64,000 nt of DNA. Origin: Bacilli bacterium. GTDB taxonomy: Bacteria; Bacillota_I; Bacilli_A; RF39; UBA660. This document shows positions 1 through 64,000 of the stretch, one piece after another; position 1 is the first letter of the stretch; every line of letters starts with the position of its first letter. The notes beneath the pieces were generated by a model. It was not told the origin of the DNA. It saw nothing but the letters and a program-made list of their open reading frames with translations, and searched no databases. The stretch covers positions 217,156 to 281,155 of the forward strand of contig JAGBNN010000002.1 in assembly GCA_017634385.1 (NCBI GenBank), in the 5' to 3' direction. Position numbers and translations under genes: made by a program.

Positions 1-471
1 TATTTTTTTATATATAAAATCTGGTTCACCATTTCTTTGAACTTGATCTTTTTGTATATTAGTTATACAAATATTTTTAGCAGGTATATATTTATATATT
101 TTACTTAAATATCTCTCATCTGTTTCAAATACTAAGAATTCACTATTTATTTTACCCATCATAGTTGAATCTTTAATAAGAGCAGTTGCTACTCCTGTAA
201 TTAAATTAGAACCCTCTAGATTAGTTGTTACAGTTTTACCAGAATTTCTAAGAGTATGTACTATTAAATTATTAGTTGTACTCTTTCCATTTGTTCCTGT
301 TATAAATATTGTTTTATCATAATTAATATTTGTAAAATATTTAAGAAAATCTTTTCTAAATTTCATTGCAACTGTACCTGCAACTACGCTTCCATTCTTT
401 TTAAATAATTTACATAACACTAATCCAAATTTACAACCCCATAACGTTATTAAAAACCCTATTTTTTTCAT
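1..471 (-). CDS. murT: MurT, lipid II isoglutaminyl synthase Mur-ligase subunit (partial, C-terminus beyond the left edge)
   Basis: Only the first 157 codons are visible. MurT works with the glutaminase GatD to amidate D-Glu of lipid II on the inner face of the membrane. The Mur-ligase P-loop TGTNGKSTT is visible near residues 57-65, preceded by a hydrophobic N-terminus and a VAGTVAMKF segment typical of MurT. The start lies 5 nt after the stop of the upstream flippase, and its AAGGAG Shine-Dalgarno is inside the last codons of that gene, so the two are co-transcribed and probably coupled. The Cys4 zinc site, the C-terminal domain and gatD would lie outside the window. Family assignment is firm; function is by homology. 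Confidence 0.87.
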   Translation of the reverse strand, partial: MKKIGFLITLWGCKFGLVLCKLFKKNGSVVAGTVAMKFRKDFLKYFTNINYDKTIFITGTNGKSTTNNLIVHTLRNSGKTVTTNLEGSNLITGVATALIKDSTMMGKINSEFLVFETDERYLSKIYKYIPAKNICITNIQKDQVQRNGEPDFIYKKI

Positions 472-476
472 ATTAT

Positions 477-2135
477 CTACTCCTTACATAACTTTAACTT
501 AACTAATGTGTTAAAGATTAATTTACCTCCTGGGAATGCTTTTATTTCATCATTTGTAAATACTTTTAATTTAACTATTGATAACCCATAAACAATAGCT
601 CCTATTATTATACATAAAATTGTTAATACTGTATTTCCTAATACATTTGATAAATAATTTTTAATAATAATTATTACTAGTGCCATTAATATACTTGATA
701 TTACTGGTTTTATTATACTTTTACTTATATCTACTTTAAATTTGATTGATTTCTTTAGTGTTATAAAAATAATTAAGAATGTTATTGATTGACATACAAA
801 TGAGCTAATTGGTGCTCCATACATTCCTATATTTGGATTACTTATTAATACCATATTTAATGCTATTTTAACAAAACTTCCACATAATAGTGCTATTGCT
901 GGTACATACATTCTACCAAGACCAAATAAAGATCCTTGTAGTGTATGATTGATAGCTACTATTATCATTGTTACAGATGTTATTTGAAGAACAAGTGCTC
1001 CAGCAGAAGCATTTGGATATAACATTTTTAAAATTGAATCTGCAAGTGTTATAAATCCTACTGCACAAGGAATTATTATAAATAAAGATGTAGTAATTGA
1101 TGATGATATTTTCTTTGATGCTGTCTTATAATCTTTTTTAGATAATAATCCTGTTATTTCTGGAATAAGTGCAAAATAGAATGATAAGTTTACTGCTAGT
1201 GGTAAATTAACTAATGTATCTACTTTCGAAAGTATTCCAGTTGCTTTCATTGCTTCTTGTTCTAATAATTGTTTTGTTGGTAATATACCTTGATATGCTA
1301 TTTGAATACAATTACTTACTGTCATTGTATCAATAAATGAAGTTACTACACTTATTACTGATCCTATAGTTAAAGGTATAGCTGTCATTATAATTAATTT
1401 TGCTATTTTTTTATTTTCAGTAGCATTTACTTCAATAACTTCATTTGAATTTTCTGTATATTTTTTAATATTTCTTTTATAAAATAATAGTAAATAAGAA
1501 AATGATATTAATACTGCAAGTGTTGTTGATACATTTCCACCTGCCGCCATTATATATGCATCTTTACCAACTAATGCATATACAAATGTTATAGTAAGAA
1601 CACAGTTAAATACTTGTTCTAATGATTGTGATGTAGAAGATGCTGCCATTGTACCAAGTCCTGCAAAATATCCTCTAATAACTGCTGATACACATACAAA
1701 GAATATTGCTGGTGAAAGTACTTTTAATACATATGTTACATCAGGTACATTTAACATTCTTGTTGCTATAAAATCAGATGCAAAGAATAATAATAATGAT
1801 GCGATTAATCCAATAATACCAAACACATATAATGCTACTTTAAATATTCTATGTGCTTTCTTGTATTCACCATTTGCTACTCTTGCAGATACAAGTTTTG
1901 ATACTGCACCAGGTATTCCTTGAGAAGATATTATTAAAAGTACAGCATATACTTGATATCCTGCTGAATAATACCCATTACCTAAATCTCCAAAACCTTT
2001 TACGTTAGTAATTGCAAGTCTATATACAAGTCCTAATATTTTAATTATTATATTAGAAAACATAAGCATCATTACATTACTCGCAAATGAACTTTTCTTT
2101 GTTTTTTTCACAAATATTCCCACTTTCTTACTCAC
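477..2135 (-). CDS. MurJ/SpoVB-type lipid flippase (MOP superfamily)
   Basis: A 552-residue polytopic membrane protein with a basic N-terminus and about 14 hydrophobic segments, the length and layout of the YtgP/MurJ and SpoVB group of the MOP exporter superfamily. The motif GIPGAVSKLVSARVANGEY near residues 73-92 matches the family's conserved cytoplasmic loop. Such proteins flip lipid-linked cell-wall precursors across the membrane. The gene directly precedes murT, supporting a role in peptidoglycan precursor handling. Because the organism carries spore genes, a SpoVB-like role in cortex synthesis is an alternative that the sequence alone cannot exclude. Confidence 0.85.
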   Translation of the reverse strand: MSKKVGIFVKKTKKSSFASNVMMLMFSNIIIKILGLVYRLAITNVKGFGDLGNGYYSAGYQVYAVLLIISSQGIPGAVSKLVSARVANGEYKKAHRIFKVALYVFGIIGLIASLLLFFASDFIATRMLNVPDVTYVLKVLSPAIFFVCVSAVIRGYFAGLGTMAASSTSQSLEQVFNCVLTITFVYALVGKDAYIMAAGGNVSTTLAVLISFSYLLLFYKRNIKKYTENSNEVIEVNATENKKIAKLIIMTAIPLTIGSVISVVTSFIDTMTVSNCIQIAYQGILPTKQLLEQEAMKATGILSKVDTLVNLPLAVNLSFYFALIPEITGLLSKKDYKTASKKISSSITTSLFIIIPCAVGFITLADSILKMLYPNASAGALVLQITSVTMIIVAINHTLQGSLFGLGRMYVPAIALLCGSFVKIALNMVLISNPNIGMYGAPISSFVCQSITFLIIFITLKKSIKFKVDISKSIIKPVISSILMALVIIIIKNYLSNVLGNTVLTILCIIIGAIVYGLSIVKLKVFTNDEIKAFPGGKLIFNTLVKLKLCKE

Positions 2136-2194
2136 ATATAATTATATAACAAATACATAAAAAAACAAAGGCATTTTACTTAAGTTTACAAAAT

Positions 2195-2221
2195 AAAAAA
2201 GCAAGATATCTATCTTGCTTT
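2195..2221 (-). terminator. Intrinsic terminator of the zinc-ribbon gene
   Basis: A hairpin with arms GCAAGATA and TATCTTGC and a 2-nt loop sits directly after the stop codon at 2222. A U-rich tract follows on the minus strand. Confidence 0.85.
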
Positions 2222-2965
2222 TTATTGTCTTTGAATAATTTCATAAGTTTGTCTATAATTATCAATTCTTGCTTTTATTGGATTCCATATTAAGAATATT
2301 AAAAATATAAATAATATTATTAATAAAATATTTGCAAGTGTAACCATTAGACTATTTTTTCTTCTTACTTTTGTTTTACCTTTTTCATATTTTTTAATTA
2401 CTTTAATTATTTCTTCATCAAATAATATTCCACAATGTGGACATATTGCAGCTTTTGAAGATATTGAATTACCACATTCTGGACATACAACACCTTCTAA
2501 TTTATAAATATATTGTTTTTTATTTTCATGTACGATTTTTTCTTCAATTATAGGTTCTGCCATCACTACTTTTTCTTCTACTTTTGGTTCTGTTACTATT
2601 TTAGTTTCCTCTACCACTACTTTTGGTTGTTCTACTACTTTTGGTTCTTCTACTACAACTCTTGGTTCTTCTACTACAACCCTTGGTTGTTCTACTACAT
2701 TTTCTTCTCTTATGGTATGTCTTACATATGATTTAACAGTTGGTCTTGATAATTTGCGTATTTTCTTTATTAATATAATTAATAAACCTATAAATAATGA
2801 TACTAAAGCTATTATTAAATATGTTTTTAGTGTTGATACTAATTGATCTGTTACTATAATGGCAGGATTTGTCTTGATTTGAATTGTATATACTATATAA
2901 ATTAGTAATGCACCTAAACATATAGCGAATGGTATCCATTCTAAATATCTACTATATTTCTTCAT
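2222..2965 (-). CDS. Membrane protein with Val/Glu/Pro repeats and a zinc ribbon
   Basis: A 247-residue protein I cannot name. Two hydrophobic segments lie near residues 10-28 and 47-66. A low-complexity stretch of about six VVEEP/VVEQP units (about residues 88-135) follows, then a treble-clef zinc ribbon CPECGNSISSKAAICPHCG near residues 161-179, and a third membrane segment near 205-226. The ribbon probably lies in the cytoplasm. Zinc-ribbon membrane proteins are common in Firmicutes and usually uncharacterised. A good GGGGG Shine-Dalgarno precedes the start, and the gene ends in its own terminator, so it is probably monocistronic. Confidence 0.75.
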   Translation of the reverse strand: MKKYSRYLEWIPFAICLGALLIYIVYTIQIKTNPAIIVTDQLVSTLKTYLIIALVSLFIGLLIILIKKIRKLSRPTVKSYVRHTIREENVVEQPRVVVEEPRVVVEEPKVVEQPKVVVEETKIVTEPKVEEKVVMAEPIIEEKIVHENKKQYIYKLEGVVCPECGNSISSKAAICPHCGILFDEEIIKVIKKYEKGKTKVRRKNSLMVTLANILLIILFIFLIFLIWNPIKARIDNYRQTYEIIQRQ

Positions 2966-3028
2966 AAAAACCCCCTAAATGAAAAATTTGACCTCTATTA
3001 TATACCAAAACCCGATTTTTTGCAAATA

Positions 3029-3051
3029 AAAACAAGTTCTAGATAGAACTT
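3029..3051 (-). terminator. Terminator of rpsP-khpA
   Basis: The hairpin AAGTTCT-AGAT-AGAACTT overlaps the khpA stop codon. It is followed on the minus strand by a T-rich stretch. Confidence 0.7.
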
Positions 3052-3281
3052 ATATTTATTTTTACTCTTTTATTATCTTTTAAATATGAACTTGCTTGTA
3101 CTATTGTTCTTATAGAATTAGCTATTTTACCAGATTTTCCTATAACAGAACCCATTTCATCTTCTGGTACTACTACTTCTATAACGATTTCTTCGTCAGT
3201 ATCAAATTGTTTTACTGATATTGAATCTGGATCTTTTAATAATGATTTAATAATCATTTCTGTTAATTCTACTAAACTCAT
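3039..3281 (-). CDS. khpA: KhpA, KH-domain RNA-binding protein
   Basis: An 80-residue single KH domain with the GxxG loop in VIGKSGKIANSIR near residues 46-58. KhpA pairs with KhpB (EloR/Jag) in Gram-positive bacteria and binds many RNAs, influencing cell elongation and division. The gene starts 2 nt downstream of rpsP, the usual rpsP-khpA order. The rimM-trmD-rplS genes that often follow are not here; a terminator ends the operon at khpA. Confidence 0.93.
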   Translation of the reverse strand: MSLVELTEMIIKSLLKDPDSISVKQFDTDEEIVIEVVVPEDEMGSVIGKSGKIANSIRTIVQASSYLKDNKRVKINISSI

Positions 3282-3283
3282 TA

Positions 3284-3550
3284 CTAGTTACCTCTTTTTT
3301 CTTCATGGAATTTAGTCATTATTCCTGATTTTGATAATAAGTTTCTAGCTGTATCAGTAGGTTGAGCACCTTTTTTTAACCAATCGATTATTGCTTCATT
3401 ATTTAATTTTACATCTCCATCTAATGGATTATAATAACCAACTTGGTCAATTACTTTACCATTTCTTGAAGTTCTTGAATCTGCTACTACTACTCTATAG
3501 AATGGTCTTCCTTTAGCTCCCATTCTTTTTAATCTTATTTTAACTGCCAT
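3284..3550 (-). CDS. rpsP: 30S ribosomal protein S16
   Basis: An 88-residue protein with the classic S16 start [19 protein letters not shown], followed by [23 protein letters not shown]. Length is normal for the family. S16 binds 16S rRNA early in 30S assembly. An AGGAGG Shine-Dalgarno precedes the start, and the gene is first in a two-gene operon with khpA. Confidence 0.97.
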
Positions 3551-3589
3551 ATATGAATCCTCCTCTCAAACAATGCATATATATAATAC

Positions 3590-3630
3590 TATAAAAGAAA
3601 AAAGATGTCAACTATTTTTGTTGACGTCTT
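3590..3630 (-). terminator. Terminator of pilin-like gene A
   Basis: An 11-bp imperfect hairpin at 3602-3630 (outer AAGATGTC arm and GACGTCTT arm, loop of seven bases) abuts the stop codon at 3631. A T-rich tract follows on the minus strand. Confidence 0.75.
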
Positions 3631-6600
3631 TTAATTACAAATATAATTTATTTTTCTTCTCTTTGCTGGATTTCTTCCTGGTGTTGATGTACAAGATCCA
3701 CCTGGAATAGTAGATGTATCTGTTATAGCAGCATATTGATATCCACCATGTACTCCACTTGAATATAAATAACAATTATGTTGCCACGAACCATAACTTA
3801 TACGACATCCTCCACTAGATGCAGTTGAATCATCTTCACTAGTTGGAGTATATGGTGGTTTATTTGTAGTATCATTTTTATCTACTACATATACTCCTCC
3901 TTTTGAATATACATAATCAAAGTAATATCCAGTATTATTAGTATCACCATTAAATCTAGTCTCTATTTTATTTGTATAATAATCTAAGTCATCAATATAA
4001 CTTGAATCAAATCCATCTGTTTTTGATACAGAATTTAATGTTATTGAATTTGAATGATATATACTTGTTCCACCAGTATATGATACATTTCCTGCTGTTA
4101 TAATTTCTTTTTCAACTATATTATTTTCAAAAAATTGCGCATATCCAGAACTAATAGTAGATACTGTCCCTGATGAATTAATTGTAACTTTCTTTATTAA
4201 AGTATTACTTAATTCATTTCCACTTATCGGTGGTAAATATCCTACTACACCACCAACAGAACTATTTCCTGTTACTGATGAATTATTTATAGATACTTCT
4301 TTTAATGCACATGGTGCTGATTGACCAACAATTGTTCCAACATAAGCATTCCCAATCATATTAATATTATTAAAATTTGTACCTAAAATTGTTGCTATGT
4401 TTGCATACCCAAACACACCTATATTATTTACTCTATTTGCACTTATTGATATATTAGATATTGTATGTGCTCCACCATCAAATGTTCCTTTAAATTGATT
4501 GAAATAACTTCCAAACATATAATAATGTTTTCCTGTAAAATCTAAATTTGAAGTAACTTTGAAATTCTTTGATAAATTTGCAAATACTGTTGCATTTTTC
4601 CAATCATTTGTATTTTTTATTAGATAATAATTTCCAGATTTTGTTAATACATTATCAATATTTGTTGGAACTGGATCAATTTTATTAGATTTTAATACTA
4701 CATTATTTGACGAAGAATTCTCATAATCATAATAATAATTTGTTGAATCATTTATTCCACCTATCCATGTATCTAAGCTTGCTGCTTCATAGAAGCTTAA
4801 TCTACTTAAATCTGATGTTGTAAATGCATTTGAATTTGCAGTATTATTTACTAATGCTGTTGTTGAGTAATATACGTTACGATTAGCGCCAGATGTAAAA
4901 TATGCATTTGTTCCAGTTACATTAGAGTTTTCAACAATACTGGACACATAAAATTGTTCATATCCTGTACCTAGTGCTGTTGCTGAAGCTCCTTGTACAG
5001 TTATATTTTTTACTAAAACATTATCTATTCCATTTCCACTAATTGGAGGAAAATTTACTAATCCACTTACATTTGTATTCCCCACTACTTTAGCATTTAT
5101 TACCATTACTTTACTTATATAACCATTTGCTGCTTCTCCTATTAATGAAGCAACATATGAATTTCCAACAACATTTATATTATCTATTTTTAATCCATAT
5201 ATTCTAGCACCATTAGTTTTACCAAATATTCCAATATCATTTACTCGTGATGCATTTATTTTTACACCAGATATTGTTTTAACATTGCCTTCAAAAGTTC
5301 CTTTAAATTGATTGTTTGAACTACCTAGCATATAAAATTGCTTACCACTAAAATTAATATCATTTTCTAATATATAATTTTTATCTAGTTTTAAGAAATT
5401 ACCAGCTATATTCTTCCAGTCTTTTCCATTTTTTATTACATATTGATTATTAGAATTTTTACTTAATACTTTATCTATATCATTAGGAATTGGTTTTGAT
5501 TCAACTGATTTTAATACTATATCTTTTGAATTATCATTTTCGTAATCCCAATAATATCCAGACGAATCATTGTCTCCACCTATCCATGTATCTAACCCTG
5601 CCGATTCATAAAAATTAATATCTCCTATATCACTAGTTGGAAATGCGGATGTATTTGATGATTGATTTGCTAATACATTTGAAGAATTATATATGCCTGT
5701 ACCAGATGTAAATAATGCATTTGTACCTGTTAAATTTGCTTTTTCTACTATACTAGTTGTATAAAATTGGGAATATCCTGTCCCTATTGTAACTGATGTA
5801 CCTCCAGTTGCATTTAATGTTATATCCTTTATTACTATATTATTCGAATCATTACCGCTAATTGGTGGCATATTTGTTATTCCACTAACTGATGTATTTC
5901 CGACTATATTTGCACTTTTTACCATTATATCCTTAATCACTCCAGGTGCTGATTGACCAACAATTGATGCTACATTATTTTGTCCTTTTATATTAAATTT
6001 ATCGATTATTAAACCTTTAATTAATGCATTATTTACGTAACCAAATAAACCTACATTGTTTGATGTTGGCTTGTTTATTGTTAGATTAGATATTGTTTTT
6101 GCTCCTCCATCAAATGTTCCTTTAAATGGTTTTGATTCAGTTCCAATTGGTTCGAAATCGCCTACACAAGTTCCTTGTGCTTTACTCATATCTAAGTTAT
6201 TTCTTACTTTTATAGTTTTTCCTGAGTAATTTGTACCATTATTTACATCTTGGCTTAGTCTATATAAATCACTTGCTGAATCTACATATAATATATTACT
6301 ATTACCACTATCTACTTCAAGTTCACATGGTTTTTTATCTTGAACAATTTCTTCTTCATCAGAATCTACTGAACATCCCATATTAGTACTTTTTCCTACT
6401 CTAACTTTTTGTTCATCTAATTGTTTTACTGCACAATATTTACCATTACGCATCTTACTTACTAAATTATTTACTATAAATTTTTTATTTTTTGTCATTG
6501 TTATAGATCCACTTCTTGGTTTATCACCTTTAAAGTTTAGATATCCATATGTATCTATTGATTCTTGTGTTTGAATTGTATCTTTTCCATCAACTGTATA

Positions 6601-6828
6601 TTCGTATATAAAACCTTCTTCTGGTATTACTTTTGCTATTCCTTGTACTTCATCGGCATTATATTGAATTTCTGCTGTGTGCATCATTAATTCTACACTT
6701 TCTCTATAACTTTCCATCTCCGATTTTTCAATAACTTTTAATACTTGTGGTATTGCTATTACCATTACTATTGCTAGTATTACTATTACTGCAAGTAATT
6801 CTATTAATGTAAAACCCTTTTTCTTCAT
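3631..6828 (-). CDS. Giant type IV pilin-like surface protein A with GLUG-type repeats
   Basis: A 1065-residue protein beginning MKKKGFTLIELLAVIVILA, a textbook type III (prepilin) signal: cleavage after Gly5, Glu at mature position 5 and a 20-residue hydrophobic helix. Ordinary pilins are 120-180 residues. Here the helix is followed by about 130 residues of pilin-like head and then three tandem modules of about 240 residues. The modules are rich in beta-helix-type GLUG motifs (GTFDGGAKTISNLTI, VGLFGYV). Each ends in a signature such as LDTWIGGDNDSSGYYWDYEN. The C-terminus is Cys-rich (about residues 1015-1065). It is a paralog of the gene at 7487-10705 and has its own promoter. No pilus assembly ATPase or prepilin peptidase is in the window, so secretion by a pilus system is inferred. 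Confidence 0.85.
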   Translation of the reverse strand: MKKKGFTLIELLAVIVILAIVMVIAIPQVLKVIEKSEMESYRESVELMMHTAEIQYNADEVQGIAKVIPEEGFIYEYTVDGKDTIQTQESIDTYGYLNFKGDKPRSGSITMTKNKKFIVNNLVSKMRNGKYCAVKQLDEQKVRVGKSTNMGCSVDSDEEEIVQDKKPCELEVDSGNSNILYVDSASDLYRLSQDVNNGTNYSGKTIKVRNNLDMSKAQGTCVGDFEPIGTESKPFKGTFDGGAKTISNLTINKPTSNNVGLFGYVNNALIKGLIIDKFNIKGQNNVASIVGQSAPGVIKDIMVKSANIVGNTSVSGITNMPPISGNDSNNIVIKDITLNATGGTSVTIGTGYSQFYTTSIVEKANLTGTNALFTSGTGIYNSSNVLANQSSNTSAFPTSDIGDINFYESAGLDTWIGGDNDSSGYYWDYENDNSKDIVLKSVESKPIPNDIDKVLSKNSNNQYVIKNGKDWKNIAGNFLKLDKNYILENDINFSGKQFYMLGSSNNQFKGTFEGNVKTISGVKINASRVNDIGIFGKTNGARIYGLKIDNINVVGNSYVASLIGEAANGYISKVMVINAKVVGNTNVSGLVNFPPISGNGIDNVLVKNITVQGASATALGTGYEQFYVSSIVENSNVTGTNAYFTSGANRNVYYSTTALVNNTANSNAFTTSDLSRLSFYEAASLDTWIGGINDSTNYYYDYENSSSNNVVLKSNKIDPVPTNIDNVLTKSGNYYLIKNTNDWKNATVFANLSKNFKVTSNLDFTGKHYYMFGSYFNQFKGTFDGGAHTISNISISANRVNNIGVFGYANIATILGTNFNNINMIGNAYVGTIVGQSAPCALKEVSINNSSVTGNSSVGGVVGYLPPISGNELSNTLIKKVTINSSGTVSTISSGYAQFFENNIVEKEIITAGNVSYTGGTSIYHSNSITLNSVSKTDGFDSSYIDDLDYYTNKIETRFNGDTNNTGYYFDYVYSKGGVYVVDKNDTTNKPPYTPTSEDDSTASSGGCRISYGSWQHNCYLYSSGVHGGYQYAAITDTSTIPGGSCTSTPGRNPAKRRKINYICN

Positions 6829-6844
6829 ATTCTCACCTATTTTA

Positions 6845-6872
6845 ATTATAGCATTTATTTTTTTTGTTTCAA
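6845..6872 (-). promoter_or_regulatory. Promoter of pilin-like gene A
   Basis: TTGAAA (6867-6872) is separated by 16 bp from TATAAT (6845-6850), with a TG extension just before the -10. The predicted start of transcription lies only about 10-12 nt before the ATG. Confidence 0.75.
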
Positions 6873-6900
6873 TAAAAAAGACATCTGTTTTACAGATATC
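6872..6900 (-). terminator. Terminator of cotE
   Basis: A 9-bp hairpin (GACATCTGT pairing with ACAGATATC, one wobble) touches the cotE stop codon and is followed by a T-rich run on the minus strand. The same hairpin recurs at 10757-10777. Confidence 0.85.
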
Positions 6901-7421
6901 TATTTTAAAAAATCTTCTTCTACTTCATTATCTATTACTTCTTCTATATCTTCTTCATCAAATACTTCCCATTTATCTTCATCATCTTCTACCATTATTT
7001 TTACTTTTTCATCACCTACTACTTCTATTCCTAATTCTTTTTCTATATCAAAATCAATTTTATTTCCATTTATTTGAACATTTGAACATGTTGGTTGTTT
7101 TAATGCTCTTACTATTATTTCAGAATTATTAAAATCAGCATCTATTTTAGTTTTTACATTTATAAGTTCACTATAATTTATAGTTTTATTTATTACATTT
7201 GTTTTTGTGTCATTATCATATGAATACCATAAATTAATATCAAATGATCCATCTACTTTTACATCTTCTCCTTGAATATATCCATTAAATTTATGATTTA
7301 TAATCCAACATCCTAATATTGTACTTGGAATTTCTTCACTATCTATATCATATTTATTTTTAAAATATTTTTTACCCTTTCCTATTACTGCTTTTGTAAC
7401 AATTTCTTTATAACTAGACAT
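6900..7421 (-). CDS. cotE: CotE, outer spore coat morphogenetic protein
   Basis: A 173-residue protein clearly of the CotE family: YKEIVTKAVIGKGKKY at the N-terminus, then IPSTILGCWIINHKF near residues 32-46, DINLWYSYDNDTKTNVI near 60-76 and an acidic C-terminal tail. In Bacillus, CotE directs assembly of the outer spore coat during sporulation. The ATG at 7421 is preferred because a GGGAG site lies 8 nt upstream; in-frame GTG and ATG codons just before it are too close to that site. A sigma-K-like promoter motif lies immediately upstream. The gene sits between two giant pilin-like paralogs rather than near mutS as in B. subtilis. Confidence 0.92.
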   Translation of the reverse strand: MSSYKEIVTKAVIGKGKKYFKNKYDIDSEEIPSTILGCWIINHKFNGYIQGEDVKVDGSFDINLWYSYDNDTKTNVINKTINYSELINVKTKIDADFNNSEIIVRALKQPTCSNVQINGNKIDFDIEKELGIEVVGDEKVKIMVEDDEDKWEVFDEEDIEEVIDNEVEEDFLK

Positions 7422-7439
7422 TTTCATCACTCCCTAATT

Positions 7440-7466
7440 TAGTTTATGATAAAATGAAAAAAAAGT
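7440..7466 (-). promoter_or_regulatory. Candidate sigma-K-type promoter of cotE
   Basis: On the minus strand AC is followed after 16 bp by CATAAACTA, fitting the sigma-K pattern AC-N16-CATANNNTA. B. subtilis cotE has a sigma-K promoter. The motif is short and could arise by chance in AT-rich DNA, so this is a suggestion. Confidence 0.45.
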
Positions 7467-7486
7467 GCCTACTTTTTAGCACTTTT
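7450..7486 (-). terminator. Terminator of pilin-like gene B
   Basis: Arms AAAAGTGC and GCACTTTT flank a 10-nt loop, just downstream of the stop codon at 7487. T-rich bases follow on the minus strand. Confidence 0.8.
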
Positions 7487-10400
7487 TTAATTACAAGTTC
7501 TAGATTGAATTTTCCCTCTACATATCCAATGTGAATCTGCTGTAGCAGATATATCACCAGTTCCTACTATTCTATATGAATAACATCCATTAGAACTTTT
7601 CATATAATGAATTCCTTTACATGTTGCATCTGTATTTGTTCTATATGTTGTATTTCCTTTATCTGACCATGATGAACAACTACAACTTCCACCAGATTCA
7701 GCATTTCCTGGATCACCTTGTGGATTAAGTTCTAATTGGCTTGCTTTTACTACATATACTCCACCTTTGGAACTTACATAATCAAATAAATAACCTGTAT
7801 TATTAGTATCTCCACTATATATTGTCTCTATAATTCCAGAGTAATATAATAAATCTCCTACATTTCCCGCATTAAATCCATCTGTTATATTTGTTCCAGC
7901 CAATTTGACATTATTTGATGCATAAACATTTGTAGACGTATTTTGATATGAACAAGCATTTGATGATAGTGATAAATTCTCTACTATTGATGATGAACTA
8001 TAAGGATTAATTATTCCCGCAGAATAACAATACTTATTTCCATCAGATGTATTAATAGTTACATTTCCGCTTTTTACAAGTATATTATTTAACCAACCAC
8101 TATTATTATTATATCCACCAGTTCCGCTTCCATTTAGGGCACCTACATAATTATTACCTGTTATATTTATATTGCTAAGTGCTATTTCTCTTATATATTC
8201 CCTAGAAGAATACATAGATCCACAAAAAGCACCTACATAATTATTACCAGTTACATTTATATGATCTAAATTAAGTCCATAGGTACTTCCTCCATATTGA
8301 CCACCAATTATACCAACATAATTAGCTTTACTGGCATTTATAGTTACATTTTTAATAGTTTTTGCTCCTCCATCAATTGTGTCGCCACATCTATTTTGTT
8401 GACTTCCTAACATATAAAATTTATGATTACTGAAGTCTAAATTGCTTGTTAATTTATAATATTTTGTTGTTGTTTTTGCACTTACTTCTTTCCATTGCTG
8501 CTCATTTGTTATTAAATATGGATCTGCTTCTGTTCCACTTCCTGATAAGGTAAATGTAAATGGATTCTCACTTACACTTTTAATTATTATTTCATTTCCA
8601 GCATCATTATAATCAAAATAATATCCAGATGAATCATTGTCTCCACCTATCCATGTATCAAATCCTGCAGCTTCATAAAAGTTAATATCATTGATATCAC
8701 CATTATTAAATCCATTTGAGATATTTGAACCGCCTATTTTTGAATTTTTCGATATATAAGATGAATTTTCTCTTTCATAATTACAAGATGATGGCATTTG
8801 TAATTCATAAATAATTGAAATAGGAGAAATACGATTATTGCCTCCATAATATGAATGAGCAGAATAACAATTTCCTGATGTCCCTGTAAAATTTAACTTT
8901 CCACCTTTTATAACAATATTACCAACATTCCCTAAATCAAACATATTACCATTTGAAGATACTGATGCACCACCTTTAATATCAATATTTTTTAATATTA
9001 CTTCGAGTACATCTGATACCGAACCAAGTGCACCAGAATTATCATTTCCTGTTACCTTTATATTTTCTGCAGTAAGACCAACTACTTTTCCAGCACTAAG
9101 TCCAATTATACCTACATTGTCACATTTACTAGCATTTATAGTTACATTTTTAATAGTTTTTGCTCCACCTTTTATGGTACCTCTAAACCTATTAGTACCA
9201 TTATTATAATTACCGCCTAACATATAAAATTTGTGACTACTAAAATCTAAATTTTTTGTTAATAAATATATTTTTGTTTGTGATGGTATAGTGCTTACTT
9301 CTTTCCATTGTTGCTCATTTGTTATTAAATATGGATCTGCTTCTGTTCCACTTCCAGTCAAGCTAAATGTAAACGGATATTTTTCAACTGATTTAAGTGT
9401 TATTTCCCCTTTTTTATTATAATCAAAATAATATCCTGAATTATCATTATCTCCACCTATCCATGTATCTAAATTCATATTTTCATATGCATTGATATCA
9501 TTTATATCATTTGCTAAGAATCCTGATGTTACATTCGTATTATTGACTTTTACATTATTAGAATATTTTGTACCATATCCTTCTGATACACATTTATTTA
9601 AATTAACATTTAAACTTTCAACCACAGCATAATTAATAGCAGTTCCATATTGAAATGCAGATAATCCACAAGTTCCATTTTCACTATTAAGTTTTATACT
9701 TCCACTTTTTATAAGTACATTTGATATTGCACCCTGTCCTGATCCAATTGGTGTAACTTCGCTATTACCAGTTATATTTATATTTTTAACTATAATATCT
9801 GTTATTGATCTAGCACTTCTGGAATTACCTCCTGCAAGAGCACTTACATAATTGTTACCTGTAACAGTAATATTATCAAGAATAACTCCTTTAATTGTTC
9901 CATTGACATTACCAAATAATCCAACACCATCTGAATTTGGTTTGTTTATAGTTAAATTTGATATAGTTTTTGCCCCTCCATCAAAAGTACCACTAAATGC
10001 ACGACTATTATATACACCTATTGGTTCAAAAGTTTCTACGCAAGTTCCTTGAGCCTGACTCATATCTAAATTATTTCTTACTTTTATAGTTTTACCAGAA
10101 TAATTATTTCCACCATTTACATCTTGACTTAATTTAAATAAATCACTTGCTGAATCAACATATAAAATATTACTATCACTTTTATCAACTTCTAAATCAC
10201 ATGGTTTTTTATCTGCTATTACTTCATCAGATTCTTCAGAATCAACGGAGCATCCCATATTTGAACTTTTTCCTACAGTTACTTTTTGTTCATCTAAATT
10301 CTTTATTGCACAGTATTTTCCATTGTGCATTTTACTCATCAATTTATCTACTATGAATTTTTTATTTTTTGTCATTGTTAATGTTCCGCTTCTTGGTTTG

Positions 10401-10705
10401 TCACCTTTAAAATTTAAATATCCATATGTATTAATTGATTCTTGAGTTTGTATAGTATTTTTACCATCCACAGAATACTCATATATAAGTCCTTCATCTG
10501 GTATTACTCTTGCTTTACCTTGTACTTCGTCTGCATTGTATTGTATTTCTGCAGTGTGCATCATTAATTCTACACTTTCTCTATAACTTTCCATTTCTGT
10601 TTTTTCAATAACTTTTAATACTTGCGGTATTGCTATTACCATTACTATTGCTAGTATTACTATTACTGCAAGTAATTCTATTAATGTAAATCCTTTTTTC
10701 TTCAT
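7487..10705 (-). CDS. Giant type IV pilin-like surface protein B with GLUG-type repeats
   Basis: A 1072-residue paralog of the protein at 3631-6828. The first 170 residues are nearly identical, including the prepilin signal KKKGFTLIELLAVIVILA with Glu5, while the repeat modules have diverged. Three modules are visible. Two end in LDTWIGGDNDNSGYYFDYN or a close variant and the third in TNNTGYLFDYVSSKGG. Between them, SGSGTEADPYLITNEQQWKE occurs twice. The C-terminus is Cys-rich with a CSCSSW motif. Predicted to be anchored by the N-terminal helix and exposed outside the cell. Promoter and terminator surroundings are duplicated along with the gene. Confidence 0.85.
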   Translation of the reverse strand: MKKKGFTLIELLAVIVILAIVMVIAIPQVLKVIEKTEMESYRESVELMMHTAEIQYNADEVQGKARVIPDEGLIYEYSVDGKNTIQTQESINTYGYLNFKGDKPRSGTLTMTKNKKFIVDKLMSKMHNGKYCAIKNLDEQKVTVGKSSNMGCSVDSEESDEVIADKKPCDLEVDKSDSNILYVDSASDLFKLSQDVNGGNNYSGKTIKVRNNLDMSQAQGTCVETFEPIGVYNSRAFSGTFDGGAKTISNLTINKPNSDGVGLFGNVNGTIKGVILDNITVTGNNYVSALAGGNSRSARSITDIIVKNINITGNSEVTPIGSGQGAISNVLIKSGSIKLNSENGTCGLSAFQYGTAINYAVVESLNVNLNKCVSEGYGTKYSNNVKVNNTNVTSGFLANDINDINAYENMNLDTWIGGDNDNSGYYFDYNKKGEITLKSVEKYPFTFSLTGSGTEADPYLITNEQQWKEVSTIPSQTKIYLLTKNLDFSSHKFYMLGGNYNNGTNRFRGTIKGGAKTIKNVTINASKCDNVGIIGLSAGKVVGLTAENIKVTGNDNSGALGSVSDVLEVILKNIDIKGGASVSSNGNMFDLGNVGNIVIKGGKLNFTGTSGNCYSAHSYYGGNNRISPISIIYELQMPSSCNYERENSSYISKNSKIGGSNISNGFNNGDINDINFYEAAGFDTWIGGDNDSSGYYFDYNDAGNEIIIKSVSENPFTFTLSGSGTEADPYLITNEQQWKEVSAKTTTKYYKLTSNLDFSNHKFYMLGSQQNRCGDTIDGGAKTIKNVTINASKANYVGIIGGQYGGSTYGLNLDHINVTGNNYVGAFCGSMYSSREYIREIALSNINITGNNYVGALNGSGTGGYNNNSGWLNNILVKSGNVTINTSDGNKYCYSAGIINPYSSSSIVENLSLSSNACSYQNTSTNVYASNNVKLAGTNITDGFNAGNVGDLLYYSGIIETIYSGDTNNTGYLFDYVSSKGGVYVVKASQLELNPQGDPGNAESGGSCSCSSWSDKGNTTYRTNTDATCKGIHYMKSSNGCYSYRIVGTGDISATADSHWICRGKIQSRTCN

Positions 10706-10721
10706 ATTCTCACCTATTTTA

Positions 10722-10749
10722 ATTATAACATTTATTTTTTTTGATTCAA
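10722..10749 (-). promoter_or_regulatory. Promoter of pilin-like gene B
   Basis: TTGAAT (10744-10749), a 16-bp spacer and TATAAT (10722-10727) with a TG extension, equivalent to the promoter of paralog A. Confidence 0.75.
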
Positions 10750-10777
10750 TAAAAAAGACATCTGTTTTACAGATATC
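10750..10777 (-). terminator. Terminator of the 216-residue membrane protein gene
   Basis: The hairpin GACATCTGT/ACAGATATC abuts the stop codon at 10778 and is followed by a T-rich run. It is the duplicate of the cotE terminator. Confidence 0.85.
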
Positions 10778-11428
10778 CTAAAATGGTAATGTTATCTTAT
10801 TATGATTGTTTATATCTCTATTTTCTAGTTTTACTTTATATATTATTGAATTATCATTAATATCATCTATTTCATAACTTATTTCTTTTATAAAATCATT
10901 TTTTATATCTACCACTATATTTACATCTATAGTTTTATTTGTATCTTTATCTGATAATATTTTTCTAGAATATAACATATTATATGCATCATATGATTTC
11001 ATTTTTATTACATATTTTTGTTTACTTAATTTTTTAGTTTTACCATGTTTTAATTTTTCATAATCGATTTTAAAATCTTGAATAATTTTTTTTGTTTTTT
11101 CGTATGTATCTCCATTATATTCATAAATTGTTTTCTTATTATTTTCTTTGACTACATATTCTATCATTCTATTTTCTAATTTTTGATCCAAATAATTACT
11201 TATTGTTATTTTTTCTATATTACTTGATTTTATCTTATCATAATCGATTTTAGATGATGTCTCTTTTGTTTTTATACTAAGTATTATATTTGTAGAATAA
11301 TTTATTTTATCTTCATATTTTATTGTATTATTAATAACATTATTAATTTTTAATTTATTTATTATATTATATAAGAATACTATTAATATAATTGTTACTA
11401 CTACTATAATTATTATTTTCTTTTTCAT
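10778..11428 (-). CDS. Hypothetical membrane-anchored protein
   Basis: A 216-residue protein with a basic N-terminus and one strongly hydrophobic segment (about residues 4-22), then a Lys/Asn/Asp-rich domain of about 190 residues that is probably outside the membrane. No cysteines or known motifs are evident. The middle shows repeated YE.N.D/YE motifs and the C-terminal third has alternating beta-like hydrophobicity (YKVKLENRDINNH). The gene follows frr after a terminator and precedes pilin-like gene B. I do not recognise a family. Confidence 0.65.
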   Translation of the reverse strand: MKKKIIIIVVVTIILIVFLYNIINKLKINNVINNTIKYEDKINYSTNIILSIKTKETSSKIDYDKIKSSNIEKITISNYLDQKLENRMIEYVVKENNKKTIYEYNGDTYEKTKKIIQDFKIDYEKLKHGKTKKLSKQKYVIKMKSYDAYNMLYSRKILSDKDTNKTIDVNIVVDIKNDFIKEISYEIDDINDNSIIYKVKLENRDINNHNKITLPF

Positions 11429-11439
11429 GCTAACCTCTT

Positions 11440-11471
11440 TTTTAAAAAGAGTTAAATTGTCATTAACTCTT
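11440..11471 (-). terminator. Terminator overlapping the frr stop codon
   Basis: Arms AGAGTTAA and TTAACTCT flank a 7-nt loop, and a run of T follows on the minus strand. The stem includes the end of frr. Confidence 0.65.
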
Positions 11472-12000
11472 CTTCTTTTTCTTTTGCTTTTTCATCTACT
11501 ATTTTATTATATTTATTTATAAGTTCTTGTACTTCTGCTTCACTTCTTTTTTCTTCATCTTCATTTACTTCTAATCTTTTAATAGAATTATTTGCATCTT
11601 GTCTTATATTTCTTAAAGCTATTTTACCTTCTTCACTCATTGCTTTTGCTTGTTTTACAAGTTCTCTTCTTCTATCTTCAGTAAGTTCTGGTATTGTTAT
11701 AAATATTAATTCTCCAGTATTATTTGGTGTTAATCCAAGCTCTGCTTCATATATAGCTTTTTCTATATCTGATAAACAAGATTTATCAAATGCTTTTATT
11801 TGTAATTTTCTTGCTTCTGGTACTGATACAGTTGCAAGTTGATTAAGTGGTGTTGGTGCTCCATAATAATTAACTTTTACATTATCTAATATTGCAGGAT
11901 TAGCTCTTCCTGCTCTTATAGTAGTAAATCTTGCCTCTAAATTTTCAATTGCTTTTTGCATTTTTTCTTCTGTTTCTAATAAAATTTCATCAATATCCAT
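11452..12000 (-). CDS. frr: Ribosome recycling factor
   Basis: A 182-residue protein of normal RRF length. Family motifs include FTTIRAGRANPAILDNVKVNYYG near residues 26-48 and ITIPELTEDRRRELVKQAK near 101-119. RRF splits post-termination ribosomes with EF-G. In most Firmicutes the order is rpsB-tsf-pyrH-frr; here a 147-residue unknown gene occupies the pyrH position. Confidence 0.97.
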   Translation of the reverse strand: MDIDEILLETEEKMQKAIENLEARFTTIRAGRANPAILDNVKVNYYGAPTPLNQLATVSVPEARKLQIKAFDKSCLSDIEKAIYEAELGLTPNNTGELIFITIPELTEDRRRELVKQAKAMSEEGKIALRNIRQDANNSIKRLEVNEDEEKRSEAEVQELINKYNKIVDEKAKEKEEELMTI

Positions 12001-12034
12001 ATTTATTCATCCTCTCATTTATAAATATATTTTA

Positions 12035-12073
12035 CCATAAAAAAATATTATTTCAATTAGAAATAATATTTTT
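12035..12073 (-). terminator. Terminator of the 147-residue gene
   Basis: A long AT-rich hairpin with arms AAAAATATTATTTC and AAATAATATTTTT spans the stop codon at 12072. Confidence 0.65.
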
Positions 12074-12515
12074 ACTCTTTTGTTTCACTATTTTTTAACG
12101 ATAAAATTACAGCTTCTGGTTCTTTATCAATTATTCCAGAATAAAATTCATCTTTTACATCATTATAGTTTTTTAAATATAGTTGAAAGTTATGTGCTTC
12201 TACTGGTCTTTTTATTACTACATGAGTTTTATTAAATTCTTCTAATTCTTCTCTTGGAACTTTATAAGTTTGTGATGTTTCAATATCAATATACTGATAA
12301 TATGAAGCTTTTAAATCATCTTCATAAGTTAATGAAGTAACCTCAATATTATTTATTTTACTTACTTTATAAGCTCCCATAAATACTACTATATTAAAAC
12401 TATCTTCTTGCTTTATTTCTGTTTGCATTATTGCTTTACCAAATGCACAACTTTCTTTTTGTTCTTTTAATTTTTCATTTAACATTCTGAATTTTTCTAA
12501 ATCGCTGTTCTTCAT
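12072..12515 (-). CDS. Hypothetical protein in the pyrH position
   Basis: A 147-residue soluble protein with no signal or membrane segment. It starts with a short charged helix (LEKFRMLNEKLKEQKESC) and continues with alternating strands such as FNIVVFMGAYKVSKI. It has a GGGAGG Shine-Dalgarno 6 nt before the start. It lies between tsf and frr with its own terminator, exactly where pyrH is normally found, but has no kinase motif and is too short for UMP kinase. I do not recognise the family. Confidence 0.7.
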   Translation of the reverse strand: MKNSDLEKFRMLNEKLKEQKESCAFGKAIMQTEIKQEDSFNIVVFMGAYKVSKINNIEVTSLTYEDDLKASYYQYIDIETSQTYKVPREELEEFNKTHVVIKRPVEAHNFQLYLKNYNDVKDEFYSGIIDKEPEAVILSLKNSETKE

Positions 12516-12571
12516 AATTACCTCCCTGATTCTATATTAATTATATCATTAATATATTTTTTGTGAAGATA

Positions 12572-12603
12572 AAAAATAAAAAAAGAGAAATTTCTTTCTC
12601 TTT
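12572..12603 (-). terminator. Terminator of rpsB-tsf
   Basis: Arms AAAGAGAAA and TTTCTCTTT with a 4-nt loop overlap the tsf stop codon. A T-rich tract follows on the minus strand. Confidence 0.75.
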
Positions 12604-13471
12604 ATCCATTTATTTGACTCATAACTTCTTCTACAAAGTTATCTTCTCTTTTTTCAATTCCTTCACCAACTTCGAATCTTACCATATCAACAATAGATCC
12701 TCCGTTAGCTTTTACGAATTCTGAAACAGTTTTATCAGAATCTTTAACAAATTCTTGTTCTTCTAAACAAATTTCTTTATAAAATTTATTTATACGTCCT
12801 TGTACCATTTTTTCAGCTATTTCAGCAGGTTTTCCTTCATTCATAGCTTGTTCTTTTAATACTTCCATTTCTTTAGCTGTTTCTTCTGCTGGAACATCTT
12901 CTCTTCTTATATAAGAAGGTCTCATAGCTGCTGCATGCATTGCTACATCTTTAGCAACATCTTCAGTAGCTCCTTCAATAACTGTTAATACAGATATTTT
13001 TCCACCCATATGAATATAACTACCAAAGTTTTGTGAATCAGTTTTAGTTTTTCTTTCAAATCTTCTAAAGCTTATTTTTTCTCCTATAGTAGCTGTCATA
13101 CTAGTTACATAGTCATTAAGTGTTCCTTCTTCACAAGGAAGAGCTAATGCTTCTTCCATAGTTTTAACATCATTATCAACTATTAATTTAGCAATTGTAT
13201 TTACTAAATTTACGAATTTTTCGTTTTTAGCAACGAAATCAGTTTCACAGTTAACTTCTACAACTGCGGCATTGTTACCATCTATTAATACAGTAGATAA
13301 TCCTTCTGCTGCTATTCTAGCTTGTTTTTTAGCTGCTTTTGAAATTCCTTTTTCTCTTAAATAGTCCATTGCTTTATCAATGTCACCATCACTAGCTTCT
13401 AATGCTTTTTTACAATCCATTAATCCAGCACCAGACATATCTCTTAATTCTTTTATTTTACTTGTATCCAT
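12602..13471 (-). CDS. tsf: Elongation factor Ts
   Basis: A 289-residue protein with the conserved start IKELRDMSGAGLMDCKKAL and VEVNCETDFVAKNEKF near residues 72-87. It recycles EF-Tu by exchanging GDP for GTP. The AAAGGAGG site sits 9 nt before the ATG, and the gene follows rpsB by 24 bp, the standard operon. Confidence 0.97.
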   Translation of the reverse strand: MDTSKIKELRDMSGAGLMDCKKALEASDGDIDKAMDYLREKGISKAAKKQARIAAEGLSTVLIDGNNAAVVEVNCETDFVAKNEKFVNLVNTIAKLIVDNDVKTMEEALALPCEEGTLNDYVTSMTATIGEKISFRRFERKTKTDSQNFGSYIHMGGKISVLTVIEGATEDVAKDVAMHAAAMRPSYIRREDVPAEETAKEMEVLKEQAMNEGKPAEIAEKMVQGRINKFYKEICLEEQEFVKDSDKTVSEFVKANGGSIVDMVRFEVGEGIEKREDNFVEEVMSQING

Positions 13472-13495
13472 TTATATATTCCTCCTTTTAGATTC

Positions 13496-14470
13496 TTATT
13501 TATTTAAAACTTCTAAAAGTTCTGCTTTTTTAAGTTTACTATATCCTTCTACACCTTGAGCTTTAGCTAATTCTTTTAATTCAGCTACTGTTTTTTTAGA
13601 TAAATCTTCTTTTTCGGCTTTGACTTCTTTTTTATCTTCTTTAACAGTTTCTTTTTTAGCTTTTACTTCTTTTGAAGGTTTAGCTTCTTTTTCAGCTTTT
13701 ACTTCTTTAGTTTCTTCTTTTTTAGGTTTTTCTTCTTTTTTTGTTTCTTTAACATTTTTATCTTCATCAGTTAAGAAATCTACCATTTCTCTATCTGTTC
13801 CTTCATTAATTGCATTAGCAAGTACTCCTAAAATGATTTTAACTGCTCTTACAGCATCATCATTTGCAGGTATTACATAATCAACTAAATCTGGATCACA
13901 GTTAGTATCAACTATTCCAAATACTGGGATTCCAAGTTTTCTAGCTTCTTTGATAGCTATATATTCTTTCTTAGGATCAGTAATTATCATAGCATCTGGT
14001 AATCTTTTCATATTTCTTATTCCACAGAAATAAGAATTTAATTTATCATATTGTTTTCTTATTTTAATTACTTCTTTTTTAGGAAGTAAATCAAGTGTAC
14101 CATTTGCTTCCATTTTTTCAACTTGATCTAAGTATCCCATTCTTCTTTTGATTGTTCTGAAGTTAGTTAATGTTCCACCTAACCATCTTTCAGTTACGTA
14201 GTAACTATCACTTCTTACTGCTTCTTCCATTGAAGCTTCTTGTGCTTGTTTCTTTGTTCCTACAAAGATAACTTTACCACCATTTTGTGCTATTTCTTTT
14301 AATGCATCATATGCTTCTTCAATTTTCTTAACTGTTTTTTGTAAATCTATTATATAGATTCCTTCTCTTGCTGTATAAATATATTCTTTCATTTTTGGAT
14401 TCCATCTTTTAGTTTGATGACCAAAATGAACACCAGCTTCTAATAAATAACCCATTGAAACTACTGCCAT
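13496..14470 (-). CDS. rpsB: 30S ribosomal protein S2 with a Lys/Glu-rich linker and Rho-N/SAP-like C-terminal domain
   Basis: A 324-residue S2. The first 235 residues are standard ([20 protein letters not shown], then [17 protein letters not shown] and [20 protein letters not shown]). They are followed by about 50 residues of [16 protein letters not shown] repeats and a final 34 residues reading [20 protein letters not shown] and then [13 protein letters not shown]. That last segment has the pattern of a Rho N-terminal/SAP-like helical module. Normal S2 is about 230-260 residues. The ATG at 14470 is chosen because AGGAGG lies 10 nt upstream; an earlier in-frame ATG at 14524 lacks a site. Confidence 0.95.
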
Positions 14471-14581
14471 AAATTTCATTCCTCCTTTTGTTAATCTTCC
14501 AAATATCTCATTTTTACTCTCCACTTATAATTAAGCACTTGGTTCATAAATCAATATTTGTGTTTTTTCAAAGCCAAATGT

Positions 14582-14592
14582 ATTATAACATA
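14582..14592 (-). promoter_or_regulatory. Extended -10 promoter of rpsB-tsf
   Basis: TATGTTATAAT on the minus strand gives TG plus TATAAT (14582-14587). Transcription would begin about 14575, giving a leader of about 105 nt before rpsB that could hold S2 autoregulation. Confidence 0.6.
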
Positions 14593-14630
14593 AGAAAAAA
14601 ATTAAGTAAATACTCCTTTTTAATTTACTT
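14590..14630 (-). terminator. Terminator of priA-HD operon
   Basis: Arms AAGTAAAT (14604-14611) and ATTTACTT (14623-14630), followed on the minus strand by AATTTTTTTC. Confidence 0.85.
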
Positions 14631-15225
14631 TAACTAAACCGAGATATTTACCTAATTTCTTTGCATTTGACATGTTTATTGATACTTTTTTATCTATAAA
14701 TGTTATTAAAAAACTTTCTTTGCAATTTGGAATTTTATATTTTGTGAATATACTAAGTGGAAACATATGAGTTACTATTGCATTTTCTATATTTTTATTT
14801 AAATATTTTTTAAAATATTTTCTTGAATTTTCAAGTGCTACTATAGGATGATTTATTCCATGTAATTCACTGAATTTTTCTTTTCTTTTTTCTATAAATC
14901 TTCTTCTATATTTTGCATCTAAAGATTCAAGTTCCTGTGTATATTGCCATGCTTCTGTATAAAAATCATGTAGTAATCCCGCAATAGCACAATTATATTC
15001 ATTTACGTTATGTTTTCTAGCAAATTTATAAGATTCAAATGATACTTTTATACTATGTGTCCATAAGCTTTCATTTTCATGATGAAGAAATAATCTTCTT
15101 TTTTGAAATTCTTTATTCTTAAGTATATTTTTTACTATTTTATACCATTTCTTAAATTCATAATCAGAAGAATAATATTCTAATATATTAATATCATCTA
15201 CACAATTATATTTATATCTAATCAT
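14620..15225 (-). CDS. HD-domain phosphohydrolase
   Basis: A 201-residue protein. An HD-type metal site is visible as H in LWTHSIKVSFESYKFA near residue 57, HD in CAIAGLLHDFYTEAW near residues 88-89, and a later conserved H in IVTHMFP. HD proteins of this size hydrolyse nucleotides or other phosphate esters; the substrate is unknown. It follows priA by 12 bp and shares its terminator. Confidence 0.75.
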   Translation of the reverse strand: MIRYKYNCVDDINILEYYSSDYEFKKWYKIVKNILKNKEFQKRRLFLHHENESLWTHSIKVSFESYKFARKHNVNEYNCAIAGLLHDFYTEAWQYTQELESLDAKYRRRFIEKRKEKFSELHGINHPIVALENSRKYFKKYLNKNIENAIVTHMFPLSIFTKYKIPNCKESFLITFIDKKVSINMSNAKKLGKYLGLVKVN

Positions 15226-15237
15226 TTTATCACTTCC

Positions 15238-17406
15238 TTATAAATTTATTGGATCTATATCTATACTTATATTTATTTTATTATTAGTATTTTCTTCTAA
15301 TATATTAATCTTATTTAATATATAATTAACATTTTCTTTATTTCTATATTTTATTATTATTTGGAAATAATATATATTATTTATCTTAGATATATTTGAT
15401 ACACTAGGACCTAGTACTATCATATCTTTTGATATATTGTTTTTTATAAAATCACTTATTTTTAATGCTTCTTTTTTACTTTCCTCATATATTTTACCAC
15501 CTATCTTAATTAAAGCCAAGAAATAATATGGTGGATACTTTAAGCTTTTTCTTATTTTCATTTCTTCTTGGTAAAAACCTATATAATTATGATATTTAGA
15601 ATAATTAATACTATAATTATCTGGATTATATGTTTGAATTATTACTTTTCCTTCTTTTTCACTTCTACCTGCTCTTCCTGATACTTGGCTTATTAATTGA
15701 TATGTATGTTCATTACTTCTAAAATCAGGAATATTTAAAAGTGTATCTGCATTTATTATTCCTACTAATGTAACTAAAGGAAAGTCTAATCCTTTTGCTA
15801 TCATTTGAGTTCCTACTAATATATCATATTCATGATTCATAAATGAATTTATTATCTTTTCATGTGCACCTTTTCTACTTGTTGTATCTATGTCCATTCT
15901 AACTACTCTTGCATCAAATAATTTATTTAACTCTTCTTCTACTTTTTCAGTACCAAGTCCGAAATTTTTTAAAGCTTTTGTTTTACAATGTGGACATACT
16001 TCTGTAATATTTTGTGCATATCCACAATAATGACATCTATTCATATTAGAATTTTTATGATATGTAAGAGTTATATCACAATTAGGACATTTTATTGTTT
16101 CTCCACAATTCGAACACATTTGATATGAAGAATATCCTCTTTTATTTAAAAATAATATTATTTGTTCATTTTTAGAAAGTCTATCATTAATTTCATTTAT
16201 TAATATATCTGAAAATATTGTATTACCTTTTTTTATTTGATATTTCATATCTACTATTTGTACTTTAGGAAGATGTGCATTATTAGCTCTTTTATCAAGA
16301 GTTACAAGTTCATAATATCCTTTATCCGCTCTTGCATATGTTTCAATTCTTGGTGTTGCACTTCCAAGTAAGACTTTTGCATTATGATATTTACCTCTTT
16401 TAATTGCTACATCAATAGCATTATATCTTGGATTAGATTCTTGTTTATATGATGATGAATGTTCTTCATCTATAATTATTATTCCTATATTATCAAGAGG
16501 TGCAAATATAGCAGATCTAGCACCTATTACAATAGATACTTCTCCTCTTTTTATTTTTCTATATTCATCGTATTTTTCTCCTTCAGAAAGACCACTATGT
16601 AAAACTGCTATTTTACTTCCAAAATGTTTTCTAAATCTTGCTATCATTTGTGGTGTTAAACTTATTTCTGGTACTAAACAAATAGCAGTCTTATTATTTT
16701 CTATTTGTTCTTTTATTAAGTGCATATATATTTCAGTTTTACCTGATCCTGTAACTCCATGAAGTAATATTACATCTTTAGAAGAATTTTTTATTTGTTT
16801 TAAAGATTTTTCTTGATATTCATTTAATACTAATATAGGTTCTATTTTCTCATTGTTATTTATTCTATATATTTCTTCTTTTTCTTCCTCTATAATATTT
16901 TTTTCTATTAAACTTTTTACAGTAGTAGATGAATATTTATTCTTTTTAATTTTTTCATTATTTAATAGTTCTTTTATTATTTCTATTTGTTTTTTAGCTT
17001 TAGATATTTTTATAAATTCTTCTGCTCTTTCTTTATCTACTATTTTTATATATGTATCATATTTTATATTTATGTTATCTTTTCTTCTTGCTTTATATCC
17101 TTTTGGAAGCATTGTTTGATAAATGGATATTAAATTACATAATATTTCTTCTTTTATATCTTTTCCTAAATCTATTAATTCTTTTGTTAAAATTGGTTCT
17201 TCATCTATAATACTTATTATCTCTTTTAAATCATATTCCGATGTTTCTTTTATATCTATTATAAATCCTTCTAATTTTTGTTTTCCAAAAGGTACTAATA
17301 CTCTTTTACCTACTTCTATATCTTTTTGAAGATTTTGAGGAACTAAATAATCAAAAGTTTTTTCTTTTTTAGAAAATGATATTTCTACTAAAACACTTAC
17401 TATCAT
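15238..17406 (-). CDS. priA: Primosomal protein N' (PriA helicase)
   Basis: A 722-residue superfamily 2 helicase that reloads the replisome at stalled forks. Walker A is GVTGSGKTEIYMH near residues 217-229, the DEAH-type box is IIIDEEHSSSYK near 313-324, and eight cysteines in four CxxC pairs near residues 432-472 bind two zincs between the helicase lobes. Length is normal. An AAGGAGG site precedes the ATG. Confidence 0.96.
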   Translation of the reverse strand: MIVSVLVEISFSKKEKTFDYLVPQNLQKDIEVGKRVLVPFGKQKLEGFIIDIKETSEYDLKEIISIIDEEPILTKELIDLGKDIKEEILCNLISIYQTMLPKGYKARRKDNINIKYDTYIKIVDKERAEEFIKISKAKKQIEIIKELLNNEKIKKNKYSSTTVKSLIEKNIIEEEKEEIYRINNNEKIEPILVLNEYQEKSLKQIKNSSKDVILLHGVTGSGKTEIYMHLIKEQIENNKTAICLVPEISLTPQMIARFRKHFGSKIAVLHSGLSEGEKYDEYRKIKRGEVSIVIGARSAIFAPLDNIGIIIIDEEHSSSYKQESNPRYNAIDVAIKRGKYHNAKVLLGSATPRIETYARADKGYYELVTLDKRANNAHLPKVQIVDMKYQIKKGNTIFSDILINEINDRLSKNEQIILFLNKRGYSSYQMCSNCGETIKCPNCDITLTYHKNSNMNRCHYCGYAQNITEVCPHCKTKALKNFGLGTEKVEEELNKLFDARVVRMDIDTTSRKGAHEKIINSFMNHEYDILVGTQMIAKGLDFPLVTLVGIINADTLLNIPDFRSNEHTYQLISQVSGRAGRSEKEGKVIIQTYNPDNYSINYSKYHNYIGFYQEEMKIRKSLKYPPYYFLALIKIGGKIYEESKKEALKISDFIKNNISKDMIVLGPSVSNISKINNIYYFQIIIKYRNKENVNYILNKINILEENTNNKINISIDIDPINL

Positions 17407-17435
17407 ATTAATTCCTCCTTTATATATATTTTAAC

Positions 17436-17466
17436 ATAAAAAAAAGATAAAAGTTAGCTAACTTTT
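17436..17466 (-). terminator. Terminator of the Trp-rich repeat protein gene
   Basis: The perfect palindrome AAAAGTTAGCTAACTTTT (17449-17466) overlaps the last codons and is followed by a T-rich tract on the minus strand. Confidence 0.75.
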
Positions 17467-19673
17467 ACCTTTCTTGATTGACCTGTATAAACCCAATCTC
17501 CTCCTGGATTTTTATCAAACCATTTACTTTCTGAAGTTGTTGTTGTTTTTCTATATTTATATTTATATAGAGTTCTTGTTTGAATACTATGAGTATATTC
17601 TCCAAGTTCTGATCTACTGTCTACCCATCTACCTAAATCTACATAAGTATCTTTAGAATCTGTATGGTATATTCCAGTATATTTATATCCAGCTGGTGGA
17701 TTTATTGATGTTGTCCATTTATAATCTGTTTTTGCTGTTGGGTTATTATATTTGTATTTGTATTGTTTTCTTGTTACTACATTATAAGTATATTCTCCAA
17801 GTCCCCCTGGTGTAGTAACCCATTTATCTAAGTTTTCATATTTAGTAGTTCTTGTTATTTTCTTTTCATTTGCATATGTATATCCTGCTGGTGGAGTAAT
17901 TGAATCTGTCCATTTTTCTACAGTACTCTTAGTAGGATTATTATATTTATACTTATATTGTTTTTTAGTAGTTATATTATAAGTATATTCTCCAAGATCT
18001 GCTTTACTTGTAACCCATTTATTTAAGTTTTCATATTTATATGTTCTTGTTATTTTCTTTTCATTTGCATATGTATATCCTGCTGGTGGAGTAATTGAAT
18101 CTGTCCATTTTTCATCAGTTGTTGTAGTTGGTTTATTTATTTTATAGTTATATAAATATCCAACTATTGTATAACCATCTTTTGTATATGGAGCTGGATC
18201 AGTTACCCATTTTTCATCAGTATTAGTTGTTGAACTTGATGAATAAGTTCTATACATATATTGATATTCTGTAGTTGATGAACTTACTACTTCGTATACA
18301 CGATAATAGTAAATTCTTGTTGTAGCTGATGTACAACTTGATTTACAAGGAACATCATCATAATATAAGAATTCATATATTCTATTTCCAGTTGATTTTA
18401 ATGGTGTTGTTGACTCATAAGAACTATATATTAACTTATTACTTGTTGATGTAGTTGTTCTTTTATTATAAGCATCTGACCATTGTTTTGTATCAGTATT
18501 AGCTGGTTTTGAAGTTCTCCATGTAGTATCTTTTGTCCATGCAGACCATCCACCAGTTGTAGTTTTAACAGTTTTTCTTACTTTATATTTTTTACCGATT
18601 AATTTAACTTTATCAGTTTCTTTATATTTATTTTCTTGATATCCTGTTTCTGTCCAGTTATCTTTTGTAACTGTTCTTACATGTTTATACATTGTTTTAT
18701 CAACATAGTATCTTCTTTGTCCTGTATATAATGTTCTTTCTGCTATTTTCTTTAAGTTAGCAGTTTCTGTTTTTACAGTATCAGTCCAGTTTTTATCTTC
18801 TGTCCAGTTATCTGTATAAACTGTTTTTATATGTTTATATTTAGTTGTATCTACAGTATATTTTCTTTGTCCTGTATATAATGTTCTTGTATCTGCTAAT
18901 TTAACTTTATCAGTTATTTGTTTTACTTCATCTGTCCAATTTTTATCATATGTCCAGTTATCTGTATAAGTTGTTCTTTCATGTTTATATATTGTTGTTC
19001 CTGCTGAAACTTTCTTTTTACCTGTATATTGTACTTTTGTATCAACTAATTTAACATCACTTGATTCGTTTTGTCTTGTAGTTGTCCAATCACCTGTTAC
19101 CCATTTAGTATCAGTTAATGTTCTTGTATATAAATATTGTAATTTATATTTTCCATCAGGTGTATATTGTTTCTTTTCAGTTGGTGTTGTAGTTGGTTCT
19201 TTATTTATAACTACTTTACCATCTTCTTTAGTTTCTACTTCTTTAGTACATGAATTATCTGGGCAGAAATTATAACATCCAATTGGTTCAATTATATAAT
19301 TAGATTCATTTCCACAAGTTAAATGTACTTCTAATTCATATTCTGTTTTCTTTTTAGTAACTTTAACATATGATTTGTTAGTATCACATTCTTTACCATC
19401 TTTATCTAAGAAAGGTAAAACTAACTTTTTGTCTAACATTTGTTGTAAAGTTAATTTTGATGAATCACCAACATTTTGTGGCATTCTATCTTTAGTAAAA
19501 TAATCTTCCGCTGCATCTTTCATTGTTTGAACATTATCATTAAATATTCTGTTATAGAATGGTGTTAAATTAGGCATTGGAAATAATAAAGTTATTAAAA
19601 ATACGAATAATAATATTAAAAATATCTTTATTATTAAATCTCTAATAAATCCTGTTCCTCTTCTTTCTTCCAT
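17454..19673 (-). CDS. Membrane-anchored Trp/Lys/Thr/Tyr-rich surface repeat protein
   Basis: A 739-residue protein with one membrane helix (about residues 9-33) and a pilin-like membrane-proximal region (LTLQQMLDKKLVLPFL, SYVKV, LTCG). About 590 residues of repeats follow. Repeats of type A, near residues 195-365, carry YTGQRKYTVDTTKYKH and NWTEDKNWTD at about 55-residue spacing. Repeats of type B, near residues 515-735, carry KWTDSITPPAGYTYANEKK and LGEYTYN at 65-residue spacing. A few Cys pairs lie between. The composition suggests an extended fibre outside the cell. Two strong tandem promoters lie upstream. The function is not known. Confidence 0.75.
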   Translation of the reverse strand: MEERRGTGFIRDLIIKIFLILLFVFLITLLFPMPNLTPFYNRIFNDNVQTMKDAAEDYFTKDRMPQNVGDSSKLTLQQMLDKKLVLPFLDKDGKECDTNKSYVKVTKKKTEYELEVHLTCGNESNYIIEPIGCYNFCPDNSCTKEVETKEDGKVVINKEPTTTPTEKKQYTPDGKYKLQYLYTRTLTDTKWVTGDWTTTRQNESSDVKLVDTKVQYTGKKKVSAGTTIYKHERTTYTDNWTYDKNWTDEVKQITDKVKLADTRTLYTGQRKYTVDTTKYKHIKTVYTDNWTEDKNWTDTVKTETANLKKIAERTLYTGQRRYYVDKTMYKHVRTVTKDNWTETGYQENKYKETDKVKLIGKKYKVRKTVKTTTGGWSAWTKDTTWRTSKPANTDTKQWSDAYNKRTTTSTSNKLIYSSYESTTPLKSTGNRIYEFLYYDDVPCKSSCTSATTRIYYYRVYEVVSSSTTEYQYMYRTYSSSSTTNTDEKWVTDPAPYTKDGYTIVGYLYNYKINKPTTTTDEKWTDSITPPAGYTYANEKKITRTYKYENLNKWVTSKADLGEYTYNITTKKQYKYKYNNPTKSTVEKWTDSITPPAGYTYANEKKITRTTKYENLDKWVTTPGGLGEYTYNVVTRKQYKYKYNNPTAKTDYKWTTSINPPAGYKYTGIYHTDSKDTYVDLGRWVDSRSELGEYTHSIQTRTLYKYKYRKTTTTSESKWFDKNPGGDWVYTGQSRKVKVS
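17690..18130. repeat. 195-bp tandem direct repeats inside the surface protein gene
   Basis: Near-identical DNA recurs at a 195-bp spacing, for example around 17861-17920 and 18056-18115, corresponding to 65-residue repeats. Such repeats can change number by slippage or recombination. Confidence 0.8.
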
Positions 19674-19708
19674 ACAAAAATCCCCCTTCGTTTGAAATAA
19701 CGTGCATT

Positions 19709-19737
19709 ATATTAACATAACTCGTTATTTTTGTCAA
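19709..19737 (-). promoter_or_regulatory. Proximal promoter of the Trp-rich repeat protein gene
   Basis: TTGACA (19732-19737), a 17-bp spacer and TAATAT (19709-19714), with the start codon about 35 nt further on. Confidence 0.8.
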
Positions 19738-19790
19738 ATTTTCTGAAATTTTTTTCTTTATTTTATCCCCTTTTTCAGAAGTTGCCCGTT

Positions 19791-19819
19791 ATATTACTAT
19801 AAGTTGTCTTTTTTGTCAA
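19791..19819 (-). promoter_or_regulatory. Distal promoter of the Trp-rich repeat protein gene
   Basis: A second TTGACA (19814-19819)-17 bp-TAATAT (19791-19796), 82 bp upstream of the first. The flanking bases also match (AAAATTTGACAAAAA), suggesting a duplicated promoter. Confidence 0.75.
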
Positions 19820-19825
19820 ATTTTT

Positions 19826-19849
19826 AACAAAAAAACACCATTTGGTGTT
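19826..19849 (-). terminator. Terminator of tmk
   Basis: Arms AACACCA and TGGTGTT with a 2-nt loop overlap the tmk stop codon and are followed by a T run on the minus strand. Confidence 0.85.
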
Positions 19850-20507
19850 ATTTCATTATTAATCTATAAATTTCTTCATGAATATCATTTTTTGACTTCA
19901 TTTCATTACCATTATTACATTCTACTATATTCCAAGATAAGTAATTTGCCACAAATAATGCATTATCATAGACTTTTTTCATAAATTCTTTATTACTTTC
20001 ATGAATATCATTATCAAGCCCTTCATTTTCTTTTCTTCCTTCTCTTAATTTAGTAACTAAATCAAATGGTGCGGTTAAAAATATAACTTTATCTGGTCTT
20101 TTTATTCCTATTTTGTTATATTCATGATCTATTACAAAATCTATAAATTCTTTCTTTTTATCTATATCATCTATCATAGAAGATTGATATATAAGTGTTG
20201 ATGTAGTATATCTATCAAGTAATACTATTTCTCCATTATCATAATGTTCTTTTAACTTAGAATTCCAAGTAACTGCTCTATCAACCGCATATAAACTAGC
20301 AATATAATATGCAGAATCTTTACTAGGTTCTCCAAAATCACCATTTAAATATTTTTCTACTAAAGCTCCTTGAGGAGTATTATAAGATGGAAAATGATGA
20401 CTAATTACCTTTTCTCCATCATTTATTAAGTGTTCTTTTAATAATTCATATTGTGTTGTTTTACCTATTCCGTCACAAGCACCTTCCATTACTATTAATT
20501 TTCCCAT
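19848..20507 (-). CDS. tmk: Thymidylate kinase (dTMP kinase family)
   Basis: A 219-residue P-loop kinase. The N-terminus is LIVMEGACDGIGKTTQYELL, with one extra residue relative to the usual EGPDGAGKTT, so the motif reads AxxxxGKT. The DR motif is LLDRYTTSTLIYQSS near residues 96-110, and a lid region follows near RKENEGLDNDIHE. It phosphorylates dTMP for DNA synthesis. The long form and lid resemble the variant tmk of some Firmicutes; a related deoxynucleoside kinase is possible. It lies 1 bp after the Smr gene. Confidence 0.82.
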   Translation of the reverse strand: MGKLIVMEGACDGIGKTTQYELLKEHLINDGEKVISHHFPSYNTPQGALVEKYLNGDFGEPSKDSAYYIASLYAVDRAVTWNSKLKEHYDNGEIVLLDRYTTSTLIYQSSMIDDIDKKKEFIDFVIDHEYNKIGIKRPDKVIFLTAPFDLVTKLREGRKENEGLDNDIHESNKEFMKKVYDNALFVANYLSWNIVECNNGNEMKSKNDIHEEIYRLIMK

Positions 20508-20508
20508 T

Positions 20509-20781
20509 TTAATCCTCCCATTTTAAATTAACTATTGTACAACCTATATTCATACCATTTAATTTAAAGCTTTCTACATTTTTATTTATTTTTAATGTTT
20601 TAAATACTTCATCTTTAACAATACCTTGTCCTATACCATGTATTATTACTACTTTTTTATTTCTTAATTTTACATTATCATTTATAAATTCTTCTACTTT
20701 TATTTTTGTAAGTACTCTATCCATACCATGTAAATCTATTGTTGGTAGAAAATCTATAAATGGATCTACTATCTTTTTCAT
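20509..20781 (-). CDS. Small Smr-domain protein
   Basis: A 90-residue stand-alone Smr domain, as found at the C-terminus of MutS2: TIDLHGMDRVLTKIKVEEF, then VVIIHGIGQGIVKDEVF and a final GCTIVNL. Smr domains are nucleases or ribosome-associated nucleic-acid binders. The ATG at 20781 is preferred over the upstream 20808 because AGAGG lies 7 nt before it. The gene is followed 1 bp later by tmk. Confidence 0.82.
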   Translation of the reverse strand: MKKIVDPFIDFLPTIDLHGMDRVLTKIKVEEFINDNVKLRNKKVVIIHGIGQGIVKDEVFKTLKINKNVESFKLNGMNIGCTIVNLKWED

Positions 20782-20814
20782 ATTTATACCTCTTTTATAT
20801 AGTATCAAAAATTA

Positions 20815-21198
20815 CTAATTAAATGCAAGTTCTACATCCATATTTTGATCTTTAATTGCTATATATAAGAATATTATACCACTAATAAATATAAATGAAG
20901 ATGCTATAAAAGATAAAGTTACTAATTGTTTTTTCTCTTTAGAATCATTTTCTTTTAGATTTTTATAACTATCATATGAATCTTTTAAAAAATAATAATA
21001 AACTATTATCAATATCAAAAATATAAATATCATAATTTTTCTATATTTGTCTTTTGACAATATATCATTATATATATAATATTTTCTTTCTAAAAAATTA
21101 GAATAAAAAGATAATACTATTATTCCTATATATATTATCCATATAATTTCTTCATTTTTTAATTCTTTTAACTTTTCTTGTAAATTAAAATAACTCAT
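20815..21198 (-). CDS. Small membrane protein, three or four segments
   Basis: A 127-residue protein with hydrophobic stretches near residues 18-35, 50-68 and 92-113 and a charged loop between the second and third. No family recognised. There is no clear Shine-Dalgarno: the ATG lies in a hairpin that also includes the end of the upstream gene, which suggests translational coupling to it. Confidence 0.6.
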   Translation of the reverse strand: MSYFNLQEKLKELKNEEIIWIIYIGIIVLSFYSNFLERKYYIYNDILSKDKYRKIMIFIFLILIIVYYYFLKDSYDSYKNLKENDSKEKKQLVTLSFIASSFIFISGIIFLYIAIKDQNMDVELAFN

Positions 21199-21215
21199 AT
21201 TAGATTATATGAGTT
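21192..21215 (-). promoter_or_regulatory. Hairpin sequestering the start codon of the 127-residue membrane protein gene
   Basis: Arms AACTCATAT and ATATGAGTT flank a 6-nt loop; the ATG start lies in the 3' arm, and the upstream gene's stop codon is at the 5' base. Ribosomes finishing the upstream gene would open it. Confidence 0.55.
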
Positions 21216-21526
21216 TATTTTTTTATTATTTTATATAAAGATAATAATAGTAATGAAATTAAAAATACTACTATTAAAGAAATTAATATACTTAATGAAT
21301 GAAAACTTGTTTCTGTTATACTTGAAGCCATATTTTCATATGATGTTTCTGGAAATAATTCTAATATTTTAATACCAAAACCAATATGTTCTATGCAATC
21401 ACCACCAGGTATTGTTTTACTTAATGGAAGTACTCCATATAAAAGTGCTCCTACTAAATTAATTACAAAGCCTATTACATTTACTACTACTGATATTAAA
21501 ATAGAATTTGTTATATTTTTTTTCAT
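21215..21526 (-). CDS. Small membrane protein, two segments
   Basis: A 103-residue protein with hydrophobic segments near residues 8-30 and 75-97, separated by a loop with GVLPLSKTIPGGDCIEHIG. I do not recognise a family. It is directly followed by the 127-residue membrane protein gene and probably co-translated with it. Confidence 0.6.
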   Translation of the reverse strand: MKKNITNSILISVVVNVIGFVINLVGALLYGVLPLSKTIPGGDCIEHIGFGIKILELFPETSYENMASSITETSFHSLSILISLIVVFLISLLLLSLYKIIKK

Positions 21527-21549
21527 AATTCTTCACCTATTATCATTAT

Positions 21550-21582
21550 AACATAAAAAAAGACTAATAATTAGTCTTTTTA
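21550..21582 (-). terminator. Terminator of ppdK
   Basis: An AAAGACTAA/TTAGTCTTT hairpin directly after the ppdK stop codon, followed by a T-rich run on the minus strand. Confidence 0.85.
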
Positions 21583-24210
21583 TTATTGATTATCTTTAAT
21601 TGCAGCTTGTGCGGCAGCTAAGCGAGCAATTGGTACTCTAAATGGTGAGCATGATACATAATCAAGTCCGATTTCATGACAGAATTCAACACTTGATGGA
21701 TCTCCACCATGTTCTCCACAAATACCTATATGTAAATTAGGATTTACTGGTTTTCCTAATTTGATAGCTGTTTCCATTAATTTACCAACACCTGTTTGAT
21801 CAAGTTTAGCAAATGGATCATTTTCAAATATTTTAGCATCATAATATGCTCCTAAGAATTTACCAGCATCATCTCTTGAGAATCCAAATGTCATTTGAGT
21901 TAAGTCATTTGTACCAAAACAGAAGAAGTCTGCTTCTTTAGCAATGGCATCTGCAGTTAATGCTGCTCTTGGTATTTCTATCATAGTACCTACTTCATAT
22001 TCAAGTTCAATACCTGCATTTTTGATTTCTTCGTCAGCAGTAGCTACTACTATATCTTTAACATATTTTAATTCTTTAACTTCACATACAAGTGGAATCA
22101 TGATTTCTGGTTTTACATTCCAATCAGAATGTTTTTTCTTAGTATTGATTGCTGCTCTTATAACAGCTCTTGTTTGCATTTTAGCAATTTCTGGATAAGT
22201 AACTGCTAAACGGCATCCTCTGTGTCCCATCATTGGATTGAATTCATGAAGAGAATTAATAAGTGCTTTAATATCTTCTACTGATTTACCTTGTGCATCA
22301 GCAAGTTTTTTAATATCTGCTTCTTCTGTTGGAACAAATTCATGTAAAGGTGGATCTAAGTATCTAATAGTTACTGGACAACCTTCTAAAGCTTCATATA
22401 ATTGTTCGAAGTCACTTTGTTGATAAGGTAAAATCTTATCAAGAGCTGCTTCTCTTTCTTCTACTGTATCAGCACAAATCATTTCTCTGAATGCAGCTAT
22501 TCTATCTTCTTCAAAGAACATGTGTTCTGTACGACATAAACCAATACCTTCTGCTCCAAGTTCTCTTGCTTTTTTAGCATCAGCTGGAGTATCAGCATTT
22601 GTTCTTACTTTTAATTTTCTAAATTTGTCAGCCCATTGCATAACTCTTCCAAATTCACCAGCAATTGTAGCATCAACTGTTGGAATTTGTCCATCATATA
22701 TATTACCTGTAGAACCATCAATTGAGATATAATCTCCTTCATGATAAGTTTTACCTGCTAAAGTGAATTTTTTATTTTCTTCGTCCATGTTTATGTCTCC
22801 ACAACCTGAAACACAACAAGTACCCATACCACGAGCTACTACTGCAGCGTGAGATGTCATACCACCACGAACTGTTAAGATACCTTGAGATGCTTTCATA
22901 CCTGTAATATCTTCTGGAGAAGTTTCTAATCTTACAAGTACAACTTTTTCTCCTCTTTCAGCCCATTCAACTGCGTCATCTGCAGTGAATACTATTTTAC
23001 CACATGCAGCACCTGGTGATGCTCCAAGTCCTTTTCCTGCTGGAGTATTTTCTTTTAGTGCTTTTGCATCGAATTGTGGATGTAAAAGTGTATCTAAGTT
23101 TCTTGGATCTATCATTGCAACTGCTTCTTCTTCAGTTCTCATTCCTTCATCAACTAAATCACAAGCTATTTTTAAAGCAGCTTTTGCAGTTCTTTTACCA
23201 TTTCTTGTTTGAAGCATATAAAGTTTACCATGTTCAACAGTAAATTCCATATCTTGCATATCTCTATAATGAGATTCAAGTGTTTTACAAACTTCTTTAA
23301 ATTGAGCAAATGCTTCTGGGAATTTTTCTTCCATTTCAGTTATATGCATTGGAGTTCTAACACCAGCAACAACGTCTTCACCTTGTGCATTAGTTAAGAA
23401 TTCACCAAATAACCCTTTTTCACCAGTAGCTGGATCTCTTGTAAATGCAACACCTGTTCCACAGTCATCACCCATGTTACCAAATGCCATTGATTGTACA
23501 TTTACAGCAGTTCCCCATGAATAAGGAATATCATTATCTCTTCTGTATACATTAGCTCTTGGATTATCCCATGATCTAAATACAGCTTTAATAGCTCCCA
23601 TTAATTGTTCTTTTGGATCATCTGGGAAATCAGTTCCTATTTTTGATTTATATTCAGCCTTGAATTGTCCTGCTAATTCTTTTAAATCTTCAGCAGATAA
23701 TTCAACGTCTTGTTTAACACCTTTTTTATCTTTCATTTCATCGATTAATTGTTCGAAGTATTTTTTACCAACTTCCATAACAACATCTGAATACATTTGA
23801 ATAAATCTTCTATAACAATCCCATGCCCATCTTGGATTATTAGATTTTTCAGCTATAACGTTTACAACTTCTTCATTTAAACCTAAGTTAAGAATTGTAT
23901 CCATCATACCAGGCATAGATGCTCTTGCACCTGATCTTACTGAAACTAATAATGGATTTTCTTTATCACCAAATTTTTTACCAGTGATTTCTTCCATCTT
24001 TTCGATATACTCATTTATTTGTCCTTGGATTTCATCATTAATTTCTCTTCCATCTTCATAATATTGAGTACAAGCTTCAGTTGTAATTGTAAATCCTTGA
24101 GGTACTGGTAAACCAATGTTAGTCATTTCTGCAAGGTTTGCACCTTTACCACCAAGTAATTCACGCATATTTGCATTTCCTTCTGTAAATAAATATACGT
24201 ACTTTTTCAT
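21583..24210 (-). CDS. ppdK: Pyruvate, phosphate dikinase
   Basis: An 875-residue enzyme interconverting pyruvate, ATP and Pi with PEP, AMP and PPi. The order is an N-terminal ATP-grasp-like nucleotide domain (LLGGKGANLAEM, SVRSGARASMPGMMDTILNL), the phospho-histidine domain (GGMTSHAAVVARGMGTCCV near residues 450-470) and the PEP/pyruvate barrel (FFCFGTNDLTQMTFGFSRDD, ICGEHGGDPSSV). Length is normal. The ATG at 24210 is preferred because AAGGTGA lies just upstream. It is likely a key glycolytic or gluconeogenic enzyme in this anaerobe. Confidence 0.96.
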   Translation of the reverse strand: MKKYVYLFTEGNANMRELLGGKGANLAEMTNIGLPVPQGFTITTEACTQYYEDGREINDEIQGQINEYIEKMEEITGKKFGDKENPLLVSVRSGARASMPGMMDTILNLGLNEEVVNVIAEKSNNPRWAWDCYRRFIQMYSDVVMEVGKKYFEQLIDEMKDKKGVKQDVELSAEDLKELAGQFKAEYKSKIGTDFPDDPKEQLMGAIKAVFRSWDNPRANVYRRDNDIPYSWGTAVNVQSMAFGNMGDDCGTGVAFTRDPATGEKGLFGEFLTNAQGEDVVAGVRTPMHITEMEEKFPEAFAQFKEVCKTLESHYRDMQDMEFTVEHGKLYMLQTRNGKRTAKAALKIACDLVDEGMRTEEEAVAMIDPRNLDTLLHPQFDAKALKENTPAGKGLGASPGAACGKIVFTADDAVEWAERGEKVVLVRLETSPEDITGMKASQGILTVRGGMTSHAAVVARGMGTCCVSGCGDINMDEENKKFTLAGKTYHEGDYISIDGSTGNIYDGQIPTVDATIAGEFGRVMQWADKFRKLKVRTNADTPADAKKARELGAEGIGLCRTEHMFFEEDRIAAFREMICADTVEEREAALDKILPYQQSDFEQLYEALEGCPVTIRYLDPPLHEFVPTEEADIKKLADAQGKSVEDIKALINSLHEFNPMMGHRGCRLAVTYPEIAKMQTRAVIRAAINTKKKHSDWNVKPEIMIPLVCEVKELKYVKDIVVATADEEIKNAGIELEYEVGTMIEIPRAALTADAIAKEADFFCFGTNDLTQMTFGFSRDDAGKFLGAYYDAKIFENDPFAKLDQTGVGKLMETAIKLGKPVNPNLHIGICGEHGGDPSSVEFCHEIGLDYVSCSPFRVPIARLAAAQAAIKDNQ

Positions 24211-24231
24211 TTCATCACCTTCCATGATTTA

Positions 24232-24278
24232 TTATAACAAAAAAAAAAGCGTATTCAAAGAGGAAAAACGCTTTTTTT
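24232..24278 (-). terminator. Terminator of the Xer recombinase operon
   Basis: Arms AAAAAAAGCGT (24241-24251) and ACGCTTTTTTT (24268-24278) with a 16-nt loop. The symmetric A and T tracts could work in both directions. Confidence 0.8.
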
Positions 24279-24283
24279 TACAC

Positions 24284-25174
24284 TTATTTTCGATTTCTTG
24301 GATGACATTTTATAAAAACTTCTCTTAAATGTTCATTACTTACATGTGTGTATATTTCAGTAGATGATAATGATTCATGTCCAAGTAATTCTTGAACTGC
24401 AAGTAAATCACATCCATTATCAAGTAAATGAGTTGCAAATGTATGCCTAAACATGTGAGGAGTTATATTAAGTTTAATACTTGTTTGCTTTATAATATCA
24501 TCTATTATTTGTTCAATTCTTCTTGTAGTTAATCTGTCTTGCTTATCTCCTACTATTAGATATTCTGAATCTATACCAGACAGAAATTCTTTTCTTGCAT
24601 TATTAATATATATATTCATTATTTCTTTGGCATATTCACCAAATATTACTATTCTTTCTTTACTTCCTTTACCAAATATTAATATTGTATTATTTGAGAA
24701 ATCTATATCTTTTATTTTTATATTAACAAGTTCTGATACACGAACTCCACAACTATACAATATCTCAAGTATTACTCTTTGTCTTTGTCCTTCTTTTGTT
24801 TTAAGATTTGGTATATTAAATATTTCTTCTATATTATTATAATTTATAAATTTTGGTATTCTTTTTTCTTTTTTGGGAGATGAAACTAATGTAAATGGAT
24901 TACTTTCTACATATTCATTTATTACTAAATATTTATAAAATGTTCTAAGTGAACTTAATTTTCTTGATATGGATGACTTAGATAACTTTTTATCATTTAA
25001 AAAATTTAAATACAAGATGCATTTTTGATAATCGACATCGTTGTATTTAAATTTATTATTTTCCAGAAATTCACTATATTCATAAATATCTTTAATATAA
25101 TTTTTTATAGTATAATCTGAATAATTTTTTTGATATTTTAAATATTCTTCGAACTTTAAAATTTTCTTATACAT
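24284..25174 (-). CDS. Tyrosine recombinase of the XerC/XerD type
   Basis: A 296-residue recombinase with an N-terminal SAM-like DNA-binding domain and a C-terminal catalytic domain. Catalytic residues are visible: Arg in YSCGVRVSELVNIK, Lys in IFGKGSKERIV, His-x-x-Arg in TPHMFRHTFATHLL, His in LLGHESLSSTEIYTHV and the Tyr nucleophile in that same segment. Length matches the housekeeping enzymes that resolve chromosome dimers at dif. No integrase-type neighbours or att sites are seen. The start overlaps the tail of the preceding gene with a coupled AAGG site. Confidence 0.88.
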   Translation of the reverse strand: MYKKILKFEEYLKYQKNYSDYTIKNYIKDIYEYSEFLENNKFKYNDVDYQKCILYLNFLNDKKLSKSSISRKLSSLRTFYKYLVINEYVESNPFTLVSSPKKEKRIPKFINYNNIEEIFNIPNLKTKEGQRQRVILEILYSCGVRVSELVNIKIKDIDFSNNTILIFGKGSKERIVIFGEYAKEIMNIYINNARKEFLSGIDSEYLIVGDKQDRLTTRRIEQIIDDIIKQTSIKLNITPHMFRHTFATHLLDNGCDLLAVQELLGHESLSSTEIYTHVSNEHLREVFIKCHPRNRK

Positions 25175-25175
25175 A

Positions 25176-26294
25176 TTACCTTATTGTATATGGATCTTCG
25201 AAAGTTCCACTACCAGAATTATACAATGATAAATTGTCAATATATATAACTACATTTGAATTAAATGTTGATGATGCTCTTGTTAATGTAGCTACTCCAT
25301 CATTAATATAAAATACTTGATAAGTATTATCACTAGTTGCTGTTAAAGTTCTATATGTAGTTATTTGTGATGATGAGAAATAATTATAATTCATACATGA
25401 TTTATCAAATATTGTTTTACAATTAGGATCTAAACTTGCCCTAGCATAATCACTTACTGTGATTAATGCTACTTTTTGTTCTGCTTCTACTTTTTGACAT
25501 TCATTAGAGTCATTAATATCACCAAATTTACTTGATCTTTTTCCAATACATATATCTTGAGCTACCATTTTTGAAAGTTCGTCATTAGAAAATGTTGCTT
25601 CTTCATCTTGACTTGTTGGAGGTAATAATAATTTATTTAAATAATCTTTTATTCTACTTTTTGAATAATCATTTATTCCACAAGATTCATTCTTTTCAGT
25701 ATTATATCTATTATCCCATAACAAATAATTATTTAATCTTTTGTAAGACATTAATCTTACTATACCATCTTCTGTTATATCAATTATTCTATATAGACGA
25801 CTACCTATCCCTAAGAAATTATTAGGACTTTCACCCCTAAATACATATTTACCATTCATTTGATATAAACCATCACCAGTTGTAACTATTTCTTGATTAT
25901 TTTCTATATAATCAGCAATTGATAATGTTTCATAATAATTTCCGCATTTTAAATATGGTACATACATATAATCTTCATTTCTATATAATATTTCAACATA
26001 ACCAGTACATTTTACATTTTCATCTTCAATAGCAGATAATTCTTTCATATACTCAAAATTAACTAATGTATCTAAATTAACTTTAGATGTTTCTTCTTCA
26101 TCCTTTGGAAGATATTTCTTATTTTTACCTACATATTTTTGAGTTGCTGCAACCATATTATTTTCCATTGTTGGATAATCAAGTGCTTTTGTATTTTTTT
26201 TACCTCCAAATATTAATGAAAAAATTATAATTGCAATTATTAATCCTCCTAAAAATAATAATATCTTTAACAGATTTTCCCTTATAAATTCCAT
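25176..26294 (-). CDS. Membrane-anchored surface protein with pilin-like proximal module
   Basis: A 372-residue protein with a membrane helix near residues 6-29 and a GGKKN stop-transfer. The proximal module (NLDTLVNFEYMKEL, CTGYVEILYRNEDY, YLKCGNYYET) resembles that of the 739-residue repeat protein. A second domain follows with LYRIIDITEDGIVRLM and WDNRYNTEKNESCGINDYSK near residues 170-220, a pattern common in surface proteins of uncultured Firmicutes. It ends GSGTFEDPYTIR. The ATG at 26294 is preferred because GGGAT lies close upstream. It precedes the Xer gene by 1 bp, but a functional link is doubtful. Confidence 0.7.
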   Translation of the reverse strand: MEFIRENLLKILLFLGGLIIAIIIFSLIFGGKKNTKALDYPTMENNMVAATQKYVGKNKKYLPKDEEETSKVNLDTLVNFEYMKELSAIEDENVKCTGYVEILYRNEDYMYVPYLKCGNYYETLSIADYIENNQEIVTTGDGLYQMNGKYVFRGESPNNFLGIGSRLYRIIDITEDGIVRLMSYKRLNNYLLWDNRYNTEKNESCGINDYSKSRIKDYLNKLLLPPTSQDEEATFSNDELSKMVAQDICIGKRSSKFGDINDSNECQKVEAEQKVALITVSDYARASLDPNCKTIFDKSCMNYNYFSSSQITTYRTLTATSDNTYQVFYINDGVATLTRASSTFNSNVVIYIDNLSLYNSGSGTFEDPYTIR

Positions 26295-26331
26295 TTCAAT
26301 CCCTACTTTCAAGATTATTATATCATACAAA

Positions 26332-26361
26332 CAAAATAAAAAAAAGCAATATTTTGCTTTT
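26332..26361 (-). terminator. Terminator of nfeD-SPFH operon
   Basis: An AAAAAGCA-ATATTT-TGCTTTTT hairpin directly after the SPFH gene, with flanking A/T tracts. Confidence 0.8.
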
Positions 26362-27243
26362 TTAATCTTTCTTAATTATTTCAGAAGCTGCTGCTAATGT
26401 ACTTGCTAAATTTTGCAATTCTGATGGAATTATTATTTTTGTTGCTTGACCATTTGCTGCTTTTTCGAAAGCTTCAAATGATTTTAATGTAAGAACTGTT
26501 TTATCAGCTTTAGATTCTTTTAATAATTTTATACCATCTGCTTCTGCTTGTCTTACTTTTAATATTGCTTCTGCTTCACCTTCAGCAAGTTTTATTTGAG
26601 TTTCTTTTTGAGCTTCTGCACGAAGAATAGCACTTTCTTTTTCACCTTCAGCAATTAATATACTAGATTTCTTTTCACCTTCAGCTTGAAGAATTTTTTC
26701 TCTTCTTTCTCTTTCAGCTCTCATTTGTTTTTCCATTGCTTCTTGTATATCTCTTGGTGGGATTATATTTTTAACTTCTACACGATTTATTTTTATTCCC
26801 CAAGGATCAGTTGCTTCATCAAGTATAGTACACATTTTTGCATTTATTAAATCTCTTGAAGTTAATGTTTCATCAAGTTCAAGATCACCGATAATATTTC
26901 TAAGTGTTGTTGCTGTTAAATTTTCAATTGCATTTATTGGATTTTCAACACCATAAGTATATAATTTTGGATCTGTTATTTGAAAATATACTACTGTATC
27001 AATTTGCATTGTAACATTATCTTTTGTTATAACTGGTTGTGGTGCGAAATCACGAACTTTTTCTTTTAAAGATACATTATTTGCAACTCTTTCTAAAAAT
27101 GGTAATTTGAAATGAAGACCATTATTCCATGTTGCAGAATAACTACCTAATCTTTCGATTACATAAGTTTTTGATTGTGGAACAATCTTTATATTTAGTA
27201 TTATTATTAATAACAATACTATTATTAAAGCTATTATAAACAT
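26362..27243 (-). CDS. SPFH/stomatin-like membrane protein (QmcA type)
   Basis: A 293-residue protein with an N-terminal membrane helix (residues 2-20) and an SPFH domain (RLGSYSATWNNGLHFKLPFL, ITKDNVTMQIDTVVYFQI), then a Glu/Ala-rich coiled coil (RAERERREKILQAEGEKKS). Such proteins form large membrane rings and organise membrane microdomains. The upstream nfeD gene ends 1 bp before it, the conserved partner arrangement. The ATG at 27243 has an AGAAGGA site; a start 24 nt upstream lacks one. Confidence 0.9.
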   Translation of the reverse strand: MFIIALIIVLLLIIILNIKIVPQSKTYVIERLGSYSATWNNGLHFKLPFLERVANNVSLKEKVRDFAPQPVITKDNVTMQIDTVVYFQITDPKLYTYGVENPINAIENLTATTLRNIIGDLELDETLTSRDLINAKMCTILDEATDPWGIKINRVEVKNIIPPRDIQEAMEKQMRAERERREKILQAEGEKKSSILIAEGEKESAILRAEAQKETQIKLAEGEAEAILKVRQAEADGIKLLKESKADKTVLTLKSFEAFEKAANGQATKIIIPSELQNLASTLAAASEIIKKD

Positions 27244-27244
27244 A

Positions 27245-27658
27245 TTAATTTTCCTTCTTTCTAACAATTAATTTAGCACCTTCTATTGAAAGTATTTCTA
27301 CTTCAGTGCCTTCTTTTATCATCTTTTCACTACTTGCCATCCAACTCTTACCATCTACTTTTACTCTTCCATTTTGATGTTTTGTAATCTTTTCAGTTAC
27401 AAGTCCTGTTTGTCCGATTATTCTATCATAATTAGTTTTTTCTTTATTTATTTTTAGATATTTTTCAAGTAATGGTTTAGTAAATATTAACGATAATGCA
27501 GTTGTAACAACAAATACTATTAATTGAATAATTATATTTTCAGTAAAATATGTGGTTATAAATGCACATAAGCTACCAAACGCAAACCATATAGTTACTA
27601 AGTTTAAACTCATTGCTTCTATTATTAAAAATACAAATATTAATGCAAACCAGATCAT
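27245..27658 (-). CDS. nfeD: NfeD-family membrane protein
   Basis: A 137-residue short NfeD: hydrophobic segments in the first 70 residues, then an OB-fold domain (IGQTGLVTEKITKHQNGRVK, VDGKSWMASSEKMIKEGTEV). NfeD proteins accompany SPFH proteins and are thought to anchor or regulate them. The pair forms a two-gene operon with its own promoter. Confidence 0.88.
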   Translation of the reverse strand: MIWFALIFVFLIIEAMSLNLVTIWFAFGSLCAFITTYFTENIIIQLIVFVVTTALSLIFTKPLLEKYLKINKEKTNYDRIIGQTGLVTEKITKHQNGRVKVDGKSWMASSEKMIKEGTEVEILSIEGAKLIVRKKEN

Positions 27659-27678
27659 AGCTACCTCCTTTATGAAAT

Positions 27679-27707
27679 ATTCTATGATAAATTTTTAAAA
27701 AAATCAA
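27679..27707 (-). promoter_or_regulatory. Promoter of nfeD-SPFH operon
   Basis: TTGATT (27702-27707), a 17-bp spacer and TAGAAT (27679-27684), about 20 bp before nfeD. Confidence 0.6.
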
Positions 27708-27731
27708 TAAAAAAATAGACCGAAGTCTATT
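27706..27731 (-). terminator. Terminator of the 890-residue surface protein gene
   Basis: AATAGAC and GTCTATT arms with a 4-nt loop end at the stop codon; a T-rich run follows on the minus strand. Confidence 0.8.
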
Positions 27732-30403
27732 TATTTTGTACAATATTTTCCAAATACTTGATAATGGTTATGTGATGTTGTTACTTTATAGTATAAAGAT
27801 GTATATTTACTATTTATCTTACATGTTGCTTTCTTTGTTCCTATGCTACAACTGTTACTTACTTTCCATGTTTTATTATCTGTTGATATTTCTATTTTAG
27901 ATATAGATGCTCCATTATCTCCTGTTGTATCTATTGTAAAGCTTATACCTCTATTTTTACATCCATTTGTATCTATTCCACTTACTCTTATTGTATTTAT
28001 TGGTGTTGGTCCTGTTTGTTGTGGTTGTGTATTTGATTGAGCAGGTTGACTTGTACTTGGTTGTGTTGCTTGTTGTTGTGTACTTGAATGTGTTTGAGGT
28101 TGTTGAGATACTGTACAACTACTCTTTATATTTGTTTTATATGGTCCAAATTCTGTAGCATTATTATTTTTATCTATTACTTTAAACCATATTTTTTCAT
28201 GATAATTCTTTATTGACATTGCTACATCCATTCTATTATTACCAGCTACTAATTTTGTCCAATTTGCGATTGTATCTGTTTTATATTGTACTTCTTTAAT
28301 ACCTACTGAACTACTTGTATCTCTGAATGTAAATGTTAAAGGATTAGTATAACATGATGCATCTTGAAGCGTTCTATTTCTGTTTACTACTTCTATTTTA
28401 GCTTTTGCATTGCCTACTATTTCCCAATCATCAATCATTGATTTTTCTATTTTAAATGTTGTTTTCTTTGTTCCTTTATAGTTTTCTTTTCCTGTTACTG
28501 TTACAGTTGCAGTTCCTGGATTTACATTATTTGAATAACTTACTGTATAATCTTTATTTCTTGTTAAAGTATTTCCTTCTAATTTAACTGTTATATTAGG
28601 TGTTATTGCTTTTCCTGTATATAATTGAGATGGTATTGAATCTATTGAAGCTTTAGATATATTTGTTTCTACTTCTTTCCATCCATCTATTATAAATTCT
28701 TTTATTTTAAATGTTGCCTTCTTTGTTCCTGTATAGTTTCCTTTTCCTGTTACTGTTACAGTTGCAGTTCCTACTTTTACATTATTTGAATAACTTACTG
28801 TATAACTTTTACCTTTTGTTAATGTTTTACCGTCCATTTTAACTACTACATTTGGTTTTATCGCTTTTCCTGTATATGTTTGATCAGGTATTTTATTTAT
28901 TGTTGCATTTTTTAAATCTGTATTATCATATTTCTCAAATCCTGATAATATATCTTTATTTTTTGAATCTTTTGTTTCTGATTTTTTTACACATGAAGAA
29001 AGTTTTTTAATAGTTTGAATACTTCCATCAGAACTATGTACAACTAAATCATATCTTAAATGATTTTCTTTCATAGTTATTTTACAAGTACTACTTGGAG
29101 TTTCTGCACAAGAGTTATGTTCTTTATCTAATGTTGTCCAATTTCTATAACTTGAAAATTTTTCCCCAAAAGTTACTTTAAATTCTACTTTTACTATATT
29201 TAATCCTTTTGTATTAACTAAATTATATGTTGTTGGAGTTGAACCACATTTTCTTGTTTTATATTTTATATTTCTATTTGCATTTCTTATTTCTATATTT
29301 CCTGATTTAGATACATTAGAATAATCGCTTTCTATTATAAAATATAATTTTTCAGTTCCTGTATAATTTCCTTTTCCTTTTACTATTACAGTTGCTGTTC
29401 CTGGTTTTATATTATTTTTATAACTTACTGTATAATCTGTTCCTTCTTTTACTTTACTTTTAGGTTTTACCTTTGGTTTTATTGCTTTTCCTGTATAAGT
29501 TCTTTTAGAAATCGATTCAAATACAGCATTTGATATATTTTTCTTTGTTATTTTACATGTTATTACTTTTGTTTTTTTAGTACCATCTCTCCATTTATAA
29601 GCATCAGGAGGTGTTACTTTTTCTTTATATTCACCTATTTTAGAATTTTTTAAACTAATAACAGTAAATCCATTATTTATAGCACTAGTACCATCATATT
29701 CTTTTTGACATTTATTACCAGGTACTTGTATATCTGTACTCTTTTTACCATCAGAATAACTACTTGTACGTATTGCATAATTAATTAATGGTAAATTTTT
29801 AACATTTACATCACTTGAATCTTTTGAACTATATATATATGCATATTCTAATTTCTTATTATTTCTTAAATCTATTTTACTTGGATTTTCTACAGTTACA
29901 TTTATTTTTGTTACACTACTAGGTAATTTTAAATTGTTTATACCAAAATCATATCCGTTAAAATTTACGAATTCTAATGACTTATTTTTACTTAAATCAA
30001 CATTATCTAATATATCTAATTTTTCATTACCATGATCATCAATCATGAAAGATATATCTTCTAAAGATTTCATTTGTTCTATACCCTCTAATGACATCTT
30101 TGATGTATCATTTCTACTTATATAACAATCTAATGATTTTACATTTTGTAAGTCTTCTAAAGATAGTGCTTTATTTTTACTTACTCCAAGACTTTCAGCA
30201 GTACATTCATGTAATCTATAATCTTTAATAATAGAACCATTAGGCACTGAATTTACGCTAGCTCCTAATTTATTTACATAATTACTAATTCCAAGCATTG
30301 AAGATACTACTGCACCTATTACTATTAATAATGATATTAATCTAAAGTTTCTTACTCTTTTTTTATAAGCATTACTTGGTCTTCCTACTTTCTTTTTAAA
30401 CAT
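27731..30403 (-). CDS. Surface protein with leucine-rich-like region and three Ig-like repeats
   Basis: An 890-residue protein with a basic cytoplasmic start (MFKKKVGRPSNAYKKRVRNF), a membrane helix near 22-42 and a leucine-rich-repeat-like segment near residues 75-215. Three repeats of a beta-rich module follow (TGKAIKPNV.., GTDYTVSYKNN, GTATVTVTGKGNYTGTKK) near residues 290-360, 510-570 and 590-650. Two Cys-containing Ig-like domains follow with a Gln/Pro/Ser/Thr linker between them. The last 90 residues are nearly identical to those of the upstream paralog. The ATG at 30403 is 9 nt after AGGAGA and is preferred to the GTG at 30412. Likely an anchored adhesin-like protein; no LPXTG motif is seen. 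Confidence 0.78.
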   Translation of the reverse strand: MFKKKVGRPSNAYKKRVRNFRLISLLIVIGAVVSSMLGISNYVNKLGASVNSVPNGSIIKDYRLHECTAESLGVSKNKALSLEDLQNVKSLDCYISRNDTSKMSLEGIEQMKSLEDISFMIDDHGNEKLDILDNVDLSKNKSLEFVNFNGYDFGINNLKLPSSVTKINVTVENPSKIDLRNNKKLEYAYIYSSKDSSDVNVKNLPLINYAIRTSSYSDGKKSTDIQVPGNKCQKEYDGTSAINNGFTVISLKNSKIGEYKEKVTPPDAYKWRDGTKKTKVITCKITKKNISNAVFESISKRTYTGKAIKPKVKPKSKVKEGTDYTVSYKNNIKPGTATVIVKGKGNYTGTEKLYFIIESDYSNVSKSGNIEIRNANRNIKYKTRKCGSTPTTYNLVNTKGLNIVKVEFKVTFGEKFSSYRNWTTLDKEHNSCAETPSSTCKITMKENHLRYDLVVHSSDGSIQTIKKLSSCVKKSETKDSKNKDILSGFEKYDNTDLKNATINKIPDQTYTGKAIKPNVVVKMDGKTLTKGKSYTVSYSNNVKVGTATVTVTGKGNYTGTKKATFKIKEFIIDGWKEVETNISKASIDSIPSQLYTGKAITPNITVKLEGNTLTRNKDYTVSYSNNVNPGTATVTVTGKENYKGTKKTTFKIEKSMIDDWEIVGNAKAKIEVVNRNRTLQDASCYTNPLTFTFRDTSSSVGIKEVQYKTDTIANWTKLVAGNNRMDVAMSIKNYHEKIWFKVIDKNNNATEFGPYKTNIKSSCTVSQQPQTHSSTQQQATQPSTSQPAQSNTQPQQTGPTPINTIRVSGIDTNGCKNRGISFTIDTTGDNGASISKIEISTDNKTWKVSNSCSIGTKKATCKINSKYTSLYYKVTTSHNHYQVFGKYCTK

Positions 30404-30451
30404 CTTACACACTCTCCTATTATTAATTTTATTTTATCATTTATACATTTT

Positions 30452-30489
30452 ATATACAATAAAAAAAGCATTTACTTTACATAAATACT
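30452..30489 (-). terminator. Terminator of the 1246-residue surface protein gene
   Basis: Arms AGCATTTA and TAAATACT (one wobble), 7-nt loop, then a run of T on the minus strand; it abuts the stop codon. Confidence 0.75.
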
Positions 30490-33400
30490 TTATTTTGTAC
30501 AATATCTTCCAAATACTTGATAATGGTTATGTGATGTTGTTACTTTATAGTATAAAGATGTATATTTACTATTTATCTTACATGTTGCTTTCTTTCCTGT
30601 TATTGTACAGCTATTACTTGTTTTCCATGTTTTTTTATCAGTTGAGAATTCTATTTTATATATAGATGCTCCATTATCTCCTGTTGAATCTACTGTAAAA
30701 CTTACACCTCTTTTCTTACAACTTTTTGTATCTATTCCACTTACTTTTATTGTATTTATTTGTGTTGGAGATGTTTGTTGTGGTGTAACTTGTTGTTGTG
30801 CTTGAGATTGTTGTGGTTGTGGACTAGTTTGTTGTGATTGTGCTGTACAACTACTCTTTATATTCACCTTATATGGTCCAAATTCTTTTACATTTCCATT
30901 TACTGCTGTTACTTTAAACCATATTTGATTATGTGGATTTTTTAATGTTATTCCTATTGATTTTTTATTTTTTACTGATGCTAGTGTTTTCCATTCATTT
31001 GTTTTATCTGATTTATATTGTACTTGTTTTATTCCTACTTCATTTGTTTCAGTAAATATTACTGGTTGAGATGTTGTTACACATGCTCCACTTGTTAATA
31101 CACTTGGTACATTTATTGTAATATTTGCTGTTTTTGTTTGTGGTGTTGGTTGTGTTGTACTTGATGTTGATTGATTTGTACAACTACTCTTTATATTTAC
31201 TTTATATGGTCCAAATTCTTTTACATTTCCATTTACTGCAGTTACTTTAAACCATATTTGATTATGTGGATTTTTTAATGAAATACTTATTTCAGATTTA
31301 TTACTTACTGATGCTAGTGTTTTCCAATCTGATTTATCTGATTTATATTGTACTTGTTTTATTCCAACTCCATTTGTTTCATTAAATATTACTCTTTGCG
31401 CATTTGTTACACATGTTCCACTTGTTAATGTACTTGGTACATTTATTTGTATATTTGCTGTTTTTTGTTGTTGTGGAGTATTATTAATTTTTTCTATTTT
31501 AAAGTTAACTTTTTTACTTCCATTGTAGAAACCTGTTCCTGTTATTGTTACTACTCCTGTACCAGGATTAACATTATTTGAATAAGTTACTGTATAAGCT
31601 GTATCTTTCTTTAATACCTTACCACTATATTTTACTACTACATTTGGTGTTACTTCTTTTCCTGTATAATTTTGTGTTGGTATTGAATTTATTGTTGCAC
31701 TTGATATATTTTTTAGTTTTACTTCTTTAATATCACTTTTTGTTATTTTAAATATTTTTATAATACCATTTGAATTTATATATTTATGGTAGCATAACGA
31801 TATATAACAAGCATTATCTGCCTTTTTAGTTGACTTCCATTCATTATATTTATTCCAATTTTTAGTATCAGTACTATACCAATACATTTGATCTATAGTT
31901 GCTGTTGATTTATCTTCTATAGTATATGTAAATTTACCTTTTTCAGCTTTTTTATTTGTTATTACCATTGTTTGTGCTTTTGTAATAGTTTGTGATGATG
32001 TATCTGATTTTGGCATTTCTTTTGCACATGTTTTTTGAATATTTATTTTATATGGTCCATATACCTTTGACATATTTCCTTTTTTGTCTTTTACTCTAAA
32101 CATTATACTTTCATGTTTAGTACTTATTTTGATTGCTGCTTTATTTCCATTAATTGTCTTTGTATCTTTTGGTAATGCTGACCATTTTTTTCCTTTATCT
32201 TTTGAATAGTATACTTCTGCAATTCCTTTTCCAGCTGTTTCTTCAAATGTAAATTCTAATGGATTTGGGAAGCATGATGCATCACTTAAATTTCTATTTT
32301 TTTCTGTTACTTTTATTTGAGCAGCTGCTTTTTCACTTGTTTTTTCTATTTTGAATGTTATAGTTTTACTTCCACTATAATATCCTATACCTGATATTTT
32401 TAATCTAGCTTCTCCTGGATTAACATTATTCGCATATGTTATTTTATAATCTGTTCCTTCTTTTAATGTTTTCTTATTATATGTTACTTTTGGTTTTGGT
32501 TCTATTACTTGTCCACTAAATTTTTGAGTTTTTACTTTTTCTACTGTTGCTTTTGTTATATTTGTTTTTGGTGTGCATGATACCATTTTAGATGCATTAT
32601 CATATCCACCTGGATTATTAAATCCACCTTTATCTACTACTTTTACTTTAAATTGTTGAGTTTTATTTCCTAAAGTTGCTGTTATTGTTACTGTCTTTTT
32701 ACTTGTCTTTTTACCATAGATTTGAATACCTTGTTTAGACATTCCTTTTACTTCTTTTATTTCTACAATACTCTTATCACTTGTTGTCCATTTAATATTA
32801 CTTGCTTTATAATTTACATTTAATGGATATATTTCTAAGTTTAATCCTAAATATCCACCTTTTAAAAGTTTTATTTGCTTATCATTCATGATTGACATAC
32901 CATGATTAATATTTATTTTTGATAATGACTTACATACTTTTGCACTTGAACAATCTGTATTATTTATAAATGTTATTTTAGCTTCTTTACTATCTTCTGT
33001 TCTTGTTACTGTTACTTCTACTTTTTCTCCTAATTTTATTTCACTCTTAGGTCCAATTATTACTTTATCAGTTGAAGTTTTTTCAATTGAATTACTTATT
33101 TTTAATTTATCTGATTTCCATGTTACATCTGAAGTTGATGCCCCACTTATATAAAGAGGTGTATTAGTACATAAATTTCTTCCTCTTTCAGTATTAGTTA
33201 AATTTTCTTTTCTTGAGTTTATTATTTTTAATTCTGGAAGTACTTTTGGTTGTTCATATATTTCTCCAGAATCATTTGTGTTATTATCATCAATTGAAGA
33301 ACCATCACCTACGGGTCCATAATTTACAACTGGTTCTTCAACATTTATTTCTTTTGTTTTATATTTTTCGGCACAGCTAATAGTATTACTTGAACCTCTA

Positions 33401-34230
33401 CAACCATTTACACAATCAGAAACACAATGTGTTTTTTCAGTATCATTGCTTACACTCGAATTATTACTACAAGCACTTTCACATTGTGAATATACTTGTT
33501 GTGTAGATGTATCTAAAGTACCGTGATCCGCTAGTTTATCTGAAACTATACATTTTGAATCAGCAGTAGTTACATGATATTCATTTTCTCTATCATCACC
33601 ACAATAATAATATGTAGCAGGTTCTTTTGTTTCTACACACCACATACCATCATGATTATAAAATTCTGATGTTCCTGGACAAGAATCATAAGTTGGCTTA
33701 CCAACATATTTTAAACAACTTTTTCTACCATTAACATTTTCTAACATACCCTTTATCAAATTACATGTATCAGATATTAAATGAAGATTTGTTCCATAAT
33801 ATCTACACATCCCTGTGCTTGAAATATAATATGATACTGTATCAGAATATTTTGGACATTCAGGATAATTCTCTTTCACTACAGATACTTTTTTTATGCA
33901 AGTTTGTTTTACGTCACTCCATTCATATCCAATATATGAAGAATCACCATTTAATCTGTATTGACAAGTTTTAGATGACTTGGGATTTTCATATTTTCTA
34001 CACATTTTATCCCCATGTCTTTCCCATCCATCAGGACACGAATATACATAACTTCCTGATCTCCAATTGATATTAGCTCCCAATATATTAGTATTACCTT
34101 GTATATAATCACTTAGACTATATATTGTTGTTCCTAGTAATGTTATTATTGCTGCTATACCAAATAATTTAAAATTTCTTACTCTTCTTTTATAAGCATT
34201 ACTTGGTCTTCCTACTTTCTTTTTAAACAT
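30490..34230 (-). CDS. Large surface protein with Cys-rich N-terminal region and Ig-like repeats
   Basis: A 1246-residue paralog of the protein at 27731-30403, sharing MFKKKVGRPSNAYKRRVRNF, a membrane helix and the final 90 residues. A Cys-rich region near residues 45-300 carries about 18 cysteines in motifs such as CPDGWERHGDKMC. A Big-like region with SKISINHGMS/VEIKEVKG segments follows, then two GTDYKITYANNVNPG-type repeats. Three domains with a conserved Cys pair and GIKQVQYKSDKSDWKTLAS come next, two of them almost identical. Gln/Pro/Ser/Thr-rich linkers separate the last domains. The start has AGGAG 10 nt upstream. Predicted surface-exposed with disulfides; function unknown. Confidence 0.78.
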   Translation of the reverse strand: MFKKKVGRPSNAYKRRVRNFKLFGIAAIITLLGTTIYSLSDYIQGNTNILGANINWRSGSYVYSCPDGWERHGDKMCRKYENPKSSKTCQYRLNGDSSYIGYEWSDVKQTCIKKVSVVKENYPECPKYSDTVSYYISSTGMCRYYGTNLHLISDTCNLIKGMLENVNGRKSCLKYVGKPTYDSCPGTSEFYNHDGMWCVETKEPATYYYCGDDRENEYHVTTADSKCIVSDKLADHGTLDTSTQQVYSQCESACSNNSSVSNDTEKTHCVSDCVNGCRGSSNTISCAEKYKTKEINVEEPVVNYGPVGDGSSIDDNNTNDSGEIYEQPKVLPELKIINSRKENLTNTERGRNLCTNTPLYISGASTSDVTWKSDKLKISNSIEKTSTDKVIIGPKSEIKLGEKVEVTVTRTEDSKEAKITFINNTDCSSAKVCKSLSKININHGMSIMNDKQIKLLKGGYLGLNLEIYPLNVNYKASNIKWTTSDKSIVEIKEVKGMSKQGIQIYGKKTSKKTVTITATLGNKTQQFKVKVVDKGGFNNPGGYDNASKMVSCTPKTNITKATVEKVKTQKFSGQVIEPKPKVTYNKKTLKEGTDYKITYANNVNPGEARLKISGIGYYSGSKTITFKIEKTSEKAAAQIKVTEKNRNLSDASCFPNPLEFTFEETAGKGIAEVYYSKDKGKKWSALPKDTKTINGNKAAIKISTKHESIMFRVKDKKGNMSKVYGPYKINIQKTCAKEMPKSDTSSQTITKAQTMVITNKKAEKGKFTYTIEDKSTATIDQMYWYSTDTKNWNKYNEWKSTKKADNACYISLCYHKYINSNGIIKIFKITKSDIKEVKLKNISSATINSIPTQNYTGKEVTPNVVVKYSGKVLKKDTAYTVTYSNNVNPGTGVVTITGTGFYNGSKKVNFKIEKINNTPQQQKTANIQINVPSTLTSGTCVTNAQRVIFNETNGVGIKQVQYKSDKSDWKTLASVSNKSEISISLKNPHNQIWFKVTAVNGNVKEFGPYKVNIKSSCTNQSTSSTTQPTPQTKTANITINVPSVLTSGACVTTSQPVIFTETNEVGIKQVQYKSDKTNEWKTLASVKNKKSIGITLKNPHNQIWFKVTAVNGNVKEFGPYKVNIKSSCTAQSQQTSPQPQQSQAQQQVTPQQTSPTQINTIKVSGIDTKSCKKRGVSFTVDSTGDNGASIYKIEFSTDKKTWKTSNSCTITGKKATCKINSKYTSLYYKVTTSHNHYQVFGRYCTK

Positions 34231-34279
34231 ATTACACACACTCCTACTATATTAACATTATATATCTTATAATAGTTTT

Positions 34280-34315
34280 GCGCAATAAAAAAAACATCTA
34301 TTTTACAGATGTTTT
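34280..34315 (-). terminator. Terminator of the 139-residue gene
   Basis: Arms AAAACATCT and AGATGTTTT with a 7-nt loop directly after the stop codon, followed by a T-rich tract on the minus strand. Confidence 0.85.
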
Positions 34316-34735
34316 TTATTTGTTTAATAAATCTAATAAATTAATCTTGAACATATCTTTTTCAGCATTTTCTTTTGATATCATTACGCCTTTATATGCT
34401 CCAAGTTCAGTTGCATGTCCTTCTAAGAATAATTCTTCTGGTTGTATTGTTTTTAATAATATTATATTTTTATTTGTATATACATCATATTCTAAAACAA
34501 TTTCACCATGTACTTTTGTAAATAATTCATCAGCTGGTAATGTTAATTCATAGCTAATTGTACTTTTTTCTTTATCTTCTTTAATTTTTTCTCCTAAAAA
34601 TTCTCCGTCTTTCATTTTAGGATAAAAATCAAATACTAATTTCTTAAAAGCAAACATATTATATTTCTTTACAGAACGTTCACATTTTTTAAATTTTTGT
34701 TCATCTAAATATTCAAAAATATAATTTTCTTTCAT
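34316..34735 (-). CDS. Hypothetical soluble protein, probably highly expressed
   Basis: A 139-residue soluble protein without signal, cysteine-rich or membrane features except one Cys near the start (KKCERSVKKYNMF). It has alternating strands (TISYELTLPADELF, GEIVLEYDVYTNKNIILL) and ends in a short helix (MFKINLLDLLNK). I do not recognise a family. A near-consensus promoter with an extended -10 and a very strong GGGGGGAGG Shine-Dalgarno suggest high expression. It has its own terminator and is monocistronic. Confidence 0.7.
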   Translation of the reverse strand: MKENYIFEYLDEQKFKKCERSVKKYNMFAFKKLVFDFYPKMKDGEFLGEKIKEDKEKSTISYELTLPADELFTKVHGEIVLEYDVYTNKNIILLKTIQPEELFLEGHATELGAYKGVMISKENAEKDMFKINLLDLLNK

Positions 34736-34772
34736 TTTTATCCTCCCCCCTAATTTTTGATTTGGCTTAGAA

Positions 34773-34801
34773 ATTATAGCATAAGAATTTTAAAAAGTCA
34801 A
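34773..34801 (-). promoter_or_regulatory. Promoter of the 139-residue gene
   Basis: TTGACT (34796-34801), 17-bp spacer with TG extension, TATAAT (34773-34778). Confidence 0.8.
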
Positions 34802-34849
34802 ATAAAATAAGGGTTTTTAATATATTTTCCTACTCTACAATTTTATTAT

Positions 34850-34902
34850 ACCATTAAAAAATGCGAGTAATACATATAAACTTATGTGTTTTACTTGCAT
34901 TT
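34850..34902 (-). terminator. Terminator of polA
   Basis: A long imperfect hairpin with AATGCGAGTAA and TTACTTGCATT outer arms lies 7 bases beyond the polA stop codon and is followed by six T on the minus strand. Confidence 0.75.
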
Positions 34903-34908
34903 TACATC

Positions 34909-37482
34909 TTATTTTGCTTCGTATAGATTATTACCTATTTCTACATCTACTTTAAGTGGTACACTTAATTTATATGCACCTTCCATATATTTTATTACAA
35001 TATCTTTTACTTCTTTTTCTTCATCTTTTATTACATTAAATATAAGTTCATCGTGTATTTGAAGAATCATTTTACTTTTTAAATTTCTTTTATTTAATTC
35101 ATCATATATATCTATCATAGCCTTTTTTAATATATCTGCGGCTGATCCTTGAATTGGAGTATTAAGAGCCATTCTTTCTCCTTGCATTCTTATCATATAG
35201 TTCTTTTCTTTTAATTCATTTATTGATCTTTTTCTATTCATTATAGTTTTTACATAACCAAGTTCTTTTGCTTTTTCTATAGTATTAGTTCTATATTCAT
35301 TTATTCCTGGGAATGCTTCTAAATATTTATTTAGAAAGTTAGTTGCTGTTTTAATATCTACATTAAGATCTTCAGCAAGTCCAAAACTACTTATTCCATA
35401 TATAATACCAAAATTAACTGCTTTTGCTTCTCTTCTCATATTAGAAGTTACTTCTTCTTTATTAACATGATAAATATCCATAGCAGTCTTAGTATGTATA
35501 TCCATATCATTATTAAATGCATCTATTAAATTCTTTTCTTTTGACATATGTGCGAATATTCTAAGTTCTATTTGTGAATAATCACTTGATAAGAACTCAC
35601 TATTTTCTTCAGGTATAAATGCTTTTCTTATTTCTTTTCCTTCTTTATATCTTATAGGTATATTTTGTAAATTTGGTTCTATTGAAGAAAGTCTTCCTGT
35701 TCTTGTTAGAGTTTGAGTATATATTGTATGAAGTTTACCATCTTCTTTTATATTATTTTTTATACCTATTATATAAGTATTATATATTTTAGAAAGTGTT
35801 CTATGTTCTATTATCTTTTCTACTATTGGATGATAATCTTTTATCTTATCTAATATTTCTCTTGCGGTTGAATAAGATTCTTTTTTCTTTTTAGGATATG
35901 GTATTTCTAATTTATCAAATAATACTTCTCCTAATTGTTTTGGAGATTGTACATTAAATTCTCCACCTGCATAATTATATATTTCCTCATTTAATTTTTG
36001 TATTTTATTATTTAAATTATCTCCCATCTTATCTAATTCATTTACATCTACTCGTACACCTTGTATTTCCATACTAGCTAGTACTTTAGATAATTTCATT
36101 TCTATATTATTAAATAAATCTAGTTGTTCTTCATCTTTCATTTTATTATATAAATCTTCTTTTGTTTCATATATAAATATTGCTTTATCACATATTAATT
36201 TTTCTAAATCAGTTTCTTCATATTTTTTTATAAATGTTTCAAAAAGTGGCATATCATAATTTAAATCATTTGCGACATATGCGATATCATCTTTTACATT
36301 ATAATTTAATATATATGTTGCGATTGCTGTATCAAATTCACACTTATCAAATTTTATATTATATTTATTTAATAATACTATATTCTTTTTTAAATCATAT
36401 GTATATTTATTGTATTTATCTAATATATTAGGATTATCTATTAAAAATTCTTTATCTATATAATAAGCATTTTCTCCATCATATATTCCTATTCCTAATA
36501 TATTAGCATCATGATAATTAGTATTATCTGTTTCTATATATACTGATATATTATCTTTTAATATTAGTTCTTCTTTAGTAGTTATTTTTTTATATTTTAT
36601 TTCTTTTTTAGGTTCACTTTTAAAATTAGTATCTTTAAGTAAACTATAGAATTCTAAATCTGTATACATTTCTTTTAATTTATCATAATTAGGTTCTTCG
36701 TATTTTAGTTCTTCTAAAGAATATTCAACAGGTACTTCTTTATATATAGTAGCTATTTCTTTACTCATAACAGCAGATTCTTTTCCATCTATTAATTTTT
36801 GTTTAGTAGCTCCTTTTAATTCATCTATATGATCATATAAGTTTTCTACAGATTCATATTCTTGTAATAATTTTAATGCTGTTTTTTCTCCTATTCCTTT
36901 TACACCAGGTATATTATCAGATGAATCTCCCATTAATCCTTTTAAATCTATCATTCTAATTGGTTCTATACCATAGGTTTCTTTAAATACATTTTCATCC
37001 ATTCTTATATAATCTTTTTGTTTTAATAATTTTACATCTATTTGATTTGATATTAACTGAAGTAAATCTTTATCACTACTTACAATAGTACCTATAAAAT
37101 TATCGTCTTTTTCGACCATTTGACAATATGTTCCTATAATATCATCTGCTTCATAATTATCAATTTCAAAGCATTTTATTCCTAGAAGTGGTACTAATTC
37201 TTTAGCTACTTTAAATTGTACTTTTAAATCTTCTGGAGTAGCTGCTCTTCCATCTTTATATTCTTTATATTTTTCATGTCTAAAAGTTTTTCCTTTATCA
37301 AATGCTACTATCATATATTCTGGATTTTCTTCTTTTACTATCTTATTTAACATATTAATAAGCCCATATATACCATTAGTAGGAAATCCTTTTGAATTTC
37401 TCATTACATTTCCTGTATATGCAGTAGCATAATAACTTCTAAAAAGTAAATTATTTCCATCAACTAATATTAATTTTTTCAT
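34909..37482 (-). CDS. polA: DNA polymerase I
   Basis: An 857-residue Pol I with an N-terminal 5'-nuclease domain (LILVDGNNLLFRSYYA, then VSSDKDLLQL and LMGDSSDNIPGVKGIGEKTA), a 3'-5' exonuclease-like domain and a polymerase domain. Polymerase motif A is SSDYSQIELRIFAHMS, motif B is RREAKAVNFGIIYG and motif C is LQIHDELIF. In the exonuclease-like domain the expected DxE motif reads VYIETDNTN, with Tyr where the first Asp should be, so proofreading is probably lost, as in Bacillus Pol I. It has a divergent promoter with the kinase-like gene. Confidence 0.96.
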   Translation of the reverse strand: MKKLILVDGNNLLFRSYYATAYTGNVMRNSKGFPTNGIYGLINMLNKIVKEENPEYMIVAFDKGKTFRHEKYKEYKDGRAATPEDLKVQFKVAKELVPLLGIKCFEIDNYEADDIIGTYCQMVEKDDNFIGTIVSSDKDLLQLISNQIDVKLLKQKDYIRMDENVFKETYGIEPIRMIDLKGLMGDSSDNIPGVKGIGEKTALKLLQEYESVENLYDHIDELKGATKQKLIDGKESAVMSKEIATIYKEVPVEYSLEELKYEEPNYDKLKEMYTDLEFYSLLKDTNFKSEPKKEIKYKKITTKEELILKDNISVYIETDNTNYHDANILGIGIYDGENAYYIDKEFLIDNPNILDKYNKYTYDLKKNIVLLNKYNIKFDKCEFDTAIATYILNYNVKDDIAYVANDLNYDMPLFETFIKKYEETDLEKLICDKAIFIYETKEDLYNKMKDEEQLDLFNNIEMKLSKVLASMEIQGVRVDVNELDKMGDNLNNKIQKLNEEIYNYAGGEFNVQSPKQLGEVLFDKLEIPYPKKKKESYSTAREILDKIKDYHPIVEKIIEHRTLSKIYNTYIIGIKNNIKEDGKLHTIYTQTLTRTGRLSSIEPNLQNIPIRYKEGKEIRKAFIPEENSEFLSSDYSQIELRIFAHMSKEKNLIDAFNNDMDIHTKTAMDIYHVNKEEVTSNMRREAKAVNFGIIYGISSFGLAEDLNVDIKTATNFLNKYLEAFPGINEYRTNTIEKAKELGYVKTIMNRKRSINELKEKNYMIRMQGERMALNTPIQGSAADILKKAMIDIYDELNKRNLKSKMILQIHDELIFNVIKDEEKEVKDIVIKYMEGAYKLSVPLKVDVEIGNNLYEAK

Positions 37483-37502
37483 ATTTTCACCTACTAAAAT
37501 TA

Positions 37503-37511
37503 ATTATATCA
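37503..37511 (-). promoter_or_regulatory. Extended -10 promoter of polA
   Basis: TGATATAAT on the minus strand with TATAAT at 37503-37508. No clear -35 is seen. Confidence 0.5.
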
Positions 37512-37517
37512 TAAAAT

Positions 37518-37546
37518 TTGATTTATTTTAGTGTTTTTGATATAAT
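37518..37546 (+). promoter_or_regulatory. Promoter of the kinase-like gene
   Basis: TTGATT (37518-37523), 17-bp spacer ending TGA, and TATAAT (37541-37546), 26 bp before the ATG. It overlaps the divergent polA promoter region. Confidence 0.75.
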
Positions 37547-37572
37547 ACATAACCTGTCGAAGGAGGATTACT

Positions 37573-38373
37573 ATGGAAAAATTTAATATTGATGAATCTA
37601 ATAAAAATCATATATTTAATGATACAGGTGTTGAAAGTATTATTTTTTATTATGATGATGAAAGATTATTAAAATATTTTAGAGATAAAGAGATTAATGA
37701 AAAACAAATTCAAAAAGATTTAAATGATCCTTTTTTAGATTATCCAAGAAAAGTTAAAGATTTTCCTAAAGAAAGTCTTCCTAACAAAGAAAAAAAGATA
37801 AAATTATTAGATCAAAAGAAAAGTATAGAAGATGAAGTTAAAATACTTGGTCCTGCTTATCAAGATGGTAAGTTTAAAGGATATATAATGAATAAAGAGG
37901 ACTTAAAAAAATTAGATATGTTACCAGAACACTTTTCTGATAGATTTACATTAAGAAAAAGAAAAATAGCTCTTTTAAAATTAATAAGAGAAAAAATAGA
38001 AAAATTAAATGCTGAAGGAATATTTATTGGTGATTTTAATCAAAACAATTTCTTAACAGATAAAAATGTTAGTTTAGTAAAATTATGTGATTTAGACAAT
38101 TTAAAGATTGATGGTCTTGATTTTGATACTAAACATAGATTTGTTCAATATTATGAATCAAGTGATGCGAATATAAATAATATTGATTCTTATTGTTTTA
38201 ATTTATTTACAATTGCTTATTTAAATAATTATGATTTAGGTTATTTTGATTATAGAGGTCCTTTAAAACTTCCTAAAGAATTAAAAACAAAGGAAAATAT
38301 GGATATATGTGAAAGTATGACTCATTTAGATAGTTCATATGTTCCTAAATATTTAATTGATAATATGAGATAA
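37573..38373 (+). CDS. Atypical protein-kinase-like protein
   Basis: A 266-residue soluble protein. The segment IFIGDFNQNNFLTD (about residues 153-166) followed by VKLCDLDNLKI (about 171-181) matches the catalytic loop (GDxNxxN) and the metal site (D-x-D in place of DFG) of atypical bacterial protein kinases such as the YegI type. The N-terminal lobe is divergent, with IEDEVKILGPAYQDGKFKGYIM near residues 86-107. A strong AGGAGG site and promoter precede it; a terminator follows. It is the gene just before sspI on the plus strand. Activity and substrate are unknown. Confidence 0.6.
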   Translation: MEKFNIDESNKNHIFNDTGVESIIFYYDDERLLKYFRDKEINEKQIQKDLNDPFLDYPRKVKDFPKESLPNKEKKIKLLDQKKSIEDEVKILGPAYQDGKFKGYIMNKEDLKKLDMLPEHFSDRFTLRKRKIALLKLIREKIEKLNAEGIFIGDFNQNNFLTDKNVSLVKLCDLDNLKIDGLDFDTKHRFVQYYESSDANINNIDSYCFNLFTIAYLNNYDLGYFDYRGPLKLPKELKTKENMDICESMTHLDSSYVPKYLIDNMR

Positions 38374-38397
38374 TTATGTATATAATTATCTTTTTTT
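38368..38397 (+). terminator. Terminator of the kinase-like gene
   Basis: GATAATTAT and ATAATTATC arms span the stop codon and are followed by seven T. Confidence 0.8.
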
Positions 38398-38407
38398 GTT
38401 CATAATA
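38378..38407 (+). promoter_or_regulatory. Candidate sigma-G-type promoter of sspI
   Basis: GTATA (38378-38382) is followed after 18 bp by CATAATA (38401-38407), fitting the forespore sigma-G pattern GHATR-N17/18-CATNHTA. It overlaps the upstream terminator and leaves a leader of about 14 nt. Low-information motif in AT-rich DNA. Confidence 0.45.
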
Positions 38408-38427
38408 TTTTTGAAAGGATTGATATT

Positions 38428-38628
38428 GTGAAGATTAAAGATTATATTGTACAAAATTTTAAAGAAGATAATATTGATACTATTAAAACTGCGATTGATG
38501 AATCTGTAAAAGAATATGATGAAGATTCTCTTCCTGGTCTTGGAATATTTTTTATGTTAGTTTGGGAAAATTCTAATGATAAAGAAAAAAATACTATTTT
38601 AGAAAAGATTAAATCTAACCTAAATTAG
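38428..38628 (+). CDS. sspI: Small acid-soluble spore protein SspI family
   Basis: A 66-residue protein starting at GTG with AAAGGA 8 nt upstream. The segment DEDSLPGLGIFFMLVWENSN followed by KEKNTILEKI matches the diagnostic LPGLGVLFEVIW..A...EK..ML pattern of SspI, a minor forespore-specific small acid-soluble protein in Bacillus. Length is normal (Bacillus SspI is about 70 residues). A sigma-G-like promoter motif lies upstream. The last 14 bases overlap the end of the convergent gene at 38615-38947. Confidence 0.85.
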   Translation: MKIKDYIVQNFKEDNIDTIKTAIDESVKEYDEDSLPGLGIFFMLVWENSNDKEKNTILEKIKSNLN

Positions 38629-38947
38629 TATTTTTTAATGTTAATTTTGATACTTCATTTGCTTCATATTCTAGTGATTCTTGAGCTAAGTCAAGAGCTT
38701 CTTTATATGAACCATATTCTTTTAATGAAGTTATAATGTTTGGTGTTTGTGTAGTTTGATATAATTCAATAGCTGCACCTTCTGATAAATGTGAATCATT
38801 TTCTATTAATCTATTAGCAGCAGCTTTATTTAAAAATATATCTTTATCATAAGATAACATATATCTTATTTGTTGGTATGTTAATCCTGATTCTAATAGA
38901 TCTCTACATTTTACCATCAAACTTATAGTTTTCATATTTTTTGCCAT
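38615..38947 (-). CDS. Hypothetical small soluble protein
   Basis: A 110-residue mostly helical protein with a good AGGAGG Shine-Dalgarno. Visible features are a helical start (TISLMVKCRDLLESGLTYQQ), a helix-turn-helix-like segment near residues 22-50 and a C-terminal amphipathic helix (YKEALDLAQESLEYEANEVS). I do not recognise a family. It overlaps the end of sspI on the other strand by 14 bases and lies upstream of the pheS-pheT terminator. Confidence 0.6.
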   Translation of the reverse strand: MAKNMKTISLMVKCRDLLESGLTYQQIRYMLSYDKDIFLNKAAANRLIENDSHLSEGAAIELYQTTQTPNIITSLKEYGSYKEALDLAQESLEYEANEVSKLTLKNTNLG

Positions 38948-39003
38948 CTTTTATCCTCCTTGTTGTAGTTATATATTATAGTATAGTAAAAATTTAAGGT
39001 CAA

Positions 39004-39032
39004 TAAAAAAGTACTAAATTTAGTACTTTTTT
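39004..39032 (-). terminator. Terminator of pheS-pheT
   Basis: AAAAAAGTACTAAA and TTTAGTACTTTTTT form a perfect inverted repeat ending at the pheT stop codon. Confidence 0.85.
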
Positions 39033-41400
39033 ATATACTTCTTAATTTTGCATTTAATTTAGTTTCTACTTCAGAAATAATTTTATTAAATACTTCCATT
39101 ACTTCTTCATCTGATAAGGTTCTTGTTTCATCTTTAAATGTTAATGAATAAGCCATTGATTTCTTTCCTTCTTCGATATTTCTATAAATATCAAATATAT
39201 CTATGTTATCAAGTAGTCTTCCACCTGCACGTTTTATTACTTCTTCTATTTCTTTATTAGTCATTTCATTTGAAACAATGAACGCTACATCTTTTTTAAT
39301 TTCTGGATATTTAGAAGCTTCTTTAAATTTAAGTGGTTTAACAGTTAAATTATAAAGTTGTGTCATAGATAATTCTGCTACGAATATATCATCTTTATAT
39401 AATGAAGGATGTACCTTACCTATTATACCTATTTGTTTTCTATCAATTAATATAGCTGCACTTACTCCTGGATGTAATTCTTTTACCTCTACTTTTTCAA
39501 ATGCATATCTATTTTTAAATCCTAAGTATTTAAGTAAATTTTCTATTATTCCTTTTATTAAATAAAAATCTACTTTAACATCTATATTATTAACTGGATT
39601 AGTTATATAACTTCCTTTCATTAATATAGCTACTTTATGATCTTCTTGATAATTCTTATCATATGTTTTAGATATTTCATATATATTTATATTTTCTTCT
39701 TTTCTTGCTTTATTATATTCATATGTTTGAATTAACGATGGAATTAATGATAATCTTAAATATCCTTTATCAAGTGACATTGGATTTGGAAGTGGTAGTA
39801 CTTCTTTTTTATCATAATTAAATGAGTTTGCCATCTCTTCAGGTACTAATGTATATGTTCTTACTTCAGTTAATCCTAAAGTTCTTAATCTTTTTGATAT
39901 ATTTTTTCTTAAATAAACATCTCCTACATATACTCCTCTTTTAGTTTCTACATTTGGAAGTGTATCTTCTAAGTTATTATATCCATATAATCTTCCGATT
40001 TCTTCTGCTAAATCTGCTTTATTAGCATCTACATCTAATCTTCTTCTTGGTATTGTAATATGGAATACTTTATTATTTAATTCATATTTAAAATCTAATT
40101 TATCTAATTGAGTTTCTACATCTTCATCTGTCATACTCATTCCAAGTACATCATTTAATTCTTTTGAAGTTACATCAATTGTTTTTTCTGTTTTATCTAC
40201 TTCATCATGTAATACTTCACCACTTAATACTTCACCAGAAGCATATTCTTCTAAAAGTGATAAACATCTATTCATTGCATCTATTGTATATTCAAAATTT
40301 AATCCTTTACCATATCTTCTTGATGCTTCTGATTTTAAATTTAATCTTGTAGATGTCTTAGTTATAGAAAATGCATCAAATATAGCTGCTTCTATAAATA
40401 TATTTTTAGTATTTTCATCTACTTCTGTATTTTCTCCACCCATAACACCGGCAATACATATAGGTTTTTCTCCATCTGTTATAACAATATCATTTGTAGT
40501 TAAAGTTCTTTCTTCTTTATCAAGTGTTATTATTTTTTCACCATCTTTTGCATCTCTTACAAGTACTTCTTTTCCTAATTTATCTGCATCAAAAAAGTGA
40601 GTTGGTTGTCCATATTCAAGCATTACAAAGTTAGATATATCTACTACGTTATTAATAGGTCTCATACCCGCTGCAATTATTCTTTTCTTTATCCATTCAG
40701 GTGATTCACCTATTTTAACATTTCTTACCATTCTTCCTAAATAGAATGGACATCTTTTAGTTTCTATTTTTAATTTTATATAATTATTAACATCATCACT
40801 TACACATTTATAATCTGCTTTTGGATAATTTACTTTCTTTCCAAGAACTGTTCCTATTTCATGAGCAAATCCAATATGATAATAACAATCATTATTTCTA
40901 TGTTTATGAACATCTAGTTCATATAGTGTATCATCACAACCTAAATACTTACTAGCATCTTCTCCAACTGGAGCATCCATTGGAAGTTCTTCTATTCCTT
41001 TAGCATATGTTTCATCATTTTTTTCTTCAAGTCCAAGTTCAAATAATGCACATATCATACCATTAGATTCTTCTCCTCTAATTTTACCTTTTTTAATTTC
41101 AAAATCTCCTGGAAGAATAGCTCCTGGTTTTGCTACTATAACTTTTATTCCTTTTCTTACATTAGATGCACCACATACTATTTGTGTTTCTTCATCACCA
41201 ATATTTACTTTACATACATGTAAATGATCTGAATCTGGATGATCTGTGCATTCTACTACTTCTCCTATAACTAAATTATCTATATGATTAGTTATTACTG
41301 CTTCTACATTTATACCTGCTTTTGTTACTTTAGTAGCAAGTTCTTTTAAATCTTCACCTTCAAGATCAATATAATCTTTTACCCAATTTAAAGATATCAT
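39031..41400 (-). CDS. pheT: Phenylalanyl-tRNA synthetase beta subunit
   Basis: A 789-residue beta subunit starting MISLNWVKDYIDLEGEDL. An OB-fold tRNA-binding domain (VIGEVVECTDHPDSDHLHVC) lies near residues 40-60, then B3/B4 editing domains, B5 and a C-terminal anticodon-binding domain (SKYPEIKKDVAFIV, YSLTFKDETRTLSDEEV). It forms an alpha2-beta2 enzyme with PheS. The ATG at 41400 follows AAGGAGG; it lies 1 bp after pheS, so the two are coupled. Confidence 0.97.
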   Translation of the reverse strand: MISLNWVKDYIDLEGEDLKELATKVTKAGINVEAVITNHIDNLVIGEVVECTDHPDSDHLHVCKVNIGDEETQIVCGASNVRKGIKVIVAKPGAILPGDFEIKKGKIRGEESNGMICALFELGLEEKNDETYAKGIEELPMDAPVGEDASKYLGCDDTLYELDVHKHRNNDCYYHIGFAHEIGTVLGKKVNYPKADYKCVSDDVNNYIKLKIETKRCPFYLGRMVRNVKIGESPEWIKKRIIAAGMRPINNVVDISNFVMLEYGQPTHFFDADKLGKEVLVRDAKDGEKIITLDKEERTLTTNDIVITDGEKPICIAGVMGGENTEVDENTKNIFIEAAIFDAFSITKTSTRLNLKSEASRRYGKGLNFEYTIDAMNRCLSLLEEYASGEVLSGEVLHDEVDKTEKTIDVTSKELNDVLGMSMTDEDVETQLDKLDFKYELNNKVFHITIPRRRLDVDANKADLAEEIGRLYGYNNLEDTLPNVETKRGVYVGDVYLRKNISKRLRTLGLTEVRTYTLVPEEMANSFNYDKKEVLPLPNPMSLDKGYLRLSLIPSLIQTYEYNKARKEENINIYEISKTYDKNYQEDHKVAILMKGSYITNPVNNIDVKVDFYLIKGIIENLLKYLGFKNRYAFEKVEVKELHPGVSAAILIDRKQIGIIGKVHPSLYKDDIFVAELSMTQLYNLTVKPLKFKEASKYPEIKKDVAFIVSNEMTNKEIEEVIKRAGGRLLDNIDIFDIYRNIEEGKKSMAYSLTFKDETRTLSDEEVMEVFNKIISEVETKLNAKLRSI

Positions 41401-41401
41401 A

Positions 41402-42442
41402 TTATTCTTCCTCCTTTCTATCAAATATTTTTGATTCTCTTAAATCTACATTATAGAAAGTTCTTATATCATTTATTCCATATTTAAGCATTGCGCATCT
41501 TTCAGCACCAAATCCAAATGCGAACCCACTCCATTTATTTGGATCATATCCACATCCTTTTAATACATCATAATGTACTACTCCTGCTCCTCCTATTGTT
41601 ATCCATCCAGTATTCTTACAAATACTGCATCCTTTTCCTTTACAACTAAAGCATGATATATCCATTTCTACAGAAGGTTCTGTAAATTGATAGTATGATG
41701 GTCTAAATCTAGTAATAGTATCTTCTCCAAATAATCTTTTACATATTACTGTTACTGTTCCTTTTAAGTCAGATAATTTTATGTTTTTATCAACTATTAA
41801 TCCTTCTATTTGAGTAAACTCATGTGAATGAGTTGCATCATCGTCATCTCTTCTATATGCTTTACCAGGACATATAACTCTTACTGGTTCTTCTCCACCT
41901 TTTTGAAGCATTACTCTAGCTTGTACAGGTGATGTATGAGAACGAAGTAATAATTCATCTCCTTTTACATAGAATGTATCTTGAGCATCTCTTGCTGGAT
42001 GTCCTTTTGGAAGTCCTAATAATTCAAAATTAAATTTATCTTCTTCAAGTTCAGGTCCATCTACTACATCATATCCCATAGACATAAATACTTCTTCAAA
42101 ATCTTCAATAACTTTTTCAAGTATTGAAGGAGCTCCTACTGGTATTTGTGTTGATGGAAGTGAAATATCAATTGCTTCACTTTCTAACTTTTTATTTAAT
42201 TCTTCTTGTTCATATTTTTCTTTTAATTCATCTAATTTTTCTGATACATGAGTTCTAAGTTCATTTAATATCATTCCAAATGTTTTTTTATCTTCTACTT
42301 CTCTCATCATTGAAGTAAGTTGTGCGATTGGTCCTTTTTTACCTATATATTCGATTTTTAAATCATTTAATTCTTTTAATGATTTAATATTTTTTATTTG
42401 TTCATCGAATTTTAATCTTATTTCTTCTACTTTCTCTTTCAT
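41402..42442 (-). CDS. pheS: Phenylalanyl-tRNA synthetase alpha subunit
   Basis: A 346-residue catalytic subunit with an N-terminal coiled coil and class II motifs: motif 2 in RTHSPVQARVM-like LLRSHTSPVQARVMLQ and VICPGKAYRRDDDDATHSHE, and motif 3 in GFAFGFGAERCAMLKYGI. An unusual CFSCKGKGCSICKNTGW insertion provides a possible zinc site. It sits downstream of a Phe-type T-box leader. Confidence 0.97.
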   Translation of the reverse strand: MKEKVEEIRLKFDEQIKNIKSLKELNDLKIEYIGKKGPIAQLTSMMREVEDKKTFGMILNELRTHVSEKLDELKEKYEQEELNKKLESEAIDISLPSTQIPVGAPSILEKVIEDFEEVFMSMGYDVVDGPELEEDKFNFELLGLPKGHPARDAQDTFYVKGDELLLRSHTSPVQARVMLQKGGEEPVRVICPGKAYRRDDDDATHSHEFTQIEGLIVDKNIKLSDLKGTVTVICKRLFGEDTITRFRPSYYQFTEPSVEMDISCFSCKGKGCSICKNTGWITIGGAGVVHYDVLKGCGYDPNKWSGFAFGFGAERCAMLKYGINDIRTFYNVDLRESKIFDRKEEE

Positions 42443-42670
42443 ATTTTCCTCCTTAAAATTAAAAAATTCTATGATGTAAGGACGTATTAACGCGGTACCA
42501 CCTTACTTCATAGAATTTCTATGCTCTTAAACCTTTAACGCAGGATTACGTTATAACTTTGATTATACTGCTAAAGGGTGAATTCATATAGATTATTTAT
42601 TAGTTTTCACCAAACACTAACTCTCTTTAAAATAATTACTATATTACTATGTCCTTATCTTCGCTTTGAC
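42443..42670 (-). promoter_or_regulatory. T-box leader (Phe, UUC) controlling pheS-pheT
   Basis: A complete T-box in the minus-strand leader: stem I with the GTTTGGTGAAAACTAAT distal-loop element, a specifier trinucleotide TTC at 42580-42582 in GAATTCACC, and the T-box bulge GGTGGTACCGCG at 42491-42502. A terminator stem at 42464-42519 ends in a T-rich tract. The pattern GAA-NNN-A around the specifier matches a second T-box in this window. Uncharged tRNA-Phe should stabilise the antiterminator and switch on pheS-pheT. Confidence 0.93.
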
Positions 42671-42676
42671 AAGTTA

Positions 42677-42704
42677 ATTATAACATATTTTTTAGATTTT
42701 ACAA
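42677..42704 (-). promoter_or_regulatory. Promoter of the pheS T-box operon
   Basis: TTGTAA (42699-42704), a 16-bp spacer ending TGT, then TATAAT (42677-42682). Confidence 0.65.
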
Positions 42705-43214
42705 CTTATTTTTCATAAGTTCTTCATATAAATTAATTCTTGTTATTTCATATCTATCATCTAAATAATATACAGATGTATCTAACTCTTTTTGTGGTGA
42801 AAATTTATCATCTAGATTTAAAATTATATTATCTTTATGTTCATTGATAAAATTAAATACTTCTTCACCATATCTTTCTTTTATTTCTTTATAAGAATAA
42901 ATACCACTTTCTAATATTTCATTTATTATATCTATATATTTTTCATCATCTTTTCTTATTTTATTTTCTACATGCATTTTTACAAGTTCTATTTCACTTT
43001 TCCTAAATTCTTTTGGTACTTTAAATAATTTTTTTAAACTACTATATTTATCAATAGCAATTTCATTTATATCTTTACCAAATTCTAATTTATACTTTTT
43101 TATTGCTTTAAGTACATTAGATATTTCTTCTAAATTTTCTTCTTTATTTATTTTTTCTTTTATTTCTTCTATACTTATCATGTAATAAAAATCATTAAAT
43201 GCATTTTTTCTCAT
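42699..43214 (-). CDS. Hypothetical soluble helical protein
   Basis: A 171-residue Lys/Glu/Ile-rich protein predicted to be largely helical, with no membrane segment. Recognisable pieces are IEEIKEKINKEENLEEISNV near the start and FSPQKELDTSVYYLDDRYEI near the end. AGGTGAT precedes the ATG. It is divergent from the DUF368 gene and lies upstream of the pheS promoter. I do not recognise a family. Confidence 0.65.
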   Translation of the reverse strand: MRKNAFNDFYYMISIEEIKEKINKEENLEEISNVLKAIKKYKLEFGKDINEIAIDKYSSLKKLFKVPKEFRKSEIELVKMHVENKIRKDDEKYIDIINEILESGIYSYKEIKERYGEEVFNFINEHKDNIILNLDDKFSPQKELDTSVYYLDDRYEITRINLYEELMKNKL

Positions 43215-43252
43215 AATATCACCTATAAATATTATATCATAATTATATTTTG

Positions 43253-43261
43253 TGTTATAAT
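43253..43261 (+). promoter_or_regulatory. Extended -10 promoter of the DUF368 gene
   Basis: TGTTATAAT with TATAAT at 43256-43261, 23 bp before the ATG. No good -35. Confidence 0.55.
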
Positions 43262-43283
43262 TTTATTATCTGGAGGTAATAAT

Positions 43284-44168
43284 ATGAAGAAGAAGAAAAA
43301 GTTTAATATTGATTTTAATTCTATATTTGGAGGAATGTTTGTAGGTATTGCTAATATAATTCCTGGTGTATCTGGAGGAACTATGCTTGTTATATTCAAT
43401 TTATTTGACAAGCTAACATATGCAGTATCTGATATATTTAAAAAGAAAACAGATACAAGAAAGCAAAGTATTATATTTTTATTTAAAGTACTAATAAGTG
43501 CAGCAGTTGGTATTGTTTTATTTGCAAAATTACTTGGTATTACATTAAAATATGCTGAAGGAGAAACTATTTTTTGTTTTATGGGATTAATTTTATTTAG
43601 TATACCTTTAATAATAAAATCCGAACTTAAAAATGAAAAATTTAATTTAATTGGATTTATTATTGGATTTCTATTTATAATTGGTCTTCAATATCTAAAC
43701 TCATTAAATGTTACTAATAATTTAGATAGTACAATGAATGCTGGACATTTTCTTTCAATGATAGGTCTTGGTATTATTGGAGGAGCTACTATGATTTTTC
43801 CTGGTGTATCTGGATCTATGGTATTATTAGTACTTGGAAAATATGAACTTATTAGAAGTTATATAGATAAACTTACTAGTTTTGATGCTGAAAGTTTTAT
43901 ATCACTTTGTTTCTTTGGTATAGGAGTTATTTTAGGAATAGTATTAAGTTCTAAATTAACTACATTCTTATTAAAAAATTATAAAGGTAAAACTATTAGT
44001 GTAATATTAGGATTTATAACTGCTAGTGCTTTAGTTCTTCCATTTAATTTAGAAAATCCTATAGAATTTACTACTATGAAAATATGTTCATTATTAATAT
44101 GGTTTATACTTGGTGGTATTGCTATATTCTATATTAATAGATTACAAAAGAAAAAAGAAAACGCTTAA
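43284..44168 (+). CDS. DUF368 family undecaprenyl-phosphate transporter (PopT-like)
   Basis: A 294-residue polytopic membrane protein with two related signature motifs, VGIANIIPGVSGGTMLVIF near residues 18-36 and GGATMIFPGVSGSMVLLVLG near 170-190, that define DUF368. Members move undecaprenyl phosphate back across the membrane for reuse in cell-wall synthesis, the same job as DedA-type proteins. It uses GGAGGT 8 nt before the ATG and is monocistronic. It is one of three plus-strand genes here. Confidence 0.88.
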   Translation: MKKKKKFNIDFNSIFGGMFVGIANIIPGVSGGTMLVIFNLFDKLTYAVSDIFKKKTDTRKQSIIFLFKVLISAAVGIVLFAKLLGITLKYAEGETIFCFMGLILFSIPLIIKSELKNEKFNLIGFIIGFLFIIGLQYLNSLNVTNNLDSTMNAGHFLSMIGLGIIGGATMIFPGVSGSMVLLVLGKYELIRSYIDKLTSFDAESFISLCFFGIGVILGIVLSSKLTTFLLKNYKGKTISVILGFITASALVLPFNLENPIEFTTMKICSLLIWFILGGIAIFYINRLQKKKENA

Positions 44169-44178
44169 AGCGTTTTTT
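44158..44178 (+). terminator. Terminator of the DUF368 gene
   Basis: AAACGC and GCGTTT arms span the stop codon at 44166 and are followed by T8. It also faces the convergent gene at 44179 and could serve both. Confidence 0.8.
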
Positions 44179-44769
44179 TTATGGTCTTACATATGTATTT
44201 GTCATCAATCTATCTAATACTACTTCTCTTGGTGTCCAATATGAAAATCTTAATATATCTTTTTGTTTAGTTGTAAAAAAATATTTAGTAAGAGGATAAT
44301 CATCTACTCTATGTATTATTCCTTTTTTTCTAAGTGTTTTACAAGTAAATAATTTACAAGCCATGCAATTACCTAATGTACATTTACTATCTATTAAATA
44401 TTGGCATTTTCCTCTTCCTTTGCATTCACAGCATCCATTTTTATGACCATTATTTTTATTTCTATCTCTTATACATATATCATCTATAAATTCACAATAG
44501 CCTTCACTTATTCTTTCATCTAAATAAGAACACACAGTATCATATATATATTCATATCTTTCATATTTATCTTTTTTATTAATTGCTATCATTATAGTAG
44601 TTATATCTTTTAATTTAGGATTATTAATATCTTTTTTAGTTAATTTTTTATTATTATAAATAAATTCTAATTCTAAATTTTTTTTATCACATTGTCTTAT
44701 CAATTTTTTAGTTTTTTTAATATGCTCTTCGATATTATCATCAGTTAAATTTATTACTAATTTATCCAC
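44179..44769 (-). CDS. Cys-rich hypothetical protein (paralog 1)
   Basis: A 196-residue protein starting at GTG. An N-terminal helical region is followed by a Cys-rich core near residues 80-150: C in YDTVCSYLDE, C in GYCEFIDDICIRDR, the signature GHKNGCCECKGRGKCQYL, then CTLGNCMACKLFTCKTLRKK. About a dozen cysteines suggest zinc or Fe-S binding. Its neighbour at 44774-45316 shares the same signature (HKNGCC...C.HL.D..C....CKL..C..LR). No enzyme motif is recognisable. The next upstream gene ends 4 bp before it, so they form one operon. Confidence 0.7.
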   Translation of the reverse strand: MDKLVINLTDDNIEEHIKKTKKLIRQCDKKNLELEFIYNNKKLTKKDINNPKLKDITTIMIAINKKDKYERYEYIYDTVCSYLDERISEGYCEFIDDICIRDRNKNNGHKNGCCECKGRGKCQYLIDSKCTLGNCMACKLFTCKTLRKKGIIHRVDDYPLTKYFFTTKQKDILRFSYWTPREVVLDRLMTNTYVRP

Positions 44770-44773
44770 TTTA

Positions 44774-45316
44774 TCACTTCTTTTCCATAAGTTTATACAT
44801 TACATATGTTTTATCTTTAAAAAATGAATATTTAATATAATATTTTTGTTTTATATTAAAGAAATATTTTATTAAAGGTATATCTTTCATCCTAAAATTT
44901 ATTTTATTTTCTCTAAGTATTGGACATGCATATAACTTACAAGAAATAGCAGTTATCTCACAATGTCTATCTTTTAGATGTTCACAAAGACCTCCTCTAG
45001 ATTCTGAATAACAACACCCATTTTTATGTGTTATATCTCCTCTTTCTCTAAAAAATCTACAAACATCATTTTCAAACTCACAATAATTACACTCCAAATA
45101 CTTTTTATCAATATATTTACATACTTCATCATATATAAAACTATATCTTTTAAATATATCTTTTGTATTTATTGCCTTTTCTATATTTTTAAGCCAATAA
45201 TCTTTTGTACCTTTAAATTTAATCTTACAATTATTTTCATCACAATACTTCAAATATTTCTTAGTTTTTTTAATTTCTTTACTAACATCTTTTACATTAA
45301 TTATTAAATCTTTCAT
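44774..45316 (-). CDS. Cys-rich hypothetical protein (paralog 2)
   Basis: A 180-residue paralog of the gene at 44179-44769. Conserved points are IYDEVCKYID, CEFENDVCRFFRERGD, ITHKNGCCYSE and CEHLKDRHCEITAISCKLYA followed by a C and P. Both proteins end in a Lys/Tyr/Phe-rich helical tail (LIKYFFNIKQK against LTKYFFTTKQK). It ends in TGA, a rare stop codon in this window. Likely a metal-binding protein; the family is not recognised. Confidence 0.7.
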   Translation of the reverse strand: MKDLIINVKDVSKEIKKTKKYLKYCDENNCKIKFKGTKDYWLKNIEKAINTKDIFKRYSFIYDEVCKYIDKKYLECNYCEFENDVCRFFRERGDITHKNGCCYSESRGGLCEHLKDRHCEITAISCKLYACPILRENKINFRMKDIPLIKYFFNIKQKYYIKYSFFKDKTYVMYKLMEKK

Positions 45317-45325
45317 AACTACTCC

Positions 45326-45360
45326 ACTTAAAAAGATTATACCATAAATAGTATAATCTT
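45326..45360 (-). terminator. Terminator of the GNAT gene
   Basis: AAGATTATAC and GTATAATCTT arms with an 8-nt loop abut the GNAT stop codon, followed by five T on the minus strand. Confidence 0.85.
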
Positions 45361-45807
45361 TTAAATTTTTAATTCAAAAATTATTCTTTGTTCTAAATAA
45401 CCTAATTTTCTATAAAATTTTAATGCATTTTCATTAAATGACCAACAATTAAATTCTATTCTATCTATTTTTTCTTTTATAGCAATTTCTTTTACTTGAT
45501 TCATTAATTTAGTACCATATCCATTATGTCTATATTTTTCTTTTATCACAAATTCATCTATCCATAAAGATTTTGTAACTTTTTCTTTTATTTCATATGA
45601 TAAATATCCAATTATTTCATTATTTTCTTCTATTAATAATATTTGTAATCCATCATTTTTTATTTGATTTAATACATGTTCTTTTAATACATCAATACTA
45701 ATATTTTTAAAAATATCTTTTCTATGTTCATAATGAAATAAAAAACCTTCATAACATAAATCAAAAAATTCTTTTGTTAAATCTTCTTTATTTGCAAATC
45801 TTATCAT
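45361..45807 (-). CDS. GNAT family N-acetyltransferase
   Basis: A 148-residue GNAT protein. The acetyl-CoA-binding motif A is IKEKYRHNGYGTKLMNQVKE near residues 88-107 (usual pattern R/QxxGxG/A), and the C-terminal motif FNENALKFYRKLGYLEQ is typical. The substrate cannot be told. It starts 11 nt after the ORF6N gene with AGGAG inside the end of that gene, so they are probably coupled. Confidence 0.82.
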   Translation of the reverse strand: MIRFANKEDLTKEFFDLCYEGFLFHYEHRKDIFKNISIDVLKEHVLNQIKNDGLQILLIEENNEIIGYLSYEIKEKVTKSLWIDEFVIKEKYRHNGYGTKLMNQVKEIAIKEKIDRIEFNCWSFNENALKFYRKLGYLEQRIIFELKI

Positions 45808-45818
45808 AAATTACTCCT

Positions 45819-46700
45819 TTATATATCTTTTATTTTATCAAATATTTCATTTAATAACAATTCTATATATTTGAAATTTTGCATTTCATTAATTGCAAAA
45901 CATTTTTTACCTATATCTTTTAACGATGATCCACATACAAATAGTCTTTTTCTATCTATTATTATAAATCTATCATGAAATGAGTCATTTTTTATAAAAG
46001 TTACATTATTATATTGTTCTTCATATTTTTTCTTTAAAATATTATCTATATTCTTAGATACTATTATTACTTGTTGATTTATATTTCTCAAGCAATCTAA
46101 TAGTTCTTTTCCTGCATAATTATCTATTATAATTATTTCTTCTTTAGATTTATTAAAGATATCCATAACAATAGAATATGCATCATATATATCATTTTCA
46201 AAAAATATACTATTATATGTAATATCTTTCGGATTAAACTTATCAAACAATTCATCTATTCTTTTAGTATTATTATCAACTTTATCTTCTAATAGCATAA
46301 ATCTTCTAGGTAATAAATCCCTATTATAATTAATAAAATGTCTCATTTTGACAAATGTATCCATTATTCGAATACTTACTTGTATAGCTTCTTTAGATTT
46401 TAATATTGTTGCGAGCATATAAATACCTTGTTCAGTGAATACACGTGGATTACTTCTAGACTTTGGGCTTATATTTGCAGTCGCATTTTGCGACCACAAA
46501 TTTTTAACCTCATTTTCATTTGTTATCCACGATATTCTTTCTGGAAATTTTTCCTTGTTACGAGATACTGATTCATTTATTCTTTTAGTTTCAACATGAT
46601 ATAGTTTTGCTAAATCAGAATCAAGCATAACCTCCACTCCATTAATTTCATAAATCATATCTTTTATATCTATATTTTCATTTTCTATTATTTCGTTCAT
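45819..46700 (-). CDS. ORF6N-domain protein with C-terminal PLD-like domain
   Basis: A 293-residue protein with an ORF6N domain in the first 110 residues (EINGVEVMLDSDLAKLYHVE, TKRINESVSRNKEKFPER, NPRVFTEQGIYMLATILKS) and a PLD-like C-terminal domain with DRFIIIDRKRLFVCGSSLKD near residues 245-264. The HKD motif is reduced to HDRF. ORF6N occurs in phage antirepressors and in scattered host genes. The ATG at 46700 follows GGAGG, and the start lies about 24 nt after the terminator of an upstream structured RNA. Confidence 0.85.
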   Translation of the reverse strand: MNEIIENENIDIKDMIYEINGVEVMLDSDLAKLYHVETKRINESVSRNKEKFPERISWITNENEVKNLWSQNATANISPKSRSNPRVFTEQGIYMLATILKSKEAIQVSIRIMDTFVKMRHFINYNRDLLPRRFMLLEDKVDNNTKRIDELFDKFNPKDITYNSIFFENDIYDAYSIVMDIFNKSKEEIIIIDNYAGKELLDCLRNINQQVIIVSKNIDNILKKKYEEQYNNVTFIKNDSFHDRFIIIDRKRLFVCGSSLKDIGKKCFAINEMQNFKYIELLLNEIFDKIKDI

Positions 46701-46723
46701 TTTTATTCCTCCTTTCAATATAA

Positions 46724-46752
46724 TAAAAAAGGAAGATACAATTGTATCTTCC
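46724..46752 (-). terminator. Terminator ending the structured RNA
   Basis: GGAAGATAC and GTATCTTCC arms with an AATT loop (46731-46752) followed by six T on the minus strand. Confidence 0.85.
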
Positions 46753-46836
46753 CGAATAGATATATTTCTTCTTGCCTAGAAATATAAATTATCATCATAA
46801 ATTTTGATGTATTAACCCTTGGCAAGTAATTAATAC
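46724..46836 (-). ncRNA. Candidate structured RNA with kissing hairpins upstream of the ORF6N gene
   Basis: About 113 nt from a predicted start at 46836 to the terminator at 46731-46752. Hairpin P1 (7 bp, 46809-46836) has a 14-nt loop containing CTTGCC. Hairpin P3 (9 bp, arms 46761-46769 and 46778-46786) has an 8-nt loop containing GGCAAG, complementary to it. A short hairpin CATCA/TGATG lies between. The two loops could form a 6-bp kissing interaction. The RNA ends about 10 nt before the ORF6N Shine-Dalgarno, so it may be a leader acting by attenuation or an independent small RNA. No known riboswitch consensus fits. Structure is by hand pairing only. Confidence 0.55.
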
Positions 46837-46842
46837 ATTTTA

Positions 46843-46851
46843 ATTATATCA
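46843..46851 (-). promoter_or_regulatory. Extended -10 promoter of the structured RNA
   Basis: TGATATAAT on the minus strand (TATAAT at 46843-46848) overlaps the ABC-F stop codon. The predicted start at 46836 is the first base of hairpin P1. Confidence 0.6.
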
Positions 46852-48348
46852 TATTTTTATTAAACCACCTATATTTAATTCATATATAGTATCAATTACT
46901 TCCTCTATATATTTTCTATCGTGGGATATGCTTATTATACACCCATTATAATTTTTAAGTACATTTCTTATTACAGGATTTGAAAGTGGACTTACATTTC
47001 TTGTAGGTTCATCAAGTAAAAGTACATTGCATTTATCAAGTTCCAATTTTATTAAAAATAATTTTGCTTTTGAACCATTAGATAAATCACTTATTTTTCC
47101 AGTCATTTCTTCTTTAGTAAATTTAATATTTCCTAAAAGCATTCTAGCCCATGTTATATCTTCTTTTTTACCACTTTGACATACAAAATCTAAGACATTA
47201 TCGTATTTATTTAATATATCATCATAATTTTGTGGCATATATCCTACTTTAATATCCTTTCTATCTTTTAATTTATTATATATTTCTTTTATTAATGTAG
47301 ATTTACCTATTCCATTTTTACCTATTATACATATATGTGGATTACCTATAATATTCAAATTTATATTTTTAGATAATACTTTATCTTTTATTTTTAACTC
47401 AGGTATATTTAAATCTAATATAACTTTATTTTTAGGTATATTTACATTTTCAAAATATAAGTTAATTGCTTCTTCAACATCAGGAATTTCAGTTAAATCA
47501 ATTTCATCTAATTTCTTTTCTTGTGATTTTAATGAATGCATTTTCTTTTTTAACATTTTAGCTCCATGAGGATCTTTTCTAGAAATAGATGATTGACTAT
47601 TTTCTACTTTTTCCATTATTCTTCTTAACTTTTCTTCTTTTTTATCTTTTTCTCTTCTTTCATTTTTAGCAATACTTGTTTGTTTATCAATCATTTTAAG
47701 TCTATTATTTACATATGTATCATAATCTATTTTTAAAAGAGTATGTCTGCATTCTTGTTTCTTTTTTATTTGTTCTATATGAAGAATCATATTCGCAGTA
47801 TTAGATAAAAGTGTTTCATCATGAGATACATACATTATTGGTTTATCACAATTATTTATAAATTTTTCAAGCCAATTTAAAGTTTCTATGTCTAAATCAT
47901 TAGTAGGTTCATCTAAGAATAATATATCGTTTTCTTCAAGTAATAAATTTAATATACTAATCTTTACTTTTTCTCCTCCTGATAAAGTACTTATTTCTTG
48001 ATTTAATATTTCATCATTTAAATTTATTGTATTTAGATATTTATAAAAATTAGTTATTTTATCATAATAATCATTTTCATCTTTAAATAGATAATCATAT
48101 ACTTTCAAATTTAATTCTTCTTCAGTTAATGATTGTTTTAAATATCCTATTTTATTTTTATTAAAATTAATATTACCAGTTACTTGTGCATAATCACATA
48201 TACCAAGTATACATTTTAATAATGTTGATTTGCCATTACCTTCTTCTCCTATAATAGCAAGTTTATCATTTTTATTTAAGACTAATGATAAGTCTTTTAC
48301 TATATATCTATCTTTTATTTTTATTGTTAAATTACTTATTTCTAGCAT
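46849..48348 (-). CDS. ABC-F family ATPase (ribosome-associated)
   Basis: A 499-residue soluble protein with two nucleotide-binding domains and no membrane part. NBD1 has GEEGNGKSTLLK, LSGGEKVKI and FLDEPTNDLDIE. NBD2 has IGKNGIGKSTLIKE but an altered signature (LSNGSKAK) and LLLDEPTRNVSPLSNPVI instead of EPTNHLD. A charged linker of about 80 residues (about 235-310) joins them. ABC-F proteins act at the ribosome and some give resistance to drugs that bind the large subunit. A 6-codon leader ORF with alternative hairpins lies upstream. It ends in TGA. Confidence 0.88.
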   Translation of the reverse strand: MLEISNLTIKIKDRYIVKDLSLVLNKNDKLAIIGEEGNGKSTLLKCILGICDYAQVTGNINFNKNKIGYLKQSLTEEELNLKVYDYLFKDENDYYDKITNFYKYLNTINLNDEILNQEISTLSGGEKVKISILNLLLEENDILFLDEPTNDLDIETLNWLEKFINNCDKPIMYVSHDETLLSNTANMILHIEQIKKKQECRHTLLKIDYDTYVNNRLKMIDKQTSIAKNERREKDKKEEKLRRIMEKVENSQSSISRKDPHGAKMLKKKMHSLKSQEKKLDEIDLTEIPDVEEAINLYFENVNIPKNKVILDLNIPELKIKDKVLSKNINLNIIGNPHICIIGKNGIGKSTLIKEIYNKLKDRKDIKVGYMPQNYDDILNKYDNVLDFVCQSGKKEDITWARMLLGNIKFTKEEMTGKISDLSNGSKAKLFLIKLELDKCNVLLLDEPTRNVSPLSNPVIRNVLKNYNGCIISISHDRKYIEEVIDTIYELNIGGLIKI

Positions 48349-48351
48349 GGT

Positions 48352-48387
48352 TATGCCTCCTTTCTTGGCATAATCAAAGTCTATGCC
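48352..48387 (-). promoter_or_regulatory. Alternative hairpins over the ABC-F Shine-Dalgarno
   Basis: Three segments alternate on the minus strand: GGCATA (48382-48387), TATGCC (48367-48372) and GGCATA (48352-48357, overlapping the GGAGG site at 48356-48360). The middle one can pair with either, so the Shine-Dalgarno is either free or held in a hairpin. Confidence 0.6.
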
Positions 48388-48391
48388 TAAC

Positions 48392-48412
48392 TTATTTAAC
48401 TAAATTTCTCAT
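48392..48412 (-). CDS. Leader peptide MRNLVK upstream of the ABC-F gene
   Basis: A six-residue ORF (MRNLVK, stop TAA) with a strong AGAGGTGAT site just upstream. Its stop codon is 4-5 nt before the first of the alternative hairpin segments, so a ribosome halted here would change folding around the ABC-F start. Leader peptides of this kind control ribosome-protection and methylase genes. That this one senses a drug is inference. Confidence 0.55.
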   Translation of the reverse strand: MRNLVK

Positions 48413-48437
48413 CTTATCACCTCTTATATATTTATTT

Positions 48438-49526
48438 TTATTTTAATAAATCAACTTTACTAATAAAATCATTAATTGCTTTATACCAAGAAAACATTCC
48501 TTGTTTCTTTTTTGCAAAATTTTCTTTTTCTTCTTTTGTAGCATTTGGATTATTTATATCAAATCTAGATAATACTCTTTCATAGCAAGTTTTAATACTT
48601 GTTCTCATTACAATTAATTTTCCTTTTAAGATAGTTACATCTTTTATATTTCTATATTGTGCTGAATCAATTACAATTGTTTTATCGCTATCTTTAAAAT
48701 AATCTAATACTTTTTTATAAAAATCATCAAAATTAGTAAATAGATAATCTTTAGGTTTATCTTTAAATATTTTTCTTAAATCTATACTTTCTTTATTATC
48801 AGATTCTTTATTACTAAATACTATATCTGTATCAATAACAATATAATTATCATCATTTATATATTTATTACTGAAATATGATTTACCACTTCCAGATTCA
48901 CCAGTTAAATTAATTATCTTATCGTCAGTTATATCTTTTATATAAGGTTCTTTATCTATTGTTTCACTTATAAAAAGTTCTTTGTTTTTAAAATACATCT
49001 CTTTTGTTATTAATAATTCTTTTGCTTTTTCTTCTTTATTAAATTTAATATTAATTTCTTCTTTATCAGTATGAATAAATCCTGCTTTTTTAAATGTCTT
49101 AATAGCATTCTCTCTTGTTAGTGGAATCATATCAGTAAGTTCACTTATATTATTTTCTTCAAATGCTACACGTTCTAATTCTTTTAATGCATCATATGCA
49201 TATCCTTTTCCTCTATAAATTGATTCTATTACTATTCCACAGGAATATTTATTTTCGTTTTTATTATATTGATAATTGACTGCTCCTACAAATTCATTTA
49301 TATCATTATCTTTTATATATGCATAAAATTTGTTTTCTTTTATTCTTTTATTGTAAGTTTCTTCCCATCTTTCTTTCGGAAAATCTATACAACCAGTATC
49401 GTAATGATATCCATAATACGAAACATTATAACCAGCATTATAATTCATTGTATCTGGATCTGATTCTAATTTTTCTTCATAATAATAATCTTCTAATTTA
49501 GGTATATACAAACTTATATTTTTCAT
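48438..49526 (-). CDS. GNAT acetyltransferase fused to a P-loop kinase-like domain
   Basis: A 362-residue two-domain protein. Residues 1-170 are a RimJ/RimL-type GNAT (IVIESIYRGKGYAYDALKEL, AIKTFKKAGFIHTD). Residues 200-362 are a P-loop domain with NLTGESGSGKSYFSNKYI and a Walker B-like DKTIVIDSAQYR, resembling small nucleotide-dependent kinases. Its stop is 90 nt before the ABC-F gene and 25 nt from the leader ORF, and no terminator separates them. The substrate is unknown. Confidence 0.72.
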   Translation of the reverse strand: MKNISLYIPKLEDYYYEEKLESDPDTMNYNAGYNVSYYGYHYDTGCIDFPKERWEETYNKRIKENKFYAYIKDNDINEFVGAVNYQYNKNENKYSCGIVIESIYRGKGYAYDALKELERVAFEENNISELTDMIPLTRENAIKTFKKAGFIHTDKEEINIKFNKEEKAKELLITKEMYFKNKELFISETIDKEPYIKDITDDKIINLTGESGSGKSYFSNKYINDDNYIVIDTDIVFSNKESDNKESIDLRKIFKDKPKDYLFTNFDDFYKKVLDYFKDSDKTIVIDSAQYRNIKDVTILKGKLIVMRTSIKTCYERVLSRFDINNPNATKEEKENFAKKKQGMFSWYKAINDFISKVDLLK

Positions 49527-49533
49527 AATTCAC

Positions 49534-50433
49534 CTACTTTAATTCATTTATCATTCTTTTTACTTTTTGTAAATATATTTCATTATTAGAATGTTTATAT
49601 TTTTGTAAAATATCTATTATTTTATATACTTCTAATCTTTCTTTTAAATATTTAATATTTTTTAATTCATCATAATTATCAATAAACATTTGCATGAATC
49701 CTTCATAATCAGATTCAACTGTTAACATATCTGTTTCTCCACTTGCCCATAACCATGGTTCTTCTTCACATTGATAGAAGATTCTAAAATCATAATCTAT
49801 TGGTGCTTCTACATATCTTTCAAAATCTATTAATTTTAATATTCCATTATTATATATAAAATTATCAAAATGAAGATCAGCATGTACTATACCAAATTTA
49901 TTTTCTTCAAAATATTTATCACATAAATCTAGTAATTTTATTATTGAATCATCATTAATATTTAATTCTTTGATTTTATTTTTTATAAATTCTTTATAAT
50001 CATATTCATTTACTTTTTTACTATGAAATGTCTTTAAAATTTCTATTATTTTTATTATTATTTCTTTTTTCTCTTCATTGTTTAATTTATACCATATTTG
50101 ATATAAAGTTTCACCTTTTATATATTCTGTTATTTCATAATAATATGGCACTATATCTTTAGAAAGATCATAATAATATAATTTTGGTATTTTATCATTA
50201 TCTTTATTTTTATTATAGAAATCTATTTCATTTTTAAATCTTGTTTCATTTTTTTCATCAGTGCATATTCTTATTATATAGTTTCCTACTTTATAAATTG
50301 TATTTGTAAATCCTGCATTTATCTTTTCATATGTTAATCCTTTTAATAAATCATTTGAATTAATTATTTTTTGAACATATTCATCATAAGTATGATTTTC
50401 TTGTTTTGTCATATCACATATTATGTCATACAT
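49534..50433 (-). CDS. Aminoglycoside phosphotransferase-fold kinase (paralog 1)
   Basis: A 299-residue APH/choline-kinase-fold protein. The catalytic loop is GIVHADLHFDNFIYNNG near residues 187-203 (HxDxxxxN), followed by LKLIDFERYVEAPIDYD for metal binding. The N-lobe has INAGFTNTIYKVGNYIIRIC. Substrates of this fold include antibiotics, choline, sugars and amino acids, and none can be assigned here. The start site is weak, with AGGTGT only 2-3 nt before the ATG; the reading frame is open back to the previous stop codon, so a non-standard earlier start is possible. Confidence 0.72.
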   Translation of the reverse strand: MYDIICDMTKQENHTYDEYVQKIINSNDLLKGLTYEKINAGFTNTIYKVGNYIIRICTDEKNETRFKNEIDFYNKNKDNDKIPKLYYYDLSKDIVPYYYEITEYIKGETLYQIWYKLNNEEKKEIIIKIIEILKTFHSKKVNEYDYKEFIKNKIKELNINDDSIIKLLDLCDKYFEENKFGIVHADLHFDNFIYNNGILKLIDFERYVEAPIDYDFRIFYQCEEEPWLWASGETDMLTVESDYEGFMQMFIDNYDELKNIKYLKERLEVYKIIDILQKYKHSNNEIYLQKVKRMINELK

Positions 50434-50484
50434 TACACCTATTAACTCTTGATATCTATTTATTTCATCAATAGTTTTTTCTAC

Positions 50485-51390
50485 CTATTTAGTAGCTAGT
50501 TTAATTTCTTCTTTATCATCAGTAATTATTCCTAAACTTCTATCTAAGTTATATTTTAACCATTTAAACCTATTTATTAATCCACCACAAATTATATTGT
50601 ATCTATTATGTTCAAATGGTTTTATTTTTATATATTCTTCTATTACTGCTTTAAATTTATTACTATCAAAATTATTACTTAAAAATCCTGACCAACATAA
50701 AGCTGTTTCAACTAATTCTAAATATGGATTTGAAATGTTTGCACTTTCCCAATCTATTACTATTGGACTATCATTGTTCCACATAACATTCTTAGGATCC
50801 AAATCTCTATGACACACTGCATAATAATCATTAGCATCATTTAATCTTTCATTAGCTCTTTTTTGAAGTGATTCATATTTTTTATAATTATCTAAAAATT
50901 TACTTTTATAGCTCATACTATTAAATTTTGGATTATTTATATAATCACTAAAATTAATTATATTATTATATTCTTTTTTGTTTTCTTTTAAATTTATTGA
51001 TTTATAATCTAAAGAATGTATTTGTGATAATATTTTTCCTATTTTTTTACAATGATCTATGGTTATTTCGTTATCTTGTAAAGTCTTTCCATCTACAAAA
51101 TCAAATACCATATAATATTCTTCTTTAAAATTATTTATAAAATTATTATTTATATTTAGTGCATTTGAAACTGGTATATTATTTTCTTTTGCTAAATTGG
51201 ATATTTTTTCTGATATAACAAAATTATCATATGCTTCTTTTCTTTGCATTACTTCTGGATTTAATATTTTTATACAATATATTCCTTTATCAGTTTCTAC
51301 TTTAAACATTTTATGCATTAATCCACCAGTTAATTTTGTTATATTTTTAATGTTTCCTAAATCTTGTGATTTACAAAATTCTTCTATCAT
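50485..51390 (-). CDS. Aminoglycoside phosphotransferase-fold kinase (paralog 2)
   Basis: A 301-residue APH-fold protein with the catalytic loop YAVCHRDLDPKNVMWNND near residues 191-208 and IVIDWESANISNPYLELVET after it. The N-lobe has TGGLMHKMFKVETDKGIYC. Substrate unknown. AGGAGGGGG lies just before the ATG. It is followed by the first APH gene and preceded by a hydrolase gene 13 nt away, forming one operon. Confidence 0.78.
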   Translation of the reverse strand: MIEEFCKSQDLGNIKNITKLTGGLMHKMFKVETDKGIYCIKILNPEVMQRKEAYDNFVISEKISNLAKENNIPVSNALNINNNFINNFKEEYYMVFDFVDGKTLQDNEITIDHCKKIGKILSQIHSLDYKSINLKENKKEYNNIINFSDYINNPKFNSMSYKSKFLDNYKKYESLQKRANERLNDANDYYAVCHRDLDPKNVMWNNDSPIVIDWESANISNPYLELVETALCWSGFLSNNFDSNKFKAVIEEYIKIKPFEHNRYNIICGGLINRFKWLKYNLDRSLGIITDDKEEIKLATK

Positions 51391-51403
51391 TTTCCCCCTC
51401 CTT

Positions 51404-52384
51404 TTAAATTGTTAATTCTTTATCAATTTCGAGTATAGTTTTTATTTCTTCTTTTATATCTTCTGTTGCACATCTAGGATCATGTTTATATCCTGGATAT
51501 GTTTTAAATTTTGAATTTATACCTAAATCATTATATATTTCTTGTGTTTTAGGCCATCTATCGTTTATAGGATCTTTTCCAAATATTTTATACATTTGTA
51601 TTAATTCTTCTGTTGTTATTATTCCTTTATATTTAGCTTTACCTTCTTCATTAAATATAAATGGATCATTTTGATTATCTTCTTCACCCATATAATAAAA
51701 TTGTCTTACTTTTTTAAATTCTTCTACATCTGTATTAAAATCTCCAAGTCCAATTGGATACAATAAATTTTCACCATAGTATCTTTTTACTGGAAGAGTT
51801 AATACTCCTGATACTCCACCTGCGATACATAATTTTACTAATTCTGGATGAAGTAAAGTAAATCTATTAGCAAATTTTGCAGATGCTGAAAAACCATCTA
51901 TTATAAATTTATCATCGATAGTAATATTATCTTCTTTTAATCTTTCTTTAGCATCTTTAAACATTTCTATTAATTGTAAATCTACTCTTTCAAGTCCTAA
52001 TTCTTTTATTTGCTTTGTATTTGAATTTAAAGAATTACTTGAAAGCATATGAGTATATATTCCTTCTTCTCCATTATATATTCTTGGAAATAATGGATAC
52101 AAAACTGGTAATCCTAGTTCATTTGCAATACTATAAATTGGAAGTAATGGATATAATCCCTCTTTTTCCATTATTTCATTTCCTTCTTTTAAAGTATTTG
52201 AACTTCCTTTTCCTGTATTACTTCCTTCTATTATCAGTGTTGTATTATTTTTTATATTATTTGGCACAAAGATAACATATCCGAAATTAAAATTATTACC
52301 ATTTGGCACTTGTATTAATTTTCCATCCAACCAAGATAATTTAAGATCTTTCTTTATGTCATATATTTTACAATCATTTCTCAC
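51404..52384 (-). CDS. Alpha/beta-hydrolase-like protein
   Basis: A 326-residue protein with a nucleophile elbow FIIDGFSASAKFANRF near residues 163-178 (GxSxS), LIIEGSNTGKGSSNTL near the oxyanion region and a late His in TYPGYKHDPRC, fitting an alpha/beta hydrolase. The GTG at 52384 is preferred because AGGTGAT lies about 5 nt upstream; another GTG at 52393 overlaps that site. The substrate is unknown. First gene of the operon toward the APH genes. Confidence 0.65.
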   Translation of the reverse strand: MRNDCKIYDIKKDLKLSWLDGKLIQVPNGNNFNFGYVIFVPNNIKNNTTLIIEGSNTGKGSSNTLKEGNEIMEKEGLYPLLPIYSIANELGLPVLYPLFPRIYNGEEGIYTHMLSSNSLNSNTKQIKELGLERVDLQLIEMFKDAKERLKEDNITIDDKFIIDGFSASAKFANRFTLLHPELVKLCIAGGVSGVLTLPVKRYYGENLLYPIGLGDFNTDVEEFKKVRQFYYMGEEDNQNDPFIFNEEGKAKYKGIITTEELIQMYKIFGKDPINDRWPKTQEIYNDLGINSKFKTYPGYKHDPRCATEDIKEEIKTILEIDKELTI

Positions 52385-52401
52385 TACTATCACCTACTTT
52401 A

Positions 52402-52410
52402 ATTATATCA
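52402..52410 (-). promoter_or_regulatory. Extended -10 promoter of the hydrolase-APH operon
   Basis: TGATATAAT with TATAAT at 52402-52407, about 18 bp before the GTG start. Confidence 0.55.
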
Positions 52411-52417
52411 CATTTAA

Positions 52418-52450
52418 ATATACAAAAAAACAAGTCGTTAAACTTGTTTT
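52418..52450 (-). terminator. Terminator of the lipoprotein gene
   Basis: An AAAACAAGT/ACTTGTTTT-type hairpin with a short loop overlaps the stop codon and is followed by T-rich DNA on the minus strand. Confidence 0.75.
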
Positions 52451-53339
52451 ATTGCTCATTATTTGTTAATACTTTTTTATATTCGCTAAAATCCATATCT
52501 TTAGTTTCAGTAGAATAATAGTCATCTCTACCAGCATAAGCATCTATTGCTTCATGTACATATTCCATTGTATATTCGCCATTCATTTTTTTAAATGGTG
52601 TTTCTTCTACTGGTATAACTACTTTTTCTTTATTATTAAAATTACTATTAGCTATATTTTCATCAGTACTACCTAATCCAGTTTGATTTCTTGATAATTC
52701 TACAAATCCATTATCACATAATTGATATAATGCTTCACATTTCAAATAATCATCTTCATGTATATGATTTTGATAATTTGTTATGGAATCTTTAAATGTT
52801 ATTGTTGATTCTATATAATAAAATGTTTGTCCTTCTAAAGTTACTAATTTCTTAGCACTTATTTCATAATCACAACAATTTACTGGTATAACATCATTTT
52901 TTAAAGAATCTGGACATTCTATAATTTGAAGTGATGTAAATGTTCCAGTTGACATAGCTGTTTTTCCATCTGTTAATGATTCTTTACTTGTTATTGTATT
53001 TTCATCAACTAATCTAGCAAGTGAAGCATAATGAATAGTTTCTTTAGATCCTATTTCGTAATATTTCCCTGCAAATTCTTGTTCTGATAAATTAGTATTA
53101 TCAATTAAATATGTATAATCTAATTTTTGACCTTTTAAATCTTGATTATGTGAAGTTGTGTCTAAATTTAATAAATCATCAATTCTACTATGATAGTTTT
53201 CATTATTTAAACTTGAATCATATTCTACTAATATTCTTGTATCAGAGTCATTATTTGATTTATTTGTCGAACATCCTGTTAAAGATAATGATGCAATTAA
53301 ACTTAATAACAAAAATTTCTTTCTTAAAAATTTATTCAT
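52449..53339 (-). CDS. Lipoprotein of unknown function
   Basis: A 296-residue protein with a signal peptide and lipobox LSLTGC (cleavage before Cys23 or so), then an Asn/Ser-rich linker. The rest has alternating strands with Cys pairs (IIECPDSLKNDVIPVNCCDY) and ends in an acidic helix. I do not recognise the family. The ATG at 53339 follows GGGGGTGA. It has its own promoter and terminator. Confidence 0.78.
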   Translation of the reverse strand: MNKFLRKKFLLLSLIASLSLTGCSTNKSNNDSDTRILVEYDSSLNNENYHSRIDDLLNLDTTSHNQDLKGQKLDYTYLIDNTNLSEQEFAGKYYEIGSKETIHYASLARLVDENTITSKESLTDGKTAMSTGTFTSLQIIECPDSLKNDVIPVNCCDYEISAKKLVTLEGQTFYYIESTITFKDSITNYQNHIHEDDYLKCEALYQLCDNGFVELSRNQTGLGSTDENIANSNFNNKEKVVIPVEETPFKKMNGEYTMEYVHEAIDAYAGRDDYYSTETKDMDFSEYKKVLTNNEQ

Positions 53340-53368
53340 TTTCTTCACCCCCTTTTCGCGTGATTTAT

Positions 53369-53397
53369 ATACTAACACTTATTTTCATTATTGTCAA
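53369..53397 (-). promoter_or_regulatory. Promoter of the lipoprotein gene
   Basis: TTGACA (53392-53397), 17-bp spacer, TAGTAT (53369-53374), about 29 bp before the start codon. Confidence 0.75.
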
Positions 53398-53422
53398 CTA
53401 AAAAAGATTACAACGTAATCTT
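53398..53422 (-). terminator. Terminator of the ATP-grasp gene
   Basis: AAGATTAC and GTAATCTT arms with a 3-nt loop, then six T on the minus strand. Nearly the same hairpin ends serS at 54671-54691. Confidence 0.85.
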
Positions 53423-54626
53423 ACCATTTAAATTTTTTATATTTTCTTATATATTGAATTTTTCTTTTCAACAAGTATATTCTATGACCGATTCCAGTAT
53501 CTGCTTTATAACTTAATGGGTCTGTATGATTTTTATATAGCTTTAAAGCTTCTTTTTTGTATTCCTTATTATTTATTTGACTTTTTATTACTGATTTAGG
53601 AACCATTGATAAAAGTAATTTTTTATCAATAAAATGAAATTCATGTTCTTTATTCTCAAATAAATCTTCTTCTAGATACTTTACTAAATTATAACCTGCA
53701 GCGCATAAATAATAACTACTTCTTGCTTGTCTTGGATTTATTTCTAATACTTTAAACTTCTTTTCTTCTGGGTCATATTTTAAATCAAATTCTGCGAATC
53801 CTGTATAACCAATATCTTCTAAAAATTTTTTCATTTTTTCTATTTCTTTCATTGTATTACCATATTGATTATAATTATTTATTAATACAGTACAATTTCC
53901 TAAAGCAGTTGGTCCATGTTCTTGAAGTCCTATTTGTGCGAATGTAGCAAGTTCACATTTTCCTTTTGAATTAACATAGAAAACTGAATCAAATAAATTT
54001 GTATCGTCTCCCTTTATATATTCCTGAATAATTAAATTACCTGTATATCCAGATTTTTTTATTTCTTTTACTACCTTTTCTACTTCTTCTTTATTATTTA
54101 GTCTATATACTTTTGCTTGCCCTTTAAAATGATTTTTATAATAAAGTAATCCATCACTTGGTTTTAATATTACTGGATATTTAAAATCTTTTGGTATTTT
54201 TAATTTATCTAATACATTATAAAAATATGTATTTGGAAATATTAAATCACTATCTTTATATTTATTATAAAATTTTTCTTTTACAAGAAAACTATCCATT
54301 ATTTCTTCATTAGGACAATTAAATATATAATAATCTTTTAATAAATCTTTATTTTCTACTACAAGCCTAACATACGTATCATGACATGGTACTAATAAAA
54401 CTTTTTCTCCATTATAGTTTTTCTTATAGTAATCTATTAATATATCTGAAAAATATTCTTTTTTTCTTAAATTTTCATCATTTGTAAAATCTATTATATT
54501 TGTTCCTTGTGTAAAACGTAGTGGTTCTTTACCTATTGCTTTTGCTTTTACATGATATAATTCATGATAGCATCTTGCCATATAATATACATTTATATCA
54601 GAACCTAATAATAAAATATTAATCAT
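53421..54626 (-). CDS. ATP-grasp carboxylate-amine ligase, resembling D-aspartate ligase
   Basis: A 401-residue ATP-grasp protein. Its N-terminus (ILLLGSDINVYYMARCYHEL) and core (NLIIQEYIKGDDTNLFDSVF, YTGFAEFDLKYDPEEKKFKV, LEINPRQARSSYY) resemble the D-aspartate ligase family that adds D-Asp to lysine in peptidoglycan precursors. Substrate choice is inferred by resemblance from memory and could be another amino acid. It is a single gene downstream of serS with its own terminator. It would fit the MurT and MurJ genes as part of cell-wall tailoring. Confidence 0.65.
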   Translation of the reverse strand: MINILLLGSDINVYYMARCYHELYHVKAKAIGKEPLRFTQGTNIIDFTNDENLRKKEYFSDILIDYYKKNYNGEKVLLVPCHDTYVRLVVENKDLLKDYYIFNCPNEEIMDSFLVKEKFYNKYKDSDLIFPNTYFYNVLDKLKIPKDFKYPVILKPSDGLLYYKNHFKGQAKVYRLNNKEEVEKVVKEIKKSGYTGNLIIQEYIKGDDTNLFDSVFYVNSKGKCELATFAQIGLQEHGPTALGNCTVLINNYNQYGNTMKEIEKMKKFLEDIGYTGFAEFDLKYDPEEKKFKVLEINPRQARSSYYLCAAGYNLVKYLEEDLFENKEHEFHFIDKKLLLSMVPKSVIKSQINNKEYKKEALKLYKNHTDPLSYKADTGIGHRIYLLKRKIQYIRKYKKFKW

Positions 54627-54663
54627 TAGTTATTCCTCCTATATAAGACAAATTAATTATAGC

Positions 54664-54691
54664 ACAAAAAAAAGATTACAATGTAATCTTT
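54664..54691 (-). terminator. Terminator of DUF1653-serS
   Basis: AAAGATTAC and GTAATCTTT arms with a 3-nt loop abut the serS stop codon; a T run follows on the minus strand. Confidence 0.85.
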
Positions 54692-55981
54692 TTATTTTAT
54701 TGGTATTATTTTATCTTTTCCACCCATATATGGTCTAAGTACTTCTGGTATATTTACTGATCCATCTTCATTATAATTATTTTCTAAGAATGCGATTAAC
54801 ATTCTAGGTGGTGCGATTACTGTATTATTTAATGTATGAGCAAAGTATTTATTTCCTTCTTCATCTTTATATTTAATACCAAGTCTTCTTGCTTGTGCTT
54901 CTGTTAAATTAGAACATGAACATACTTCAAAATATGTTTTTTGTCTTGGAGACCAAGCTTCTATATCACATGATCTATATTTAAGATCTGCTAAATCTCC
55001 TGTACAACAAACAAGTTTTCTTACAGGTATATCTAATGTTCTAAATAATTCTACTGAAAATTGCCACATTTTATTATACCAATCTTCTGAATCTTCTGGT
55101 TTACATATAACAATCATTTCTTGTTTTTCAAATTGATGTATTCTATATATTCCTCTTTCTTCTATACCATGTGCTCCTACTTCTTTTCTAAAGCATGGTG
55201 AATAAGATGTCATTGTTATTGGAAGTTCACTTTCATTTAATATTTGTCCTTTAAATTTTGCTATCATAGAATGTTCTGAAGTTCCTATTAAATATAAATC
55301 TTCTCCTTCTATTTTATACATCATATTCTCTTTTTCTTCAAAAGACATAACTCCATCAACTGCATCACTTCTTATCATATAAGGTGGTATTGCATAAGTA
55401 AATCCTTTATCTATCATAAAGTCTCTAGCATATGCAAGTACTGCTGAATGAAGTCTTGCTATATCTCCTACTAAGTAGTAAAAACCATTACCTGATACTC
55501 TACCAGCTGCTTCTTTATCAAGTCCATTAAATCTTGCCATTATATCAGCATGATATGGAATTTCATAATCAGGCACTATAGGATCTCCAAAATGAGCTTC
55601 ATCTACATTTTCTTCATCACTTTTACCTACTGGTACATCATCTGCTACCATATTTGGTATTTTATACATTATTTCTTTTATATCTTTTTCATATGTTTTT
55701 TCTTTTTCTTCTAGATCTTTTAATTCATCATTTATTTTAGTAACTTGTGTTTTTAAAGCAAGTCCTTCTTCTTTTTTTCCTTCTCTCATAAGTGTTCCTA
55801 TTTGATCACTTATTGTATTTCTTTCATTTCTTAAAGTATCTGCTTTTACTTTTATTTCTCTATATTCTGAATCTAAAGTAATAACTTTATCTACTAATTC
55901 TAATTTTTGATCTTGAAATTTTTTCTTAATATTTTCTTTTACCTTTTCAGGATTTTCTCTTACAAATTTAATATCTAACAT
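54692..55981 (-). CDS. serS: Seryl-tRNA synthetase
   Basis: A 429-residue class II synthetase with an N-terminal coiled coil (about residues 25-105). Motif 2 is CFRKEVGAHGIEERGIYRIH near residues 262-281 and motif 3 is NNTVIAPPRMLIAFLENN near 384-401. Charges tRNA-Ser. The AGGAGG site lies in the end of the upstream DUF1653 gene. The operon is governed by a Ser-type T-box. Confidence 0.97.
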   Translation of the reverse strand: MLDIKFVRENPEKVKENIKKKFQDQKLELVDKVITLDSEYREIKVKADTLRNERNTISDQIGTLMREGKKEEGLALKTQVTKINDELKDLEEKEKTYEKDIKEIMYKIPNMVADDVPVGKSDEENVDEAHFGDPIVPDYEIPYHADIMARFNGLDKEAAGRVSGNGFYYLVGDIARLHSAVLAYARDFMIDKGFTYAIPPYMIRSDAVDGVMSFEEKENMMYKIEGEDLYLIGTSEHSMIAKFKGQILNESELPITMTSYSPCFRKEVGAHGIEERGIYRIHQFEKQEMIVICKPEDSEDWYNKMWQFSVELFRTLDIPVRKLVCCTGDLADLKYRSCDIEAWSPRQKTYFEVCSCSNLTEAQARRLGIKYKDEEGNKYFAHTLNNTVIAPPRMLIAFLENNYNEDGSVNIPEVLRPYMGGKDKIIPIK

Positions 55982-55982
55982 A

Positions 55983-56279
55983 TTATTCCTCCTCTTTCAT
56001 TACTTTTTCAAATCTATATTTTTGTTTTATTTCTGGATATTTTTCATGATCTACTTCAGATAAAAACATATCAAGTGGTCTTGCTGCATAATCAACACCA
56101 GTTGTACAATCTGTTTCATATAATGGTTTATATATCATTAATTCTTCTTTTGATTCAGTATGTCTTGATGTACCTATTATTTCATATAAATATAAATTTG
56201 GAGCTGTTTCTAATTGTTCTTCTGTCATTTTTTCTCTTTTAAAATGCCTTACTATATCTCCAGTTTTAAATTCTCTCAT
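55983..56279 (-). CDS. DUF1653-domain protein
   Basis: A 98-residue protein matching DUF1653: [31 protein letters not shown] and [18 protein letters not shown]. The function is unknown. It is the first coding gene behind the Ser T-box and lies 1 bp before serS, so it shares T-box control. An AAAGGAGG site precedes the start. Confidence 0.85.
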
Positions 56280-56498
56280 ATTATTCCTCCTTTAGAATAA
56301 AAAAAGAATGATACCTTTAAGGAGCCCTTAAAAGGCGGTACCATCCTTTATTTAACTTAATTTAGATAACGGTTTTACCCGTAGGTTATTAACCTCACTA
56401 GAAAGTAGATTCATAATAACATTATATTAGTTTCCACCAACCACTAATTCTCTATTAAATAATAATTATTATTACTAATCTTTCATAATTGCTTTACA
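56280..56498 (-). promoter_or_regulatory. T-box leader (Ser, UCU) controlling DUF1653-serS
   Basis: The leader has the stem I element GGTTGGTGGAAACTAAT, a specifier TCT at 56407-56409 in GAATCTACT and the T-box bulge GGATGGTACCGCC at 56334-56346. A terminator stem at about 56307-56346 is followed by a T-rich tract. Specifier context (GAA-NNN-A) matches the Phe T-box at 42443-42670. Uncharged tRNA-Ser should promote read-through. Confidence 0.9.
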
Positions 56499-56504
56499 AG
56501 ATAC

Positions 56505-56533
56505 ATTTTACTTTATTTTATTATTTGTGTCAA
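56505..56533 (-). promoter_or_regulatory. Promoter of the serS T-box operon
   Basis: TTGACA (56528-56533), a 17-bp spacer and TAAAAT (56505-56510). The -35 lies just beyond the stop codon of the upstream permease gene. Confidence 0.8.
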
Positions 56534-56535
56534 TA

Positions 56536-57327
56536 TTATCTTGAAACTGCTAAATTACTTGATGAATATCTTTTTAATCCTCTATTAAATATATAATATG
56601 CGACTAATGATATAAATATTGTATAACTTATTACTATAAGTAAATTAATTATATTAAATTCAAGTAATACATCCATTGGTATATATACTGCAAATCCAAT
56701 TGGAATTAGTATATATAAAATTACTTTTATAACTGTATCAAAGATTTGTTCTGGATATAATGAGAATGTTATAAACATTCCAATTATATTTTCTGCAAAA
56801 TCTGATAATTTTATAAATCTAAATGCCAAAGAATTTATTATAATTGCAAATGCTGTATATATAATAGCACCTAATATAGAAAATAATAATATTAATAATA
56901 TATTTACTATACTATGATAAAAAACAAATGCTACTATAAGTCCATATAATAAATCACCTATTGCTGATATGCTTGTTTGAGATGTTATTGCTCCCATTAG
57001 AGTATCTCTTGGTACAATTAAATATTGATCAAGTCCACCTTCTTCTATCATTTTTGGCATTTTAAATGCTCCATGGAAAAATATATGTGCAAGTCCAAAT
57101 GATGCTGCACTTATCCCCCAAAGTAAACATACTTCACCAAATCCATATCCTCCTATACTATCTTTTAGTGTGAAGAATATAGCCCATTCTACTAAAAATG
57201 CACTGTTATTTAACATCATAAAAAGTACATTAAGTACAAATGATAATGGATTTGCCATTTGTCTCATTATATTATATTTAACTGACAAAAATACTAATTT
57301 TATTTCTTTTTTAACCACCGTTAACAT
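56536..57327 (-). CDS. ABC transporter permease (ABC-2/DUF990 type), subunit 2
   Basis: A 263-residue membrane protein with about six hydrophobic segments and the family feature GGLDQYLIVPRDTLMGAITS near residues 96-115. Such permeases pair with a second permease and an ATPase in an exporter. The first 17 bases overlap the end of the first permease gene, indicating coupling. Substrate unknown. Confidence 0.8.
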   Translation of the reverse strand: MLTVVKKEIKLVFLSVKYNIMRQMANPLSFVLNVLFMMLNNSAFLVEWAIFFTLKDSIGGYGFGEVCLLWGISAASFGLAHIFFHGAFKMPKMIEEGGLDQYLIVPRDTLMGAITSQTSISAIGDLLYGLIVAFVFYHSIVNILLILLFSILGAIIYTAFAIIINSLAFRFIKLSDFAENIIGMFITFSLYPEQIFDTVIKVILYILIPIGFAVYIPMDVLLEFNIINLLIVISYTIFISLVAYYIFNRGLKRYSSSNLAVSR

Positions 57328-58102
57328 TTAAATTCTTCACCCCTTTTCTAAAAATTAAACCGCATATTATTGATACTACTATTACATATATTATTTGTGC
57401 AAATAATACACTTGAAAATGTAGAATATGAAAAATCTAATGCAAGTTTAGCTGGTCCATATACTGTTGTATATACTGGTGTATATACTAATATTTTTTGA
57501 ATAATTAATGGAAACATTTCAATTGGAAAAAATATACCAAATATTAATATTGTTTTATTGTAAATCCAATGAAATGGTTCTGAATCTTCTGTCCAAAAAG
57601 ATATTAATGTTATTGTTATTTTTATTAAGTTAGTAATTACTACTGATAATATAAATGTTAATGCTATTGCAAATAAACTTCCTATAGTTAAATTTAGATT
57701 AAGTGGTCCTACATATAATATACCAATTACAATACTAACTATAAAATATAGAGAAGTTCTTATTAAACTATCAGCAAAACTTCTTGTAAATATATAAAGT
57801 ACATATTTATATGGTTTATTAATTTTATAAGCTATTGTACCTGTTACTACATCATTTTGTATTTCATCTACTACTATTCTTGATGCTCCATAAGAAATAG
57901 TATCTGCAAATAATATATACCATACCATTTGTACTAAAGTATATCCATTTATTACTCTATTTGGATCTGAATAAATATATTTCCATACATTAGACAAAAC
58001 AAACATATTAACAAAATAACTTAAAAATTTAAAAAATAATGCTTCTATACCTTGGAAGTTATCTGACATACTCATTTTAAATATTGATATATATTTTCTC
58101 AT
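57311..58102 (-). CDS. ABC transporter permease (ABC-2/DUF990 type), subunit 1
   Basis: A 263-residue paralogous permease: about six membrane segments, with YTLVQMVWYILFADTISYG and VTGTIAYKINKPYKYVLYIF in the N-terminal half. The gene overlaps the ATPase gene by 4 bp (ATGA) and the second permease by 17 bp. The pair probably forms a heterodimeric exporter channel. Confidence 0.8.
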   Translation of the reverse strand: MRKYISIFKMSMSDNFQGIEALFFKFLSYFVNMFVLSNVWKYIYSDPNRVINGYTLVQMVWYILFADTISYGASRIVVDEIQNDVVTGTIAYKINKPYKYVLYIFTRSFADSLIRTSLYFIVSIVIGILYVGPLNLNLTIGSLFAIALTFILSVVITNLIKITITLISFWTEDSEPFHWIYNKTILIFGIFFPIEMFPLIIQKILVYTPVYTTVYGPAKLALDFSYSTFSSVLFAQIIYVIVVSIICGLIFRKGVKNLNVNGG

Positions 58103-59079
58103 TTCTTATCACCTTTATATATATTAGATATTATATTTTCAAGTGGTGTATTTGATATATTTATATCAATTATATGATTAATATCAAGTAAATTAATAGC
58201 ATCATTTATTTTTCTTTTTTCTAAATCTACTTCTATTTTTAGATTATAACCTTTATCTTTTAATATAACTATTCCATCTTCATCATCAAGATTAACTTTT
58301 TCACTCATCTTAACTTCTACTATTTTTTTATTTAAATAATGATATTTTAGATTTTCCATACTATCATCTAAAACTATTTCACCATTATTAACTATTATTA
58401 CCCTTTTACATAGTTTTTCTATATCTGATATATCATGACTTGTTAAAAATATAGTAGTCTTTTTTTCTTTATTTAATCTTTTTATTAATACTCTTATTTT
58501 TTCTTTTATAACTGGATCAAGTCCAATAGTTGGTTCATCTAGGAATAGTATTTTTGGATCATGAATAAGCGTTGCGACTATTTCACATATTATTCTTTGA
58601 CCTAATGACAAATTTCTAACTGGAGTATTTATGAATTCTGAAAGTTCAAATAGTTCATTATATTCTTTGATTTTCTTTTCTACTTGTTTTTCTGGTATAT
58701 CATAAATTGATCCAAAGAATTTAAAATTATCATATGGTGTTAAATGTACCCAAAGTTGTTCTTTTTGTCCAAATACTGTACCTATTTCATAGGCAAGTTT
58801 TTTTCTTTCTTTTGTAGGATTTATTCCCATAATAGAAATTTCACCTGAATCAGGATATAGTATTCCTGTTAACATTTTAGTGGTTGTAGATTTACCTGCT
58901 CCATTTGGACCTATGAATGCGATAATTTCACCTTTTTCTACATCAAAGTTTATATCTCTTACTGCTTCTTTTATATTATATTTTGGTTTTATTATAGATT
59001 TTATTCCACCTATAAAACCTTTTTTCTTTTCTTTTGTTTTAAATTTTTTAGATAGATGCTTTACTTCTATTACTTTCAT
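58099..59079 (-). CDS. ABC transporter ATPase (drug/lipid exporter type)
   Basis: A 326-residue ATPase with Walker A FIGPNGAGKSTTTKML near residues 54-69, the Q-loop VFGQKEQLWVHL, signature NLSLGQRIICEIVA and Walker B KILFLDEPTIGLDPVIKEK. The C-terminal 90 residues form the regulatory domain common in exporters of this class. It drives the two downstream permeases. No drug specificity can be assigned. Stops with TGA in an ATGA overlap. The attenuated unit at 59209-59420 lies just upstream on the same strand. Confidence 0.85.
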   Translation of the reverse strand: MKVIEVKHLSKKFKTKEKKKGFIGGIKSIIKPKYNIKEAVRDINFDVEKGEIIAFIGPNGAGKSTTTKMLTGILYPDSGEISIMGINPTKERKKLAYEIGTVFGQKEQLWVHLTPYDNFKFFGSIYDIPEKQVEKKIKEYNELFELSEFINTPVRNLSLGQRIICEIVATLIHDPKILFLDEPTIGLDPVIKEKIRVLIKRLNKEKKTTIFLTSHDISDIEKLCKRVIIVNNGEIVLDDSMENLKYHYLNKKIVEVKMSEKVNLDDEDGIVILKDKGYNLKIEVDLEKRKINDAINLLDINHIIDINISNTPLENIISNIYKGDKK

Positions 59080-59170
59080 GTTATCACACTCCCTTATTAT
59101 TAATATATCATTTATTCATTATCTTTTTTAATAAAGAAGAGCAATTAATGCAAACTTTGTGTAAAATAAA

Positions 59171-59194
59171 ACCACTAATTTTTCAATTAATGGT
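59171..59194 (-). terminator. Terminator after the 22-codon ORF
   Basis: CCACTAATT and AATTAATGG arms with a 4-nt loop, then a T-rich run on the minus strand, 14 nt after the small ORF's stop codon. Confidence 0.75.
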
Positions 59195-59208
59195 ATCCTT
59201 AAAACAAT

Positions 59209-59277
59209 CTACTTATATAAGAGACCTCTAGGATTACCATCAATTAAATTAAAGGAATACATTTTCGCTTGTTTCAT
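59209..59277 (-). CDS. 22-codon ORF, possible truncated gene or peptide
   Basis: A short ORF starting MKQAKMYSFNL and continuing IDGNPRGLLYK to a TAG. A very good AAGGAAAGGAG Shine-Dalgarno precedes the ATG. The pattern F.L.DG.P.GL resembles the N-terminus of some GIY-YIG nuclease-family proteins (VDGTPTGL), suggesting a truncated remnant, but it may be a genuine peptide. It lies between an attenuator and a terminator in a complete transcription unit. Confidence 0.45.
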   Translation of the reverse strand: MKQAKMYSFNLIDGNPRGLLYK

Positions 59278-59307
59278 ATATATTCTCCTTTCCTTAGTCA
59301 ACACAAA

Positions 59308-59347
59308 AAAACGCGTGTCAACTAAAATATTAGTGACTCCGCGTTTT
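59308..59347 (-). terminator. Attenuator hairpin ahead of the 22-codon ORF
   Basis: Outer arms CGCGTTTT (59340-59347) and AAAACGCG (59308-59315) enclose a second stem; on the minus strand T7 follows. The 5' arm begins right at the stop codon of the 15-codon leader ORF, so a stalled ribosome would block it. Confidence 0.75.
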
Positions 59348-59393
59348 ATAAACTCGTGTAAGATAATAATCCCTGCTTGGCTAGATTTCTCAT
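59346..59393 (-). CDS. 15-codon leader ORF
   Basis: MRNLAKQGLLSYTSL with stop TAA. It starts shortly after the predicted transcription start and ends exactly where the attenuator stem begins. A weak AAGTGAG Shine-Dalgarno is present. Its first four residues equal those of the ABC-F leader peptide at 48392-48412. Confidence 0.55.
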   Translation of the reverse strand: MRNLAKQGLLSYTSL

Positions 59394-59414
59394 ACAAGCA
59401 CTCACTTGGTTATA

Positions 59415-59442
59415 ATTATAACAACAAATTTTTATTTGTCAA
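59415..59442 (-). promoter_or_regulatory. Consensus promoter of the attenuated unit
   Basis: TTGACA (59437-59442) and TATAAT (59415-59420), both perfect, separated by 16 bp. The start of transcription is predicted near 59408, about 15 nt before the leader ORF. Confidence 0.85.
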
Positions 59443-59489
59443 CCTAACACCATTCAACAGCAGTATATAGTATAACATAAATATAATTA

Positions 59490-59521
59490 ATAATAAAAAA
59501 GAAATAGTTTGCACTATTTCT
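59490..59521 (-). terminator. Terminator of topA
   Basis: GAAATAGT and ACTATTTC arms with a 4-nt loop overlap the stop codon; T-rich DNA follows on the minus strand. Confidence 0.75.
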
Positions 59522-61553
59522 CATAATCACATGCACTACATTTTATTTTACCATCTTTTTCTACAAGCATATTATTACATTCTGGACATTTATCACCTGT
59601 TGGCTTATCCCAATATGCTTCCTTACATTTTGGAAAATTAGAACATCCATAGAATACTTTTCCTTTTTTAGTTTTTCTTTCTACTATTTTATTTCCACAT
59701 TTTATACAATCACAAACTTCAATTACTTCTTTTTTCTCTTTTTCTTCTTTTTTAATATACTTACATGTTGGATAATTTGAACAAGCAGTAAATTCTCCAT
59801 ATTTACCTTTTCTTATTACTAAATCTCCACCACATTCTGGACATTTTTCTCCAGTTTTTTCTGGTTCTTTCTTTTCCATATTTTCAAATGCATCTTTTAC
59901 CATTGGTTCAAACTCCTTATAAAATTTATCTAATAATTCATTCCATACTATAGATCCAGTTGCTATATTATCAAGATCTTCTTCCATTTTTGCAGTGTAT
60001 TTTACATTTATTAAATTTTTAAAGAATTCTTGTAATTTATCTGTTGTTTCTATACCTATTTCTGTTGGTACAAATTTCTTTTCTTTTATATTTACATATC
60101 CTCTATCAACAATAGTTGATATAGTTGTAGCATATGTAGATGGTCTTCCTATTCCTAAACTTTCCATTTCTTTTATAAGTGAACTTTCAGTAAATCTTGC
60201 TGGTGGTTCTGTAAAATGTTGTTTAGGTTCTAATTTATCAGTTACTAACACATTTGTTTTATAATTTGAAAAATCAGGTATTACATTATCTTCAGACTTT
60301 TCAAATTCAGAATATACTTTTAAATAACCATCAAAAGTTGTTACTGTTCCTGTTGCTTTAAATTTATAATCGTTATTATCAAGTATTACTGTTGTTGTTA
60401 AAGTTTTTGCTTCTTTCATTAAAGACGCTAATGCTCTAAAATATATTAATCTATATAATTTATATTCATCATTTGTTAAATATTGTTTTATTTTATCTGG
60501 TTCACGTAATATAGAAGTTGGTCTAATAGCTTCATGTGCATCTTGTACATTTTCTTTCTTTTTAGATACTTTTACACTTCCTACATATTCTTTTCCATAA
60601 TTTACTTCTATATATTTAAGTGTAGGAGTTATAAAATCATTAGAAAGTCTTATTGAGTCAGTACGCATATATGTAATTAAACCTACTATTTCTTCTCCTA
60701 TATTAATACCTTCATATAATTTTTGTGCTACACTCATTGTTTTCTTTGAAGAAAAGTTTAATTTATTTGCAGCATCTTGCTCTAATGTACTTGTTATATA
60801 TGGAGGTTTTGATGATTTATTTTTACTCTTACTATCAGTTGATTCTATCTTATAGCTATTTGATAATTTATTTAATATTTCTTTTGCTTCTAATTCACTT
60901 TTTATTTCTAATTTTTTATTATCTTTATATCCGAATAAATTTGCTTCCATACCTTCAAATATTGCTTTTATTGTCCAATATTCTTCAGGAGTAAATTTTT
61001 CTATTTCTCTTTCTCTATCTACAATTAATTTAAGTGCCACTGATTGTACTCTACCTGCAGATTTACCACCTGTTTTAGATTGCATTAATTTACTTAATCT
61101 AAAACCTATTATTCTATCTAATATTCTTCTAGTTTCTTGACTTCTTACCATTAAGTCATCTATTTTTCTAGCATTCTTAAATGAATTAGTTACTGCATCT
61201 TTAGTAATTTCATTAAATACTATTCTTTCATAATCTTTATCATCTATATCAAGTGCATCTTTTAAATGCCAAGAAATTGCTTCTCCTTCTCTATCAGGGT
61301 CGGTTGCTAGATATACTTTATCAGATGCTTTTACTTCTTTTTTTAAAGCTGCGATATCTTTTTTCTTACCCTTAATAGGTTCATATGTTGGAGTAAATCC
61401 ATTTTCTATATCTACACCAAATCCAAATTTACCTGATGTAGCAAGATCTCTTATATGTCCTTTTGAAGATAATACTTTGTACCCATCACCTAAATATTTT
61501 TCTATTGTTTTACTTTTAGCTGGTGATTCCACTATTACTAAATTTTTTGCCAT
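59514..61553 (-). CDS. topA: DNA topoisomerase I
   Basis: A 679-residue type IA topoisomerase that relaxes negative supercoils. The TOPRIM domain begins LVIVESPAKSKTIEKYLG and has DPDREGEAISWHL near residues 80-92. The active-site Tyr is in VGLITYMRTDSIRLS near residue 298. The C-terminus has three zinc-binding Cys4 motifs (CPECGGDL, CDCIKCGNK, CPECNNM). Length is normal. It follows rnhB. Confidence 0.97.
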   Translation of the reverse strand: MAKNLVIVESPAKSKTIEKYLGDGYKVLSSKGHIRDLATSGKFGFGVDIENGFTPTYEPIKGKKKDIAALKKEVKASDKVYLATDPDREGEAISWHLKDALDIDDKDYERIVFNEITKDAVTNSFKNARKIDDLMVRSQETRRILDRIIGFRLSKLMQSKTGGKSAGRVQSVALKLIVDREREIEKFTPEEYWTIKAIFEGMEANLFGYKDNKKLEIKSELEAKEILNKLSNSYKIESTDSKSKNKSSKPPYITSTLEQDAANKLNFSSKKTMSVAQKLYEGINIGEEIVGLITYMRTDSIRLSNDFITPTLKYIEVNYGKEYVGSVKVSKKKENVQDAHEAIRPTSILREPDKIKQYLTNDEYKLYRLIYFRALASLMKEAKTLTTTVILDNNDYKFKATGTVTTFDGYLKVYSEFEKSEDNVIPDFSNYKTNVLVTDKLEPKQHFTEPPARFTESSLIKEMESLGIGRPSTYATTISTIVDRGYVNIKEKKFVPTEIGIETTDKLQEFFKNLINVKYTAKMEEDLDNIATGSIVWNELLDKFYKEFEPMVKDAFENMEKKEPEKTGEKCPECGGDLVIRKGKYGEFTACSNYPTCKYIKKEEKEKKEVIEVCDCIKCGNKIVERKTKKGKVFYGCSNFPKCKEAYWDKPTGDKCPECNNMLVEKDGKIKCSACDYEK

Positions 61554-61586
61554 AAGAATTCTCCCTTCTTATTTATATTATTCTCT

Positions 61587-62219
61587 TTATTTTCTAATAA
61601 TACCTTTATCAATTATATTTTTTACTGGTTTATATGTTTTTCTATATTCATCAAAAACACCATACTTTTCTATTAATTCTAAATGTTTTTTAGTTGGATA
61701 TCCTTTATGTGATTTAAAATCATATTCTGGATATTTTTTATCTAAATCATATAAAATTCTATCTCTTGTTACTTTAGCTAAAATAGATGCTGCGGCGATT
61801 GAAACACTTTTTGCATCTCCTTTAATTATATCCAAAACAGGAATATCTAGTGTACTTATTTTCATTGCATCTGTCAATAGATAGTCAACTTTTACCTTTT
61901 TATTTGCTTCTTTATATGCTTCTATCATTCCTTTTCTAGATGCTTCAAGTATATTTATTTCATCTATTTCTTTAGCAGATATAATAGCTATTCCGTAACT
62001 AAGAGCATCTTTGATAATAATATCATAAAGAACTTCTCTTTTCTTTTCTGTTAATTTTTTAGAATCATTTATTAAATCATTTTTATAACCTTTAGGAAAT
62101 ACTACACAAGCACATACAACAGGTCCTACTAATGGTCCTCTTCCTGCTTCATCACAACCTCCTATAAAGTTATATCCTTCTTTATTTAGTTTTTCTTCAT
62201 ATTCATACATATTATTCAT
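61587..62219 (-). CDS. rnhB: Ribonuclease HII
   Basis: A 210-residue RNase HII with the metal-site motif FIGGCDEAGRGPLVGPVVCA near residues 17-36 and SVSIAAASILAKVTRD later. It removes ribonucleotides from DNA. The first bases overlap the end of rbgA by 8 bp, and the order rbgA-rnhB-topA is that seen in many Firmicutes. Confidence 0.96.
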   Translation of the reverse strand: MNNMYEYEEKLNKEGYNFIGGCDEAGRGPLVGPVVCACVVFPKGYKNDLINDSKKLTEKKREVLYDIIIKDALSYGIAIISAKEIDEINILEASRKGMIEAYKEANKKVKVDYLLTDAMKISTLDIPVLDIIKGDAKSVSIAAASILAKVTRDRILYDLDKKYPEYDFKSHKGYPTKKHLELIEKYGVFDEYRKTYKPVKNIIDKGIIRK

Positions 62220-63069
62220 CGAATGTAACCTTTCCTAAATATCCTTCTGTTAAATCTTTAATTATTATATTAGATACTTTATCATAATCTACTTCATTAC
62301 CACTTACTAAGCATCCTCTTCTTCTACCAATAAATTCATATGCATCTGTATAATCTTCTTCATCTAATTCAAACGCACCATATCTATTAAATAAATTATC
62401 CCTATAATTATCATACATATATTTAAGTATATAACATGCTACTTCATTTTTAGGAAGTATTTCTTCTTTAATAGCAGAAAAAGATGCTAAATTATGAGCT
62501 ATAGTTTGATTATCAAGTTTAGGCCAAAGTATTCCAGGAGAATCAAGTAAATCAACTCCATTTGAAAGTTTAATCCAAGAAAGTTGCTTAGTAACACCAG
62601 GTCTATCTCCTACATTTACTACCTTTTTACCAGCAAGTCTATTTATTAAAGTAGATTTACCTACATTAGGAATACCTACTATTAAAGCCCTAGCATTTTT
62701 TTCTTTTAAACCTTTTTCTAATCTTTTATCATTAAAATCTTTTAATATTTCTTTAGTCGCACTAAGTACCTTATCTACATTTTTATTATTAATTAAATCA
62801 ACAAGTATTACTTTATAACCAAGTGATTCATAATAAGAAACATGTTTATTTGTTTTATCAATATCACATAAATCCATCTTAGTCATTATCATAATTTTAG
62901 GTTTATTCTTTATTAATTCATCTATATCTTTTATTTTAGAAGATATAGGTATTCTTGAATCAACTACTTCATAAACAATATCTATTAAATCTAATTTTTC
63001 TTTTATTTCTCTTTTAGTCTTAGCCATATGACCAGGATACCAATTTATATTAGTTTTATTTTCATTCAT
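62212..63069 (-). CDS. rbgA: RbgA (YlqF), 50S-assembly GTPase
   Basis: A 285-residue circularly permuted GTPase: WYPGHMAKTKREI at the start, MTKMDLCD (G4) near residue 73, GIPNVGKSTLINRL (G1) near 125-138 and DSPGILWPKL (G3) near 173-182. It assists late assembly of the large ribosomal subunit. The ATG at 63069 lies 9 nt after AGGAG; an earlier TTG at 63078 overlaps that site. A 51-bp copy of the region around its start recurs at 63838-63888. Confidence 0.95.
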   Translation of the reverse strand: MNENKTNINWYPGHMAKTKREIKEKLDLIDIVYEVVDSRIPISSKIKDIDELIKNKPKIMIMTKMDLCDIDKTNKHVSYYESLGYKVILVDLINNKNVDKVLSATKEILKDFNDKRLEKGLKEKNARALIVGIPNVGKSTLINRLAGKKVVNVGDRPGVTKQLSWIKLSNGVDLLDSPGILWPKLDNQTIAHNLASFSAIKEEILPKNEVACYILKYMYDNYRDNLFNRYGAFELDEEDYTDAYEFIGRRRGCLVSGNEVDYDKVSNIIIKDLTEGYLGKVTFDE

Positions 63070-63090
63070 TTGGATCAACTCCTATCTATT
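63040..63090. repeat. Imperfect direct repeat, copy 1 (paired with 63838-63888)
   Basis: 51 bases including the first 10 codons of rbgA and its leader match 63838-63888 without gaps, with differences mainly in a 10-base stretch around the Shine-Dalgarno. The two copies flank the NUDIX gene. Confidence 0.85.
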
Positions 63091-63636
63091 GTTTAACTTC
63101 TTAATAAGTTTTTTATGTATTGGCCTAATAAAATCACACATTGTTTCATTATCTGCTTCTTCAAAAGGAATCCATTTAACTCCTTTTGATTCATCTTCTC
63201 GATATACTAGTGGAATAGTATCATCAGCTTCCATGATATATAAAACATCTAAATGCAAATGAGCTGAAACATACTTATCACGTTTAATGTGCCCTTTTAC
63301 AGGTGCTGACTGAATTGAGTATATATTATTATCTAATACTTTAACTTTTAATCCAGTCTCTTCTTCAACTTCACGAACAGCAACTGATAACAAATCTTCT
63401 TCACCATCAGCATGACCTCCAGGATAAATCCAACCATCATTAATAATATGATAAACAACAACCATCTTTGTTCTTTCTTTATTAACAACAAATGCAGATG
63501 CCGAAAAATGACCAAATATATTATTTCTAGTCAAAACATCATCATAATCATTTATGAATTTTAACATCTGTTCTTTATCTCTTTCTTCTTGTTCATCATA
63601 AGGAATATATTTTTCTAACTGTTCCCTCAATGTCAT
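63082..63636 (-). CDS. NUDIX hydrolase
   Basis: A 184-residue NUDIX protein. The NUDIX box GGHADGEEDLLSVAVREVEE followed by ETG lies near residues 76-98 and fits GX5EX7REUXEEXG-type spacing. It hydrolyses a nucleoside diphosphate derivative; the substrate is unknown. The ATG at 63636 is preferred because GAGGTGG lies just upstream; a start 48 nt upstream has no site. The base composition is less AT-rich than its neighbours, and it lies between 51-bp direct repeats, suggesting insertion. Confidence 0.88.
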   Translation of the reverse strand: MTLREQLEKYIPYDEQEERDKEQMLKFINDYDDVLTRNNIFGHFSASAFVVNKERTKMVVVYHIINDGWIYPGGHADGEEDLLSVAVREVEEETGLKVKVLDNNIYSIQSAPVKGHIKRDKYVSAHLHLDVLYIMEADDTIPLVYREDESKGVKWIPFEEADNETMCDFIRPIHKKLIKKLNNR

Positions 63637-63837
63637 AAATACCACCTCTATTTTAACTTGGTCTTGACTAGCTGTTCTCACCATGTCAATTCCTAATCAA
63701 TTTTTACTTAAAATCACTCTATTTTCACAATTTTTATCATTTTTTTATATATTTTAGCATAAACATGCAAGATCTATTTTTGAATTATCCCTTATGTTAT
63801 AAGGATTTAGCAACGGTCTTGACTAAATTGTTATCAA

Positions 63838-63888
63838 CCAGTTTATATTAGTTTTATTTTCATTCATGAAAGTCACTTCCTATCTATT
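63838..63888. repeat. Imperfect direct repeat, copy 2
   Basis: Contains a copy of the rbgA Shine-Dalgarno region and first 10 codons (MNENKTNINW), then diverges and hits a stop codon after four more codons. Confidence 0.85.
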
Positions 63889-64000
63889 TATATATTCTTT
63901 ATATTGTTTTATAAAATTTTCAAGACTTTTTATTAGTTTTTCTAATTTTTCTAAATTATTATAATCTCTATATTTACCATTTATTTCTACTTGAATAACA
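63880..64000 (-). CDS. C-terminal end of an unidentified gene (cut by the right edge)
   Basis: An open frame enters from the right edge and ends at a TAG (63880-63882). The visible end reads VEINGKYRDYNNLEKLEKL and continues with a Lys-rich helix to EYINR. Too little is visible to name it. It probably was the direct upstream neighbour of rbgA before the NUDIX insertion. Confidence 0.55.
   Translation of the reverse strand, partial: VIQVEINGKYRDYNNLEKLEKLIKSLENFIKQYKEYINR

Follow-up and report, generated by a model that had tools for sequence, protein, structure and literature searches.

A conserved RNA with kissing hairpin loops and a terminator precedes unrelated candidate phage-defence genes in small-genome gut Bacilli

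The window, that is, the whole stretch of 64,000 nucleotides of a Bacilli bacterium contig analysed here, carries on its minus strand a compact RNA upstream of a gene coding for an ORF6N-domain protein. The RNA proper spans positions 46836-46725 and consists of two hairpins, P1 and P2, followed by a terminator that precedes the start of the ORF6N gene. Its features, and what each assignment is based on, are as follows:

46851-46843, minus strand: extended -10 TGATATAAT, predicted from the sequence and from the conserved -10 position over the copies described below
46836-46809, minus strand: hairpin P1, arms 46836-46830 and 46815-46809, 7 bp (sequence and covariation)
46826-46821, minus strand: kissing loop CTTGCC in P1 (sequence)
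46808-46787, minus strand: linker with the conserved AATTT and the 5' strand of the short helix P3 (alignment of 84 copies)
U46794, G46793 and possibly A46792, minus strand: 5' strand of P3 (alignment of 84 copies)
46786-46761, minus strand: hairpin P2, arms 46786-46778 and 46769-46761, 9 bp, 8-nt loop (sequence and covariation)
46776-46771, minus strand: kissing loop GGCAAG in P2 (sequence)
46760-46752, minus strand: conserved tail TCTATTCGG, subtype 2, forming the 3' strand of P3 (alignment)
46753-46731 (stem) and 46730-46725 (six-U run), minus strand: intrinsic terminator with a 10-bp stem and an AATT loop (terminator scan)
46715-46708, minus strand: Shine-Dalgarno (SD) sequence of the ORF6N gene, with the ATG at 46700 (sequence)
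46700-45819, minus strand: gene for an ORF6N-domain protein of 293 aa (Pfam ORF6N, E=2.7e-27; PDC-S05, E=1.9e-88)

The last tail bases of the window RNA double as the first bases of the terminator stem, and a terminator scan over 6 kb found two terminator-like sites against 0.2 expected. The RNA has a folding z-score of -3.67, with an equally good fold in 1 of 200 shuffles. In its minimum-energy fold, CTTGCC and GGCAAG form an ordinary stem and P1 is absent; since the single-sequence prediction prefers this ordinary stem, the kissing form is unreadable from the window sequence alone and it is the homologues that decide. P3 amounts to a G-U and a G-C pair, with an A-U pair possible, and both P3 and the conserved unpaired stretches appear in a divergent form in the window copy. 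The promoter site is absent from the listing of the promoter scan and has no -35 match. The ORF6N protein matches the PADLOC model PDC-S05 over residues 4-286, which makes it a candidate for a defence role. By sequence, no solved relative of this protein was found; its C-terminal part (45819-46090, minus strand) contains FHDRFIIID...GSS, which we take to be reminiscent of phospholipase D-like nucleases. On the other side of the RNA, an ABC-F-like gene with two ABC domains (48348-46849, minus strand) has its stop directly before the -10 of the RNA. Elsewhere in the window, a T-box leader (42670-42475, minus strand; Rfam RF00230, 127 bits) sits upstream of a gene resembling pheS (41402-42442).

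A contig scan with the ORF6N protein returned 46 loci, mostly from gut assemblies labelled Bacilli, Bacillales, Erysipelotrichaceae or Tenericutes, and many of them have a common element upstream of the gene. A covariance model (R1) was built from eight of the ORF6N loci, with the window excluded. Run on all 46 loci and the window, it gave 28 matches, namely 27 copies in 26 loci and the window copy itself (E=0.023); several of the remaining loci start inside or near the gene, so that a leader is not visible there. With a broader model (R2), built from 41 copies including that of the window and run under strict filters by which weak copies may be lost, the RNA was found in 39/385 genomes of the order to which locus L021 belongs (L and G numbers are our labels for loci and genomes) and in 29/193 genomes of one family. 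Broader samples at the level of class and phylum contained it in 8/395 and 2/392 genomes, all of which are also within the order sample; one searched genome set had been chosen for having an ORF6N homologue, and the kinship of those genomes was not given. The RNA-bearing genomes from the order and family searches measure about 0.8-1.9 Mb. As far as seen, the RNA is restricted to one order of small-genome gut Bacilli, which we presume to be RF39 of GTDB. The covariance searches yielded 89 copies in total, not counting duplicate loci (e.g. L047-L052, L054, L055, L060-L062, L064-L066, L069, L071, L072, L074, L080, L084-L086, L102, L106 and L121-L136).

Aligned, the copies begin with P1; a linker in which AATTT, CG and TA are conserved leads to P2, and a tail and the terminator follow. 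The tail is of two types, GCATGMTGCGG and ATCTATTCGG, the second of which occurs in the window, in L013, L020, L104 and in others. Covariation was scored on 84 copies, 81 of them distinct, in an alignment fitted to P1, P2 and P3, with the kissing pairs left outside the model. Overall, 94.4% of the cells are paired, and two-sided changes occur in 25 of the 26 pairs (P1 7/7, P2 11/11, kissing pairs 6/6, P3 1/2); for the kissing pairs the paired fraction is 97.2%. None of 500 shuffles matched the observed values, and sliding the partners against each other abolishes pairing. RNAalifold, given a plain MAFFT alignment of 23 copies, itself proposed the kissing pairs, five of the six with compensatory change. 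The loops vary together as TTTGCC/GGCAAA, CTAGCC/GGCTAG, CCTACC/GGTAGG, CTTGTC/GACAAG, AGTTGC/GCAACT, TCTAGC/GCTAGA, TCTTAC/GTAAGA and CTTGCT/AGCAAG, and the kissing pair is broken in a few copies, e.g. L001, L056 and L103. Comparison of the copies thus confirms a structured RNA with kissing loops as real and conserved. An earlier note on this DNA had described the two hairpins and their complementary loops, had suggested the kiss and had named a covariance-model search and compensatory loop changes as the way to check it; the hairpins are present, every P1 and P2 pair shows two-sided change, and the loop pairs change together over the 84 aligned copies. That description was right but an understatement; it named neither P3 nor the conserved unpaired stretches.

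No Rfam 15 family was found at its gathering cut-off for this RNA in the window, in 16 loci or in stretches of L041, L104 and L137, in agreement with the earlier note, for which no known riboswitch consensus fitted, and the guanidine riboswitch families were likewise not found at the Rfam cut-off on any stretch searched. Rows below the cut-off, such as mir-2943 on the AT-rich L104 (E=0.0021, 26.6 bits vs 76), were rejected as chance. In the part of the literature that was covered, which had most subscription papers and preprints outside its scope, no description of this RNA was found. A conserved leader peptide was also rejected, as the linker contains an ATG in many subtype-1 copies and, by eye, in none of subtype 2.

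A -10 with at least 5/6 matches lies upstream of 77/85 copies, and for 51 of those 77 the distance from its end to the motif is exactly 5 nt. Because a control stretch inside genes also reaches a 5/6 match in 44/84 cases, the fixed position is more telling than the score. The terminator is present in 85/87 copies. Both the putative promoter and the strong terminator of the earlier note are found where it had placed them, the former without a -35. From the end of the terminator stem to the SD-like motif the median distance is 13 nt (at most 40 nt in 75/84 copies), and because the terminator ends so shortly before this motif, most of the downstream genes need read-through. The gene start lies up to about 140 nt past the motif in the RhuM-Fic, the DinD and some of the KilA-N copies, where a second promoter behind the terminator is possible. 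A mutually exclusive antiterminator was not found when the motif was paired with its own terminator arm (-6.10 kcal/mol) and with the arms of other copies (-6.59 kcal/mol). As own-versus-cross pairing is without signal, and as P3 and the terminator overlap by one or two bases only, a classical antiterminator was rejected.

Of the 89 copies in the census, 28 were reached through ORF6N and 61 otherwise, and the downstream gene was assigned by tblastn to representatives. ORF6N genes follow 42 copies, RhuM-Fic genes 15, KilA-N 8, DUF1016 5, DinD 4, REase-like genes 3, a metallophosphatase 2, BRO 1 and an unmatched gene 1 (L093), while 8 received no assignment by tblastn. These 8 comprise one ToxN gene (L137), three contig ends (L077, L089, L120), which are counted in the 89 and excluded from the 58 informative copies below, the second copy of L001 with a decayed ORF6N start, and three places without a related gene (L099, L142, L144). 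Informative copies that were not reached through ORF6N number 58, of which 52 have a gene of a defence-type family behind them (ORF6N 15, RhuM-Fic 15, KilA-N 8, DUF1016 5, DinD 4, REase-like 3, BRO 1, ToxN 1) and 6 precede a metallophosphatase, an unmatched gene or no related gene. Among the 42 copies that first turned up in the searches of the order and the family, 40 are informative, and 35 of these precede defence-type families. Several of the genes behind the RNA are fragments. PADLOC, run on 11 representative proteins, with the other copies classed by tblastn, matched PDC-S05, S23, S22, S02 and S13 and, for ToxN, AbiQ; the REase_II match of the REase-like representatives is weak (E=2.8e-7 and 9.2e-8). 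PDC stands for phage defence candidate, as the term is used in PMC11514479. The link to ORF6N proposed in the earlier note thus stands for the window, where such a gene does lie behind the RNA, and falls as an exclusive one: by the gene assignments, the RNA is not tied to ORF6N and is found ahead of eight or more unrelated families, most of them phage-defence candidates.

The same RNA is used before different genes within one genome. Genome G012 contains three copies, 98-100% identical over the motif, before ORF6N, RhuM-Fic and KilA-N, all with the rare CTAGCC/GGCTAG kiss, and the ORF6N and RhuM-Fic copies share a block of 173 bp (96%) that covers the promoter region, the RNA and the terminator. 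When the gene-less copies L099, L120 and L142 are left out and the decayed second L001 copy is classed as ORF6N, the RNA identity between copies of the same genome before different families averages 0.827 (17 pairs), as compared to 0.691 between genomes for the same family (963 pairs) and 0.651 for the others (2250 pairs). None of 2000 permutations of the genome labels reached 0.827. The family labels carry some signal too, with a value as high in 1 of 2000 permutations, and when each of the 40 non-ORF6N copies is compared with its closest copy from another genome, the family agrees in 9.0 cases, vs 3.8 expected. Dissimilar pairs within one genome (0.593-0.678) occur in G300, G016 and G918.

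This sharing ahead of different genes might also be explained by a mobile or recombining DNA block, a cassette or MITE-like element whose RNA structure is a by-product or a recombination site. In L087 and L096, by eye, remnants of an ORF6N-like gene start separate the RNA from a KilA-N or DUF1016 gene, which looks like gene turnover behind one leader and would fit such a block, as would the apparent gain of the RNA at a ToxN locus. However, the orientation, the distance to the start codon and the -10 position are fixed and the terminator is kept. A phage or plasmid home was rejected, since the window ORF6N protein had no relative in viral contigs, two exact RNA patterns likewise gave none, and one RNA copy had no blastn match in phage and plasmid records, although a motif of this kind is easily missed by exact patterns and by blastn. 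We regard a mobile block as an improbable explanation in place of a leader role; the two could both be true at once.

The gene families are also found without the RNA, as RhuM and ToxN loci show. The RNA was present in 0/30 RhuM loci fetched and, at E<=0.1, in 0/18 picked RhuM loci, two of which had weak matches at 0.13 and 0.41; the 18 were picked by hand from rows whose match to the RhuM model lies mostly in its N-terminal part, and two such rows, G089:C14 and G053:C8, are the RNA-bearing L095 and L101 and were kept outside the 18. ToxN was found in 43/193 genomes of the order, with the RNA in 0/30 fetched ToxN loci (L146-L175) and, judged by eye and with some stretches set on a wrong start, ToxI-like repeats in 27/28 ToxN upstream stretches. 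At L137, ToxI-like repeats of about 34 nt (3.1 copies) come first, followed by a terminator, a -10, the RNA, its terminator, an SD and ToxN. The -10 ahead of the RNA resembles the one ahead of ToxN in L157, and in this single example the ToxN leader seems to have received the RNA together with its terminator. The ToxN search suggests that the frame of this ToxN is disrupted near its end.

One might speculate from this locus that the RNA is a type III-like antitoxin, which inactivates the product of the downstream gene by binding to it, while a leaky terminator sets the ratio of RNA to protein. The order RNA, terminator, gene is indeed that of ToxI and ToxN, one copy does precede ToxN, and several of the downstream families are candidate abortive-infection genes. 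Unlike ToxI, a toxin-specific tandem repeat of about 34-36 nt, the RNA is a single unit without tandem repeats and is common to unrelated genes; it is nearly identical (98-100%) before three families in one genome, and RhuM-type genes occur without it. Because a ToxI-like array is already present beside ToxN in L137 and has been retained there, the RNA is probably not the antitoxin at this locus, and we consider an antitoxin function very unlikely in general. Little credence can likewise be given to a free small RNA that acts in trans and lies ahead of genes by accident: it would account for the RNA having its own promoter and terminator, but with few exceptions the informative copies are immediately followed by a gene of the same strand, at a short spacing to the SD, and the gene-less copies L099, L142 and L144 resemble remnants. 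Of the attenuating leader or small RNA considered in the earlier note, the leader holds up and the small RNA loses its place as an equal alternative. Autoregulation by an encoded protein that binds its own leader is the least plausible. In its favour, ORF6N, KilA-N, Bro-N and RhuM proteins presumably bind nucleic acid, but DUF1016, ToxN, REase-like and metallophosphatase genes have the same RNA without a common domain.

The RNA is more general than first described, a shared leader of defence-candidate genes without an Rfam match. We consider it probable that it is a modular, cis-acting leader that sets terminator read-through into these genes in response to a shared signal. Transcription would start at or beside P1, P1 and P2 would lock through the six-pair kissing interaction, P3 would close P2 as a short helix, and the end of the motif would feed into the terminator stem. 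Without the signal, the terminator would form and the gene would stay low; a cell-wide signal, either a small molecule or an RNA-binding factor, could alter the stability of the kissing fold and hence the terminator, and could in this way switch a set of mostly single-gene defence candidates. Because the motif ends in one or two bases that also begin the terminator stem, a rigid kissing fold could hinder the terminator, a mechanism also proposed for guanidine-IV RNAs, whose authors suggest that a rigid kissing structure hinders the outer terminator pairs (PMC7736828). According to the same paper, guanidine-IV RNAs (GGAM-1 motif) have hairpins with a loop pseudoknot, end in a terminator, lie upstream of several non-homologous genes and are cis-acting ON switches that control termination (PMC7736828). 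This analogy counts for the leader reading. They differ from the window RNA in having the terminator stem within the binding structure and genes concerned with guanidine downstream (PMC7736828), whereas in the window RNA the kiss joins P1 and P2, the terminator is separate and the genes of the set are defence candidates.

Granted a leader, we lean slightly towards a switch that turns genes ON rather than OFF. One step further, it is conceivable, though we hold it only tentatively, that the RNA is an ON switch that senses infection or a metabolite for a regulon of unrelated phage-defence genes in this order of gut Bacilli, and a plug-in, riboswitch-like leader open to any defence gene, including a type III toxin already furnished with its own antitoxin. 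Two further RNAs resemble the proposed leader. The purine riboswitch fold also has two hairpins with a loop-loop interaction and controls transcription; unlike it, the window RNA has no closing P1 helix around both hairpins, shares no consensus with it and has no Rfam match. The put RNA of phage HK022 likewise has two adjacent hairpins and acts in cis on terminators without an antiterminator hairpin, but it belongs to another host and other genes.

The regulation of single-gene defence candidates is largely unknown, and the findings suggest that one RNA switch serves a whole group of defence genes. If these genes share a structured leader, they can be approached together, and the signal of that leader, once found, would reveal what the cells recognise as infection. 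If the leader reading is true, this would be a class of RNA switch with targets defined by defence rather than by one metabolic pathway. The RNA model would also serve to search for further defence genes, with an REase-like protein, a metallophosphatase and the unmatched gene of L093 as candidates so far. The first belongs to an unnamed family of about 250 aa behind the RNA in L109, L118 and L145, without a Pfam match and with the weak REase_II match given above. For the metallophosphatase (L079) and the L093 gene no PADLOC model was matched. The small metallophosphatase lies behind the RNA in L079, L093 and L107, and in L093 the unmatched gene precedes it.
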